Assembly: GCA_949292775.1 (NCBI GenBank) | Contig: CASFBL010000019.1 | Coordinates: 1-47,485, forward strand | Length of the DNA: 47,485 bases | Reading direction: 5' to 3' | Source: an uncultured Eubacteriales bacterium | GTDB lineage: Bacteria > Bacillota > Clostridia > Oscillospirales > Acutalibacteraceae | Shown here: positions 1 to 47,485 of the stretch, in pieces | Layout: each line of letters starts with the position of its first letter | Numbering within the stretch: the stretch's first letter is position 1 | Notes under the pieces: generated by a model | Seen by the model: only the letters and a program-made list of their open reading frames with translations | Told to the model about the DNA's origin: nothing | Databases searched by the model: none | Made by a program: the position numbers and the translations under genes

Positions 1-290
1 AAGCTCAAATAATGCAAAATAAAAAGCCAATGCAATGCATTGGCTTTCTGGGAAATAGAATATAAGATTTATATTTCCGGCAAACACCGATCACCACTTC
101 AGCGGAGCCGAAAAAGAAAAACGCTGTAAAACAGACCGCTTTCCTAAAGCATCTAAAGTATAACGGCGGATTATTGCAATTTGCGCACAGAAGTGTGAAC
201 AAATTGTTAACTTTTGTCGAAACCGGTGGGCCTGAAGACCTGTTTATTTGATTTTTCTATAAAAAATTATAGACAAAGTGTTGTTTTGGC
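1..290. other. Non-coding left edge with two hairpins
   Basis: No convincing gene is visible upstream of rpsU. A perfect 12-bp inverted repeat lies at 23-34/36-47 (AAAGCCAATGCA and its complement). It is A-rich on its left, so it would act as an intrinsic terminator for leftward transcription, but I see no leftward gene that would need it inside the window. A second small A/T palindrome, CTATAA-N4-TTATAG, lies at 257-272, just upstream of the rpsU promoter. The only open frame here (leftward, 5-202) runs through the hairpin and resembles no protein I know. Confidence 0.5.
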
Positions 291-319
291 TTGACATGGA
301 AAAACGGTTGCTGTATAAT
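291..319 (+). promoter_or_regulatory. Sigma-A promoter of rpsU
   Basis: Consensus promoter: TTGACA at 291-296, a 17-bp spacer, and TATAAT at 314-319. Transcription would start near 326, about 30 bases before the rpsU start codon. Both hexamers are perfect, as expected for a ribosomal protein gene. Confidence 0.93.
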
Positions 320-355
320 TACACAGTATCTCAAACAGTAAAGGGAGGGAATAAG

Positions 356-532
356 ATGAGCCAGGTCAAGGTCAAGGAAAATGAGTCCTTGGAAAGCGCG
401 CTTCGCCGCTTTAAAAGACAAACCTCTCGTGACGGCGTGATTCAAGAAGTTCGTAAAAGAGAGCATTACGAAAAGCCTTCTGTAAAGCGTAAGAAGAAAT
501 CAGAAGCAGCTCGTAAAAGAAAGTATAAGTGA
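356..532 (+). CDS. rpsU: 30S ribosomal protein bS21
   Basis: This 58-residue, very basic protein is the small-subunit ribosomal protein bS21, which sits near the 3' end of 16S rRNA and helps in initiation. The family pattern is plain: an acidic start, then [14 protein letters not shown], then an Arg/Lys-rich tail ending in RKRKYK. The start at 356 is chosen because a strong site (AGGGAGGG, 342-349) lies just before it; an upstream in-frame ATG at 278 would put the promoter inside the gene. It has its own perfect promoter and a terminator (537-567), so it can be made alone, with partial read-through into the YqeG gene. The identification is certain at family level. Confidence 0.97.
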
Positions 533-536
533 AAAG

Positions 537-567
537 AAAGCGGGCAGTTTGTCCGCTTTTTCTTTTT
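537..567 (+). terminator. Intrinsic terminator after rpsU
   Basis: A stem AAAGCGG.CA / TG.CCGCTTT with a 3-base loop (537-559) is followed by a T-rich run to 567. It ends 20 bases before the next gene's start, so the next gene probably depends on read-through. Confidence 0.8.
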
Positions 568-586
568 GCAGTACACGGAGAGAGTT

Positions 587-1117
587 ATGAAATATGACCC
601 CCTGTTAATGCCGAAATACCGGTTCCGCAGCGTTTTAGACATCACCCCCGAGGACCTTCGCAAAATGGGCGCCAAAGCCGTGGGGCTCGATATCGACAAT
701 ACGCTGGCGCCGGACGGCACCATGAAATTTATAGACGGCGCAAAAGAGTGGATTGATTCCATTCAGGCGGCGGGTTTCCCCATCATGCTGATTTCCAACG
801 GAACCATTTTTCGCGTCGGGCCGATTGCCAAACGATTCGGTCTGCCGTTTGTCAGCCTTTCCATGAAGCCGTTTGCAAACGGTCTGCACCGGGCGGCAAA
901 GCGGATGCATGTGGATATTCACGAGCTTGCCATGCTCGGCGACCAGCTGTTTTCCGATGTGAAAGCGGCGAACCGCTGCGGTGCAATCGCGGTGCGCATT
1001 GACCCGATTCCGATGAAAAGTCTGTACCCGCATTATTACGCGTGGAAAGAGAAACGGGAAGCCCCCGTTTTAGCTGAATTTGAAAGGCGGCATGGCTATG
1101 GCGTATACGAGGATTGA
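587..1117 (+). CDS. YqeG family HAD-IIIA phosphatase
   Basis: This 176-residue protein belongs to the YqeG family of HAD-superfamily phosphatases, small cytosolic enzymes whose substrate is not well defined. HAD motif I is visible as LDIDNTLAP (about residues 33-41), with the nucleophile and acid/base aspartates. Motif II is LISNGT, and the last motif is MLGDQLFSDVKAAN, with the acidic residues that hold Mg2+. The ATG at 587 is preferred over a TTG at 566 because GGAGAGAG lies just before it. The gene overlaps the start of the next by about 20 bases, so the two are translationally linked. In many Clostridia this gene lies in the same neighbourhood as a Pro-peptidase and efp, as here. Length is typical for the family. 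Confidence 0.9.
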   Translation: MKYDPLLMPKYRFRSVLDITPEDLRKMGAKAVGLDIDNTLAPDGTMKFIDGAKEWIDSIQAAGFPIMLISNGTIFRVGPIAKRFGLPFVSLSMKPFANGLHRAAKRMHVDIHELAMLGDQLFSDVKAANRCGAIAVRIDPIPMKSLYPHYYAWKEKREAPVLAEFERRHGYGVYED

Positions 1118-2174
1118 GCGTTTGCAAAACGCTATGAAAAACAGCGGCTTTGACGGCGCGCTGATTGTTTCTCCCGAAAATCGCCGGTATTTTACACAGT
1201 TCCCCTCCAGCGACGGCTATTTGCTTGTGAGCGCAGAAGAAGCGACGCTTGTCACCGACAGCCGTTATGTGGAAGCGGCCGAAAAAAACGCGGTGGGCTG
1301 TTCGGTGGTGCTGCAAACGACAGACAGCACGCAGCTGTTTGACTTGTTTTCCAAAATGCATGTGACACGCGTGGCGGTGGAAGCTTCGCGAATGAATCTT
1401 GCGCAGTACGCGCGCATTTGCGCAGCGCTGGAACCGATGGCGGTTCTGGCGGACAGTACGCTCGACAATCTGATTGCCGGGCTTCGCAGTGTAAAACAGA
1501 TGGATGAAATTGAAAAAATCCGTGCGGCACAGAAAATTGCCGAGCAGGCTTTTGCGCATATCTGTGATTTTATAAAACCCGGCAGGACCGAGCGTGAAAT
1601 CGCTTTGGAACTGGATTTTTACATGCTGCATCACGGCGCGGAAGCGCTGTCTTTTGAAACGATTGCCGTCAGCGGCGAAAACGGCTCCATGCCCCACGGC
1701 GTTCCCGGCGACCGGCAGGTTCAACCGGGTGATTTCGTTACAATGGATTTCGGCGCGGTGGTAGACGGTTACCACAGCGACATGACACGCACCGTTGCGG
1801 TCGGGCAGGTTAGTGACCGGCAAAAAGAAGTTTATAATGTGGTTTTGTCCGCACAAAAAGCGCTTCTTGCCGCGCTGCGCCCCGGGCTTTCTTGTGCCGA
1901 AGCGGACAAGATCGCGCGGGATGTGATTGAAAGCGCGGGTTACGGCGCATATTTCGGGCATTCGGCCGGCCACGGCGTCGGCGTGGAGATTCACGAATTT
2001 CCGAATCTTTCACCGCGCAGCAAAAGTGTGCTGACCGTCGGCAATGTTGTGACCGACGAACCGGGGATTTACTTGCCCGGCGAATTCGGCGTGCGCATTG
2101 AAGATATGGCACATATCACGCCTGACGGCTGTGAAAATTTGACCGGTAGCCCCAAAGAACTGATAATTCTGTAA
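1098..2174 (+). CDS. pepP: M24 family Xaa-Pro aminopeptidase
   Basis: A 358-residue metallopeptidase of family M24 (aminopeptidase P type), expected to remove N-terminal residues before proline in the cytosol. The N-terminal creatinase-like domain covers about residues 1-130 and the pita-bread catalytic domain the rest. All five metal ligands are visible: D217, D228 (in HSDMTRT), H292 (in the GHSAGHGVG motif), E321 (in EPGIY) and E335 (in RIEDM). The start is placed at 1098 because AAAGGCGG lies at proper distance; an ATG two codons upstream (1092) is possible. It overlaps the YqeG gene and precedes efp by about 100 bases. The link with EF-P fits a theme of proline peptide handling, which is inference. 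Exact specificity (X-Pro or prolidase-like) cannot be decided from sequence. Confidence 0.9.
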   Translation: MAYTRIERLQNAMKNSGFDGALIVSPENRRYFTQFPSSDGYLLVSAEEATLVTDSRYVEAAEKNAVGCSVVLQTTDSTQLFDLFSKMHVTRVAVEASRMNLAQYARICAALEPMAVLADSTLDNLIAGLRSVKQMDEIEKIRAAQKIAEQAFAHICDFIKPGRTEREIALELDFYMLHHGAEALSFETIAVSGENGSMPHGVPGDRQVQPGDFVTMDFGAVVDGYHSDMTRTVAVGQVSDRQKEVYNVVLSAQKALLAALRPGLSCAEADKIARDVIESAGYGAYFGHSAGHGVGVEIHEFPNLSPRSKSVLTVGNVVTDEPGIYLPGEFGVRIEDMAHITPDGCENLTGSPKELIIL

Positions 2175-2181
2175 AAAACTC

Positions 2182-2210
2182 TTGAAAAAAGCGGGCTTAT
2201 CATATAAAAT
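2182..2210 (+). promoter_or_regulatory. Probable promoter of efp
   Basis: TTGAAA at 2182-2187, 17 bases, then TAAAAT at 2205-2210, about 70 bases before the efp start. The 5' leader holds a direct repeat of GCCGGGCGT (two copies between about 2229 and 2254) of unknown meaning. Confidence 0.55.
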
Positions 2211-2278
2211 AAAATAGATAAATTGAAGTGCCGGGCGTTCTTTCGCCGGGCGTTAGAAAAAACGGAGGATTACAAACT

Positions 2279-2836
2279 ATGATTACAGCAGGTGATTTCA
2301 GAAACGGCGTCACATTTGAAATGGACGGCAATGTCTATCAGATCATCGAATTTCAGCATGTAAAACCCGGCAAGGGCGCGGCATTCGTCCGCACCAAAAT
2401 CAAAAATGTCATTGCCGGCAGCGTGGTAGAAAAGACTTTCAACCCGACCGAAAAATTCCCCACCGCTTTCATTGAGAGAAAGGATATGGAATATTCCTAC
2501 AACGACGGGGAACTTTATTATTTCATGGACCCCGAATCTTATGAACTGATTCCGATCAACGAGTCCGATTTGTCTGACAACTTTAAGTTCGTCAAGGAAA
2601 ACATGACTTGCAAAGTCCTTTCCTATAAAGGCAAGGTGTTTGGCGTTGAGCCGCCCACATTCGTGACGCTGCAGGTTACCAAGACCGACCCCGGCTTCAA
2701 AGGCGACACCGCGACCAACGCGACCAAGCCCGCAACTTTGGAGACCGGCGCTGAAATCAAGGTTCCGCTGTTCATTGATGAAGGCGAAATGATCAATGTG
2801 GACACCAGAACCGGCGAATATATGTCCCGCGCATAA
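2279..2836 (+). CDS. efp: Translation elongation factor P
   Basis: EF-P relieves ribosomes stalled on polyproline stretches by binding between the P and E sites. The 185-residue length and three-domain order are normal: a KOW-like domain I, then two OB domains, the last closing with [12 protein letters not shown]. The tip loop reads KPGKGAAF with K32 in the position that is 5-aminopentanolylated in Bacillus subtilis; the arginine found in some Gram-negative EF-Ps is absent. The start at 2279 is supported by ACGGAGGA at about 2261-2268; open frame upstream of it is untranslated leader. It is followed after 38 bases by the CD1247-type gene with no terminator between, so both are probably on one transcript. 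Confidence 0.97.
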
Positions 2837-2874
2837 AGAGTAAGGGTCCTATTTTAAAAACGGAGGAGATTATT

Positions 2875-3291
2875 ATGACAGTGACCGAAAAAGCTGCATA
2901 TTTAAGAGGCCTTGCCGAGGGCTTGGATCTCGACGAGAAAAAAGAAGAAACCAAGCTTTTCAAAGCAATGCTGGATGTCATCGACGACCTTGCGCTGACC
3001 GTTTCCGATTTGGAAGACGAACTTGCGCTTGTCACGGAACAGCTTGACGCTGTTGACGAAGACCTTGACGAGCTCGAGCAGTTTGTTTATGACGATGAGT
3101 GCTGCGACGAAGACGACGATGTCTATGAAGTCGATTGCCCCGCTTGCGGCGAGACCGTGTATTTTGACGGCGAGGATATTGACGCCGGCTTTGCTGAGTG
3201 CCCGGCCTGCGGTGAAAAACTCGAATTTGACCTCGACGGCTGCGACTGTGGTTGCGACTGCGGCTGCGATGATGAGGACGACAAAGACTAA
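2875..3291 (+). CDS. CD1247-type zinc-ribbon protein
   Basis: A 138-residue acidic protein of a Clostridia-restricted family, named after Clostridioides difficile CD1247 and often found directly after efp. Residues 1-70 form an alpha-helical, coiled-coil-like segment (the CD1247 N-terminal domain) rich in Asp, Glu and Leu. It is followed by a four-cysteine zinc ribbon made of two CPACGE knuckles. The C-terminus ends in an odd tail of alternating Cys-Asp-Cys-Gly units and then an Asp run, which could bind more metal; this is inference. The function is unknown. An ACGGAGGAG site supports the start. A strong terminator follows at 3311-3345. Confidence 0.85.
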   Translation: MTVTEKAAYLRGLAEGLDLDEKKEETKLFKAMLDVIDDLALTVSDLEDELALVTEQLDAVDEDLDELEQFVYDDECCDEDDDVYEVDCPACGETVYFDGEDIDAGFAECPACGEKLEFDLDGCDCGCDCGCDDEDDKD

Positions 3292-3310
3292 TTTGTCAAA
3301 TGAAACGATT

Positions 3311-3345
3311 GCCCTGTTAGCTTTCAATGCTAACAGGGCTTTTTG
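3311..3345 (+). terminator. Strong intrinsic terminator
   Basis: Perfect 11-bp stem GCCCTGTTAGC / GCTAACAGGGC (3311-3321 and 3329-3339) with a 7-base loop and a T-run. It ends the efp transcript. Confidence 0.95.
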
Positions 3346-3381
3346 TTTACAAAAAGTTTAAAACTTTTTATTGTCACGCCC

Positions 3382-3410
3382 TTGCAAAATGGAAAAAACA
3401 GGTGTATAGT
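3382..3410 (+). promoter_or_regulatory. Promoter of htpG
   Basis: TTGCAA at 3382-3387, a 17-bp spacer, TATAGT at 3405-3410. The CIRCE element begins five bases downstream, over the expected transcription start. Confidence 0.85.
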
Positions 3411-3414
3411 ATTT

Positions 3415-3441
3415 TTAGCACTCAAAGAGATAGAGTGCTAA
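3415..3441 (+). promoter_or_regulatory. CIRCE operator (HrcA binding site)
   Basis: A perfect CIRCE element: TTAGCACTC-N9-GAGTGCTAA, matching the canonical sequence in all 18 arm bases. Its position over the transcription start implies repression of htpG by HrcA in unstressed cells and release on heat shock. HrcA itself is not in the window. Confidence 0.96.
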
Positions 3442-3464
3442 AATCAGGACGGAGGCATGGAAAC

Positions 3465-5357
3465 ATGGCAAAAAAGCAGTTTAAAACCGAATCCAAGCGC
3501 ATGCTGGATTTAATGATTAACTCAATTTATACCAACAAGGAGATTTTTTTGCGCGAACTGATTTCCAATGCGAGCGACGCGATTGACAAGCTTTATTTTA
3601 AGTCGCTGACCGACCAAAGCGTGCAGATGAACCGCGACGATTTTAAAATTTATATTTCCATCGATAAAGAAAATCGTCTTTTGAAAATTTCTGATAACGG
3701 CATCGGCATGACCGAGGAAGAGCTGGACAAAAACCTTGGCACAATCGCCCAAAGCGGCTCTTTGCAGTTCACCAATGAAAACGAGACCGGCGAACACGAT
3801 GTCGACATTATCGGGCAGTTCGGCGTCGGTTTCTACGCAGCGTTCATGGTTGCCGACCGCGTCGAGGTTGTAAGCCGCGCTTACGGGTCGGAGAAAGCTT
3901 TCAAATGGCAGTCCGCCGGTGCGGACGGCTACACCGTGACCGAAGCCGAAAAAGGCACCGTCGGCACGGAAATCACCCTGCACATTAAAGAAAGCACCGA
4001 GGAGGCGGACTATGACCGCTTCCTCGACAGCTATACCATTTCTTCCCTTATCAAGAAATATTCCGATTATATCCGCTTCCCGATTTGTATGGATATGGAG
4101 CGTTCCCGCCTGAAAGAGGGCAGCGACAGCGAATATGAAACCTATACGGAAAAGGTGACCGTCAACAGCATGGTGCCGCTGTGGAAGAAAAATAAAAACG
4201 AAATCACCGGGGAGGAATACGAAAAATTCTATCAGGAAAAATTCTTTGCTTATGACAAGCCCCTGCGTGTCATTCACCAGAAAGCGGAGGGCACAACCAG
4301 CTATCAGGCGCTTCTGTATATCCCCGAAAAAGCGGATTACAACTATTATTCCAAAAACTTTGAAAAAGGACTGGCGCTGTATTCGAGCGGCGTAAAAATC
4401 ATGGACAAGTGCGCCGACTTGCTGCCGGACTGCTTCAGCTTTGTAAAAGGCGTTGTGGATTCTGAGGACCTTTCTTTGAATATTTCCCGAGAAATGCTGC
4501 AGCAGGACCGTCAGCTGAAAGTGATTGCACACGCGCTCGAAAAGAAGATAAAAAAAGAACTGGAAGAAATGCTCGAAAAAGACCGCGAGACTTATGAGCG
4601 TTTCTGGAAAGCGTTTGGCCTTCAACTCAAATTCGCGCTTTACAGCTCATTTGGCGGCGAGAGGGACAAGCTGCAGGATTTATTGCTGTTTACCCGCGCA
4701 AGCGACTCAAAGCTTTGCACGCTGAAAGAATACCGTGACGCAATGCCCGAAGAGCAGAAATACATTTACTACGCCGCAGGTGAGAGCGCGCAGAAGCTTG
4801 CACTGCTGCCGCAGGCGGAAACCGTCCGCGACAAAGGCTTCGACATTTTGTATCTGACCGACGATGTGGACGAATTCCTGATGCAGATTTTGCACGCCTA
4901 CGATGAAAAGGAATTCCGCTCGATTTCCGGCGATGATTTAGGCCTTGAAACCGAAGAGGAAAAGAAAGAAATCACCGAAAAGGCCGAAGCGAACAAGGAT
5001 TTGTTTGCCGCCATGCAGAAAGCGCTCGACGGCAAGGTCAGCGAAGTGGTCTTGTCCTCCAAGCTGAAATCGCACCCGGTCTGCCTTTCGAGCAAAGGCG
5101 CTTTAAGCATCGAAATGGAAAAGGTGCTCGACGCGATGCCCAATGCGCAGCAAAACGCCCCCAAGGCACAAAGAGTGCTCGAAATCAACGGTTCGCACCC
5201 GGTGTTTAACGCCTTGACCGCAGCTTATGCGGCAGGCGACACGCAAAAGGTAGAAAACTATGCTAAACTGCTTTATGACCAGGCGCTGCTCATCGAGGGG
5301 CTTTCGGTCGAAGACCCGGTCGCGTTTTCCAACGCGATTTGCGAACTGATGCAGTAA
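3465..5357 (+). CDS. htpG: Molecular chaperone HtpG (Hsp90)
   Basis: HtpG is the bacterial Hsp90: a cytosolic ATP-driven homodimeric chaperone. The 630-residue length is normal. The GHKL ATPase domain is clear: the ELISNASDA helix with E31 and N35 (ATP hydrolysis and Mg2+), DNGIGMT, and the lid-side GQFGVGFYAAFMV. The middle domain holds the conserved SREMLQQ segment, and the C-terminal dimerisation domain is present to the end. The start at 3465 follows a GGACGGAGG site; upstream open frame is leader. The gene stands alone between its CIRCE-controlled promoter and a terminator at 5371, so it is a single-gene HrcA regulon member. That differs from B. subtilis, where htpG is not HrcA-controlled. 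Confidence 0.98.
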   Translation: MAKKQFKTESKRMLDLMINSIYTNKEIFLRELISNASDAIDKLYFKSLTDQSVQMNRDDFKIYISIDKENRLLKISDNGIGMTEEELDKNLGTIAQSGSLQFTNENETGEHDVDIIGQFGVGFYAAFMVADRVEVVSRAYGSEKAFKWQSAGADGYTVTEAEKGTVGTEITLHIKESTEEADYDRFLDSYTISSLIKKYSDYIRFPICMDMERSRLKEGSDSEYETYTEKVTVNSMVPLWKKNKNEITGEEYEKFYQEKFFAYDKPLRVIHQKAEGTTSYQALLYIPEKADYNYYSKNFEKGLALYSSGVKIMDKCADLLPDCFSFVKGVVDSEDLSLNISREMLQQDRQLKVIAHALEKKIKKELEEMLEKDRETYERFWKAFGLQLKFALYSSFGGERDKLQDLLLFTRASDSKLCTLKEYRDAMPEEQKYIYYAAGESAQKLALLPQAETVRDKGFDILYLTDDVDEFLMQILHAYDEKEFRSISGDDLGLETEEEKKEITEKAEANKDLFAAMQKALDGKVSEVVLSSKLKSHPVCLSSKGALSIEMEKVLDAMPNAQQNAPKAQRVLEINGSHPVFNALTAAYAAGDTQKVENYAKLLYDQALLIEGLSVEDPVAFSNAICELMQ

Positions 5358-5370
5358 AAATCAAATTCCG

Positions 5371-5420
5371 ACAAGCGCCGAAGCGTTCTTCAACGCGTTG
5401 GGCGCTTGTTTTTCTTTTTT
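5371..5420 (+). terminator. Intrinsic terminator after htpG
   Basis: Long stem built from ACAAGCGCC / GGCGCTTGT (5371-5379 and 5401-5409), with an inner GCGTT/AACGC stem and a tetraloop, then a T-rich run. Confidence 0.9.
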
Positions 5421-5450
5421 GGAATTTCAGTATATTTCTTTTTCGTTTTG

Positions 5451-5459
5451 TGCTATGAT
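5451..5459 (+). promoter_or_regulatory. Extended -10 promoter
   Basis: TG-C-TATGAT at 5451-5459 forms an extended -10 element about 30 bases before the gene at 5492. No good -35 hexamer is visible, as is usual for this promoter class. Confidence 0.5.
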
Positions 5460-5491
5460 AAGTTTAATAATTATAGAAGAAGGCTTTTTGA

Positions 5492-6232
5492 ATGAACAAG
5501 GCAAAAGAATTTCTTTTGAAAAACAAAAAAGTTGTGATTCCGATAGCGGTCGTGCTGTTGCTCTTGATTGTCGTGGCAATTTGCTTCGGTGTGCGGTCGT
5601 GCACCCGTAAAGATGCCGCCGAACCGCTGACTGTGGCGCAAACCGATAATACGAACGCACCGGCAGAAGCCAATACCGCTACACCCGAGGCGAGCCAAGC
5701 CACATCGGATAACACCGGTGTAAATAGTACCGACCCGGCTGTGCAGACGCCTGCAACACCAGATGCTGGCACAACCGGCAGTGTCGCGAACCAGTCGACC
5801 GGCAGTTCCGGCACAAATTCTGCGCAGGGCGCATCGCACCAGCACACTTGGAAAGCGCATACCGCGCAAAAATGGGTGAGCAATATTGTAACCGTGGTGG
5901 ATCAGCCCGAAAAGACGGAAAAATACAGCATTTACAGAATGTATTGGTACAATACCGGTAAATGGGAAGAAACCCGTGACCCGGAGCGGTTTGACGAATG
6001 GTATAAAAGTGAACAGGGCGGGCTTTACACCATTTACCATCCTTATGACAAGCCCGAGGAGGACCCGCTTTTTCTCGATTATGACCAAAACGGACATCCC
6101 CAATATACAAACAACCACACCATCAGAGGACCGTATTACGATGTGACGCCGGCGGTTACGCATGAAGAAGACCATGGGCACTATGAAACCTATGTCGATT
6201 ACTATTATTGTGACTGCGGTGCGAGAAAATAA
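5492..6232 (+). CDS. Membrane-anchored protein with His/Cys-rich tail
   Basis: Unrecognised function. The 246-residue product has a short basic N-terminus, one membrane segment (about residues 14-33), then a 75-residue low-complexity Thr/Ala/Ser/Asn linker. An exported domain of about 130 residues begins with HQHTWKAH and ends in HEEDHGHYETY and YYYCDCGARK. Similar His-Trp openings and C-x-C-G endings occur in cell-surface proteins of gut Firmicutes and suggest metal (zinc) coordination; that is inference. The repeated Tyr/Trp/Asp content of the domain fits a small extracellular fold. An AGAAGG site precedes the ATG. The gene has its own promoter and terminator, so it is monocistronic. The orientation is N-in, domain outside. 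Confidence 0.75.
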   Translation: MNKAKEFLLKNKKVVIPIAVVLLLLIVVAICFGVRSCTRKDAAEPLTVAQTDNTNAPAEANTATPEASQATSDNTGVNSTDPAVQTPATPDAGTTGSVANQSTGSSGTNSAQGASHQHTWKAHTAQKWVSNIVTVVDQPEKTEKYSIYRMYWYNTGKWEETRDPERFDEWYKSEQGGLYTIYHPYDKPEEDPLFLDYDQNGHPQYTNNHTIRGPYYDVTPAVTHEEDHGHYETYVDYYYCDCGARK

Positions 6233-6254
6233 ATAACCTATAACTGAAAAAAGC

Positions 6255-6297
6255 AAACCCGGGGCATCGCCAACTAGCGGCATGCCCCGGGTTTTTA
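6255..6297. terminator. Bidirectional terminator
   Basis: Perfect 13-bp stem AAACCCGGGGCAT / ATGCCCCGGGTTT (6255-6267 and 6282-6294). T-run on the right and A-run on the left let it stop both the rightward gene ending at 6232 and the leftward glutamate synthase operon ending at 6320. Confidence 0.93.
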
Positions 6298-6319
6298 TGT
6301 GTCTTGAAAACAGCAATTT

Positions 6320-7057
6320 TTAATTCGGTGTATACAAATTGGCATACGGGCGCGAGGTTGTCGGCACAAGCTTTGTAAAGGCTTCCGAAAACACCGCTTC
6401 CGGCGACGCCGAAAACAGCGCGCAGTACTGCTTTACAATGCGCTCTAAATCCGCACGGTCCTTGTCGTCAAGCTCTGTGGTCACCGTGATGTGCTCGCTG
6501 ATGTTTTCTGCCGGCACCTTGCCGCGGATGAAAATCCGCCCGCCGTGCATGCCGGTCGCACAGTGCGCGCCGATAATCGGCAGGTGCTCCGGGTTTTGAA
6601 GCCCCAAAACCACCAGTGTGCCGCCCGCCATGTATTCCCCTAAAAAAGCACCTGCAACGCCGCCGATAACAACAACCGGCTGCATGGTTTCAAATTCTTT
6701 CATGTGAATGCCCGCGCGGCAGCCTGCCCGTTTTTCAACAAAAATTTCGCCGTCGCGCATGGCGTATCCGAGCGTGTCGCCGACATGGCCGTGCACAATG
6801 ATTTTGCCGCCACCCATGGTGTTGCCGGTGGCTTCCTGCCCGTTGCCGAACACCTCAATCGAGCCGCCGTTTAAATAAGCCCCCATGTCGTTGCCGGGTG
6901 TGCCGTGGAGTGTAATTGTCTTGCCGGCGGGAAGCGCCGCGCCGATATAGCGCTGACCGTTGACATCGTTCAGCTCCAAGTGGTCATGTTTCAAAAGCAG
7001 CTCACGAATTGAGGCGTTGAGCGCCTGAAAGTTTTGCTTGCCTGCTGTTAAAGTCAT
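6320..7057 (-). CDS. Glutamate synthase GXGXG-domain subunit
   Basis: This 245-residue protein is a free-standing version of the C-terminal beta-helix (GXGXG) domain of the glutamate synthase large subunit. Repeated glycine turns such as GNTMGGGKIIVHGHVGD and GYMAGGTLVVLG-like segments mark the helix coils. In the fused enzyme this domain is structural and shapes the ammonia tunnel between glutaminase and synthase sites. It is the last gene of a leftward three-gene operon, 12 bases after the FMN subunit, with an AAGGAGGAA ribosome site. Division into three polypeptides is the arrangement seen in archaea and many Clostridia. The last 60 residues are helical and outside the repeat. Confidence 0.9.
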   Translation of the reverse strand: MTLTAGKQNFQALNASIRELLLKHDHLELNDVNGQRYIGAALPAGKTITLHGTPGNDMGAYLNGGSIEVFGNGQEATGNTMGGGKIIVHGHVGDTLGYAMRDGEIFVEKRAGCRAGIHMKEFETMQPVVVIGGVAGAFLGEYMAGGTLVVLGLQNPEHLPIIGAHCATGMHGGRIFIRGKVPAENISEHITVTTELDDKDRADLERIVKQYCALFSASPEAVFSEAFTKLVPTTSRPYANLYTPN

Positions 7058-7069
7058 GTCTCTTCCTCC

Positions 7070-8569
7070 TTATTCCCCGGCGTGGGCAATGCCCAAAATT
7101 TCCAGTTCCTTTTGTGTAAGGCCAATGCCGCGAAGCATCAGACGGTTGCCGCGTAGCGAGTCAATGGAGTTTAATCCCATGCCGCCGAGCATTTCTTTCA
7201 TTTCATGGTTCCATGCAGAAATCAGGTTAACCACGCGCAGATACATCTCTTCCGGATTCAGGCGTTCGGTAAGCTCCGGGCGCTGGGTCGCAATGCCCCA
7301 GCTGCATTTGCCGGTGTGGCACTGCTGGCACATATGACAGCCCATGGCAATCAGCGGCGCTGTGGCGACATAAACCGCGTCCGCGCCGAGCGCAATGGCT
7401 TTGACAATGTCCGCCGAATTGCGGAACGAGCCGGAAACAACCAGCGAAACCGAGTTGCGGATGCTCTCATCGCGCAGCCTTTGGTCTACGGCGGCGAGCG
7501 CCAATTCAATCGAAATACCGACATTGTCGCGGATGCGAGTCGGCGCCGCGCCTGTGCCGCCGCGGAAGCCGTCCATCACAATGATATCCGCGCCCGCGCG
7601 TGCAACGCCGGACACAATCGCTGCGCAGTTGTGCACCGCCGCGATTTTGACAGCAACCGGTTTTTGATATTCGGTCGCTTCTTTTAACGACCATATCAGC
7701 TGCCGCAGGTCTTCAATCGAGTAAATATCGTGGTGCGGGGCGGGGGAAATGGCGTCGCTGCCCGGCGGAATCATACGCGCATTGCTGACCTCCACCGTTA
7801 CCTTTTCACCGGGCAAATGGCCGCCGATGCCGGGCTTTGCACCCTGACCGATTTTGATTTCGATAAAACGGCTGTCGTCAAGATAAGCCTTGTGCACGCC
7901 AAAACGCCCGGACGCGACCTGCACGACTGCGCAATCGGCAAATTCCTTTAAGCCCGGGTGCATGCCGCCTTCACCGGTGTTGAAAAGCGTACCGAGTTCC
8001 CGCGCCGCCATAGCGAGCGTTTTCTGCGCGTTAAAGGAAATCGAGCCGAACGACATCGCGGAAAACATGATTGGTGTTTCCAAACGAATCTGTGGGGGCA
8101 TAACGGTTTTCATCGCGCCGTTTTCATCAAATTCGATTTTATCGGGTTTGCGGCCTAAATAGGTGCGGATTTCCATCGGCTCGCGCAGCGGGTCAATCGA
8201 GGGGTTTGTTACCTGACTTGCGTTTAACAGCATTTTGTCCCAGTAAATGGGGTAGGGCTTGTTGTTCGACATACCCGAAAGCAAAACCCCGCCGGTTTCA
8301 GCCTGTTTTAAAATTTCCTTTTGTACCTGCGGCGTCCAGTTTGCATGCGGCTTGTAAGCGTCCTCATACTTGGTAATCTGAATCGCGTGCGTCGGGCAGA
8401 CCGCTACACAGCGGTGACAGGCGACGCATTTGCTGTCGTCTGCCAATACGGTTTTACCGTCTTTGTCAAAATAGTGCACACCGTAAGGGCACTGCTCCAC
8501 GCATTTCCCGCAGGAAATGCAGCGGCGCGCGTTACGGACAATTTCAAATTCGGGAACGATATAATTCAT
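7070..8569 (-). CDS. gltB: Glutamate synthase FMN subunit with ferredoxin domain
   Basis: A 499-residue catalytic subunit that would make glutamate from 2-oxoglutarate and ammonia. Residues 10-65 hold two [4Fe-4S] motifs (CISCGKCVEQCPYG and CVACHRCVAVCP), a ferredoxin module not found in the classical NADPH enzyme's large subunit. The rest is the FMN-binding TIM barrel: GEGGMHPG, the VKIAAVHNCAAIVSGVARAGAD stretch with the glycine-rich phosphate site, and the cysteine cluster CHMCQQCHTGKC that binds the 3Fe-4S centre. No NADPH-binding small subunit (GltD) is nearby, so reduced ferredoxin is the probable donor (inference). The ATG overlaps the upstream gene's stop in an ATGA, with AGGAGG before it, so translation is coupled. 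Confidence 0.92.
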   Translation of the reverse strand: MNYIVPEFEIVRNARRCISCGKCVEQCPYGVHYFDKDGKTVLADDSKCVACHRCVAVCPTHAIQITKYEDAYKPHANWTPQVQKEILKQAETGGVLLSGMSNNKPYPIYWDKMLLNASQVTNPSIDPLREPMEIRTYLGRKPDKIEFDENGAMKTVMPPQIRLETPIMFSAMSFGSISFNAQKTLAMAARELGTLFNTGEGGMHPGLKEFADCAVVQVASGRFGVHKAYLDDSRFIEIKIGQGAKPGIGGHLPGEKVTVEVSNARMIPPGSDAISPAPHHDIYSIEDLRQLIWSLKEATEYQKPVAVKIAAVHNCAAIVSGVARAGADIIVMDGFRGGTGAAPTRIRDNVGISIELALAAVDQRLRDESIRNSVSLVVSGSFRNSADIVKAIALGADAVYVATAPLIAMGCHMCQQCHTGKCSWGIATQRPELTERLNPEEMYLRVVNLISAWNHEMKEMLGGMGLNSIDSLRGNRLMLRGIGLTQKELEILGIAHAGE

Positions 8570-9666
8570 TTTGCATCAGCCTCCTGTGCAAAAGGGATAA
8601 ATACAGGCGTGCCGCCTTCGACCGCCATGATTTTTTCGGGGTCGGGGCAAATCACGCGAATGGCGGATTCCTCCGAGGCGAAATAGGTCTTTGTGTCTTT
8701 TTCTGCTGTAATCAGCGAGCGCAGCTTCAGCCGGTCGTTGAGCGCCAAAAGGCCGTGCTTCGAGCCGACCAAAATAGAAAACGGGCCGTTAATCAGCGCA
8801 CCGGAATAGGTGGCGCGCAGCGCGGTAAAAACATCTTGTGCCTCTTTCGGCATGCGGTCAATGACCTCCCATTCGGGCGCTGCCAAAATGCTCGCAGCGG
8901 TGTCGAGGCGAAGCCCCTGCCGGCGTACCAACAGGTCGAAAAGATAGGTGATGACTTCGGTATCGGTCTGCAAATTGCAATGATAGCCGAATTGCTCGAC
9001 ATAGCGGCGGTTGGCGTCATAGCTCGAAATTTCACCGTTGTGCACAATCGACCAGTCTAAAAGCGTGAACGGGTGCGCGCCGCCCCACCAGCCGGGCGTG
9101 TTGGTCGGGAAACGGCCGTGCGCGGTCCAGGTGTGCGCCTTATAAGTGTCGAGCATATAGTATTCACCGACATCCTCCGGGTAGCCGACCGCTTTAAAAG
9201 CGCCCATGTTTTTGCCGCTGGAAAAGACAAACGCACCGGAAATATCATTGTTGATGCGAATGACGCAGCGCGCGGTGTATTCCTCTTCATCAAAATCGTT
9301 CTTTTTGATTTTGCTTAATGGCACTGCGCCGAAATAACGCCAAATGAGCGGGGATTTTCCAATGGATTTTACTTTGCGGGTTGGAATTTGCTCAAAATTT
9401 TCAATGTCAAAATGCCGAAACAGGAATTCCTCTGTACGAATTCGCGCGTCATTGTCGTCGTAAAAAATATGAAACGCAAATAAATCCTGATATTCCGGGT
9501 AAATGCCGTAAGCGGCAAAGCCGCCGCCAAGGCCGTTGGAACGGTCGTGCATCAGCGCAATGCTTTCAATAATATCTGTTCCGTCGAAGCAGGCACCGCT
9601 TCGGTCGATGATTGCGGAAATGGCACAGCCGGAGGGAATCCGAACATCGCCTTCTCGTTTGAGCAT
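8566..9666 (-). CDS. Glutamate synthase glutaminase subunit (class II amidotransferase)
   Basis: First gene of the leftward glutamate synthase operon. The 366-residue protein is a class II (Ntn-type) glutamine amidotransferase that frees ammonia from glutamine. The Ntn core is visible: GCAISAI near the start, then TAHGRFPTNTPGWWGGAHPF (Arg and Asn that hold glutamine), then VHNGEISSY and QTDTEV. The probable nucleophile is C14, so a short propeptide of about 13 residues would have to be removed to expose it, as in PurF and GltB of other bacteria. The ATG at 9666 is chosen because AAGGAG lies eight bases before it; a TTG at 9675 lies inside that site. The stop overlaps the next start (ATGA). 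Confidence 0.9.
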   Translation of the reverse strand: MLKREGDVRIPSGCAISAIIDRSGACFDGTDIIESIALMHDRSNGLGGGFAAYGIYPEYQDLFAFHIFYDDNDARIRTEEFLFRHFDIENFEQIPTRKVKSIGKSPLIWRYFGAVPLSKIKKNDFDEEEYTARCVIRINNDISGAFVFSSGKNMGAFKAVGYPEDVGEYYMLDTYKAHTWTAHGRFPTNTPGWWGGAHPFTLLDWSIVHNGEISSYDANRRYVEQFGYHCNLQTDTEVITYLFDLLVRRQGLRLDTAASILAAPEWEVIDRMPKEAQDVFTALRATYSGALINGPFSILVGSKHGLLALNDRLKLRSLITAEKDTKTYFASEESAIRVICPDPEKIMAVEGGTPVFIPFAQEADAK

Positions 9667-9701
9667 GAACAACACTCCTTATCATTGGAAAATATGGCAC
9701 A

Positions 9702-9744
9702 GAAAGTTAAAAATGAAAGTTTAAAATCATTAACTTTCATTTTT
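9702..9744 (-). repeat. Inverted repeat in the glutamate synthase leader
   Basis: Perfect 13-bp arms, AAAAATGAAAGTT at 9709-9721 and AACTTTCATTTTT at 9732-9744, with a 10-base loop. A third GAAAGTT lies at 9702-9708, so the unit occurs twice direct and once inverted. It is 43-78 bases upstream of the first start codon. It could be a protein operator or an RNA hairpin in the leader. Confidence 0.7.
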
Positions 9745-9947
9745 CAAGAATTTGTTTGCTATTTTACAGTAATTCTGGCGGATTTTCAATATAAAAATTC
9801 ATTTTTGCCCGTAATTCGTTCAGAAAAGGCAGAACGCAAAAATCTAAAATAGACAAAAACTAAGATTTTGTTTATTTTGAACAAGTGAAGCGGCAGATTT
9901 TGGTTAGAGAAAGTGTTAAAATTTTCTGGTGTTTTTGCCCGCATTGC

Positions 9948-9976
9948 TTTACAGTACAAGGGGAATATGCTATATT
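9948..9976 (+). promoter_or_regulatory. Promoter of HTH-membrane gene 1
   Basis: TTTACA at 9948-9953, 17 bases, TATATT at 9971-9976; the start codon is 36 bases further on. Confidence 0.85.
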
Positions 9977-10012
9977 GGACATCAGAATTCAAGAAAACAG
10001 GGAGGCTCCCCT

Positions 10013-10966
10013 ATGGCAACGCGCACACTCCAAAAATTCCGCGCGGAACATGAAATTTGGCGCAAGGATTTGGCGAAAATTTTAGAAATGCCCGAGGAAG
10101 AACTCGAGCAATTGGAGACGATGGATAAAGTACCGCCTGAAATTGCACAGAAGCTGATAGCGGCCTATACCCTGCCGGCGGACTATTTTACCGTGGATGT
10201 GGATGCAGCGGCGGCAGAGGCAAGAGAGGCGCAAAAGCTGGAACCTGCTGCGCCGTTTCGCTATTTTTTTGTGGTAGCGCTTGTTTGGCATCTGCTCGTG
10301 CAGGTGGTGAACGCGCTGGTGCTGATTCCGACCAGCATTTTTGCCGCGCTTGATTTTACAGTTGCGCCGTTTTTCAACAACCTCGAATCGCTGTGCGCGA
10401 CGGTCATTACATTGGTGTCCGGTATATATTTGAGCAGCTATATTCGTAAAAAAACCAAATATCGCGGCGACATTATAAACTATGAGTTTTTATACCCTTA
10501 TCTTTCCGGCATGGCGATTTCGTGCCTTTCTTCTTTTTCCACCCTGTTTGCTGCAAAGATATTAGATCCGGCAAATTATTTTATGAACGAGATGATTCTG
10601 TCGGTGCCCACTTTCATTGTAACTTTGCTTGCCGGAGCGTGGTTTACGGCGACCCATTTGCAGGCGGCGGTTATGGAACCGGGTAAAAAGAAAGATAAAA
10701 CGCTTTTGGTGCTCTGTTGTGTAGCGCTTGCTTCGCGCATACTGGCGGGGCTGTTCATCTCGATTGCAAATGATTTTACCGGGCAAAGCTTTTGGTATTA
10801 TTTCAATACCGTGTTGTCTGTCTTACTGTTGGCGGCGGTTGCAGCCGGTATTTTGCTCGGTAGCAAAAAGAAGCCACAGCTGAATAAGGTTTGGTTTACT
10901 GCGCTGCCCGTGGTTGCAATGATATTGCCGCAGTGTATTTCTATGATTGCTGCCTTTGCGGCATAA
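10013..10966 (+). CDS. HTH-like N-terminus fused to a polytopic membrane domain (copy 1)
   Basis: Function unknown. Residues 1-60 resemble an XRE/Cro-type helix-turn-helix unit: RTLQKFRAEHEIWRKDLA, a short Glu-rich helix, then VPPEIAQKLIAAYTLPADYFTVD, the usual closing helix of such domains. After an Ala/Glu linker come six or seven hydrophobic segments (from about residue 85 to the end), with short loops and KKKPQLN before the last one. The ATG at 10013 is chosen over upstream open frame because GGAGG lies 8 bases before it and the promoter sits upstream. The protein at 11132 is a clear paralogue with the same architecture. It has its own promoter and terminator. A membrane-tethered regulator is a reasonable guess, but the DNA-binding helix is short and may not bind DNA. 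Confidence 0.8.
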   Translation: MATRTLQKFRAEHEIWRKDLAKILEMPEEELEQLETMDKVPPEIAQKLIAAYTLPADYFTVDVDAAAAEAREAQKLEPAAPFRYFFVVALVWHLLVQVVNALVLIPTSIFAALDFTVAPFFNNLESLCATVITLVSGIYLSSYIRKKTKYRGDIINYEFLYPYLSGMAISCLSSFSTLFAAKILDPANYFMNEMILSVPTFIVTLLAGAWFTATHLQAAVMEPGKKKDKTLLVLCCVALASRILAGLFISIANDFTGQSFWYYFNTVLSVLLLAAVAAGILLGSKKKPQLNKVWFTALPVVAMILPQCISMIAAFAA

Positions 10967-10983
10967 TGCCTTTGCTTTTGATT

Positions 10984-11020
10984 GCCCTGCCGGGGTTAAC
11001 CCGGCGGGGCTTTTATCTTT
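10984..11020 (+). terminator. Intrinsic terminator
   Basis: GC-rich stem GCCCTGCCGGG / CCCGGCGGGGC (10984-10994 and 11000-11010) with one G-T pair and a short loop, followed by TTTTATCTTTTT. Confidence 0.93.
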
Positions 11021-11059
11021 TTAGGGATTTGGACAAAACGCGATGCTAATTGTACAATC

Positions 11060-11088
11060 TTTACAAAAATAAATGAATATGGTATAGT
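11060..11088 (+). promoter_or_regulatory. Promoter of HTH-membrane gene 2 / two-component operon
   Basis: TTTACA at 11060-11065, 17 bases, TATAGT at 11083-11088. The -35 hexamer is identical to that of the paralogue's promoter. Confidence 0.85.
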
Positions 11089-11131
11089 TTTATTGGGCTG
11101 TTTTTGAAACTAAAGAAGGAGAGGGAGTTAT

Positions 11132-12118
11132 ATGTCAAAAAGAACCTTGGCACAATTTCGCGCAGAACGACAACTTTGGCGAAAAGATGTTGCACAGGCG
11201 CTTGGCATAAGCGAAGAAGCGTTGGAAGCGTTAGAACGCTCGTCAGAAGTGCCACCTGAAATCGCACAAAAAATTACGACCGCATACAACCTGCCGCCGG
11301 ATTATTTCACGGTGGATTTGGACGCCGTGGCAGCCGCCGCGGTTCAGGCACAAAAGAAAACGCCGCAAAACCCACTGGCGTATTTTTACAAAGTGAGCTT
11401 AGTTTGGCAGCTTTTAACTTTGCTGATTCTGAGCGTTGTAAACAGCGTTCCGGTTATTGTGCAGATCATTGTGGGCGATGCACCCGATATTTTGACAGAT
11501 ATTTTCACCGTAATTTATCAGGCGCTCCTTTTGATCTCCGGCGCTTTGCTGTGCCGTTACATTTTGCAAAAGACGACCTTTGCCGGCGAAATAGCGAAAG
11601 TAAAATGGTTGTTGATTCCGCTGGCGTATTTCGGCACGCGGGTGATAAGCGGGGTAGCTTTGTTTTTCATGCCGACCGAGCAGGAATTCAGGGCGTCATT
11701 AGATAGCAGTATGCTCGCTTTTTTCGGCAGTATGGCGAGCAATTTTGTTTTTGGTGTTTTAGAACTGTTCCTTTTGCCGCTTTTCATGGCCGGCATTTTG
11801 TGGGTGGCTTCTATGGAAGGCGGCGAAGTGCGCCGTAAAAAACAAAAAATGCTGTTTTGGGCCATGTTTGCTTCCCTGACGCTTTACCGTGTGTTATATG
11901 TGGTATGTTATCTGGTGATTGCGCGTAAGACGATGACGGCGCCGGCGTCCACCTGGATTTGGCAGGCGGTTTGGTATTTGCTGGCGGTTGCCGTTTTGTT
12001 CGGTGCGGCATACGGCCCGAAGAAGTTGCCGAAGTGCAACGCCTTGTGGCTTGTGGCGCTGCCGGTTGTTGATTGCATGCTGCCTTCCGTAATCATTCTT
12101 TTGCGCAGCATTTTCTAA
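11132..12118 (+). CDS. HTH-like N-terminus fused to a polytopic membrane domain (copy 2)
   Basis: A 328-residue paralogue of the 10013 gene. The first 60 residues align closely (RTLAQFRAE, WRKDVAQALG, then VPPEIAQKITTAYNLPPDYFTVD), while the membrane part has the same spacing of about six hydrophobic segments but little sequence identity. A basic loop (EVRRKKQK) lies between the fourth and fifth segments, and KKLPKCNALW precedes the last, as in copy 1. A strong AAGAAGGAGAGGGAG site precedes the ATG. There is no terminator in the 29 bases before the LytTR response regulator, so this protein, the regulator and the kinase form one transcript. That linkage suggests it senses, modulates or is an output of the two-component pair; this is inference. 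Confidence 0.82.
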   Translation: MSKRTLAQFRAERQLWRKDVAQALGISEEALEALERSSEVPPEIAQKITTAYNLPPDYFTVDLDAVAAAAVQAQKKTPQNPLAYFYKVSLVWQLLTLLILSVVNSVPVIVQIIVGDAPDILTDIFTVIYQALLLISGALLCRYILQKTTFAGEIAKVKWLLIPLAYFGTRVISGVALFFMPTEQEFRASLDSSMLAFFGSMASNFVFGVLELFLLPLFMAGILWVASMEGGEVRRKKQKMLFWAMFASLTLYRVLYVVCYLVIARKTMTAPASTWIWQAVWYLLAVAVLFGAAYGPKKLPKCNALWLVALPVVDCMLPSVIILLRSIF

Positions 12119-12147
12119 TCCGCTAAAATTTTCTTGAGGGGACTTTT

Positions 12148-12858
12148 ATGCTTTCGGTTGCAATTTGTGACGATGAACCGGCGATCTGCCGGGAAATAGA
12201 GGAACTGCTCGCCGGGCAGTTGGTGCGCGCCGACCTCGACGGGAACACACGGGTGTTTTCCGACGGGGAAAGCTTGGTGCGCGCGTATGAACGCGGCGAA
12301 GCGGATTTTCAAATCGTCTTTCTCGATATTAAAATGCAGGCGATGAACGGCATTTCCGCCGCGCGTGAAATCCGGCGCTATGACGAAAAGGTGCTGATTG
12401 TCTTTATCACCTCGTCGGCGGAATATGTGTTCCGCGGCTATGAGGTCAAAGCCTTTCGCTATATTTTAAAAACCGAACTGCACCAGGCGTTTCGCAAGAT
12501 TTTCGAGGAGTGTATGGAAGAACTGCGCGCCGACAGCCTGCGCCGGTTCTCGTTCCGACTCGGGGCGGACACCGTTACGCTCGACTTGCGGGACATTTTG
12601 TATTTTGAAAGCAACCGCCGGCAAATTACAGTGCAGGCAAAGGCGGAGAAATACACCTTTTACGGCAAGCTCGATGACATTGAACAGGAATTAAAGGGGC
12701 AGGATTTTGTGCGCTGTCACCAAAGCTTTTTGGTAAACGCCAAGCAGATTAAAATTGTCGGGGGAAATGCGCTGACATTGCTTTCCGGCGAAACGCTTCC
12801 CGTGAGCAAAAGCCGGCGCGAAGCGGTGCGCGACGCAAGCTTGTGGGCAATGAGGTAA
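12148..12858 (+). CDS. LytTR family response regulator (AgrA-like)
   Basis: A 236-residue response regulator. The receiver domain (residues 1-120) shows the acidic pair D8/D9, the phospho-acceptor D60 in VFLDIKM, the switch Thr/Ser at ITSS, and the lysine in FRYILKT. The LytTR DNA-binding domain (about 135-235) shows the family features ILYFESNRRQITV, GQDFVRCHQSFLVN and PVSKSRREAV. Proteins of this type bind direct 9-bp repeats upstream of target promoters. A GAGGGG site precedes the ATG, and the kinase gene starts five bases after its stop. The pair is of the Agr/quorum-sensing class, but no AgrB or AgrD is beside it, so the signal is unknown. Confidence 0.93.
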   Translation: MLSVAICDDEPAICREIEELLAGQLVRADLDGNTRVFSDGESLVRAYERGEADFQIVFLDIKMQAMNGISAAREIRRYDEKVLIVFITSSAEYVFRGYEVKAFRYILKTELHQAFRKIFEECMEELRADSLRRFSFRLGADTVTLDLRDILYFESNRRQITVQAKAEKYTFYGKLDDIEQELKGQDFVRCHQSFLVNAKQIKIVGGNALTLLSGETLPVSKSRREAVRDASLWAMR

Positions 12859-12862
12859 AGCG

Positions 12863-14215
12863 ATGTTTGAAACGGTATTGTTCAATATCATAAAGGCGCT
12901 GTCGTCGGTTTTTGAAATCGTGTTCGCCTTTATTTTGTTGTCGAGCTTTTTCGACAAAAAATATGTAAGCCCCTGGCCCCAGCGCGTGGCGTTTGTGCTT
13001 TCGGCGGGGATTATGTTCGCCCTGCAGGAAACCGGGCGCATCGGCGAGTTTAAAGTCCTTGCCGAAATTTTACTGGTGCTTGTGATTTCTTTCACCGTCT
13101 ACACCGGCAAAAAGCGCGACCGGGTCGTCTTTTTGCTGGCGTTTTCGCTGATGCTGGCGCTTGCGGATATTATGTCGGCGTTTGCACTTTCGTGGATTGC
13201 CGACCGCGCGCCCTTTTTAGAGCGCGACGCCTTTTTCTTCCGGCTTTTAAATTTGGAACTGCCTTATCTTATCATGCTGACGGCAGTTTTGCTTTTGTGC
13301 GGCTTTTTGCGCCGAAAAAGCGAGCACATCGAGTTTCGCTACTGGATAATGCTTTTGACCGTCCCTGCCATTACAATTATCACGCTTACGGTGTTCCAGT
13401 TTGCCTTGCAAAGTCTGCCGGAAGACGAGCAGATTCACAACTACATTTACGCTGCGGCGGCAGGGCTTTTGTTTATCACCGTTCTTGTGTTCGTACTGTT
13501 TTCCAAACTGCAAAACCAGCTTGCCATTGTGCGCGATAATCAGGAAATGAAGCTGCAAATGGATTTGCAAAAGCAGTCGGTCGAAAAAATGGAAACCGCT
13601 TATAACCACACACGCGCCCTGCGGCACGACTTAAAAAATCACCTGCGCTGTTTAAACGGGCTTTTGCAAAGCGGTGATTACGACGGTGCACGGGCTTATT
13701 TAAAAACCATGCAGTCCGACATTGAGGACGCGACCTATTTTGCGGTCAGCGAAAATTCGGCGGTCGATGCCATTTTGAACGAGAAACTGCTGGAAGCGCA
13801 GAAACAGCAAACCAATCTGCGCTTTGAGGTTGCCTCTTTGAAAAATACCCGCGCAAACGCGGTCGATTTGTGTATTATTTTGAGTAACGCGCTCGACAAC
13901 GCACTCGAAGCTTGCGCACAAATCTCGGATGTCGAAGAGCGCTTCATTACATTAAAAATCACAGAAACGCCGGAAAGCCTTGTGATTTCCGTTGCAAATC
14001 CGGTCGAAAAAGAGCCGGTGCGCCGCGGGATTTCGTTTGTCTCGACCAAAAAAGACGGCGCCAATCACGGCATCGGCTTAAAGAGCATTCGCTCCACCGC
14101 CGAAAAATACCGCGGCGAAGTGCTTGCGCGCTGTGAACAAAAGCGGTTTACCCTTTTGGTGCGGCTCAAATTTTCGGCGGAAAGCCAAAAAGGACAAAAA
14201 ACGGGTCAAAAATGA
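12863..14215 (+). CDS. GHKL sensor histidine kinase (AgrC-like)
   Basis: A 450-residue membrane kinase with six or seven N-terminal transmembrane segments (residues 1-215), a coiled-coil helix, and a cytosolic kinase module. The phosphorylated histidine is H255 in the box RALRHDLKNHLRCLNGLL, typical of the AgrC/ComD class (HPK10). The GHKL ATPase lacks a classical long lid but has the N-box ILSNALDNALEAC and the G-box HGIGLKSI. It is the last gene of the operon that begins at 11132, and ends before a terminator at 14241. It presumably phosphorylates the LytTR regulator encoded just before it. No cyclic-peptide gene is visible within 3 kb on either side. The last residues (KGQKTGQK) are an unstructured basic tail. 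Confidence 0.93.
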   Translation: MFETVLFNIIKALSSVFEIVFAFILLSSFFDKKYVSPWPQRVAFVLSAGIMFALQETGRIGEFKVLAEILLVLVISFTVYTGKKRDRVVFLLAFSLMLALADIMSAFALSWIADRAPFLERDAFFFRLLNLELPYLIMLTAVLLLCGFLRRKSEHIEFRYWIMLLTVPAITIITLTVFQFALQSLPEDEQIHNYIYAAAAGLLFITVLVFVLFSKLQNQLAIVRDNQEMKLQMDLQKQSVEKMETAYNHTRALRHDLKNHLRCLNGLLQSGDYDGARAYLKTMQSDIEDATYFAVSENSAVDAILNEKLLEAQKQQTNLRFEVASLKNTRANAVDLCIILSNALDNALEACAQISDVEERFITLKITETPESLVISVANPVEKEPVRRGISFVSTKKDGANHGIGLKSIRSTAEKYRGEVLARCEQKRFTLLVRLKFSAESQKGQKTGQK

Positions 14216-14237
14216 CAATTCGCAAATAATTCACGAA

Positions 14238-14285
14238 AAAAATGCTATGTTTGTATCAGAGATACAGCATAGCATTTTATTTTGA
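14238..14285 (+). terminator. Intrinsic terminator after the kinase gene
   Basis: Stem AATGCTATG / CATAGCATT with an inner TGTATC-AGA-GATACA hairpin (14241-14276) and a trailing TTTTATTTT. Confidence 0.9.
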
Positions 14286-14326
14286 AAGATGCTGTTCTTT
14301 TCTGGGAAAACAGGGGAGGTGTCCAC

Positions 14327-16945
14327 ATGACCACAACATCCAATTTGCGTGAGATTGTCCAACAGCAAAAGACCATTTTAGCAGACTTGGAAACCGAGGT
14401 TTCCGCACTTGAGTCTGCGGATATTGCGGCGGAAAACAAGCGCCTGCAATCTTTGCTTGCAAAGGAAAAATCCAATGCCGAAGCGACCAGCGCCGCGCTT
14501 GCGGAAACACAAAAGCGTTTACAAAACACCCAAAACGCCCTTACGGCGCAAATGCTCCGGGAAAAGCTTTCGGTGCTCGAAAGCGTGAACCGGCGGGTTG
14601 ACCTTTACTACCTCGAACGCGAGGCGGGCGAGGGCAACCGGCTTTTAAAACTTGAAAAAGATTGCCGCAAACGCATTGACGAGCTGTTTTTAAAAGTACA
14701 GCAGTCCGAAAGCGAACAGGCCGAGGTGCTAAATCAGCAAATTGAAGCGCTCGCAAAGTCTTTGGATGAAAAGATTGCGGCGATGCGCGCTTTGGAAGCG
14801 CAGGTAAAGAAAGCGTATACAGACGAGAAAAACGAAAAATTCCAAGCTCTCCGGCAAGAGGGCGTGACTTCGGAAGAACTCGAAAAAAGCCTCGGGCGCA
14901 AAAGCTGGGAAACCTTTGTCGGCTTGAATGTGTTTAATAAAATCGGTATTTTTCTTCTTATTATCGGCGCGATTGCGGCAGGGCAATATACCTTTACGAA
15001 AATCGGGGATGTATTCAAAAGTGTGCTTTTGTATTTGCTCGGCATTGCGCTCATCGCCGGCGGCGAAGTGATTACCCGCAAGCGCCGCGCCAATATCTTT
15101 GCGCAGGGGTTAGTAAGCGGCGGCGTCGCCGTTTTGTATGTGGCAACGGCCGTAACCTATTTCGTGTTAAAGCTGATTTCTCCGCAGACGGCGTTTTTGC
15201 TGTGCGTTTTGGTCGCTGCCGGAGCGTTTGCGCTCTCCATGCTCCATCGGTCACAGACCGTTTCCGCTTTTGCAGTGATTGGCGGTTATCTGCCGCTTTG
15301 GATGCTGTATCTCAACCGCATGCCCGAACTTTTAGCGGGCGGCTATGAATACCCGGTTTTGGCAGTGTATCTGACGGTGCTCAGCGCGTTCGTCTTTGTC
15401 GTCTCTTTGCGTAACCGCTGGCAAGTCACGCTGTTTTTGGGCTACGCTTTACAGCTTCCGGCAACCTGCGGCCTTGCCTATGTGAGCGCGTCGCTTTCCT
15501 CGCTTACCGGAAAGCAAAGCTATGAAGCCGTGGCGATTGCCGTGGCGGCGCTTACCGTGCTCGTTTATCTCGGCAGTGTCTTTTTCGGCGCGGGCAAAGA
15601 AAAGAAACTTTCCACCGCGCAGTTTGTGCTGACCTGCATCAATATCGGTGTCGGCACGGTGCTGTTGTTTACGCTTACCGGCGTATTTTTTACAGATTTC
15701 CTGTATGTTCCCGCTTTGGCACTGACGCTTATTTATGCTGCGGCGGCATGGTACAGTGCAGCAAGGCTGCAAGAAGAAACGCGCACAACGCTTTTGTTCT
15801 TTATTTCCGCGGTCGTCATGAGCTTCTGCGTTGTACCGCTTAAGTTCGGCTTTGAATACGCGTCGCTTGCGTGGCTGTTGGAATCTGCGGTGCTGTTAAG
15901 CGTCGGTACCTTTAAAAAAGGCAAAGCGCTTCGCGCAACCGGATTTGTCTGCTTTGCACTTTCGGCGTTGGTCGTGTTTGTGCAGGATTTGCTTTTCAGC
16001 ATGCAATATACTGCAAAAAGCGGCGACTTTGCACTCGATGCGGCGTGGGTCACTTTCCCGCTGTTGGTCGTCAGCGCCGCGCTGATTTTGCTTTTCAGTG
16101 TTCTCGCAAAAAGAAACGAGGACGCGCCTTACCGGGTGTTTGCATGTGCATTTTTACCGGTAACGGTAGGCTTTATTGCTTTTTTGACCGAGCGTATTGT
16201 GTATCTGGCGAAAGGCGCGCCGGTGCAGCTTATTTACGGCGATATGCCGACAGATGTATCCCCTTTGCCGGATGAATTTTCCGGGTGGATGGGCTTCTTC
16301 CTTTGTTCGCTTGTGTTCTTGATTGGTTTTTCGTTCCTGCGCACTTTCCGAAGCGGCAGCATCACCACCGTGAGCGCGCTGCTTTCCGGCGGGCTGTTTT
16401 TAGGCCTTTGCGCGGTGCTGTTCATGGAACCGTACGGATTTTCCTCGTCGTGGAGACAGGCGATTGTTCCTACCGGTGCGCTCGTCCGGCAAATTGCCTT
16501 TATGGTGCTTGCCTGTCTTGCCGGTGTGGCGGCGGTTTTGCGGATGTGCAAGCTGCTGCAGCGCGATTTCGACTGGTCCGCGCAGGTTTTGCCGGTGTTC
16601 GGCACGGTGAGCTTCGTGCTCCTTTTAACGCTTGTTTTGACAAGACAATTTGGGCTTCGCTTTACGAACCCGGTAATCAGCATTCTCTATGTGCTCGCGG
16701 CACTTTTGTGGATAATTTGGGGATTTTTGCGGCGCTACACAAATCTTCGAAAAAGCGGGCTTGTGCTCTCGTTCGTGGCGCTTGCAAAGCTGTTTATTGT
16801 TGACCTTTACGGGCTTGCGCTTCTTTGGCGAATCATCTCTTTCTTTGTGTTCGGCGGCATTTTGATTGCGGTTTCCTTCATTTATCAGTATTACAGCAAA
16901 CGCATTGAAGCGAAAGCTGAAAACGGGGAGCTTTCCCTAAAATAA
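14327..16945 (+). CDS. DUF2339 family large membrane protein
   Basis: An 872-residue membrane protein of the DUF2339 family, of unknown function. Residues 1-185 are soluble and mostly coiled coil, rich in Glu, Lys, Gln and Ala (with a Q-Q-Q-K start). The remainder holds more than 20 hydrophobic segments in an almost unbroken series, beginning with the motif FVGLNVFNKIGIFLLIIGAI that is typical of this family. The C-terminus is short and charged. The ATG at 14327 is preferred to a TTG 45 bases upstream because GGGGAGGTG lies before it. The gene stands between two terminators, so it is monocistronic. No promoter with two good hexamers was identified, although the preceding terminator region is close. 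Family placement rests on length, coiled-coil start and segment layout. Confidence 0.82.
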   Translation: MTTTSNLREIVQQQKTILADLETEVSALESADIAAENKRLQSLLAKEKSNAEATSAALAETQKRLQNTQNALTAQMLREKLSVLESVNRRVDLYYLEREAGEGNRLLKLEKDCRKRIDELFLKVQQSESEQAEVLNQQIEALAKSLDEKIAAMRALEAQVKKAYTDEKNEKFQALRQEGVTSEELEKSLGRKSWETFVGLNVFNKIGIFLLIIGAIAAGQYTFTKIGDVFKSVLLYLLGIALIAGGEVITRKRRANIFAQGLVSGGVAVLYVATAVTYFVLKLISPQTAFLLCVLVAAGAFALSMLHRSQTVSAFAVIGGYLPLWMLYLNRMPELLAGGYEYPVLAVYLTVLSAFVFVVSLRNRWQVTLFLGYALQLPATCGLAYVSASLSSLTGKQSYEAVAIAVAALTVLVYLGSVFFGAGKEKKLSTAQFVLTCINIGVGTVLLFTLTGVFFTDFLYVPALALTLIYAAAAWYSAARLQEETRTTLLFFISAVVMSFCVVPLKFGFEYASLAWLLESAVLLSVGTFKKGKALRATGFVCFALSALVVFVQDLLFSMQYTAKSGDFALDAAWVTFPLLVVSAALILLFSVLAKRNEDAPYRVFACAFLPVTVGFIAFLTERIVYLAKGAPVQLIYGDMPTDVSPLPDEFSGWMGFFLCSLVFLIGFSFLRTFRSGSITTVSALLSGGLFLGLCAVLFMEPYGFSSSWRQAIVPTGALVRQIAFMVLACLAGVAAVLRMCKLLQRDFDWSAQVLPVFGTVSFVLLLTLVLTRQFGLRFTNPVISILYVLAALLWIIWGFLRRYTNLRKSGLVLSFVALAKLFIVDLYGLALLWRIISFFVFGGILIAVSFIYQYYSKRIEAKAENGELSLK

Positions 16946-16960
16946 CGCCCCTTTCCTTTG

Positions 16961-16997
16961 GCGTCCGGTTTCGGATTTTCCGTGCCGGGCGCTTTTT
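16961..16997. terminator. Terminator between convergent genes
   Basis: Stem GCGTCCGG / CCGGGCGC (16961-16968 and 16984-16991, one G-T pair) with a T-run reaching the stop codon of the leftward spoIID-like gene. Confidence 0.75.
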
Positions 16998-17991
16998 ATG
17001 TAAGCGTGGTGCCGGGGTAATAGTGCGCCAAAATTTCTTGGTAGTCAGCCCCCTGCCGCGCCATATAATCTGCGCCGTATTGGCTCATGCCCACAAAATG
17101 CCCGCTGCCGGTAACCGTAAATGTAAAATTACCGCCCGAATATTTTACGGTAAATGCCGGGCTTTTCAGCGAGAGCATCGTGCGAAAATCCTGCCCGGTC
17201 ATGGCTTTGCCGCCGAAGGTGATTTGCGTAACAACGCCGGTTCTGTTTTCGGAAAAAGTAAGTCCGCCAATCCAGTTCGCCGCGTCACCTGAAAGCGTGA
17301 TGCCCTGTGCTTGTGCCGCTGTTTTCACTTCTTCTGCGGAAAGCGTGACGGTTTCGCTGTAATTCGGTGAAAGCTTGTCGCCGGGGCTTGTCACGGACAC
17401 AAGATAGGGGATGTCGCCGCCCCAAATATTTTTTGCGCTTTCTGTGTGACCTGGGCAAAGGGCAAAATAGGCGGCGGTGATATACGCCCCCTCATAGGTC
17501 AAGGTTTGTCCGAACACGGCTTTTACCGCATTTGTGATTTTTTCGTTATACACTTCATATTTCTCGCCCCATTTTTCTTTCCGGGTCGCTTCGTCATAAT
17601 ATCCCTGATGCTTGCCGGTGTCGTCGGTGATGTCCGCGTCGCCCGCCTTGCCGTCAGGGTTTGTTTTTAAGCGCATCAAATTGGTGTAGGCGGCGACAGT
17701 CTGTGCCTTTAATGCTTCCTCGCTGTAATCCGGCGGCATTTCACAGGCGACACAGCCAACAAGGTATTCGAGAGTCTCCATTTCGACGACCTTGCCGGAC
17801 GCTGCCTGTAAAACGGCGACAGTATCCGTTTCTGTGTCTTCCCTGGTTTCTTCCGTTTCATTTTCCGCGGAGTCTGCGAACAAAGCGGCGCGTACATTCT
17901 CGGCGGAAAACTCCGAAAAATTCAAAACAGCTACGGGAGAGACAAACATTGCAAGTGCAAGAACCAAGCATAAAATGGCATAAGTTTTCAT
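16996..17991 (-). CDS. spoIID: SpoIID/LytB domain protein (sporulation lytic transglycosylase)
   Basis: A 331-residue exported protein related to SpoIID, the lytic transglycosylase that works with SpoIIP and SpoIIM to thin septal peptidoglycan during engulfment of the forespore. It begins with one membrane anchor/signal segment (residues 5-23). The SpoIID domain starts at about residue 70: LEYLVGCVACEMP has the family's catalytic glutamate (E84 here), followed by EALKAQTVAAYT. Later motifs include AAYFALCPGHTESAKNIWGGDIPYL and the closing GHFVGMSQYGADYMARQGADYQEILAHYYPG. A GAGGAAAG site supports the start. An acidic Glu/Thr linker (residues 42-57) follows the anchor. Presence of this gene supports an endospore former. 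No clear sigma-E promoter could be defined. Confidence 0.92.
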   Translation of the reverse strand: MKTYAILCLVLALAMFVSPVAVLNFSEFSAENVRAALFADSAENETEETREDTETDTVAVLQAASGKVVEMETLEYLVGCVACEMPPDYSEEALKAQTVAAYTNLMRLKTNPDGKAGDADITDDTGKHQGYYDEATRKEKWGEKYEVYNEKITNAVKAVFGQTLTYEGAYITAAYFALCPGHTESAKNIWGGDIPYLVSVTSPGDKLSPNYSETVTLSAEEVKTAAQAQGITLSGDAANWIGGLTFSENRTGVVTQITFGGKAMTGQDFRTMLSLKSPAFTVKYSGGNFTFTVTGSGHFVGMSQYGADYMARQGADYQEILAHYYPGTTLT

Positions 17992-18032
17992 AATTCTTTC
18001 CTCACGCTTCCTGTATTTTGGTGGATAGTCGG

Positions 18033-18061
18033 TTGACTTTGTTTAGAAATTGATATACAAT
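18033..18061 (+). promoter_or_regulatory. Promoter of citrate synthase
   Basis: TTGACT at 18033-18038, 17 bases, TACAAT at 18056-18061. The start codon lies 80 bases downstream. Confidence 0.85.
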
Positions 18062-18141
18062 AAAATATCTATAAAACGATAATGCGGCAGTGTGCCGTTT
18101 TCGATATTTCGGTTTATTTTAAGGGAGGCTGTTTTGTAAAG

Positions 18142-19557
18142 ATGGCAAATTATATTTCTCCGATTGCCAACGATGCTCTTTCTAATTTATGCGAAGAGCT
18201 TTTGAAAAATAACCGTATTTCTCCCGAAGCCTATGCCCGCTTCGATGTCAAGCGGGGGCTTCGCAATGCGGACGGTACCGGCGTTATGGCGGGGCTTACG
18301 CGGATTTGCTCGGTAGAAGGTTACTACATTGACGACGGCGAGCGCGTTCCGAAGGAAGGCCGGCTTATTTACCGCGGCATCGACATGAACGAAATCGTGG
18401 ACAACTGCATAGCGGAAAACCGCTTCGGCTTTGAAGAAGTCGCGTGGCTTTTGCTGTTCGGCGACCTGCCTACGCAAAAGCAGTTAGACCGTTTTTGCGA
18501 GCTGCTTGCAGAATGCCGGGAACTGCCGGATGAATTCATTGAAGACATGATTATGAAAGCGCCCTCGCCTGACATTATGAATAAGGTCGCGCGTTCGGTT
18601 TTGGCGCTGTATTCTTTTGACCAAAATCCGGATGATACCTCTGTGGAAAATGTGCTGCGCCAGTCCATTCAGCTCATCGCGCAGATTCCGAGCATTATGG
18701 CATATGCCTATCAGGTCAAACGCCGTGTGTATGACCACAAGAGCATGTATATTCACCAGAATAAAAAATCGTTAAAAACCGCCGAGTCGATTCTCCATTC
18801 CATTCGTGCCGACCGCAAATTTACCGATGAGGAAGCAAAGCTTCTCGACCTTTGCATGATCATCCATGCAGAGCACGGCGGCGGTAACAACTCCACTTTC
18901 GCTACGCGCTGTATCACTTCTTCAGGCACGGACACCTATTCCGCGATTGCGGCGGGTATCGGTTCTCTGAAAGGGCCAAAGCACGGCGGCGCGAACATCA
19001 AAGTACATAAAATGGTCGAGGATATGAAAGCGCATGTTTCCGACCCTACTGACGAGGGGCAGGTGGCCGATTACCTTGCCAAAGTGATTCAGAAAAAAGC
19101 CGGTGACGGTTCGGGGCTCATTTACGGCATGGGGCATGCAGTCTATACGCTGTCTGACCCGCGCGCAGTCATTTTAAAACGCAGCGCGCGCGAATATGCC
19201 CAAAAATGCGGCTATGAAGCGGACTTCCGCACGCTGGAACTGATTGAGACGCTCACACCCGAGCTGTTTGCGAAATACAAGGGTGAAAAGAAAAAAATCT
19301 GCGCCAATGTGGATTTGTATTCCGGCCTTATCTACGATATGCTGAAAATTCCGCAGGAATTGTTTACCCCGCTATTTATGTCCTCCCGCATTGCCGGCTG
19401 GTCGGCGCACCGTATTGAGGAGCTGACCGGTGGCGGCGGGCGCATCATGCGGCCCGCTTATAAGAGCGTGTCGCTGCCGCGTCGTTTTGTGCCGATGTCG
19501 GAACGCATCGACAACCACATCGTGCAAACGGAGTATATTCCCACAGAGGAACGATAA
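18142..19557 (+). CDS. Citrate synthase
   Basis: A 471-residue citrate synthase of the (Si) type, joining acetyl-CoA and oxaloacetate; in anaerobes of this group it feeds glutamate synthesis. Catalytic residues are visible: the histidine in GPKHGGAN, the histidine in GMGHAVYTLSDPRA, and the aspartate in NVDLYSG. HAEHGGGNNSTFATR and RIAGWSAHRIEE are family signatures. It is longer than E. coli GltA because of an N-terminal helical extension (about 40 residues), usual in Clostridia. The start at 18142 follows AAGGGAGG with a wide 13-base gap; no nearer in-frame start exists. It is followed after 45 bases by a membrane protein gene. It complements the glutamate synthase in the same window. A 2-methylcitrate activity cannot be excluded. 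Confidence 0.93.
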   Translation: MANYISPIANDALSNLCEELLKNNRISPEAYARFDVKRGLRNADGTGVMAGLTRICSVEGYYIDDGERVPKEGRLIYRGIDMNEIVDNCIAENRFGFEEVAWLLLFGDLPTQKQLDRFCELLAECRELPDEFIEDMIMKAPSPDIMNKVARSVLALYSFDQNPDDTSVENVLRQSIQLIAQIPSIMAYAYQVKRRVYDHKSMYIHQNKKSLKTAESILHSIRADRKFTDEEAKLLDLCMIIHAEHGGGNNSTFATRCITSSGTDTYSAIAAGIGSLKGPKHGGANIKVHKMVEDMKAHVSDPTDEGQVADYLAKVIQKKAGDGSGLIYGMGHAVYTLSDPRAVILKRSAREYAQKCGYEADFRTLELIETLTPELFAKYKGEKKKICANVDLYSGLIYDMLKIPQELFTPLFMSSRIAGWSAHRIEELTGGGGRIMRPAYKSVSLPRRFVPMSERIDNHIVQTEYIPTEER

Positions 19558-19602
19558 ACTATATTGTACCGAGTTTCGGGCAGGGAAGAGGAAGAAAGCT
19601 TT

Positions 19603-20571
19603 ATGCAGAAGTTGTTTTCGAAAATTAAAACGGGAACGGTCGATACAAAAACGCTTGGATTGTTGCTTTTGGCGGGGCTTGTGGTTTGCATCCCGTTTCG
19701 GCTTGTTCAGTTGTTTGTAAATATTGAGTCCAACACCGGCTTCTTTAAGCAAACGGATTGGACGGTATATTGCTTTTATATTGTTGTCGCCTTGTTTGTC
19801 ATTGCGCTTGCCGTCACAGCAGGTGTTTTTGGAAAGGTTCCGGCTTCCAGGCCGGTGCTTCGCCGTGACAAAACGCTGGCAATTTGCAGCTTTTTGTTTG
19901 CTGTCGGCATTGCCTATGATGTGATTTTTGCGCTTGCCAAGGTGATGCGTGCTTTCACAGACGGCAGCCTTTCTTCCGGCTTTTTTACCGTGATGTTTAC
20001 CGACGGCATGTTTGCCCAGCTTTTGCAGGCAATCTGCGGCATGGCGGCATGCATTTATATGGTTTTGGTGGCGCTTTCCTACACCGGTGAAAAAGCAACC
20101 TATTGCGATTACCGATTCCTTGCAATTATGCCGCTGTTTTGGGCGCTGTTCCGCATGGTTTCGCGTTTTATGACCAAAATCAGCTTCACGATGGTTTCCG
20201 AACTGCTTTTGGAGCTGCTGATGCTTGCGTTTATGCTCCTTTTCTTAATGTCCTTTGCCCGCGTGAGCGCGCAGGTCAATCAAAAAGGCGAAATGAAAAA
20301 AATCGTGCGCTATGGCATGCCCGCTGCGTTTCTTTCCCTGCTGATTGGTGTTACGCGCCTGGTGTGCACCGTCGGCGGTCGTGCCGACCTTTTGGCGGAC
20401 GGCTTCCAGTTCTCACTTGCCGACATCGGGTTTGGCGCCTTTGCAGTTGCTTACATTTTCACTCATATGCGTTATGGCAGACCTGCTTCGGAAGATGACC
20501 TTTTGCCGGATGCGGATGCCGCCGAAGCAAAAGCCGAGATGGCGGAAACAGGAGAAAAAGAAGAAGCGTAA
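19603..20571 (+). CDS. Polytopic membrane protein of unknown function
   Basis: Not recognised. The 322-residue protein has about seven or eight hydrophobic segments between residues 18 and 285 and a cytosolic acidic tail rich in Ala, Glu and Asp (about 30 residues). Charged motifs between segments include RRDKT and KKIVRYGMP. No cofactor or catalytic motif is visible. The ATG at 19603 follows a GAGGAAGAAAG purine stretch; a TTG 39 bases upstream is less likely. It lies 45 bases after citrate synthase with no terminator between and 18 bases before the AEC carrier, so the three may share a transcript. Confidence 0.7.
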   Translation: MQKLFSKIKTGTVDTKTLGLLLLAGLVVCIPFRLVQLFVNIESNTGFFKQTDWTVYCFYIVVALFVIALAVTAGVFGKVPASRPVLRRDKTLAICSFLFAVGIAYDVIFALAKVMRAFTDGSLSSGFFTVMFTDGMFAQLLQAICGMAACIYMVLVALSYTGEKATYCDYRFLAIMPLFWALFRMVSRFMTKISFTMVSELLLELLMLAFMLLFLMSFARVSAQVNQKGEMKKIVRYGMPAAFLSLLIGVTRLVCTVGGRADLLADGFQFSLADIGFGAFAVAYIFTHMRYGRPASEDDLLPDADAAEAKAEMAETGEKEEA

Positions 20572-20589
20572 CGCGGGAAAGAGGCAGGC

Positions 20590-21525
20590 ATGTTTTTACA
20601 AAATGTAGAAACGGCGGCTATGCAGGTTGCCATTCTCTATGTGCTGGTCGCAGTCGGCTTTATCTGTGACAAAACCGGGCTATATACTGAAAAAGCAGCG
20701 CGTCTTACAAATGATTTGCTGTTTTATATCGTTACGCCTGCAATTATCATTCAGTCGTTTTCATCTATTACCTATACCCCTGAAACACTGAAAAGCCTGC
20801 TTTTGGCGTTTGCGGGCGGCGCGGTATTGCATGTTTTTGCAATTCTTTTGTCGCTGCCGTTTTTCAGAAAGGGCGAAAGGCGCACGACCCATGTTTATAA
20901 GTTTGCTTGTGTTTACGGCAATGTCGGCTATATGGCGCTGCCGCTTGCGCAGGCGGTTTTGGGGGAAGAGGGTGTTTTTTTCTGCTCCGGGGTGCTTATT
21001 CCGTTTAACATTTTTGCGTTCACCCACGGCATCCGGCTTATGTCCGGCGTGTCCTCCAAGCAGACCGGGTTTAAGCTGAAATGGCTGCTGTTTAATCCGG
21101 GTGTTATTTCGGTTTTGATTGGGCTTCCGATTTTCCTGTTGCGCCTTTCTCTGCCGCGCATTATTTTAGAACCGGCCGAGCTTATCGCCAGCTTGAATAC
21201 ACCGCTCGCGATGCTGATGTTCGGCACCTATCTTGCAAAGACCGATTTAAAAAAGATGTTTTTTCGCAAACAGACCTATCTTGTGGCGCTTTTAAAATTG
21301 CTGGTGCTGCCGGCGGTCATGTTAGGCGCTATGAAGCTCGCCGGGATTTCCGGCACCCTTTGCACGGCGCTTACCATTTCCGCATCTGCCCCCACCGCCA
21401 ACAACACGGTGATGTTTGCCGCAAAATACAACTGTGATACCGAAGCGGCTTCTCAGACCATTGCGGTCGTCAGCTTCCTTTCAGTGCTGACCATGCCGCT
21501 GTTTATTGCAGCTTCCCAGGCTTAA
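20590..21525 (+). CDS. AEC family transporter
   Basis: A 311-residue carrier of the auxin-efflux/malate permease (AEC) family. There are ten hydrophobic segments in two groups of five, separated by a central hydrophilic loop (SGVSSKQTGFK). Typical family features are the TPAIIIQSF segment with the first-half proline, the NVGYMALPLAQA segment in the middle of the first half, and SASAPTANNTVMFA in the second half. Members of the family move malate, other organic acids or similar anions. Its place behind citrate synthase could mean organic-acid transport, but the substrate cannot be read from sequence. The start codon follows a GGGAAAGAGG site. Confidence 0.88.
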   Translation: MFLQNVETAAMQVAILYVLVAVGFICDKTGLYTEKAARLTNDLLFYIVTPAIIIQSFSSITYTPETLKSLLLAFAGGAVLHVFAILLSLPFFRKGERRTTHVYKFACVYGNVGYMALPLAQAVLGEEGVFFCSGVLIPFNIFAFTHGIRLMSGVSSKQTGFKLKWLLFNPGVISVLIGLPIFLLRLSLPRIILEPAELIASLNTPLAMLMFGTYLAKTDLKKMFFRKQTYLVALLKLLVLPAVMLGAMKLAGISGTLCTALTISASAPTANNTVMFAAKYNCDTEAASQTIAVVSFLSVLTMPLFIAASQA

Positions 21526-21554
21526 TTTACAAAATCCCGCATTATGCGGAAAAT

Positions 21555-21571
21555 ATATACCGGAGGTATAT
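21555..21571 (+). promoter_or_regulatory. Ribosome-binding site inside a small hairpin (darA)
   Basis: ATATACC-GGA-GGTATAT is a perfect 7-bp inverted repeat with a three-base loop, and it contains the GGAGG ribosome-binding site of the next gene. A further palindrome, CCGCAT-T-ATGCGG, lies at 21537-21549. Confidence 0.5.
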
Positions 21572-21573
21572 TT

Positions 21574-21897
21574 ATGAAACTGATTATTGCCATTGTCAAC
21601 AGTGAAGATGCTTCTGCTGTTTTGTCCGAACTTACCGGGCAGGGCTTCAGCGTGACCAAGCTCGCCACCTCCGGCGGCTTCCTGCGTGCCGGAAATGTTA
21701 CGATGATGATCGGTGTGGAGGAAGAGCAGGTGCAGCAGGCGCTGTCGGTGATTGAAGAATTTTCAAGCCAGCGCAAGCAGCAGGTGCCGGTGAATTCCAC
21801 TTACATAGGGGATTCTCTGATTTCCGTTCCCGTGGAAGTAACCGTAGGCGGCGCAACCGTGTTCGTGTTGGATGTGGAGCAGTTCTATAAATTATGA
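21574..21897 (+). CDS. darA: Cyclic-di-AMP receptor, PII-like (DarA/PstA)
   Basis: A 107-residue protein of the DUF970 family, PII-like trimers that bind cyclic di-AMP (DarA/PstA, B. subtilis YaaQ). The start MKLIIAIVNSEDA, the GFSVTKLATSGGFLRAGNVT stretch and the IGVEEEQV segment are diagnostic; the T-loop-like region and the closing VTVGGATVFVLDVEQF complete the fold. Downstream order (holB, ricT, trmN6, rsmI) matches the yaaQ region of B. subtilis, which supports the call. The start follows GGAGG held in a small hairpin. The stop overlaps the holB start as ATGA, so translation is coupled. The partner protein of this receptor is not known. Confidence 0.95.
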   Translation: MKLIIAIVNSEDASAVLSELTGQGFSVTKLATSGGFLRAGNVTMMIGVEEEQVQQALSVIEEFSSQRKQQVPVNSTYIGDSLISVPVEVTVGGATVFVLDVEQFYKL

Positions 21898-22775
21898 GCT
21901 GGAGCGACTATTCGCTGACCGGCGGTGACCGGCAGTTTTTGGAAAGCCGCTTGCGGCGGGGAACCTTGCCGCAGACCTTGCTCTTGGAGGGCGGCAGTGA
22001 AGAAGAACGCCGTGCGCTTGCGAAAGAAATTGCAGCGGCGCTGGTGTGCGTTGGTGCAGGCGAACGCCCGTGCGGGGTGTGCCGCGCTTGTGTAAAAAGC
22101 CGCGCAAACAGCCACCCGGACATTAAGCTTTATGCGCCGGAAAAGAAAAACAGCATTTTCAAGGTGGAGACTTGCCGGGAAATTCGGCAGGATGCTTTTG
22201 TGTTGCCGAATGACGGGGAAAGCAAGGTCTATATTTTGGAAGACAGTCAAAATATGAATGACAGCAGCGAAAACGCGCTTCTGAAAATTTTGGAAGAACC
22301 GCCTGCGGGCGTCTATTTTGTGCTGACTTGTGACAGCCGGTTTTCGATGCTACCCACAGTGCTTTCCCGCGCGGTCGTGCTGTCGCTTGCGGGGGAAGCC
22401 TGCCCGTTCTCTGCAGAAACACTCGAAACTGCTTCCAACATTGCCGAAGCGGTCGTTTCGCCCAATGAACTTATGCTTTTGCGGCAGACCGCACCGCTTG
22501 AAAAAGACCGCGACGCCATTAAAACGGTGCTTTTGTGCCTTAGCGGTATTTTTGAAAACGCATTGAAACTGAAAAACGGCGGTGTGGCAGCAGAGCAGTT
22601 TGCCGAATCGGCAGCGCTTTTATGCGATAAATTAACCAACCGCAAACTATATGCGCTGTGGAACGCGGCAGAAGCGCTGCGCGCGGATGCCGAACGCAAC
22701 GCGAACACCAATCTGCTTGTAACGGGGCTTTGTTACCGATTGCGGCGCGCGGCAGAGAATAAAACGGAATTCTGA
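21894..22775 (+). CDS. holB: DNA polymerase III subunit delta'
   Basis: The delta' subunit is the stator of the clamp loader that opens the beta ring at replication forks. The 293-residue length is somewhat short for the family, mainly in the C-terminal collar. A zinc module is visible at C52, C60, C63 and C66 (CGVCRAC). The AAA+ core is degenerate at the Walker A site (LEGGSEEERR), as is normal for delta', which does not hydrolyse ATP. NDSSENALLKILEEPP is the strongest family signature. The usual SRC motif is SRA here, so the cysteine is missing. The start overlaps the end of darA by four bases; the ricT-like gene follows after 13 bases. The last third is variable. Confidence 0.9.
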   Translation: MSWSDYSLTGGDRQFLESRLRRGTLPQTLLLEGGSEEERRALAKEIAAALVCVGAGERPCGVCRACVKSRANSHPDIKLYAPEKKNSIFKVETCREIRQDAFVLPNDGESKVYILEDSQNMNDSSENALLKILEEPPAGVYFVLTCDSRFSMLPTVLSRAVVLSLAGEACPFSAETLETASNIAEAVVSPNELMLLRQTAPLEKDRDAIKTVLLCLSGIFENALKLKNGGVAAEQFAESAALLCDKLTNRKLYALWNAAEALRADAERNANTNLLVTGLCYRLRRAAENKTEF

Positions 22776-22788
22776 AAGGAAGAATAGA

Positions 22789-23652
22789 ATGGCAGAAGTT
22801 GTCGGAATCCGATTTAAAGAAGTCGGGAAAGTCTATTACTTTGACCCCGATTCCATGAAATTTAAAAAGGGCGATAAAGCGATTGTTGAAACGGCACGCG
22901 GTGTGGAATGCGGTGAAGTCGCCATGGAAAACCGCGATGTGCCCGAAGAGGAAATCGTCAAGCCCTTAAAGCGTATTATCCGTGCCGCGACAGAAGCGGA
23001 CTTGAAAATTGTAGAGGAAAACCGCGAAAAAGAGAAAAAAGCGTTTGATATCTGTGAACAGAAAATCCGTGCGCATAAACTGGAAATGAAGCTTGTCGAT
23101 GCGGAATATACCTTCGATTCCAGCAAGATATTATTTTATTTCACCGCTGACGGGCGCGTGGATTTCCGCGAGCTTGTCAAAGATTTGGCGGGCGTGTTCC
23201 GCACCCGCATTGAGCTTCGACAAATCGGCGTGCGCGACGAATCCAAAATGATTGGCGGCTTCGGCATTTGCGGCCGACCGTTCTGCTGCAGTTCATTTCT
23301 CGGCGATTTTCAGCCGGTTTCCATCAAAATGGCAAAGGAACAGGGGCTGTCGCTCAACCCCACCAAAATCAGCGGTACCTGCGGGCGGTTGATGTGCTGC
23401 CTGAAATATGAGCAGGAGGCTTATGAGCATCTTTTGCGCCATACGCCGAAAATCGGCGCTGTCGTAGAAACACGCGAGGGCAGGGGCACCGTGCTCGACA
23501 ACAATCTGCTTACAGGCATGCTTACCATTCGACTTGACCGCCGCCCCGACGCGGCGCCCGTGGTCATTGAACGCCATCAGGTCAAGCTGATTCGTGACGC
23601 ACAAATTAAGCTTGACAAAAAAGAGATTGAAGCGCTCAAAGGAATCGAATAA
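22789..23652 (+). CDS. ricT: RicT/YaaT PSP1-domain protein
   Basis: A 287-residue homologue of B. subtilis YaaT (RicT), which with RicA and RicF forms an Fe-S complex that promotes RNase Y maturation of mRNAs and helps competence, biofilm formation and sporulation. The PSP1 domain fills the middle. Conserved cysteine clusters CGRPFCC and CGRLMCC, with the SLNPTKISGTCG segment between them, are the family hallmark and would hold iron-sulfur clusters. The N-terminus VVGIRFKEVGKVYYFDP is typical. It is 13 bases after holB, with AAAGGAAGAA before the ATG. The same order is found in B. subtilis. It ends before the ferredoxin promoter. Confidence 0.94.
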   Translation: MAEVVGIRFKEVGKVYYFDPDSMKFKKGDKAIVETARGVECGEVAMENRDVPEEEIVKPLKRIIRAATEADLKIVEENREKEKKAFDICEQKIRAHKLEMKLVDAEYTFDSSKILFYFTADGRVDFRELVKDLAGVFRTRIELRQIGVRDESKMIGGFGICGRPFCCSSFLGDFQPVSIKMAKEQGLSLNPTKISGTCGRLMCCLKYEQEAYEHLLRHTPKIGAVVETREGRGTVLDNNLLTGMLTIRLDRRPDAAPVVIERHQVKLIRDAQIKLDKKEIEALKGIE

Positions 23653-23658
23653 AAATAC

Positions 23659-23686
23659 TTGCTATTTTAAAAAAATATGATAGAAT
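23659..23686 (+). promoter_or_regulatory. Promoter of ferredoxin gene
   Basis: TTGCTA at 23659-23664, 16 bases, TAGAAT at 23681-23686, with the ribosome site AGAAGGAGG at 23703-23711. Confidence 0.7.
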
Positions 23687-23719
23687 AAAACTAATCTTTT
23701 ATAGAAGGAGGTCAGAGGA

Positions 23720-23893
23720 ATGGCATATTCAATCGACAAAGACACTTGCATCGGCTGCGGCGCTTGCGCTTCAGAGTGCCCGGTGGAAGCCATCCACGAG
23801 GACGACGGTAAATATGCGATCGACGCAGATACCTGCATCGACTGCGGCAACTGCGCAGATGTTTGCCCCGTTGGCGCGCCTTCTGCTGAATAA
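23720..23893 (+). CDS. 2[4Fe-4S] ferredoxin
   Basis: A small gene of 57 codons encoding a clostridial-type ferredoxin, the soluble electron carrier of fermentative metabolism. Two complete cluster motifs are present: [15 protein letters not shown] (C10, C13, C16, C20) and [15 protein letters not shown] (C39, C42, C45, C49). Length and internal symmetry are typical. AGAAGGAGG lies at 23703-23711 before the ATG. It has its own promoter and terminator and interrupts the conserved ricT-trmN6 neighbourhood. It could supply electrons to the ferredoxin-linked glutamate synthase or to hydrogenases; which, cannot be told. Confidence 0.96.
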
Positions 23894-23907
23894 AAGGCAA
23901 AATGTTC

Positions 23908-23940
23908 AAAGACTGCCGAGCTTCGGCAGTCTTTTTCTTT
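23908..23940 (+). terminator. Intrinsic terminator after ferredoxin
   Basis: Perfect 12-bp stem AAAGACTGCCGA / TCGGCAGTCTTT (23908-23919 and 23923-23934) with a 3-base loop and a T-rich tail. Confidence 0.95.
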
Positions 23941-23967
23941 TACTTTTTTTGGGATTTATGTTACAAT
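23939..23967 (+). promoter_or_regulatory. Promoter placing trmN6 start at the transcript end
   Basis: TTTACT at 23939-23944, 17 bases, TACAAT at 23962-23967. The expected transcription start is at 23974-23975, which coincides with an in-frame ATG at 23975. Confidence 0.65.
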
Positions 23968-23974
23968 GACCGAT

Positions 23975-24739
23975 ATGGAACAGACAAAAAACCGTAAATC
24001 GGACCACATCGAATTTTTAAACGCAGATACAGGCGTTTTTGTGTCTGCAGCGCATACTTTCGGCACGGATGCCATGCTGTTGGCAGATTTTGCCGCGCCG
24101 AAACGAAAAGACAAGGCTTGCGACCTCGGAACGGGCTGCGGAATCATCCCGCTTCTGTGGTTTCGGGACAGGCTCTGCACCGCCGTGGACGGCGTGGAGC
24201 TGCAGGAACAGGCGTTTTTGCAGTTCCAAAAATCAATTGATTATAATCATGCCGAGTGTGCGCTTACGGCATATCATTTAGATTTAAAAGAAGCGCCTGT
24301 GGTACTTCCCAACGGCGCATATGACCTTGTGACGATGAACCCGCCCTATAAGGCGGCGGGGGCAGGGATAAAGAACGGCGCGACACATGCGCAAATCGCG
24401 CGCCATGAAATCCACTGTACGCTCGACGATGTCGCAAAAACCGCTTCTAAACTGTTGAAATTCGGCGGCCGGTTTTGTGTGTGCATCCGTCCCGAACGGT
24501 TGGCAGAAACCATGGCGGCAATGCAAGCGCAAAAAATTGAGCCGAAGCGGCTCAGACTGGTGGCGAAAAACAAGGACTGCCCGCCGTGGCTTTGCCTGAT
24601 TGAAGGAAGAAGCGGCGGCAAGCGCGGCATGACAGTGCTGCCGAATTTGTTTTTGTATGAAACCGATGGCACCGAAAGCGAAGAACTGCGCCGCATTACC
24701 GGCGCATATGCAGAAGAAAAGCAAAAGGAGGGCGAGTGA
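23975..24739 (+). CDS. trmN6: tRNA1(Val) A37 N6-methyltransferase family protein
   Basis: A class I SAM-dependent methyltransferase of 254 residues, of the TrmN6/YabB family that methylates adenine N6 in tRNA. The SAM site CDLGTGCGIIPLL and the catalytic MNPPY motif (NPPY) are clear; FGTDAMLLADF is the typical N-terminal family element. I place the start at 23975; another in-frame ATG at 23966 overlaps the promoter's -10 box. Neither has a Shine-Dalgarno sequence, so translation may be leaderless. The rsmI start follows directly after the stop. In B. subtilis yabB and rsmI (yabC) lie in the same region, supporting orthology. Exact tRNA target is inferred from the family. Confidence 0.88.
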   Translation: MEQTKNRKSDHIEFLNADTGVFVSAAHTFGTDAMLLADFAAPKRKDKACDLGTGCGIIPLLWFRDRLCTAVDGVELQEQAFLQFQKSIDYNHAECALTAYHLDLKEAPVVLPNGAYDLVTMNPPYKAAGAGIKNGATHAQIARHEIHCTLDDVAKTASKLLKFGGRFCVCIRPERLAETMAAMQAQKIEPKRLRLVAKNKDCPPWLCLIEGRSGGKRGMTVLPNLFLYETDGTESEELRRITGAYAEEKQKEGE

Positions 24740-25564
24740 ATGGCCGGGATTTTATATGTGGTCGGTACGCCGATTGGCAATTTGTCCGACTTTTCCCCGC
24801 GCGCGATTGAAACGCTGCATAGCTGTGATTTTATCGCGGCGGAAGATACGCGCGTCACGCAAAAGCTGCTGAACCGCTTTGAAATTCACAAGCCCATGAT
24901 GAGCTATTATGAACATAACCGACGCGAACGCGGCGAAAAGATTTTGGCGCGGCTTCTCGGCGGCGAAAGCTGTGCGCTGGTGACCGATGCGGGTATGCCC
25001 GCGATTTCCGACCCGGGCGAGGATTTGGTAAATCTGTGCCACCAGCACGGTGTGCAGGTTTGCGCCGTGCCGGGCCCGACAGCTTTTGCCACCGCGGTGG
25101 CGGTGTCGGGTCTTTCGACCGGCCGTTTTACCTTTGAAGGCTTTTTAAGCACCAACAAGCCCAGCCGCCGCAAGCATCTTGAAAGTTTGCTGTCGGAAGA
25201 ACGCACCATGGTGTTTTACGAAGCACCGCACAAACTGCTTGCGACCTTACAGGATATGTATGCCGCGTTCGGCGACCGGGAAATCGCACTGGTGCGCGAG
25301 CTTACCAAAATTCACGAAACGATTGAACGCACGACCCTTTCTGCCGCATGCGAAAAATATAGTGAAACGCCGCCGAAAGGCGAGTTTGTGCTGGTTGTTT
25401 CCGGCGCTGCACCTGCGCCCGATATACAATGGACGCTCGACGAAGCGGTAACTTTCGCGCAAAAGCAGGTGAAAAAAGGTGTTTCCAAAAACGAAGCCGC
25501 AAAAATCGCGGCGAAAGAAAGCGGCATCAAAAAAAGTGAAATTTATAAAGCGTTGACGCAGTAA
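24740..25564 (+). CDS. rsmI: 16S rRNA (cytidine1402-2'-O)-methyltransferase
   Basis: RsmI methylates the 2'-O of C1402 in 16S rRNA at the decoding centre, using SAM. The 274-residue protein has the tetrapyrrole-methylase fold: LYVVGTPIGNLSD at the start, then AAEDTRVTQKLL, the SAM-contact loop LVTDAGMPAISDPG, and CAVPGPTAFATAVAVSGL. FYEAPHKLLATL and the C-terminal helix-turn-helix-like QVKKGVSKNEAAKIAAKESG are also typical. It begins immediately after the trmN6 stop with AAAAGGAGG upstream. The following gene starts 13 bases after its stop. Confidence 0.97.
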   Translation: MAGILYVVGTPIGNLSDFSPRAIETLHSCDFIAAEDTRVTQKLLNRFEIHKPMMSYYEHNRRERGEKILARLLGGESCALVTDAGMPAISDPGEDLVNLCHQHGVQVCAVPGPTAFATAVAVSGLSTGRFTFEGFLSTNKPSRRKHLESLLSEERTMVFYEAPHKLLATLQDMYAAFGDREIALVRELTKIHETIERTTLSAACEKYSETPPKGEFVLVVSGAAPAPDIQWTLDEAVTFAQKQVKKGVSKNEAAKIAAKESGIKKSEIYKALTQ

Positions 25565-25577
25565 GAGGGAAGAAAAA

Positions 25578-26153
25578 ATGGAGTACTGGTATTTATGGGT
25601 GCTTTTCGCCGTGCTGTGCTTAGTGACCGTGTTTGTTTTGTATAAAGCCTCCGGCGCGCTGCAACAGCACAACAGCGACAAAAAGCAGTTTTTAGAAGAA
25701 ATAGACCGTTTGAAAGCGCTGAAAGAAAAATTTCAGCACGCAACAAAAGACCAAATTGAAGCCTGCGATGCCCGTGAGGTGCTCGACGGCGTCAATGCTG
25801 TTTTGCAAAGTAAAATCGAGCGCGCAGAAGACCCCGAGGCGTGCTTCCAAACGCTGCCGGTTGAAAGTCAATATTTATATACGCTGTATTATTTTTTGGA
25901 AGATACCGAAACTTCGCTTTCGTTTTTCTTAGGGAACAACGGCGAACCGCTTTGTTCTCTGGCGTCTCCTGCGCTTTCGGCTGTCGGGGAAGAAGAACTC
26001 TCCGCCCTTGTGACAGAGGCTCGCGCGGCGTATGATGCCGATGACGCTGTATCCAAATTTGACGCACCGTTTGCGGAAAAGGCAGACAGAACCCGGATTT
26101 TAGAGCATTGCAAGTGCTATGCGCTCGAGCATCTTGCCGAGGTTTTGTCATAA
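25578..26153 (+). CDS. Single-span membrane protein of unknown function
   Basis: Not recognised. The 191-residue protein has an N-terminal membrane segment (residues 4-23) followed by a helical, charged stretch (about 30-75) likely to form a coiled coil, then an acidic soluble domain with no known motif. The N-out or N-in state cannot be fixed, but the positive residue after the segment suggests the soluble part is cytosolic. GAGGGAAGAAAA precedes the ATG. It lies 13 bases after rsmI and is probably in that operon. Two cysteines close to the C-terminus (HCKCYALEH) are notable. Confidence 0.65.
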   Translation: MEYWYLWVLFAVLCLVTVFVLYKASGALQQHNSDKKQFLEEIDRLKALKEKFQHATKDQIEACDAREVLDGVNAVLQSKIERAEDPEACFQTLPVESQYLYTLYYFLEDTETSLSFFLGNNGEPLCSLASPALSAVGEEELSALVTEARAAYDADDAVSKFDAPFAEKADRTRILEHCKCYALEHLAEVLS

Positions 26154-26219
26154 ATGCTTTTCGCATAAATGCACGCCTGCAGGAAATCCTAAAACCATTC
26201 TAAAATAAGGAGTGTTTTT

Positions 26220-26756
26220 ATGGATTTCAAGGGCAGTAAAACTGAAAAAAACCTGCTGGCCGCCTTTGCAGGCGAGTCGCAGGCCAATACAAAATATCGA
26301 ATTTTCGCCAATAAAGCGCGGAAAGAGGGATTCGAAGAAATGGCGGCGATTTTTGAAGAAACCGCGCACAACGAAGCTCAGCACGCAGAAATTTGGTTCC
26401 GCCATTTAAACAGCGATACCATTCCCGCGACCGTCGAAAATTTAACTTCGGCGATTGCCGGAGAGCATTACGAATGGTCCGAAATGTACGCTTCATTTGC
26501 AAAGACCGCGCGCGAAGAGGGATTTGACGAGCTCGCCTGTCTGTTTGACCGCGTCGGTACAATCGAAAACCGCCACGAGGCACGCTACCGCACACTGCGG
26601 GAAGATTTAGAAAACGGCGTTGTGTTTTCCAAAACCGGCGAGACCGTTTGGGTCTGCCGTAACTGCGGCCATGTGCACACCGGCAAGGAGGCGCCGCTTA
26701 CATGCCCGACTTGCGGCCATCCGCAGGCGTATTTTGAGGTGCTGTGTCAGGCATAG
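26220..26756 (+). CDS. rbr: Rubrerythrin
   Basis: Rubrerythrin reduces hydrogen peroxide in anaerobes. The 178-residue protein has the four-helix ferritin-like di-iron domain (ligands in [34 protein letters not shown] and [11 protein letters not shown]) followed by a rubredoxin-like C-terminal domain with four cysteines in CRNCG and CPTCG. The ribosome site AAGGAG lies ahead of the ATG. The final 59 bases are covered on the other strand by the 3' end of an XRE regulator gene, so the two transcripts are antisense over the rubredoxin domain. No PerR-type box was recognised upstream. Confidence 0.97.
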
Positions 26757-27357
26757 AAAGCAGTGCGCAGAATTCCTTTTGCAAAATGCGTTCGCTGTTT
26801 TCCAAAATGGTTTTGACACACAACGGTTCAGTCGCCGGGTTCCGGGCGGTTTTTTCCTGGTTTGCAAACCCGGTTTTGACGATGCTGTCCATAACAGCTG
26901 CACTTAAAATCTCTGCCGTGCCGTGCGGCAAGGTAATCCATTCTTTCGGGATGGCGCCGGTCTCACCCGCTAAAACCGCAATTCTGTAAATCGAGAGTGC
27001 AAAATAATTGCGCAGCTTGCCCGCCGCAGGTCCGCCTGCGGCGGAAAGGGTGTCGTTGAGCATGACGGCGGCGCGGAACATGGTGCCCAGCCGAAACTCT
27101 TTGTCTTGGGCTGTGTCCTTTTCGTCAAATTCCTCGTTGATAGAACGCCGCGTGTTGCTGACGCCCAACAGATAGTCGCAGCTTACATCGTAAAACGCCG
27201 CCGCTTTGCAAATGAATTGCAAGCCGCATTCCCGAATGCCTTTTTCATAATGGGAAAGCAGTGCGCCGGAAATGCCCAGCGCTTGGGCGGCTTCTTTTTG
27301 GCTTAATCCCCGTTCTTTTCGAAGGGTGGAAAGCCGCGCGGAAAATGTTTCGTTCAT
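26698..27357 (-). CDS. XRE family transcriptional regulator
   Basis: A 219-residue regulator with an N-terminal Cro/CI helix-turn-helix (residues 6-62): [40 protein letters not shown], then [13 protein letters not shown], the standard closing helix. The remaining 150 residues are helical with no known sensor motif and may dimerise or bind a ligand. The ATG at 27357 follows GAGGTG; a TTG one codon upstream is possible. The gene runs leftward and overlaps the 3' end of rubrerythrin by 59 bases. It is divergent from the histidine phosphatase gene, and the 88 bases between hold a palindrome likely to be its operator. Confidence 0.88.
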
Positions 27358-27407
27358 CAAAACGCACCTCTTTTATACACATTGTATTTTCATTATAACA
27401 TAAAATC

Positions 27408-27425
27408 GACAATTTGTATATTGTC
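27408..27425. promoter_or_regulatory. Palindromic operator candidate between divergent genes
   Basis: GACAAT-N6-ATTGTC is a perfect inverted repeat. A related element, ATAC-N5-GTAT, lies at 27375-27387. A leftward TATAAT is at about 27393-27398. XRE regulators usually bind such sites in their own promoters. Confidence 0.55.
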
Positions 27426-27445
27426 TGAGCAAAAAGGAGTATTTT

Positions 27446-28135
27446 ATGAAAACCTATCAGCTGCATTTGATTCGTCACGCCATGACCCAAGGCAACTTGG
27501 ACGGACAGTACATAGGCCACACCGACATGGATGCTACGCCCGAGGGCCTTGCGCAGATTGACAAACTGAAAGAAGAATACGGCGGCTACCCCGAGGTGGA
27601 CGCTGTGTTTTCAAGCCCCCTAAAGCGGTGCCTGCAAACGGCAAAGCGCATTTATCCGGACAAAGAGCCGATTATCATGGAGGATCTTTCCGAATACGAT
27701 TTCGGCGAGTTTGAGGGGAAAACGGCCGACGAGCTGAAAGATGAAGAAGCATTTCGCGTGTGGCTTGCCGGAACAAGTCCCGAAACTCCGCTGCCCTTCG
27801 GAGAAAGTCAGCTTGATTTCAACAACCGTGTTTGCGGCGCGATGGTGAAAATCGTCAACGGTATTTTGCACGCTGGCGTGCCCAGCACGGCAGTCGTTAC
27901 CCACGGCGGCGTCATTATGGCGCTGATGGCTGCGTTCGCCATTCCCGAAGCACCGCTGCACGAGTGGATGACCCCGAACGCTTGCGGATACACCTTGCGC
28001 ATTGACCCGTCAATTTGGATGCGTACCGGAAAATTAGAAGCGTTTGCCGAGTGCCCGGCAGTACCGCTGACCGAAGATGAGGAACGCGCGATGTGGGATT
28101 ATTACCCGCAGGATCTTTTTGATGATGAACCCTGA
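27446..28135 (+). CDS. Histidine phosphatase family protein
   Basis: A 229-residue enzyme of the phosphoglycerate mutase/acid phosphatase superfamily. The signature LIRHAMTQGN holds the catalytic R10 and H11; FSSPLKRCLQTA gives the second arginine, and VTHGGVIMAL the second histidine. The acidic proton donor is in EYDFGEFEG (usual family motif). Length and motif spacing fit phosphatases such as CobC or PhoE rather than the glycolytic mutase. It is divergent from the XRE gene, with AAAAGGAG before the ATG. Substrate is unknown. Confidence 0.9.
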   Translation: MKTYQLHLIRHAMTQGNLDGQYIGHTDMDATPEGLAQIDKLKEEYGGYPEVDAVFSSPLKRCLQTAKRIYPDKEPIIMEDLSEYDFGEFEGKTADELKDEEAFRVWLAGTSPETPLPFGESQLDFNNRVCGAMVKIVNGILHAGVPSTAVVTHGGVIMALMAAFAIPEAPLHEWMTPNACGYTLRIDPSIWMRTGKLEAFAECPAVPLTEDEERAMWDYYPQDLFDDEP

Positions 28136-28142
28136 TTTTGAG

Positions 28143-28176
28143 CACCTGCCTGCTTTTGCAAGGCGGGTGTTTTTTG
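28143..28176 (+). terminator. Intrinsic terminator
   Basis: Stem CACCTGCCT / AGGCGGGTG (28143-28151 and 28161-28169, one G-T pair) closed by GC-TTTT-GC and followed by six Ts. Confidence 0.92.
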
Positions 28177-28244
28177 CCAACATATTGCCTATAAATCCAT
28201 TGTTTTTCAGCAGGGCTTTTTACGCGTATGCAATAAGATTTCGG

Positions 28245-28273
28245 TTGATAAAACCAAAGAACGGTGATACAAT
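28245..28273 (+). promoter_or_regulatory. Promoter of the hexuronate operon
   Basis: TTGATA at 28245-28250, 17 bases, TACAAT at 28268-28273. A small palindrome GGTT-N5-AACC (28243-28255) overlaps the -35 box and could be an operator half. Confidence 0.85.
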
Positions 28274-28317
28274 AAGTAAGAATGGGAGAATATCGAAATT
28301 AGAAAGGTGATGATCCA

Positions 28318-29388
28318 ATGCAGATGACTTTTCGTTGGTTCGGGCAGGACAAAGACACCGTCACGCTTGAACAGATTCGTCAGATTCCCGGCGTGGTCGG
28401 CGTGGTTCCCGCACTGCATTATTTGCCGGCAGGGGAAGCGTGGCCGCTCGAAGATATTCTGAAAATGAAAGCGGAAATTGAAGCGGCGGGGCTTACGATG
28501 GAGTGCATTGAAAGCGTCAATGTGCACGAGGATATCAAAATCGGGCTTCCCACGCGGGAGAAGTATATTGAAAATTATAAAGAAAGCATCCGCAATCTCG
28601 CAAAAGCGGGCGTTAAGGTGATTTGCTATAATTTCATGCCGGTCTTTGACTGGACACGCACCGACCTTTCCATGGATATGGGCGACGGTGCGACCTGCCT
28701 TTCCTACGACGGGCTGCAAATCGAGGGCAAATCCCCCGAGGATATGTTCCGCGAAATCGACGACCGTTCCAACGGCTATGCCATGCCCGGGTGGGAAACC
28801 GAACGCATGGGTGAAATCAAAGAACTGTTCCAGAAATACAAAGGTGTTACCGAAGAAGACCTTTGGAAAAACTTGATTTATTTCTTAGAGCAAATTATGC
28901 CCACCTGTGAGGAATGTGATGTCAAAATGGCGATCCACCCGGACGATCCGCCATGGGGCATTTTCGGTCTGCCGCGCATCATCACCGATATTGCGGCGCT
29001 TAAACGCCTGCTTACGGCAGTGCCCAGCAAATATAACGGACTTACTTTCTGCACCGGTTCGTTGGGCGCGAACCTGCAAAATGATTTGCCTGCCATGATT
29101 CGCGAAGTCGGCGACCGCATTTATTTTGCGCACCTACGCAACATCAAGGTCGAGGGCAGACATTTCAACGAAACCGCGCATGAAAGCGAGACAGGCTCTT
29201 TAGATATGTATGAAATTGTAAAAGCGCTTCAGGATGTCGGGTTTGACGGTTACATCCGTCCCGACCACGGCAGAATGATCTGGGGCGAAGTTGCGCGACC
29301 CGGCTATGGCCTTTATGACCGCGCGCTCGGCGCAGCTTATTTGAACGGGCTTTGGGAAGCCGTTGCAAAACAGAAAGAGGGTAAATAA
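28318..29388 (+). CDS. uxuA: Mannonate dehydratase
   Basis: UxuA removes water from D-mannonate to give 2-keto-3-deoxygluconate, using a divalent metal, in hexuronate catabolism. The 356-residue length and the start MTFRWFGQDKDTVTLEQIRQIPGVVGVV match the family (TIM barrel of the xylose isomerase type). Metal-site histidines and cysteine lie in the IHPDDPP, FCTGSLG and HLRNIK segments, and the closing RPDHGRMIWGE is characteristic. It is the first gene of the operon, behind a strong promoter; GGTGATGAT precedes the ATG. The next gene starts one base after its stop. Confidence 0.96.
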   Translation: MQMTFRWFGQDKDTVTLEQIRQIPGVVGVVPALHYLPAGEAWPLEDILKMKAEIEAAGLTMECIESVNVHEDIKIGLPTREKYIENYKESIRNLAKAGVKVICYNFMPVFDWTRTDLSMDMGDGATCLSYDGLQIEGKSPEDMFREIDDRSNGYAMPGWETERMGEIKELFQKYKGVTEEDLWKNLIYFLEQIMPTCEECDVKMAIHPDDPPWGIFGLPRIITDIAALKRLLTAVPSKYNGLTFCTGSLGANLQNDLPAMIREVGDRIYFAHLRNIKVEGRHFNETAHESETGSLDMYEIVKALQDVGFDGYIRPDHGRMIWGEVARPGYGLYDRALGAAYLNGLWEAVAKQKEGK

Positions 29389-29389
29389 C

Positions 29390-30238
29390 ATGACGCATGA
29401 GAATTTAAAAGGCAGAGTAGCAGTTGTGACCGGCGGCGGCGGGGTGCTGTGCGGCGATTTTGCCAAGGTGCTCGCCAAACAGGGTGTGAAGGTTGCGGTT
29501 TTGGATTTGAACGAAGCAGCGGCGCAGAAAGTCGTCGATGAAATCACCGCAGACGGCGGCGAAGCGATTGCAGTCGGCTGCAATGTTCTGGAACCAGAAA
29601 GCATGGAAAACGCACGCAAGATTGTCAACGAAAAGCTTGGCACTTGTGACATTCTGTTAAACGGCGCCGGCGGCAATAACCCGAAGGGCACCACCACCAA
29701 AGAAACGCTGGAAGCGGTGGATTTGACCAATAAAGACGAAAACATCAAGACTTTCTTTGACTTGGACCCGCAGGGCATTTCGTTCGTGTTCAATCTCAAT
29801 TTCTTAGGCACACTGATTCCGACACAGGTTTTTGCGCGTGACATGGCGCAGAAAAAGAACACCTGCATCGTCATGGTCAGCTCCATGAACGCTTATCGTC
29901 CGCTTACAAAGATTCCGGCATATTCCGCGGCAAAAGCGGCAGTTACCAACTTCACACAGTTCATGGCAGTGCATTTTGCCGATGTGGGCATCCGCGTGAA
30001 TGCGATTGCGCCCGGCTTTTTCTCCACCAATCAGAACAAGACGCTTTTGTGGAATCCCGACGGCACGCCCACGGCGCGCACGGGTAAAATTCTTGCCGCA
30101 ACGCCCATGAAACGCTTCGGCGAGCCGGAAGAACTCGACGGTACGCTCTTGTTCTTGTGCGACGAAGCGTATTCGGGCTTCATTACCGGCACCACCATTC
30201 CGGTGGATGGCGGTTTCAACGCATATTCCGGTGTCTGA
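29390..30238 (+). CDS. SDR-family D-mannonate oxidoreductase (fructuronate reductase)
   Basis: A 282-residue short-chain dehydrogenase. The nucleotide site is VVTGGGGVLCGDFAKVLA; the NGAGGNNP motif, the serine in VMVSSMNAY and the catalytic YSAAKAA (Tyr and Lys) are all present, with the closing PVDGGFNAYSG. In this operon position, directly after uxuA, such SDRs (as B. subtilis YjmF/UxuB) interconvert D-fructuronate and D-mannonate. They replace the unrelated long-chain UxuB of E. coli. The assignment is by family plus neighbourhood. GAGGGTAAATAAC lies before the ATG. Confidence 0.88.
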   Translation: MTHENLKGRVAVVTGGGGVLCGDFAKVLAKQGVKVAVLDLNEAAAQKVVDEITADGGEAIAVGCNVLEPESMENARKIVNEKLGTCDILLNGAGGNNPKGTTTKETLEAVDLTNKDENIKTFFDLDPQGISFVFNLNFLGTLIPTQVFARDMAQKKNTCIVMVSSMNAYRPLTKIPAYSAAKAAVTNFTQFMAVHFADVGIRVNAIAPGFFSTNQNKTLLWNPDGTPTARTGKILAATPMKRFGEPEELDGTLLFLCDEAYSGFITGTTIPVDGGFNAYSGV

Positions 30239-30269
30239 ATAACGGGTTTTCCCGGAGAGGCGGAAAAAG

Positions 30270-30536
30270 ATGTATTGGTATTTGATTGCATTAATTTGCC
30301 TTGTCGCCGCAGTTATATTGCTGATTCGCTGTGCGCGGTTGCGCAGAAAGGCGGCAATGACCGACGATGCAGCAGAAGAAACACCGAAATCCGGCGAGAC
30401 GCTGACGATTATAGAGGGCAAAAGCCAAAAACAACCTGCTTTTTCTCAAAAAGCAAAGCTGAGTTTGGCTCTCGGAATTTTGCTTCTTTTGCTTACGGAA
30501 GCGGCAATTCTTCTCGGCAATCATTTTGCGGTATGA
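30270..30536 (+). CDS. Small two-span membrane protein
   Basis: An 88-residue protein with two hydrophobic segments (residues 3-19 and 64-85) joined by a charged cytosolic loop rich in Lys, Glu and Thr. No homologue is recognised. GGAGAGGCGG before the ATG and its place in the operon, between the oxidoreductase and KDG kinase genes, support that it is translated. Its start is 31 bases after the SDR stop and its end is 34 bases before kdgK. It might be an accessory of a transporter, but no transporter gene is in this operon. Confidence 0.6.
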   Translation: MYWYLIALICLVAAVILLIRCARLRRKAAMTDDAAEETPKSGETLTIIEGKSQKQPAFSQKAKLSLALGILLLLLTEAAILLGNHFAV

Positions 30537-30570
30537 CCGCTTCATAACAAATTTGACGGAGTTGACAACA

Positions 30571-31668
30571 ATGGATTTACAATTAAAGCAACCGGGCACT
30601 TACACTTATGATATGATTTCCCTTGGTGAAATTATGCTGCGCTTAGACCCGGGCGAGGGCAGAATCAAATGCGCCCGTTCCTTCCGCGCATGGGAAGGCG
30701 GCGGCGAATACAATGTTGCCAGAGGGCTTCGCCGTTGCTTCGGCATGAAAACGGCAGCGGTTACCGCGCTTGCTGACAACGAAGTCGGCCGTTTGGTCGA
30801 GGACTTCATGCTCCAAGGCGGCGTGGACACTTTCCTTATTCAGTGGAGAAAATACGACGGCATCGGCAGAACCGTTCGCAACGGTCTCAATTTTACCGAG
30901 CGCGGCTATGGAATCCGCGGTGCTATGGGCGTTTCTGACCGCGGCAACACAGCGGCATCCCAGTTAAAAGCCGGTGATATTGACTGGGAATATATTTTCG
31001 GTACACTCGGCGTGCGCTGGCTGCACACCGGGGGCATTTTTGCGGCGCTGTCTGATACCACGGCGGGTGTGGTTATCGAAGCGGTCAAAACTGCGAAAAA
31101 ATACGGCACGATTGTCTCCTATGACTTAAATTACCGTCCGTCTCTTTGGAAAGACATCGGCGGCAAGGAAAAGGCGCAGGAAGTTAACCGCGAAATTGCG
31201 AAATACATTGATGTTATGATCGGCAACGAAGAGGACTTCACCGCCTGCCTTGGTTTTGAGGTAGAGGGCAATGATGAAAACCTCAAATCCCTGAACATTG
31301 AGGGCTATTATAAAATGCTTGGCGAGGTCGTCAAGGTTTATCCGAACTTCAAGGTAATCGCTACTACACTTCGTACCGTAAAGACCGCAACGGTCAACGA
31401 CTGGAGCGCCATTTGCTATGCCGACGGCAAGGTTTACAACGGGCTTTCGCTTCCCGGTCTTGAAATCTTCGACCGTGTCGGCGGCGGCGACAGCTTTGCT
31501 TCGGGACTTATTTATGGTCTGATGACCACCGGTGACCCGCAGAAAGCGGTCAACTACGGTGTGGCGCACGGCGCACTGGCTATGACGACCCCCGGCGACA
31601 CCTCTATGGCTTCCCTGAAAGAAGTAGAGAACATCATCGGCGGCGCCGGCGCGAGAGTGCAACGCTAA
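30571..31668 (+). CDS. kdgK: 2-keto-3-deoxygluconate kinase (PfkB family)
   Basis: A 365-residue PfkB/ribokinase-type sugar kinase, expected to phosphorylate 2-keto-3-deoxygluconate to KDPG. Family signatures: GEIMLRLDPGEG near the start, GGGEYNVARGLRR, and the catalytic block DRVGGGDSFASGLIYGL, where the usual GAGD is GGGD but the catalytic Asp is kept. It is about 30-50 residues longer than many KdgK proteins, mainly in the middle. Position between uxuAB and eda strongly supports the substrate. ACGGAG lies ahead of the ATG at 30571. Confidence 0.92.
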   Translation: MDLQLKQPGTYTYDMISLGEIMLRLDPGEGRIKCARSFRAWEGGGEYNVARGLRRCFGMKTAAVTALADNEVGRLVEDFMLQGGVDTFLIQWRKYDGIGRTVRNGLNFTERGYGIRGAMGVSDRGNTAASQLKAGDIDWEYIFGTLGVRWLHTGGIFAALSDTTAGVVIEAVKTAKKYGTIVSYDLNYRPSLWKDIGGKEKAQEVNREIAKYIDVMIGNEEDFTACLGFEVEGNDENLKSLNIEGYYKMLGEVVKVYPNFKVIATTLRTVKTATVNDWSAICYADGKVYNGLSLPGLEIFDRVGGGDSFASGLIYGLMTTGDPQKAVNYGVAHGALAMTTPGDTSMASLKEVENIIGGAGARVQR

Positions 31669-31701
31669 ATTACACCGATAAACATTACAGGAGATGTATG
31701 T

Positions 31702-32358
31702 ATGGATAAAGAGCAAATTTTACAGAAGATTCAAGACTGCGGCATCGTTGCGGTCGTTCGTGCAGAATCTGTGGATAAAGCGATTCGCATTACCGATGCC
31801 TGCATCGAAGGCGGCGTGGCAGCCATTGAGCTGACCTTTACCGTGCCGCATGCAGATAAAGTTATCGAAGAGCTGGCAACCCGTTACACGCCCGACCAAA
31901 TCATTCTCGGCGCAGGCACGGTGCTTGACACAACCACCGCTCGCATCGCCATGCTTTCCGGCGCGCAGTATATCGTAAGCCCGGCTTTGGACCTCGACAC
32001 TTTGCACTTGTGCAACCGTTACAGAGTGCCGATGATGCCCGGCATTATGAGCGTGCGCGAAGGTTTGCTTGCTATGGAAAACGGCGCAGACATTCTGAAA
32101 GTATTCCCGGCTGACCTCTTTGGACCGAAAATCATTAAAGACATTCGCGGGCCGATTCCTTACGCAAAAATGATGCCCACCGGCGGTGTCAATGCAGACA
32201 ATGTCGGTGAATGGATCAAAGCCGGTGCAGTTGCCGTCGGCGCAGGTTCTTCGCTTACCGCTGGCGCAAAGACCGGTGACTATAAGCTGATTACCGAGAC
32301 CGGCAAACGCTTTGTTGCAAATATCCGTGCGGCGCGTGCCGAACTTGCGGGCAAATAA
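31702..32358 (+). CDS. eda: KDPG/KHG aldolase
   Basis: This 218-residue aldolase splits KDPG to pyruvate and glyceraldehyde 3-phosphate. The Schiff-base lysine K133 is in DILKVFPAD, and the acid/base glutamate E43 in AIELTF. Phosphate-binding GAGTVLD and MPTGGV segments are present. ACAGGAGATG precedes the ATG. It is the last step of the sugar-acid pathway encoded by the operon; the product feeds directly to pyruvate. Length is normal. Confidence 0.97.
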   Translation: MDKEQILQKIQDCGIVAVVRAESVDKAIRITDACIEGGVAAIELTFTVPHADKVIEELATRYTPDQIILGAGTVLDTTTARIAMLSGAQYIVSPALDLDTLHLCNRYRVPMMPGIMSVREGLLAMENGADILKVFPADLFGPKIIKDIRGPIPYAKMMPTGGVNADNVGEWIKAGAVAVGAGSSLTAGAKTGDYKLITETGKRFVANIRAARAELAGK

Positions 32359-32387
32359 GAGAATTATAGAATAAGGGGATAGTAAAA

Positions 32388-32960
32388 ATGGAAAAAACAG
32401 TTTTGGTTGAAACCTCCGCACGCCATGTGCATGTTACAAAAGAGACGCTGGAAACGCTGTTTGGCGCAGGTTACCAGCTCACCAAGAAAAAAGACCTTTC
32501 CCAGCCCGGGCAGTTTGCCTGCATGGAGCGTGTACAGGTCATTGGGCCGAAAGGCAGCTTCCCGGCTGTTTCCATTCTCGGGCCGGAGCGTTCGGCAGAC
32601 CAGGTGGAAATCTCTGCTTCCGACGCGAGAAGCCTCGGCATTACAGCGCCCGTGCGTGAGTCCGGTGATGTTGCCGGTTCCGGCGCATGCAAGCTCGTTG
32701 GCCCTGCCGGTGAAGTCGAACTTTCGGAAGGCGTTATTATCGCTAAAAGACACATACATATGACGCCGGAAGATGCCGAGAAATACGGCCTTTCCGACAA
32801 ACAGGTCGTTTCCGTTGAAATCAAGTCGGCGGAGCGTTCACTGGTGTTTGGCGACACCGTCGTGCGCGTCAGCCCCAACTATGCGCTTGCCATGCACATT
32901 GACACTGACGAATCCAACGCTGTTATGGCGCCTGCGGGCACACTCGGCGTGATTCTGTAA
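32388..32960 (+). CDS. pduL: PduL-type phosphate acyltransferase
   Basis: A 190-residue zinc enzyme that exchanges CoA and phosphate on an acyl group (propanoyl- or acetyl-CoA to acyl phosphate). The two histidine motifs of the family, TSARHVHVT (H13 and H15) and AKRHIHMTPEDAEKYGL, hold the di-zinc site. The N-terminal encapsulation peptide found on microcompartment PduL is absent, so it is probably cytosolic. In an operon for sugar-acid breakdown to pyruvate it could act as the phosphotransacetylase that leads to acetate and ATP; this is inference. It lies 29 bases after eda, with AAGGGG upstream. Confidence 0.93.
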   Translation: MEKTVLVETSARHVHVTKETLETLFGAGYQLTKKKDLSQPGQFACMERVQVIGPKGSFPAVSILGPERSADQVEISASDARSLGITAPVRESGDVAGSGACKLVGPAGEVELSEGVIIAKRHIHMTPEDAEKYGLSDKQVVSVEIKSAERSLVFGDTVVRVSPNYALAMHIDTDESNAVMAPAGTLGVIL

Positions 32961-32972
32961 GGGGCATTTCGC

Positions 32973-33566
32973 ATGGAGCAAAAAGCATATAAAGCAGGTT
33001 CTGCGGCTGCGATTCGTTCCGTGGTGACCTGTGGCGTGTTTGCGGCAATCACGGCTGTGGTTTCGCAGATATCTCTGCCCATTGGTCCCGTGCCGATTTC
33101 CTGCTCGTTGATTGCCGTTTATTTGGCAGGGCTTCTGTTGCCGGTCAAAACCGCTTTTATTTCACAGCTTGTCTATCTGTTGCTCGGGGCTGTGGGCGTG
33201 CCGGTGTTTGCCGGTTTTCAGTCTGGTGTTGCCCGTTTGGCGGGCCCCACGGGCGGCTATTTGGTCATCTTCCCGTTCGTTTCGCTGATTATAGCGGCGA
33301 TGATGATTATTTACGACCGCAAGCTTTCCAAAAAGCGTGCGTTTGTACGCGGTAGCTATATGGCGGCGGCGATGTTGTTGTCCTTGGTCGTGTGCTATGT
33401 GGTTGGTACGGCGTGGTACATGGTTTACGCCGGGACTTCTTTTATCGCAGCGCTCTCGCTTACGGCGTTGCCGTTCATTCCGGGCGACCTTGCAAAAATC
33501 GTGTTGTGCACGGTTTTGGCGCTCGCTTTGCGCCCGAGCGTGCAAAAAATATTGCTGCGAAAATAA
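32973..33566 (+). CDS. bioY: BioY biotin transporter substrate-binding subunit
   Basis: BioY is the membrane S-component of energy-coupling-factor biotin importers. The 197-residue protein has six hydrophobic segments. Signatures include ITAVVSQISLPIGPVPISC, the LAGPTGGYLVIFPF segment with the GPTGGY biotin-site motif, and FIPGDLAKIVLC near the C-terminus. The generic ATPase and EcfT genes are not nearby, so it uses a shared module. It is last in the hexuronate operon, 12 bases after pduL, an odd mixture unless biotin is needed for a carboxylase handling the pyruvate produced. A terminator follows. Confidence 0.95.
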   Translation: MEQKAYKAGSAAAIRSVVTCGVFAAITAVVSQISLPIGPVPISCSLIAVYLAGLLLPVKTAFISQLVYLLLGAVGVPVFAGFQSGVARLAGPTGGYLVIFPFVSLIIAAMMIIYDRKLSKKRAFVRGSYMAAAMLLSLVVCYVVGTAWYMVYAGTSFIAALSLTALPFIPGDLAKIVLCTVLALALRPSVQKILLRK

Positions 33567-33570
33567 GCAA

Positions 33571-33603
33571 AAAACAGGCGGATATTTATCCGTCTGTTTT
33601 TCT
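33571..33603 (+). terminator. Intrinsic terminator after bioY
   Basis: 13-bp stem AAAACAGGCGGAT / ATCCGTCTGTTTT (33571-33583 and 33588-33600, one G-T pair) with a 4-base loop. Confidence 0.92.
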
Positions 33604-33612
33604 TTGCCCCGA

Positions 33613-33641
33613 TTGCAAACTGCTTGAAGATGTGGTATATT
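33613..33641 (+). promoter_or_regulatory. Promoter of the secreted-protein gene
   Basis: TTGCAA at 33613-33618, 17 bases, TATATT at 33636-33641. The expected start at about 33648 leaves a very short leader (about 20 bases) that consists mostly of the purine run AAAGAAAGGGGGAG. Confidence 0.85.
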
Positions 33642-33667
33642 GAAACTAAAGAAAGGGGGAGTCCTTT

Positions 33668-34747
33668 GTGCGACTTCTGCAAAAAAGATGGTTGGCGCTT
33701 ACGCTGATGCTTCTTTTGACGGCCGGGATATTCGGCTATGTTGTGAGTGGTGTGAACGCACCCTCGGCCGCCAACACCTACCGCACATCTTTGGCGCATT
33801 CCGGCGAGGTGCTTTGGCGCGGGATTTCCGGCATTGTGCAGCGCAGCACAAATTATACCGGCTACACACCCCTTGCCGCCATTCCCGAAACTGAAAAAGG
33901 ATATGTGCCGCAAGGTTATTGTTATTGCGAAGCGGCAGACGCCTATATTATTTCCTACTACCATGACGATGAGGCCTCCATTTTGGCTATGGTGGACGCC
34001 CAAACCGGCAAACGGCTGAAAACCGTTTTGCTGCATCAAAATGACGGTACCGCGTTTACCGGGCATGCCGGCGGCGTGGCAGATGATGAAACTTATGTGT
34101 ATATCTGCGACGGAAATCAAATTTACCGCATTTCGCTTGACCGCCTGCAAGCCGCTTCTGACGGCGCGCCGGTCATGCTGACCGAGTCTGTTGTAACCGA
34201 TGTGAAGTGTTCTTACATTGCAACAGACGGCGAATATTTGTATGCCGGTGAATTTTACACCTATTATTCCGACGGGCGTTATGACACCGACCCCACGCAC
34301 CATATGCAGGTTTCCACGACCGAATTGAGCTTTGCGCGCTGCAACGCCTATACGCTTTCGGAAATCAACGATGCGTTTGCCGAAATTCCCGAAACAACGG
34401 TCACGCCGACCGCGGCATTTACCGTGCCTAACCGTGTGCAAGGCTTTGCTCGGCTTTCAGACGGGACCTTTGCCTTGAGTGTTTCCTATGGCCGCAACAC
34501 AGATTCGTGGCTTTATACATACGCCGATGTGACAAAAGAAGAACCGGCCTATTGGCTCAATTATGCCGACCGCGATGTGCCGGTCTATTCGCTTTGCAGA
34601 ACCGATATTATTTCCCGGCTCCGCCTGCCGCCGCTGTTAGAGGGCATTGATACCAAAGACGGCAAGGTGACCGGCATTTTCGAGTCCGGCGCGCAGAAAT
34701 ATAAAAACGGCAAATTTATTTTGAACAGCATTTGTGAATTTGCGTAA
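33668..34747 (+). CDS. Exported propeller-like protein of unknown function
   Basis: A 359-residue protein with an N-terminal signal or anchor segment (residues 7-26) and a soluble extracellular part. Repeated short strands of the type ADAYIISYYHDDEASILAMVD, DDETYVYICDGNQIYRISLD and GEYLYAGEFY, spaced about 40-50 residues, suggest a beta-propeller; this is a fold guess, not a recognised family. No catalytic motif is seen. The start is GTG at 33668, chosen because GGGGGAG ends seven bases before it. The gene is alone between promoter and terminator. Its ribosome-binding region is complementary over 14 bases to the small RNA candidate at 46269-46405. Confidence 0.75.
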   Translation: MRLLQKRWLALTLMLLLTAGIFGYVVSGVNAPSAANTYRTSLAHSGEVLWRGISGIVQRSTNYTGYTPLAAIPETEKGYVPQGYCYCEAADAYIISYYHDDEASILAMVDAQTGKRLKTVLLHQNDGTAFTGHAGGVADDETYVYICDGNQIYRISLDRLQAASDGAPVMLTESVVTDVKCSYIATDGEYLYAGEFYTYYSDGRYDTDPTHHMQVSTTELSFARCNAYTLSEINDAFAEIPETTVTPTAAFTVPNRVQGFARLSDGTFALSVSYGRNTDSWLYTYADVTKEEPAYWLNYADRDVPVYSLCRTDIISRLRLPPLLEGIDTKDGKVTGIFESGAQKYKNGKFILNSICEFA

Positions 34748-34761
34748 ACGGATAGCAAACC

Positions 34762-34796
34762 AACAGCGGGGAAGTGCTTTCCCCGCTGTTTTTTAA
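34762..34796 (+). terminator. Intrinsic terminator
   Basis: Perfect 12-bp stem AACAGCGGGGAA / TTCCCCGCTGTT (34762-34773 and 34779-34790) and a T-run. Confidence 0.95.
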
Positions 34797-34803
34797 TTTT
34801 TTC

Positions 34804-34832
34804 TTGACAAAAGAGGATTTCCTGTTTACAAT
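34804..34832 (+). promoter_or_regulatory. Strong promoter of the leader-peptide operon
   Basis: TTGACA at 34804-34809, 17 bases, TACAAT at 34827-34832; perfect -35 and one mismatch in the -10. It drives the leader peptide, the attenuator and the genes behind it. Confidence 0.92.
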
Positions 34833-34856
34833 AGGAAAAAATTTGGAGGTACAGCA

Positions 34857-34967
34857 ATGCAAACCCGTATCGGTTGTTTTGAAAAAATGTATAAAATGCA
34901 TTTTGTCCCGGCTAAGTATTTCGACAGCTGCGGGCTTGCTTTGTCGTACCCTGACCGTCTAAAATAG
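34857..34967 (+). CDS. Leader peptide of an attenuator (36 codons)
   Basis: A 36-codon open frame begins 25 bases after a strong promoter, with a perfect TTGGAGGT ribosome site at 34843-34850. The peptide starts MQTRIGCFEKMYK and ends YPDRLK; it has no known family. It is followed by a 15-bp terminator before the next gene, so it has the layout of the translated leaders that control resistance genes in Firmicutes by ribosome stalling. A bracketed hairpin (CGACA 34922-34926 with TGTCG 34942-34946) lies within its last third. Confidence 0.7.
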   Translation: MQTRIGCFEKMYKMHFVPAKYFDSCGLALSYPDRLK

Positions 34968-35029
34968 ATAAACACGGATAGGAATTACGCAGTGCAGGCT
35001 TTTTGAGTAAAAGCCTGCACTGCTTTTTT
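34929..35029 (+). promoter_or_regulatory. Attenuator: terminator with competing antiterminator
   Basis: The terminator is a perfect 15-bp stem, GCAGTGCAGGCTTTT at 34989-35003 and its complement at 35009-35023, a 5-base loop and six Ts. A segment inside the leader-peptide frame, TGCGGGCTT at 34929-34937, can pair with AAGCCTGCA (35011-35019) in the 3' arm, which would break the terminator. That segment is itself enclosed by a CGACA/TGTCG hairpin. Position of the translating ribosome could therefore decide read-through. Confidence 0.7.
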
Positions 35030-35052
35030 ATTATTTTCAAGGGGGAATCCAC

Positions 35053-35220
35053 ATGGAAACAAAAGCGTATTTGAAAAACGATTACCAAAGCTATGACGAA
35101 CAGGGGAGACTGCTGTCGAAACACGACCTGTGTTTAAAATACGACTTGGCAACCTGCGAGCGGCAGGACATGGTCGGCCTGTCCCACCACACTTTAGATA
35201 TTTTCAGAAAGGAAGGATAA
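35053..35220 (+). pseudogene. Collapsed SAM-dependent methyltransferase gene
   Basis: A 55-codon open frame that reads as the two ends of a class I methyltransferase joined in frame. The start METKAYLKNDYQSYDEQGRLLSKH resembles the N-terminus of such enzymes in Clostridia. The end, CERQDMVGLSHHTLDIFRKE, resembles their C-terminus. The SAM-binding core (about 200 residues) is absent, so no enzyme activity is expected. GGGGG at 35041-35045 precedes the ATG, and the stop is only two bases before the GNAT start, so the open frame may persist because it couples translation to that gene. The family assignment is from memory of similar proteins and is moderate. Confidence 0.55.
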
Positions 35221-35222
35221 AT

Positions 35223-35813
35223 ATGTTAACCCATCAAGGAACAAAAACACTGCAAACAAAGCGGCTTACTTTGCGTCGCTTTACTGTGGAGGACGCAAAC
35301 CTTATGTTTGAAAACTGGGCAAATGATACGCGCGTTACGCGGTATTTGACTTGGCCGGCGCACACTTCCCCGGTGTTTACAAAACAGCTTTTAGAAAGCT
35401 GGTGCGCAGAATATGAAAAGCCGGACTTTTACAACTGGGCAATCTGTCTTGACAACCAGCCTGTTGGCAATATCAGTGCTGTGGAAATCAGCGAGCGTGA
35501 CGAAGCCGCCGCGCTTGGCTATTGCATTGGAACGGCGTATTGGCGAAAAGGGATTATGCCGGAAGCCGTCCGGGCGGTTTGCGCTTATCTGTTTGAAGAA
35601 ATCGGCATGAACCGTATTGAAATTTCACACGCGGTAAAAAATCCCGCGTCAGGCAGAGTGGCGCAAAAATGCGGATTTACTTATGAAGGCACAAAACGCG
35701 AATTTTTTAAAACAGCAAACGGAGAATTTTTAGACATTTCCTTTCACAGTTTGCTGAAAAGCGAATGGTTTGCCACAGAAAAAGAAAAAGCAGAACAAAT
35801 CGTTTTGCGCTAA
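35223..35813 (+). CDS. GNAT family N-acetyltransferase (RimJ/RimL type)
   Basis: A 196-residue acetyltransferase. The start LQTKRLTLRRFTVEDANLMFENW is the standard N-terminus of the RimJ/RimL branch. The acetyl-CoA site is in LGYCIGTAYWRKGIMPEAVRAVCAYLF, and the family motif NPASGRVAQKCGFTYEGTKRE lies close to the end. Members modify protein N-termini or small molecules, including antibiotics. The ATG at 35223 follows GAAAGGAAGG. It is the last gene behind the leader-peptide attenuator, so it may be inducible; the inducer is unknown. Confidence 0.9.
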   Translation: MLTHQGTKTLQTKRLTLRRFTVEDANLMFENWANDTRVTRYLTWPAHTSPVFTKQLLESWCAEYEKPDFYNWAICLDNQPVGNISAVEISERDEAAALGYCIGTAYWRKGIMPEAVRAVCAYLFEEIGMNRIEISHAVKNPASGRVAQKCGFTYEGTKREFFKTANGEFLDISFHSLLKSEWFATEKEKAEQIVLR

Positions 35814-35871
35814 ATCCACAGCAGACTTACTTACAAACAAAAAACACTCAAACTTTGTGCATTTTTTCGAA

Positions 35872-35932
35872 TTGACAAGTGTTCTTTACAAGAATACAAT
35901 GGAATTGACAAAAAGAGTTGGCAAAATACAAA
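35872..35932 (+). promoter_or_regulatory. Tandem promoters with repeated GAATTGACAA boxes
   Basis: Promoter 1: TTGACA 35872-35877, 17 bases, TACAAT 35895-35900. Promoter 2: TTGACA 35905-35910, 16 bases, TACAAA 35927-35932. The -35 region is part of a 9-10-base direct repeat (GAATTGACAA) with 33-base period, three helical turns, which could also be an operator. Confidence 0.75.
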
Positions 35933-35949
35933 GAAAGGGTGTGTATTGT

Positions 35950-36465
35950 ATGGCACAAAATCGATTGGCGGAAATACGGGAATCGCTTGGGTACAGCCAA
36001 GCGCAGCTTGCCGATTTGGTCGGGGTTTCCCGGCAGACGATTAGCTCCGTTGAGCGAGGCAATGCAGATCCGTCGGTGAGCCTCGCGCTGAAAATTGCCG
36101 CTGTTTGCAACTGTTCGGTGCATGACATTTTCTTTATGGAAACCGGGGGCAATACGGCTTATTATTGTCCGCATTGCCGCGTGCTGAATGCCGTGCCGGT
36201 ATGTGAAATCTGTGGAAAAACGCGTTTACCCCCTGCAAAAGTAAACGATGCGGTGTTTTTAACGGAACTGGACTTTTTTGCCTCCGGCATTTTGGAAAGC
36301 GCATTAAACGAAAAGAAAATCCCTTATGAAAAAGACGGACTGCTCGGCAGAGGCTTTACTCTGCGTGCCGGGACAAAATTAGAGCGCTTTCGCTTTTTTG
36401 TGCCGTTCGGGGCATACAAGGTCTGCAAAGAACTTGTGGAAACGCTGTTTTCTGCAGAAGCATAA
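35950..36465 (+). CDS. XRE regulator with zinc ribbon and DUF2007-like domain
   Basis: A 171-residue regulator with three parts. Residues 1-62 are a classical XRE helix-turn-helix (RLAEIRESLGYSQAQLADLVGVSRQTISSVERGNADPSVSLALKIA). Residues 74-92 form a four-cysteine zinc knuckle (CPHC and CEIC). The C-terminal 65 residues resemble the small DUF2007 'signal transducer' fold (ESALNEKKIPYEKDG and FFVPFGAYKVCKELVETL). The combination suggests an XRE protein with its own ligand or metal sensor; the function is unknown. The ATG at 35950 is chosen because it begins the HTH and AGAAAGGGTG precedes it. Two tandem promoters with a repeated box lie upstream. Confidence 0.82.
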   Translation: MAQNRLAEIRESLGYSQAQLADLVGVSRQTISSVERGNADPSVSLALKIAAVCNCSVHDIFFMETGGNTAYYCPHCRVLNAVPVCEICGKTRLPPAKVNDAVFLTELDFFASGILESALNEKKIPYEKDGLLGRGFTLRAGTKLERFRFFVPFGAYKVCKELVETLFSAEA

Positions 36466-36471
36466 TAAAAA

Positions 36472-36495
36472 ACGGCACGGGATTTCCCGTGCCGT
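36472..36495. terminator. Terminator between convergent genes
   Basis: Perfect 11-bp stem ACGGCACGGGA / TCCCGTGCCGT. The T-run is on the left, so it mainly stops the leftward birA-like gene; it may also help end the rightward gene. Confidence 0.85.
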
Positions 36496-36510
36496 GGAAA
36501 AACAAAATTT

Positions 36511-37185
36511 TCACCGAATATGAACCACTTCGCCGGAGGTAACGATTTTTTCGCCCTCTGCGGTGTCTACGACAAGCCCGCCGTTTGGCGCAATGTCCAA
36601 CACGCGCGCGTCGTAGCTTTCTTCCGGTAAAATGACGCGCAACATCTGCCCGAGCGTCGCCGAGCAGGCTTTTAAGCGGTCGATGACCTCTTTGTTGTCT
36701 TCGGTGAGCGCGTTTGTCCGCTGAATATAACGGTCTAAATTGTGCACAAGCTCAATGCAAAGCTCATTGCGGTCAATTTCGCCTTGGTAAAATTCAGAAA
36801 TCGCGCCTGCAACACAAGCGACATCGTCCGGGAACGCGCCGGGCTGGACATTGATTCCCACGCCGACCGCCACATATTTCGGGCGGTTGTTGACATTAAC
36901 AATTTCGCACAAAATGCCGCAAAGCTTTTTGCCCTCATACAAAACATCGTTCGGCGTGACATAAATGCCCGTACCTTTCGGTGAGCAAAATGCGCGGCCG
37001 AGTCTGCCGCGCCCGGCGGTCTGGCAGTCTGCAACAATCAGTGCGCCCGCGCCCTTGCCCTCACTGCACAGCTTTTTTGCAACTGTGTTGGTGGATTCGG
37101 TCTCCGGGAAAAATTGCACCCGCCGTTTGACCTTATATTGCCGGAGCTGATAGATAAGATTTTTTTCGGTCAGTTCGCGTACCAT
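36511..37185 (-). CDS. birA: Biotin-protein ligase-like protein with internal deletion
   Basis: A 224-residue relative of BirA, which attaches biotin to carboxylases. The N-terminal catalytic motifs are intact: ETESTNTVAKKL and QTAGRGRLGR. After the strand GTGIYV the sequence jumps straight to TPNDVLYEGKKLCGILCE. In normal ligases about 40 residues lie between these points, ending in the KWPND motif whose lysine contacts biotin. Here only PND is left and the lysine is gone. The frame is kept and the C-terminal SH3-like domain is present. It has no N-terminal HTH. The ATG at 37185 follows GAGGAA; an upstream ATG pair lacks a site. It may be inactive or an assembly artefact, since the cell imports biotin (bioY). 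Confidence 0.75.
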   Translation of the reverse strand: MVRELTEKNLIYQLRQYKVKRRVQFFPETESTNTVAKKLCSEGKGAGALIVADCQTAGRGRLGRAFCSPKGTGIYVTPNDVLYEGKKLCGILCEIVNVNNRPKYVAVGVGINVQPGAFPDDVACVAGAISEFYQGEIDRNELCIELVHNLDRYIQRTNALTEDNKEVIDRLKACSATLGQMLRVILPEESYDARVLDIAPNGGLVVDTAEGEKIVTSGEVVHIR

Positions 37186-37217
37186 AAGTGTTCCTCGCAT
37201 CATTCTATACTTTTTTG

Positions 37218-37246
37218 TTGATTATTTTCCATGTTTCTTATACAAT
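37218..37246 (+). promoter_or_regulatory. Promoter of ABC exporter operon
   Basis: TTGATT at 37218-37223, 17 bases, TACAAT at 37241-37246. Confidence 0.75.
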
Positions 37247-37308
37247 AAATGCAATATGAATTATATACTATTTATGCACGGCAATCAAGTGCGGAGGTGT
37301 AAACTTTT

Positions 37309-38220
37309 ATGGAACTGAAAACCGTGGATCTATATAAGAGCTTCGGTGAAAAATCTGTTTTGCGGGGCGTTTCGTTTTCGGTAACCGGCGGGCGTGCGCT
37401 TGGTGTTTTGGGGCGCAACGGCGCCGGTAAGACCACGACCATTCGCATCATTATGCAGGTGTTTTCGCCCGACAGCGGTGAAGTGCTGCTTAACGGTCAG
37501 CCAATGACACCGGGTAAAGTCAAAATCGGCTATCTGCCTGAGGAACGCGGCATGTACCCGAAAAAGCCTGTTCTGCAACAGCTTTTGTATTTCGGCATGC
37601 TCGCGGGGCTTACCAAGCGCCAGGCGGCAGCGAACGCCGACCGGCTGCTCAAACGACTGGAAATGACTGAATACCGCGACAAACGGCTGGACACGCTCTC
37701 CAAAGGCAATCAGCAGAAAATTCAGCTCATTGCAACACTCATTGCCGACCCGGATATTATTATTTTAGACGAACCTTTTTCAGGTCTTGACCCGGTTAAC
37801 GCGATGCTCTTAAAAGATTTGGTGCGCGAGCTTATTTCGCAGGGGCGCATCGTGCTGTTTTCCAGTCACCAAATGAATTATATCGAAGAATTCTGTGACG
37901 ATATTGCCGTTTTAAACGGCGGAAAAATCGTGCTTTCCGGTGATATCAGCGAGATTAAACGCAGCTTCGACCGCCGTACCATTTTGCTTTCCGGTGAAGC
38001 ACCGCAAAAAATCAATGATTTCCTGACAGAGCAGGCCCTTCCCTTTGTGACAGCCCATGAAATCACAGACGGTAAAGTTGCTGTGACCTTGTGCTCGCCG
38101 CAGGACAAAGAGCCGCTTTACAAGGCGCTAGAACCGATTGCCGGTGCGGTGGATGCGTTCGTCGTTAAAGAGCCCACGCTCAATGAGATTTTTGTGCATT
38201 ATACGGAGGGTTCGGTATGA
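37309..38220 (+). CDS. ABC transporter ATP-binding protein (NatA-like)
   Basis: A 303-residue ATPase subunit. Walker A is GRNGAGKTTT, the signature is LSKGNQQK, Walker B is IIILDEPFSGLDP and the H-loop is FSSHQM. After residue 215 a C-terminal domain of about 85 residues (DUF4162-like) follows, as in NatA and related exporters of sodium ions or peptides. It begins with GGAGGTG upstream. The stop overlaps the start of the permease gene (ATGA), so the subunits are translated in coupled fashion. The substrate is unknown. Confidence 0.94.
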   Translation: MELKTVDLYKSFGEKSVLRGVSFSVTGGRALGVLGRNGAGKTTTIRIIMQVFSPDSGEVLLNGQPMTPGKVKIGYLPEERGMYPKKPVLQQLLYFGMLAGLTKRQAAANADRLLKRLEMTEYRDKRLDTLSKGNQQKIQLIATLIADPDIIILDEPFSGLDPVNAMLLKDLVRELISQGRIVLFSSHQMNYIEEFCDDIAVLNGGKIVLSGDISEIKRSFDRRTILLSGEAPQKINDFLTEQALPFVTAHEITDGKVAVTLCSPQDKEPLYKALEPIAGAVDAFVVKEPTLNEIFVHYTEGSV

Positions 38221-39470
38221 AGCAGTTTCGTCATATTTTCTGGTTTGAATATCAAAGCTATGTGTGCAACAAGATTTTTGTCATACTGACAGCGTTGTTA
38301 ATCGTGTTGATGGCTGGGGTATTGTTTTACCCGCGGATTACCGAGGGTAAAGAAGTTTCGCTCCCGGTGTTTTCCGACACCTCGCCGAAAACCATTGCCA
38401 TAGCAAGCAACTGCAGCGAAAGTGCGGCAGATGCTGCTCAATATATGCAAACAGGGCTTCCGAACACGACCGTGACGGCTGTTGCAAATGATTTGGAGGC
38501 GCTGAAAAACGGTGTGGCCGACGGTACCTATGACGCTGCCGTGCTGCTTGAAAGCCCTACGCAGTACAAATATATCACCCAAACCGGCGCGCTGTCAGAC
38601 ACAACCTCTTATGCCATAAGCGAAATGCTTACCCTGCGCCAGCAATACGCGGTGATGGCACAGTATGGATTAACCGAAGAACAGGCGCAGTCTGTGATGA
38701 CTGCGGCGGTGACCGCTGAGCCGGTCGTGCTTGGTAAAGACCAGTCGCAAAGCTTTTTCTATACCTATATTTTAATGTTCCTGTTGTATTTTGCCGTATT
38801 GATGTACGGTCAGTTTGTCGCGCAAAGCGTCGCTGTGGAAAAAAGCTCGCGCGCTATGGAACTGCTGATTACCTCGGCAAAACCGGTGAATCTGATGTTC
38901 GGCAAGGTGCTCGGTTCCGGTGCGGCGGGGCTTACCCAGCTCGTGTTGCTTTTGGGCAGTGCAATCACATTTTACAGCGCCAACAAAGCCTATTGGGCGT
39001 CTAACGCCGTGATTGAATCCATTTTCGGCATGCCTGTGTCGATGATGCTTTACACAGTTTTGTTCTTCGTGCTGGGCTTTTTGCTCTATTCTTTCCTTTA
39101 CGGTGCATTGGCGTCGCTTGCAAGCCGGCTTGAAGATGTCAACACGCTGATTATGCCCGTGACCTTTTTGATGATTATCGCCTTTATGGTTACAATGTTT
39201 TCTATGGTCGGCAATGTAGACAGCACGCTGATGAAGGTTGCGTCCTATATTCCGTTCACTTCGCCGCTTGCCATGTTTACCCGCATTGCCATGGGGCATG
39301 TCGAGACGGTTGAAATCGTAATTTCTGTTGCAATATTGTTGCTTTCTACGGTGGGCGTGGGCTTCCTTGCCGCCGCGATTTACCGCATCGGTGTGCTTAT
39401 GTACGGCAAACCGCCGAAGTTTAATGAACTTTTGCGTGCGCTTCGCAATGCCAAGGCGAAAAAGAATTAA
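38217..39470 (+). CDS. ABC-2 type permease (NatB-like)
   Basis: A 417-residue permease partner. Topology is typical: one membrane segment near the N-terminus (residues 19-38), a large extracellular domain (about 40-175), then five segments from about residue 180 to 400. The QFVAQSVAVEKSSRAMELLITSAKPVNLMFGKVLG block is the family's coupling and first ABC-2 motif region. The C-terminus is cytosolic and basic (AKAKKN). The gene follows the ATPase with a four-base overlap. It presumably exports sodium or a small toxic molecule, by family analogy. Confidence 0.92.
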   Translation: MKQFRHIFWFEYQSYVCNKIFVILTALLIVLMAGVLFYPRITEGKEVSLPVFSDTSPKTIAIASNCSESAADAAQYMQTGLPNTTVTAVANDLEALKNGVADGTYDAAVLLESPTQYKYITQTGALSDTTSYAISEMLTLRQQYAVMAQYGLTEEQAQSVMTAAVTAEPVVLGKDQSQSFFYTYILMFLLYFAVLMYGQFVAQSVAVEKSSRAMELLITSAKPVNLMFGKVLGSGAAGLTQLVLLLGSAITFYSANKAYWASNAVIESIFGMPVSMMLYTVLFFVLGFLLYSFLYGALASLASRLEDVNTLIMPVTFLMIIAFMVTMFSMVGNVDSTLMKVASYIPFTSPLAMFTRIAMGHVETVEIVISVAILLLSTVGVGFLAAAIYRIGVLMYGKPPKFNELLRALRNAKAKKN

Positions 39471-39488
39471 AAAATTTCCAAAAAAGTG

Positions 39489-39517
39489 TTGACAATGTGC
39501 GAACGCGGTGTTAGTAT
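39489..39517 (+). promoter_or_regulatory. Promoter of the aromatic amino-acid operon
   Basis: TTGACA at 39489-39494, 17 bases, TAGTAT at 39512-39517 (an alternative -10, TATACT, lies at 39515-39520). It lies about 45 bases before the leader peptide. Confidence 0.8.
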
Positions 39518-39563
39518 ACTTTAAACCGCTAAAATTAGCGAGAATGCAGAAAGGAAAAAGCAA

Positions 39564-39665
39564 ATGTCTAAATTCATGTTTACAGCTGAATACTTTTACT
39601 TTTACTTTACCAGCTTTTTTGGCAAGGTCTTTTCGAGTTTCGCTGTAAAAGAGTTCGTTTGCTGA
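39564..39665 (+). CDS. Phe/Tyr-rich leader peptide of the aro operon
   Basis: A 33-codon open frame with ten Phe (positions 4, 6, 11, 13, 15, 18, 19, 23, 26, 31) and three Tyr (10, 12, 14), including the run YFYFYF at 10-15; no Trp. AGAAAGGA precedes the ATG. It is followed by a Rho-independent terminator before aroF, so it is a peptide-based attenuator: shortage of charged tRNA-Phe or tRNA-Tyr should stall the ribosome and allow read-through into the biosynthetic genes. The composition matches the products of the operon (TyrA and PheA), which makes chance very unlikely. Confidence 0.9.
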   Translation: MSKFMFTAEYFYFYFTSFFGKVFSSFAVKEFVC

Positions 39666-39689
39666 TTTTTTCGGGCAATTTTGTAAAGC

Positions 39690-39724
39690 AACTCCGCAGT
39701 GAAATTCGCTGCGGAGTTTTTTAT
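39690..39724 (+). terminator. Attenuator terminator upstream of aroF
   Basis: 10-bp stem AACTCCGCAG / CTGCGGAGTT (39690-39699 and 39709-39718) with a 9-base loop and a run of Ts. An upstream segment over the leader-peptide stop (GAG...TTGCT, about 39651-39664) can pair with AGCAACTC (39687-39694), a possible but weak antiterminator. Confidence 0.85.
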
Positions 39725-39759
39725 TTTGTAGAAATGCAATATGAAGGAGCAAAAACAGT

Positions 39760-40770
39760 ATGGTAGTCATCTTAAAGGACCAGGCAGAACAGAAAAAGGT
39801 CAAAAATTTGACAGACTGGCTTGAAAATCAGGGCCTGTCGGTACACAAGGTCAAAGGGCAATACCAAACCATTCTCGGCCTTATCGGCGACACCAGCAAG
39901 GTGGATATTGATTTGATTCAGGGGCTTGATATCGTTGAAAATGTCAAGCGTATTTCCGAACCCTATAAAAACGCAAATCGTAAATTTCACCCGGACGACA
40001 CCGTTATTGATATAAACGGCTACAAAATCGGTGGCGGCAATTTCCAGTATTTTGCCGGACCCTGCTCGGTGGAAAGCCGCGAGCAGATTTTATCCATTGC
40101 CCGAGATGTGAAAAAGGCGGGGGCAAATATTTTGCGCGGCGGCGCGTTCAAACCGCGGACTTCGCCTTACGCGTTCCAGGGTATGCGTGCCGAAGGGCTG
40201 GAACTGCTTTTGGAAGCCAAAAAGGAAACCGGTATGCCGATTGTTACCGAAATCATGGACGCTTCCCACCTGCCGCTGTTTGAAAATGTCGATATTATTC
40301 AGGTCGGCGCGCGCAATATGCAGAACTTTGAGTTGCTCAAACAGCTTGGCAGAATCGACAAACCCATCTTCTTAAAGCGCGGCCTTTCCGCTACCTTGCA
40401 GGAATTCTTGATGAGTGCAGAATACATTATGGCAGAGGGCAACCAAAAGGTTATTCTTTGCGAACGCGGTATTCGTACTTTTGAAACCGCCACACGCAAT
40501 ACGCTCGACCTTTCCGCTGTGCCGATGCTCAAAGAAATGTCCCACTTGCCGGTAGTTGTTGACCCGAGCCACGCCTGCGGCATTGCCAGAATGGTTAAAC
40601 CGATGGCGTTTGCCGCGGCGGCCTGCGGCGCAGACGGCCTGATGATTGAAGTGCACAACGATCCCGCACATGCTTTGTGCGACGGTCCGCAGGCATTGAC
40701 GCCCGAACGCTTCAGCGAAGTAACAGCGGGTGTTGAAAAAATTCTGGCGGCAGTCCGGGAGGCAAAGTAA
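39760..40770 (+). CDS. aroF: 3-deoxy-7-phosphoheptulonate synthase (DAHP synthase)
   Basis: The first enzyme of the shikimate pathway: phosphoenolpyruvate plus erythrose 4-phosphate to DAHP. The 336-residue protein is type I-beta with an N-terminal ferredoxin-like regulatory domain (residues 1-70), as in Thermotoga, where it gives feedback control by Tyr or Phe. Catalytic features are FAGPCSVES, the metal cysteine in that motif, LRGGAFKPRTSPY, VGARNMQN, and the metal-binding histidine of VDPSHACG, with EVHNDPAHALCDG near the end. It is the first gene after the attenuator, with GAAGGAG upstream. The tyrA start overlaps its stop by one base. Confidence 0.96.
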   Translation: MVVILKDQAEQKKVKNLTDWLENQGLSVHKVKGQYQTILGLIGDTSKVDIDLIQGLDIVENVKRISEPYKNANRKFHPDDTVIDINGYKIGGGNFQYFAGPCSVESREQILSIARDVKKAGANILRGGAFKPRTSPYAFQGMRAEGLELLLEAKKETGMPIVTEIMDASHLPLFENVDIIQVGARNMQNFELLKQLGRIDKPIFLKRGLSATLQEFLMSAEYIMAEGNQKVILCERGIRTFETATRNTLDLSAVPMLKEMSHLPVVVDPSHACGIARMVKPMAFAAAACGADGLMIEVHNDPAHALCDGPQALTPERFSEVTAGVEKILAAVREAK

Positions 40771-41615
40771 TGAAAATCGGAATCGTAGGTTTGGGCCTTA
40801 TCGGCGGTTCGCTCGCCAAGGCGCTGAAATACAATACAAGCAATGAGATTTTGGGAACGGATATTGACCGCGGTGTGCTGCTCAAGGCAAAGCTGCTGGG
40901 TGCGATTGACGACGAACTTTTGCCCGAGCAGCTGCCCGAGTGTGATTTGGTGATTACCGCACTCTACCCGCAGGCAACGCTTGACTATGTTTTGCAAAAC
41001 GCGCAAAACTTTAAAAAAGGCGCAATCGTTATGGATTGCTGCGGCGTAAAGCGTGTAATCTGCGACCCGCTTTGGCAGTGTGCCAAAGAAAATGGATTTA
41101 CCTTTTATGGCGCGCACCCGATGGCCGGTCTGCATTTCTCCGGCTTTGCGTATTCCGAAGTACATATGTTTTCAGATGCATCCATGATTTTGCTCCCGCC
41201 CGACAATGCGGACATCAACGACATGGAGCGGCTGAAAAAACTGTTTTTGTCGATTGGTTTTACAAATATCCAAATTTCAACGCCCGAAGAGCACGACCGC
41301 ATCATTGCCTACACTTCGCAGCTGGCGCATGTGGTTTCTAACGCCTATGTCAAAAGCCCGCAAGCACAGGTGCACAACGGCTTTTCCGCAGGCAGTTACA
41401 AAGATTTGACCCGCGTTGCCAAACTCAATGCCGATATGTGGACCGAGCTGTTTTTAGATAATACAGATAATCTCAGCGCAGAACTGGACGGCTTGATTGA
41501 GAATTTACAGGCGTACAGCCGGGCACTGCACGAAAAAGACGAAAAGGCACTGCACGCGCTTTTGAAGGCGGGCAGCGACCGCAAGGAAAAAATCGACGGG
41601 CAATACCGCAGCTGA
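40770..41615 (+). CDS. tyrA: Prephenate dehydrogenase
   Basis: TyrA oxidises prephenate to 4-hydroxyphenylpyruvate in tyrosine synthesis. The 281-residue protein has the Rossmann site GIVGLGLIGGSLAKAL, the acidic residue of the second strand (GTDIDRG), and the catalytic histidine region YGAHPMAGLHFSGF. STPEEHDRIIAYTSQLAHVV is the second conserved part. There is no ACT or mutase domain, so it is a monofunctional NAD-type enzyme. The start overlaps the stop of aroF (TAATG). The next gene starts 13 bases after its stop. Confidence 0.95.
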   Translation: MKIGIVGLGLIGGSLAKALKYNTSNEILGTDIDRGVLLKAKLLGAIDDELLPEQLPECDLVITALYPQATLDYVLQNAQNFKKGAIVMDCCGVKRVICDPLWQCAKENGFTFYGAHPMAGLHFSGFAYSEVHMFSDASMILLPPDNADINDMERLKKLFLSIGFTNIQISTPEEHDRIIAYTSQLAHVVSNAYVKSPQAQVHNGFSAGSYKDLTRVAKLNADMWTELFLDNTDNLSAELDGLIENLQAYSRALHEKDEKALHALLKAGSDRKEKIDGQYRS

Positions 41616-41628
41616 CAGGAGATATGCT

Positions 41629-42687
41629 ATGCAAACCGTAAAAGTGCAGGCAAGCACAAATTATACGATTTATATTGAAAGCGGTCTTTTAAAACAGGCG
41701 GGCAAATATCTGCACGCCGTATCCAAGGCGAAAACCGCTGTAATCGTGACCGACGATGTTGTCAATGGGCTTTATGCCGACACGGTTGAGACTTCTTTAA
41801 AACAAGCCGGATTTGAAACGATTCGCTTTGTGTTTCCAAACGGCGAAGCGTCTAAAAATATCACGGTGTTCGGCGAGTTGCTGGAATTTCTTGCGGCAAA
41901 TCATGTCATGCGTTCGGACTGTGTTGTTGCGCTGGGCGGCGGTGTGGTCGGCGACCTTGCCGGGTTCGCGGCGGCGACTTATCAGCGCGGCATCGACTAT
42001 GTGCAAATCCCCACAACGCTTTTAAGTTGTGTGGATTCTTCCGTCGGCGGCAAAACCGCAATCGATTTAAAAGGCGGCAAAAATCTGGCAGGTGCTTTTT
42101 ATCAGCCAAAACTGGTGCTTTGCGATTACAGCACGCTTTCAACGCTTTCTGACGCGCAGTTTGCCGACGGCATGGCGGAGGTCATTAAATACGGCATGAT
42201 TTTTGACCGCGCTTTTTTGGATTTCCTTTTGGAAAACGAGGCGAAAGATAATCTTGAAACGGTGATTACCCGCTGTGTGACGCTGAAACGCGATGTCGTT
42301 GAGCAGGATGAGCAGGACCACGGCAAACGCGGGCTTTTAAATTTTGGGCACACGCTCGGCCATGCGATTGAAGGATGCAGTAATTTTGAAGTTACGCACG
42401 GCAGTGCGGTGGCAGTGGGCATGGTGCTCGCTTCCCGCGCAGCATATAAGCTTAAAGTGAGCAAAACGGATGCCAATGAGTTTCTTTGCCCATTGCTCCA
42501 GAAATATCATTTGCCATTGCAGACGGAATACAGCGCCGAGGAGCTTGCTGACCGCGCACTTTCCGATAAGAAACGCGCCGGGGACCGCATCACGCTGATT
42601 TTGCCGGAAGAAGCGGGAAAATGTGTGCTGTACCCGATTCCCACCGACCGCCTTTTGAAATTTACAAAACAGGGGCTGAACGCATGA
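41629..42687 (+). CDS. aroB: 3-dehydroquinate synthase
   Basis: AroB converts DAHP to 3-dehydroquinate with NAD and zinc. The 352-residue length is standard. Signature regions are LGGGVVGDLAGFAAATYQRGI, QIPTTLLSCVDSSVGGKTAID, GMAEVIKYGMI and the zinc ligands in LLNFGHTLGHAIE. ACAGGAGAT supports the start, and the stop overlaps the aroA start as ATGA. Confidence 0.97.
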   Translation: MQTVKVQASTNYTIYIESGLLKQAGKYLHAVSKAKTAVIVTDDVVNGLYADTVETSLKQAGFETIRFVFPNGEASKNITVFGELLEFLAANHVMRSDCVVALGGGVVGDLAGFAAATYQRGIDYVQIPTTLLSCVDSSVGGKTAIDLKGGKNLAGAFYQPKLVLCDYSTLSTLSDAQFADGMAEVIKYGMIFDRAFLDFLLENEAKDNLETVITRCVTLKRDVVEQDEQDHGKRGLLNFGHTLGHAIEGCSNFEVTHGSAVAVGMVLASRAAYKLKVSKTDANEFLCPLLQKYHLPLQTEYSAEELADRALSDKKRAGDRITLILPEEAGKCVLYPIPTDRLLKFTKQGLNA

Positions 42688-43961
42688 ATATTCGATTAAC
42701 ACCGGCAAAGCTCCACGGCACGCTCCCGGCGGTCTCGTCCAAATCCGACGCACACCGCGTGCTGATTGCAAGCGCGCTTGCCGAAAAGCCCACCAAAATT
42801 TTTTGCAATATTTTATCAGACGATATTCGTGCAACGGCCGATTGCCTTTCGGCACTCGGTGCAAAAGCGGAATTTTCTGACGGCGTGATTACTGTGTACC
42901 CGAACGCCTGTGAAACACCGACAGAAGTGGTGCTTGACTGCGGCGAAAGCGGTTCAACCCTGCGGTTTTTGCTGCCGCTGGTTTCCGCGCTCGGCAAAAA
43001 CGGTACATTCATCGGGCACGGCCGGCTGCCCAACCGCCCGGTGACGCCTTTGCGCGAAGCTTTGGAAGCGCACGGCGTTCGATTTCCCGAAAAAGAGCAG
43101 TTCCCCTTAAAAACCGAGGGGCAGTTGCTCGCGGGGGATTACACCCTGCGCGGCGATGTCAGCTCGCAATATATTACGGGGCTTTTGTTCTCCTTGCCGC
43201 TTTTGGCAGAAGACAGCATATTGACCCTTTTGCCGCCTGTTGAATCTCTGCCCTATATTCGCATGACGCTGCACACGCTTCGAGCGTTTGGCATTGAAAT
43301 TGAAGAGACTGAACAGGGTTTTGTCATTCCGGGAAAACAGCAATACCGCTCGCCCGGGGAAATTACCGTTGAGGGCGACTGGTCGAACGCGGCGTTTTAC
43401 TTGGTCGCCGGTGCGCTGGGCGACAGCGTGACAGTGACGGGACTTCGACAAGATTCGGAACAAGGCGACAAAGCGATTGTACGCCTGCTTTCCGAAATGG
43501 GTGCAAAGGTGGAAATTCACGGCGATGCCGTCACGGTTTCACCGGCAGAGCTGCACGGCGTTCCGATAGACGGCGCGAACATTCCCGACCTTGTGCCGGT
43601 GCTTTCCGTTGCAGCCGCGGCCGCAAAAAGCGGTGTGACGGTGATTTCAAATGCCGCCCGCCTGCGCTTAAAAGAATGTGATCGTCTTTCAGCTGTCAAT
43701 GACTGCCTTTCCAAACTCGGCGCGGTGGTTTCAGAAACCGACGACGGATTGGTCGTTTGGGGCGGCGACCCCTTACACGGCGGGCAGGTCTCGTCTTATA
43801 ACGACCACCGCATGGCAATGGCAATGGCAGTCGCTTCGATTGCTGCGGACGGCCCGGTTGTCATCTCCGGCGCCGAAGCGGTGGCAAAATCCTATCCGCA
43901 TTTCTTTGAAGATTTCAATTTACTGGGAGGAAAAGCAGATGTCCTCAATTCTGACAGGTAA
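42684..43961 (+). CDS. aroA: 5-enolpyruvylshikimate-3-phosphate synthase
   Basis: AroA adds enolpyruvate from PEP to shikimate 3-phosphate. The 425-residue protein shows SSKSDAHRVLIASALA (shikimate site), CGESGSTLRFLLPL, GHGRLPNRPVTPL (PEP site, Arg), SQYITGLLFSLPLL, EGDWSNAAF and the C-terminal RLKECDR and NDHRMAMAMAVA motifs. Glycine residues in the PEP loop are of the usual glyphosate-sensitive class I-like pattern, although assignment to class I or II is uncertain. The start overlaps aroB's stop; the end overlaps aroC's start by 23 bases. Confidence 0.96.
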   Translation: MNIRLTPAKLHGTLPAVSSKSDAHRVLIASALAEKPTKIFCNILSDDIRATADCLSALGAKAEFSDGVITVYPNACETPTEVVLDCGESGSTLRFLLPLVSALGKNGTFIGHGRLPNRPVTPLREALEAHGVRFPEKEQFPLKTEGQLLAGDYTLRGDVSSQYITGLLFSLPLLAEDSILTLLPPVESLPYIRMTLHTLRAFGIEIEETEQGFVIPGKQQYRSPGEITVEGDWSNAAFYLVAGALGDSVTVTGLRQDSEQGDKAIVRLLSEMGAKVEIHGDAVTVSPAELHGVPIDGANIPDLVPVLSVAAAAAKSGVTVISNAARLRLKECDRLSAVNDCLSKLGAVVSETDDGLVVWGGDPLHGGQVSSYNDHRMAMAMAVASIAADGPVVISGAEAVAKSYPHFFEDFNLLGGKADVLNSDR

Positions 43962-45012
43962 ACATATTCAAGTGTCCGTGTTCGGCCAGTCCCATTCCAA
44001 AGCGATTGGCGCTGTGATTGACGGACTTCCCGCTGGTGTGAAAATCGACAGCGAAAAGGTCGCCGCGTTCATGCGCCGACGCGCTCCGGGCAACGCAAAA
44101 TATGCGACCAAACGCCGCGAAGCGGATGAGTCGGTCGTGCTTTCCGGGCTTGTGGACGGCGTGACCTGCGGCGCACCGCTCGGATTTTTGATTGAAAACA
44201 CCAATACGCGCTCCGGCGACTATGACAATCTGCGCGCCGTACCCCGCCCGGGGCATGCGGATTACACCGCCAATGTGCGTTACGGCGGCCATCAGGATGT
44301 AGCCGGCGGCGGCCATTTTTCCGGGAGACTCACAGCGCCGCTTTGCTTTGCCGGTGCGGTCTGTATGCAGATTTTAGAGCAGAGGGGCGTGTGCGTGCAG
44401 GCACATATTTATGAGATTGCCGGTGTGCAAGATGTTCCCTTTGACCCGATAACGATTACCGACGCAAGACCCGGTGAAAAAGCGTTCCCGGTTATATCCG
44501 ATGCAAGCGGTGAGGCTATGCAGGCGGAAATTGAAAAAGCGCGGATGTCGGCGGACTCTGTCGGCGGCATTGTCGAATGCGCGGTTACCGGCATGCCTGC
44601 GGGCTTAGGTGACCCGATGTTTGACGGCGTTGAAAACCAGCTTGCCAGCAATATTTTTGCTGTTCCCGCCGTCAAGGGATTGGAATTCGGCAACGGCTTT
44701 GCCTGCGCCAAACTGCGCGGCAGTCAAAACAACGACCCTTATACCATTGACGAAAACGGGAAAATCGTCACCACCAGTAACAACCACGGCGGCATTTTGG
44801 GCGGCATTACTTCCGGTATGCCGATTTTGTTCCGCGTGGCGGTGAAGCCGACCTCGTCCATCGGGCAGGAACAGCAAAGCGTTAATCTGCATACCAACCA
44901 GCCGGAAAAGCTTGTGGTTCACGGCAGACACGACCCGTGCATCGTGCCGCGTGCCGTGCCGGTGATTGAGGCCGTTACGGCAATTACCATGCTCGACATA
45001 CTCGGATTTTAA
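43939..45012 (+). CDS. aroC: Chorismate synthase
   Basis: AroC uses reduced FMN to eliminate phosphate from EPSP and form chorismate. The 357-residue protein carries VFGQSHSKAIGAVIDGLPAG (signature 1), the FMN-site RPGHADYTANVRYGGHQDVAGGGHFSGRLTA block (signature 2) and HDPCIVPRAVPVIEAVTA near the end (signature 3). The start at 43939 follows GGGAGGAAAA and lies inside the end of aroA in another frame. With aroF, aroB and aroA it covers the pathway except aroD/aroQ, aroE and aroK, which are not in the window. Confidence 0.97.
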   Translation: MSSILTGKHIQVSVFGQSHSKAIGAVIDGLPAGVKIDSEKVAAFMRRRAPGNAKYATKRREADESVVLSGLVDGVTCGAPLGFLIENTNTRSGDYDNLRAVPRPGHADYTANVRYGGHQDVAGGGHFSGRLTAPLCFAGAVCMQILEQRGVCVQAHIYEIAGVQDVPFDPITITDARPGEKAFPVISDASGEAMQAEIEKARMSADSVGGIVECAVTGMPAGLGDPMFDGVENQLASNIFAVPAVKGLEFGNGFACAKLRGSQNNDPYTIDENGKIVTTSNNHGGILGGITSGMPILFRVAVKPTSSIGQEQQSVNLHTNQPEKLVVHGRHDPCIVPRAVPVIEAVTAITMLDILGF

Positions 45013-45025
45013 CGGAGGGATTTTT

Positions 45026-46177
45026 ATGGATATTCAGGATTTGCGCGCTCAAATCGACCAAATCGATGAAAAATTGGTACCGCTGTTTTTACAGCGCATG
45101 GGCGTGTCTTTGAAAGTTGCAGAATATAAAGCGCAAAAGAATCTTCCGGTGCTGGACAGAACGCGGGAACGCGCACTTCTGAAAAAAGTTGCAAACACAA
45201 CCGACGACTCCGATTTACAGCTTTACACAAGACTTTTGTATTCGTCTATTTTGGGGCTTTCCCGGTCTTATCAGCACAAACAGCTGGACAGCAAAGAAAC
45301 GCCTTTGCAGGAAAAACTGCGCGCCGCAATAAAAGCTTCCGACAAAAAGGATTTGCCGCAGGAGGCCGTCGTTGCCTGTCAGGGGGTGGAGGGCGCGTAT
45401 TCTTCGCTTGCCTGTGCGCGACTTTTTAAGCGACCGGATATTTTGTTTTTCCAAAATTGGGAGGGCGTGTTTTCTGCGGTGCAGCAGGGGCTTTGCCAAT
45501 ACGGCATTTTGCCGATTGAAAACAGCACCGCCGGTTCTGTAAACCAAGTTTATGATTTAATGAACCGTCACAATTTTTATATCGTTCGCAGCATTCGTCT
45601 GCGTGTGGAACACACTCTCCTTGCCAAAAAAGGCGTGAAGCTTTCGGAAGTGCGCGAAATCTTTTCTCACGAACAGGCGATTCAGCAGTGCAGTGCATTT
45701 TTAGAAGGATTGAAAGGCGTAAAAGTGACCGTTTGCGAAAACACCGCTGCCGCAGCCAAGCGCGTGGCGGAAAGTGACCGGCGCGACATCGCCGCCATTT
45801 CCTCAAAAGACTGCATGGCGCTTTATGGGCTGGAAGCGCTCGGCGAGAGCATTCAAAACAACCCCAATAACTATACGCGGTTTATTTGTATCGGCAAGGA
45901 GCCGGAGATTTTTCCCGGCGCGAACAAAACAAGCTTAATGCTTACCCTCCAGCATAAGCCCGGCGCGCTGTATGATGTGCTGTCACGGTTTTATGCGCTC
46001 GACATCAACCTGTTAAAGCTTGAAAGCCGTCCGAAGCCGGGCAGCGATTTTGAATTTGTGTTTTATTTTGATATTGAGGCGTCGGTCTATTCTGACGATT
46101 TCTTCCGCATGCTTGCAGAGCTGCAGGAATCCTGCGAGCAGTTCAGCTATCTCGGCAGTTATATTGAAATTGTGTAA
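45026..46177 (+). CDS. pheA: Bifunctional chorismate mutase / prephenate dehydratase
   Basis: A 383-residue enzyme for phenylalanine synthesis. Residues 1-90 are an AroQ-type chorismate mutase (start DIQDLRAQIDQIDEKLVPLFLQRM). Residues about 112-290 form the dehydratase with GVEGAYSSLACARLF, IENSTAGSVNQVYDLM and NNYTRFICIG, which holds the catalytic Thr of the TRF motif. Residues 300-380 are an ACT domain with KPGALYDVL (GAL) and LESRP, the phenylalanine-binding motifs, so feedback inhibition by Phe is expected. It closes the operon that starts at the Phe/Tyr leader. GGAGGG precedes the start. No terminator lies directly after it; the next is in the small RNA candidate. Confidence 0.96.
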   Translation: MDIQDLRAQIDQIDEKLVPLFLQRMGVSLKVAEYKAQKNLPVLDRTRERALLKKVANTTDDSDLQLYTRLLYSSILGLSRSYQHKQLDSKETPLQEKLRAAIKASDKKDLPQEAVVACQGVEGAYSSLACARLFKRPDILFFQNWEGVFSAVQQGLCQYGILPIENSTAGSVNQVYDLMNRHNFYIVRSIRLRVEHTLLAKKGVKLSEVREIFSHEQAIQQCSAFLEGLKGVKVTVCENTAAAAKRVAESDRRDIAAISSKDCMALYGLEALGESIQNNPNNYTRFICIGKEPEIFPGANKTSLMLTLQHKPGALYDVLSRFYALDINLLKLESRPKPGSDFEFVFYFDIEASVYSDDFFRMLAELQESCEQFSYLGSYIEIV

Positions 46178-46234
46178 AAGATAAATTCAAAGCGAAGTTA
46201 ATTTTTTGTTTACAAAATATTCAACAAATGGCTA

Positions 46235-46262
46235 TTGTATCGAAATATTTAGCCGATATACT
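46235..46262 (+). promoter_or_regulatory. Promoter of the small RNA candidate
   Basis: TTGTAT at 46235-46240, 16 bases, TATACT at 46257-46262; transcription would start near 46269, leaving no room for a ribosome site and gene before the hairpins. Confidence 0.6.
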
Positions 46263-46268
46263 AAAGAC

Positions 46269-46405
46269 ATCAAATCAAGAGAGAAGCTCTTGAGGCGATA
46301 CAAACAGATTACCCCCTCTGTTTGGAAGAACTTTTTCATTTCTCCCCCTTTCTTTTAACAAAAGAGAAAAAAGCCGTCTGACTCCCCCTCAGGCGGTCTT
46401 TTTCT
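46269..46405 (+). ncRNA. Candidate trans-acting small RNA with three CCCCC tracts
   Basis: About 137 bases between a promoter and a terminator. Four hairpins are visible. SL1: TCAAGAG/CTCTTGA (46275-46293). SL2: CAAACAGA/TCTGTTTG with loop TTACCCCC (46301-46324). SL3: a weak A/T stem TCTTTT/AAAAGA (46351-46365). SL4, the terminator: CCGTCTGA/TCAGGCGG with loop CTCCCCC (46374-46396) and T-run 46399-46405. A third C-tract, CTCCCCCTTTC (46342-46352), lies between SL2 and SL3, unpaired or only partly paired. Exposed C-rich motifs are the seed of Gram-positive sRNAs such as RsaE, which block Shine-Dalgarno sites. No conserved open frame is present. It could also arise from the 3' end of the pheA transcript. 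Confidence 0.6.
46374..46405 (+). terminator. Terminator of the small RNA / aro operon
   Basis: 8-bp stem CCGTCTGA / TCAGGCGG with a 7-base C-rich loop and a T-run. It is the first terminator after pheA. Confidence 0.85.
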
Positions 46406-46601
46406 TTCTGTTTAAAACTTTAACAAGAAAAGCTCCGGGCACTACGCAAGCGCTCGGAGCTTTTTTCACTTTTAAATTTCAAATTTAACTATTCAATCCT
46501 CAAAAACCATTGATTTTTCAAGGCTTCACGCCTGTTTTTCATTCAAGCCTTATCTATTTGCCCTTGTTTTTGCCCTTACGAGGCGAAACAAGGGCAACTT
46601 T
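46406..46601. other. Non-coding stretch with stacked hairpins at the element scar
   Basis: No gene seen. It holds a second rightward terminator, AAAAGCTCCG/CGGAGCTTTT (46428-46437 and 46455-46464). An interrupted inverted repeat AAGGCTT-N18-AAGCCTT lies at 46520-46526/46545-46551. A 12-bp stem TTGCCCTTGTTT/AAACAAGGGCAA (46558-46569 and 46586-46597) sits at the 3' end of the integrase fragment. The last two could be parts of an attachment region of the lost element; no core repeat could be proven because only one end is visible. Confidence 0.5.
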
Positions 46602-47033
46602 TTATTCCCCGCCGACCACCTTATCCAGCAGCCTTGCAGAAGTACGCTTCGCTTCCCTTGTAGAGTGAGCGTAGATGTTCATTGTGGTACTGACATCGGA
46701 GTGTCCGAGAAGTTCCTGCACATCTTTCGGCTTTGTGCCGCCGGACAGCAGATTGCTTGTGTAGGTGTGGCGGAGAGTGTGGAAATGGAAATCCTCAAGC
46801 CCTTTCACTTTCTTCTTTGCCGCCCTGCACATAATCTCTACCGTACTCGGCGCTTCATACGCCCCGTCTGCTCTCAGGCAGACAACGGTTATCTGCAAAT
46901 CCTTTGCGTTGATAAGTGTTTCCTGCTTGCATTTATGACAGTAGAGGGGAAAATTCTTTAATTCGGTATCTTCTCGTAATTGAAGGCGTGTTTTACTTTT
47001 ACAGATAGGGCATAATAGCCATTCTATTCTCAT
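46602..47033 (-). pseudogene. Cys-rich KTR domain fused to integrase C-terminus (element scar)
   Basis: A 143-codon open frame made of two unrelated parts. Residues 1-50 are a cysteine-rich KTR protein (WLLCPICKSKTRLQLRED, then CHKCKQETLIN; C8, C11, C32, C35), a small protein common in integrative conjugative elements of Firmicutes. Residues 51-143 are the C-terminal catalytic half of a tyrosine recombinase: FHTLRHTYTSNLL with the HxxRH motif, LLGHSDVSTTMNIYAH with the nucleophile Tyr, and SARLLDKV. The integrase N-terminus and first catalytic Arg are missing. An in-frame deletion of the element's interior would give this. I start it at 47033; a TTG at 47069 is possible. It overlaps the upstream gene's end by about 35 bases. 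Confidence 0.75.
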
Positions 47034-47485
47034 TTTGTGATTTTTTATCAAAGGCGTTGGTAATTGCAACGATAGCAGGAAACATCACTCCCGCAACAAC
47101 CCAAATTATCCAACTCTGCCCCCAATTATTTGATGATAGACTATATCCCACATATACTGCTGTTGCTATTACCCAATATGCAGTATATACAGCAACTGCA
47201 ATAGACGGTTTTTCCTTATTTTCTTTAGAATATTCTCCCTCTTGCAGAAGCTTTTCATAGCTCGCCCATATAATACCCGTCTTAATGAAGCAAATCACAC
47301 CTATACCTGCAATGATAAATGAAAAGGAAAGCATAATTATTAGAAATAGGTCGTTATCAGCGTCAATTATTGCTCCAACAAAAAGCGGAATTAAGGCAGT
47401 AATACACAAACAAGTTCCTGCAATATTATTCTTTGTGTGCAAATCTTTGTATTTTGCTTTGCGTTCTTTAACCATTCCACTCACG
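46999..47485 (-). CDS. Membrane protein, partial (C-terminal part of an XRE-type regulator?)
   Basis: The leftward open frame runs off the right edge, so the N-terminus is not seen. The visible 161 residues hold four hydrophobic segments in two pairs (about residues 22-66 and 95-140), joined by a charged loop (EKLLQEGEYSKENKEK). The last segment, NNWGQSWIIWVVAGVMFPAIVAI, is of a type found at the C-terminus of many clostridial XRE regulators that have membrane tails. An HTH domain would then lie beyond the edge. Base composition here is much more A/T-rich than in the rest of the window, in line with acquired DNA. Confidence 0.6.
   Translation of the reverse strand, partial: VSGMVKERKAKYKDLHTKNNIAGTCLCITALIPLFVGAIIDADNDLFLIIMLSFSFIIAGIGVICFIKTGIIWASYEKLLQEGEYSKENKEKPSIAVAVYTAYWVIATAVYVGYSLSSNNWGQSWIIWVVAGVMFPAIVAITNAFDKKSQNENRMAIMPYL

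Follow-up and report, generated by a model that had tools for sequence, protein, structure and literature searches.

The window, the 47,485-nucleotide stretch of DNA analysed here, lies on a contig of a 2.16 Mb host genome and very probably contains a small RNA (sRNA) gene at positions 46269–46405, judging from sequence comparison and predicted folding. Our best reading, to which we assign a probability of about 0.58 as a whole, is that the gene encodes a trans-acting, stress-induced RNA that would block translation starts with a bias towards exported proteins, the gene at 33668 being one of its best predicted targets.

Identification of the small RNA gene

The original prediction had described a promoter, hairpins, a terminator and three CCCCC tracts in this region. 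Direct reading found all of them in place, with the tracts at 46312–46316, 46344–46348 and 46384–46388. The start of the gene was inferred from the −10 element and its end from the terminator, giving the following features:

46209..46225, + strand: imperfect direct repeat TTTACA-N5-TTCAAC, candidate activator box (from aligned homolog promoters and similar boxes at htpG, hsp20 and hrcA)
46235..46240, + strand: −35-like element TTGTAT (from sequence; aligned in homologs)
46257..46262, + strand: −10 element TATACT (from sequence; TATACT in most aligned homologs)
46269..46405, + strand: small RNA gene
46269..46299, + strand: predicted stem-loop 1 (SL1), with the 5' end AUCAAAUCAAGAGAG, whose sequence is conserved
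46301..46324, + strand: predicted stem-loop 2 (SL2), with the first CCCCC tract in its loop
46330..46356, + strand: anti-start segment ACUUUUUCAUUUCUCCCCCUUUCUUUU, mostly unpaired in the predicted fold
46366..46404, + strand: terminator hairpin, with the third CCCCC tract in its loop

The −35-like and −10 elements are separated by a spacer of 16 bases. The stretch 46260–46405 has a folding energy of −39.4 kcal/mol (z = −3.56), and none of 200 shuffled sequences folded as well. The complement of ACUUUUUCAUUUCUCCCCCUUUCUUUU reads as a Shine-Dalgarno (SD) sequence, a spacer and AUG AAA AAG. The part that is antisense to AUG AAA AAG, CUUUUUCAU, sits 5' of the C-tract, and complementarity to start regions extends into it. 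This part, the most conserved of the sRNA, had been missed in the original prediction. Its mean unpaired probability is predicted to be 0.76 in the window's own copy, and ranges in the predicted folds of 18 copies from 0.37 to 0.98, with L038 the lowest.

The sRNA stretch is preceded by an open reading frame (ORF) ending at 46177, named prephenate dehydratase (pheA) by eye. Since no gene was seen on the + strand for it to lead into, the stretch does not look like a leader. Just 3' of the sRNA and near the contig end, an integrase-like C-terminal ORF occupies 46602–47069 on the − strand; this neighbor varies among relatives. A search of the window against Rfam returned no family at gathering score.

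Conservation among relatives

A DNA search of 39 genomes of the genus gave strong matches to the sRNA. A model built from an alignment of 18 copies (R1) matched 26 of the 39 genomes at E ≤ 0.01, 20 of them at E ≤ 1e-6. By our own count, relatives were accepted in 27 of the 39: the 20 at E ≤ 1e-6, two by eye (G098 and G212), one through a common promoter (G231) and four via the promoter (G202, G203, G210 and G225). The last four perhaps represent two lineages, G202 and G203 being nearly identical and G210 and G225 having flanking sequence in common. G223, G224 and G236 have tandem copies; in G201 and G235 there is a second copy that has diverged. The second copies L033 and L034 are diverged tandem neighbors of the sRNA that differ in the 5' half and have the same anti-start segment.

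The promoter, 5' end and terminator are conserved across these relatives, which supports the sRNA assignment. In the terminator, every one of the 12 predicted pairs is changed on both sides in at least one of the 18 sequences. SL2 is missing together with its C loop in four of the 18 copies. Covariation in SL1 and SL2 showed no excess over shuffles, in a hand-written structure that was badly placed, with 65.4% of its cells paired.

The three CCCCC tracts had been put forward as the conserved motif, and this had to be revised. The SL2 loop has CCCCC in 14 of the 18 aligned copies, and the open segment has CUCCCCC in 15 and AUCCCUUUUCUUCCCC in the other three, while the invariant part is CUUUUUCAUU, present in 18 of 18. 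It is followed by a UCCC-type stretch, and together the two are antisense to the SD, spacer, AUG and AAA AAG. The 18 copies were listed with a pattern that itself contains CUUUUUCAUU, and the set found by promoter is the fairer test of conservation. The four genomes found by promoter pattern rather than by seed, and G231 as well, all have UUUCAUUUUCAUUCUCC just before the terminator; in the promoter-found relatives the long C-run is gone, and CAU and UCUCC are kept. Where bases are inserted between CAU and the C-tract (four in L036, one in L035), the SD-to-AUG spacing stays sensible.

It is also conceivable, and in our view very improbable, that the function resides in the reverse strand, in the form of a ribosome-binding site, an ATG and either a short MKK... 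peptide or a leader. Although GGGGGAGAAATGAAAAAG on the − strand makes a good start site, the reverse-strand ORFs that begin at the same ATG run to 7, 9, 10, 16, 18, 20, 22, 23 or 35 codons with unrelated endings, the 22-codon version being similar within one clade. On the strand opposite the sRNA, L030:1727-1845 (+) matches the ylbH leader model at 40.3 bits (gathering 50), above the RsaE score there, but ylbH has no match in the window at gathering score and none at E ≤ 10 in 46180–46480. Moreover, the promoter, the box and their spacing are conserved on the + strand.

A degenerate seed pattern was also run against named sequence records and matched 18 stretches, two in Candidatus Fimenecus and the others in bins from uncultured organisms, most of them with titles naming Clostridia or relatives. 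Seventeen of the 18 are the same RNA (11 stretches were read, and the other seven were taken as loci already read); the remaining one, L121, resembles a gene start read on the opposite strand. In the own genome, a search with the full seed complement at up to three mismatches matched only the sRNA itself. Family-wide, 300 genomes were searched with R1, and 53 of them had matches at E ≤ 0.01. Of the matches outside the genus, 17 were read; many look like unrelated terminators or reverse-strand gene starts (L059, L060), and for this reason none was counted. By eye only, L066 and L077, outside the genus, show the same design as the sRNA, with TTAACA-N5-TTTAC(A/T) before the −10. These two, with L064, L070, L068 and L076, all from other genera, are short terminator-ended candidates with U-rich CAU and C-rich segments.

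Predicted targets

The sRNA is likely to block translation starts by pairing, as suggested by the complementarity of its open segment to start regions. The original prediction had singled out one such region, and direct reading confirmed that 46342–46355 is the exact complement of 33648–33661 and 46380–46389 that of 33654–33663. The corresponding site, identified from the exact complement and from its rank as a target, is:

33648..33670, + strand: candidate target site, comprising the leader, the SD and the GTG start codon of gene 33668–34747, which encodes an exported protein

Pairing with a 30-base segment was computed for 599 start regions, representing 29% of the own genome and defined with a simple gene caller of our own. 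The 33668 gene ranked second of the 599. The best energy was −24.7; 33 of 100 dinucleotide-shuffled seeds did as well, so one match this strong could by itself be due to chance. Ten of the 599 start regions lay below −22, compared to 2.7 ± 1.7 for the shuffled seeds, none of which (0/100) reached this number.

The five best predicted targets are all signal- or membrane-like, a class that was assigned by a simple hydrophobicity rule and includes 89 of the 599 genes overall. The bias towards exported proteins in the own genome corresponds to an AUC of 0.655 versus 0.606 ± 0.021 for shuffled seeds, one of 100 shuffles reaching it; shuffled C-rich seeds also favor exported genes. In G236, 15 sites fell below −20 versus 5.8 for shuffled seeds (0/60 shuffles), while the count below −22 was not raised (reached by 33/60) and the exported bias was not above the shuffles (AUC 0.619 versus 0.599; 12/60). 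In G234, scanned with its own seed variant, the exported AUC was raised (0/60), while the site counts were not (below −20, 15/60; below −22, 46/60). The exported bias was replicated in one of the two further genomes.

Among 94 G000/G236 orthologue pairs, six reached −17 or lower in both genomes, compared to 1.1 ± 1.2 for shuffled seeds (0/60); the rank correlation of the orthologue energies was not above that of shuffled seeds (11/60). The 33668 gene and L180:6468, which encodes a Gate-domain membrane protein, tied for first place among these pairs with a summed energy of −45.3. No Pfam family matches the 33668 protein at E ≤ 0.001, and relatives of this protein are present in 13 of the 39 genomes, the own genome included. 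For five relatives the match begins inside the protein, and their start regions were therefore left out of the comparison. The 14-base match is exact in the own genome only; it is reduced to 12 of 14 in G200, the closest relative, and six orthologues that are more distant have a different best pairing, with energies of −16.1 to −22.0 in 250-base windows. Being among the best predicted, the 33668 gene appears to be a good candidate target.

Whether the sRNA prefers exported proteins is evenly balanced in our judgment. A rather unlikely alternative is that it acts as a general C-rich blocker of translation starts with no special target class, in which the complement of AUG AAA AAG merely strengthens pairing with Lys-rich starts. 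The AUCs that shuffled seeds themselves attain in the own genome and in G236, and the lack of an excess over shuffles in G236, are in line with this, but the exported AUC exceeds the shuffles in two of three genomes and the invariance of CUUUUUCAUU reaches beyond the anti-SD part.

A promoter box resembling those of heat-shock genes

The aligned homologs have TTTACA (TTCACA in one) about 48 nt before the −10, and most have a TTNAA-like partner 11 bases past it. When a matrix made from 13 sRNA boxes only was applied to 599 own genes, htpG, hsp20 and hrcA ranked 1, 2 and 3. Pfam identified their products as HSP90, HSP20 and HrcA; this heat-shock identity was recognized after the ranking, in the 29% sample. 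DnaK, which is in the hrcA operon, ranked 35th and a ClpC-like gene 329th. In G236 and G234, hrcA ranked 10 of 323 and 6 of 336, respectively; one site that outscores hrcA, L166:4855, has no gene behind it. The elements found upstream of htpG in the window are:

3345..3361, + strand: box upstream of htpG, a candidate co-regulated heat-shock gene (from similarity to the sRNA box)
3405-3410: htpG −10 element TATAGT (from sequence)
3415-3441: perfect CIRCE of htpG, TTAGCACTC-N9-GAGTGCTAA (from sequence)

The htpG box is present in five genomes, the pattern finding it in G200, G204, G215 and G232 besides the own genome. For hrcA, 30 loci of the genus were fetched, of which two were too short and one lacked a CIRCE. 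All 27 readable loci have TTNAYA-N5-TTNAYA 5' of hrcA, versus four of 580 own genes, and two of these four are hsp20 and hrcA. From the first hexamer to the −10 the distance is 49 nt in 21 loci and 58–60 nt in five; one locus has no assigned −10. In the own genome, the two hexamers are found 48 and 37 nt before the −10 of the sRNA, 47 and 36 nt before that of hsp20, and 59 and 48 nt before those of htpG and hrcA. At the second hexamer, the sRNA (TTCAAC) and htpG (TTTAAA) deviate from the strict TTNAYA repeat seen at hrcA.

With one mismatch allowed, the box pattern gave 91 matches in the 39 genomes versus 21 for a backward control. Part of the 91 was dropped, namely a dispersed repeat of G234 (12 places read) and the 5S-like L227, L244 and L256. 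In the own genome with two mismatches there was no excess, with 17 matches versus 24 in the control. The G234 repeat (L260, L262-L270) begins ATTTACAAAAAGTT(C/T/A)AA, holds a hairpin and mimics the promoter box. The 5S-rRNA-like genes, recognized by eye, have GTTAACAAAATGTTAAA upstream of them, about as far away as a promoter would be. A further part of the 91 matches falls at genes that, also by eye, look MarR-like; in five genomes (L208, L210, L211, L214, L253) these have a box about 51–60 nt before the −10.

From these similarities we lean towards a putative activator shared by the sRNA and the heat-shock genes. Two points weaken this link: the second hexamer of the sRNA misses the strict hrcA repeat, and the pattern count in the own genome was not above the control. 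These same two points, together with the post hoc recognition of the heat-shock genes and the presence of the pattern at other genes, would fit a box that is a generic AT-rich activator or promoter element whose heat-shock link is coincidental. We consider this unlikely in view of the repeat in all readable hrcA promoters versus its rarity among own genes, the top three matrix ranks of htpG, hsp20 and hrcA, and the recurrence of the htpG site in five genomes.

Repeats with an 11-base period suit OmpR-type activators, and TTWACA repeats are associated with PhoP. Control of the box by PhoP or phosphate was not favored: the best matrix score at 24 pstS-type loci of the genus was 14.7 in one and at most 12.0 in the others, on scores only.

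Proposed mechanism

In the preferred reading, folding or envelope stress would lead an activator at the TTTACA-N5-TTCAAC box to switch on the sRNA, and the same activator would induce htpG, hsp20 and the hrcA operon along with it. The open segment would then pair with the SD, and often with the start codon, of mRNAs that have G-rich starts beginning with Met-Lys-Lys, a preference by which exported proteins would be favored as targets. Such pairing would block ribosome loading, so that the secretory load would fall while the chaperones rise.

The same logic, in which an RNA induced by folding or envelope stress reduces the synthesis of exported proteins, is found in the sigma-E sRNAs MicA and RybB of enteric bacteria. 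The likeness is in logic only, and no sequence relation is claimed; to our knowledge, neither an outer membrane nor sigma-E is to be expected in the present host. More speculatively, and with the odds in our estimate against it, the genus and perhaps related genera may use an sRNA coupled to heat shock, its seed being a degenerate antisense copy of the start of signal-peptide genes. It would recognize a protein class via its n-region codons rather than single mRNAs, under a putative activator common to hrcA, htpG and hsp20, and would be the Gram-positive equivalent of the brake exerted by sigma-E sRNAs. If this were true, gut Clostridia would have a link between chaperone induction and a brake that acts post-transcriptionally on exported proteins, and an sRNA would address a protein class by antisense to common start codons. 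A direct-repeat activator site common to the sRNA and heat-shock operons is a testable prediction.

Comparison with known small RNAs

The original prediction had likened this RNA to RsaE and FsrA. The likeness stands as far as open C-rich regions and weak alignments go, but neither model reached its gathering score: RsaE/RoxS (RF01820) gave 28.6 bits (gathering 79) and FsrA (RF02273) 17.9 bits (gathering 80). According to the portions of the sources available, RoxS is a C-rich sRNA that has open C-rich regions and pairs with SDs (PMC8216469, PMC5419742) and is conserved among Bacilli and Staphylococci (PMC8216469). A C-rich loop and a C-rich open stretch, as in RsaE/RoxS, are found in the own copy of the sRNA, but the loop tract is absent from four of the 18 copies. 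The promoter box differs, being unlike anything in those portions of the descriptions of these RNAs (PMC8216469, PMC5419742).

That the sRNA is a distant RsaE/RoxS homolog, redox-controlled, C-rich and acting on the SDs of central-metabolism genes, seems improbable to us. The full-length alignment has ACAAACA..UACCCC..UGUUUG and CCCCUUU in common with RsaE, at E ≤ 0.1 RsaE matches the own genome at the sRNA locus only, and an Rnf-Nqr subunit and an FMN-binding protein rank 5th and 11th among the predicted targets. The score rises to 36.5 bits in the homolog L030, still below gathering, and L030 is the only one of six homologous loci scanned to match at E ≤ 0.05. Furthermore, other genomes of the phylum give similar scores (28.6 and 28.3 bits), which were taken for chance, and the loop tract is among the parts lost in the four copies without SL2.

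We class the sRNA as a new family that would work like LhrC, its nearest known counterpart in mode of action, with the addition of the start- and lysine-codon complement and the heat-shock-like promoter box. None of the papers listed in searches of the open-licence literature describes this RNA. LhrC was not among the 27 matches listed at E ≤ 10 for Rfam models against the sRNA region, from a library in which the presence of an LhrC model is unconfirmed. According to the accessible parts of two papers, LhrC1-5 of Listeria monocytogenes are present in several copies, pair with the SDs of surface-protein mRNAs and are induced by envelope stress, and promoter positions −55 to −59 and −72 to −75 are required for the response to the LisRK two-component system (PMC4132741, PMC5880928). 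LhrC has three CU-rich single-stranded regions, a loop, a stretch and a terminator loop, as far as the available text of the second paper describes them (PMC5880928).

Measured against these partial descriptions, the sRNA has the same three regions by its sequence and predicted fold, multiple copies in some genomes of the genus, and a box at a like promoter position. Pairing with SDs would be a further likeness, which for the sRNA takes the form of a predicted bias to exported-protein starts. It differs from LhrC in its host, an uncultured Clostridia-class gut bacterium, in the reach of its best-conserved segment, whose complementarity includes the start codon and AAA AAG, and in having a C-tract in the loop that is dispensable. 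A further difference is that its box resembles that of hrcA, htpG and hsp20.
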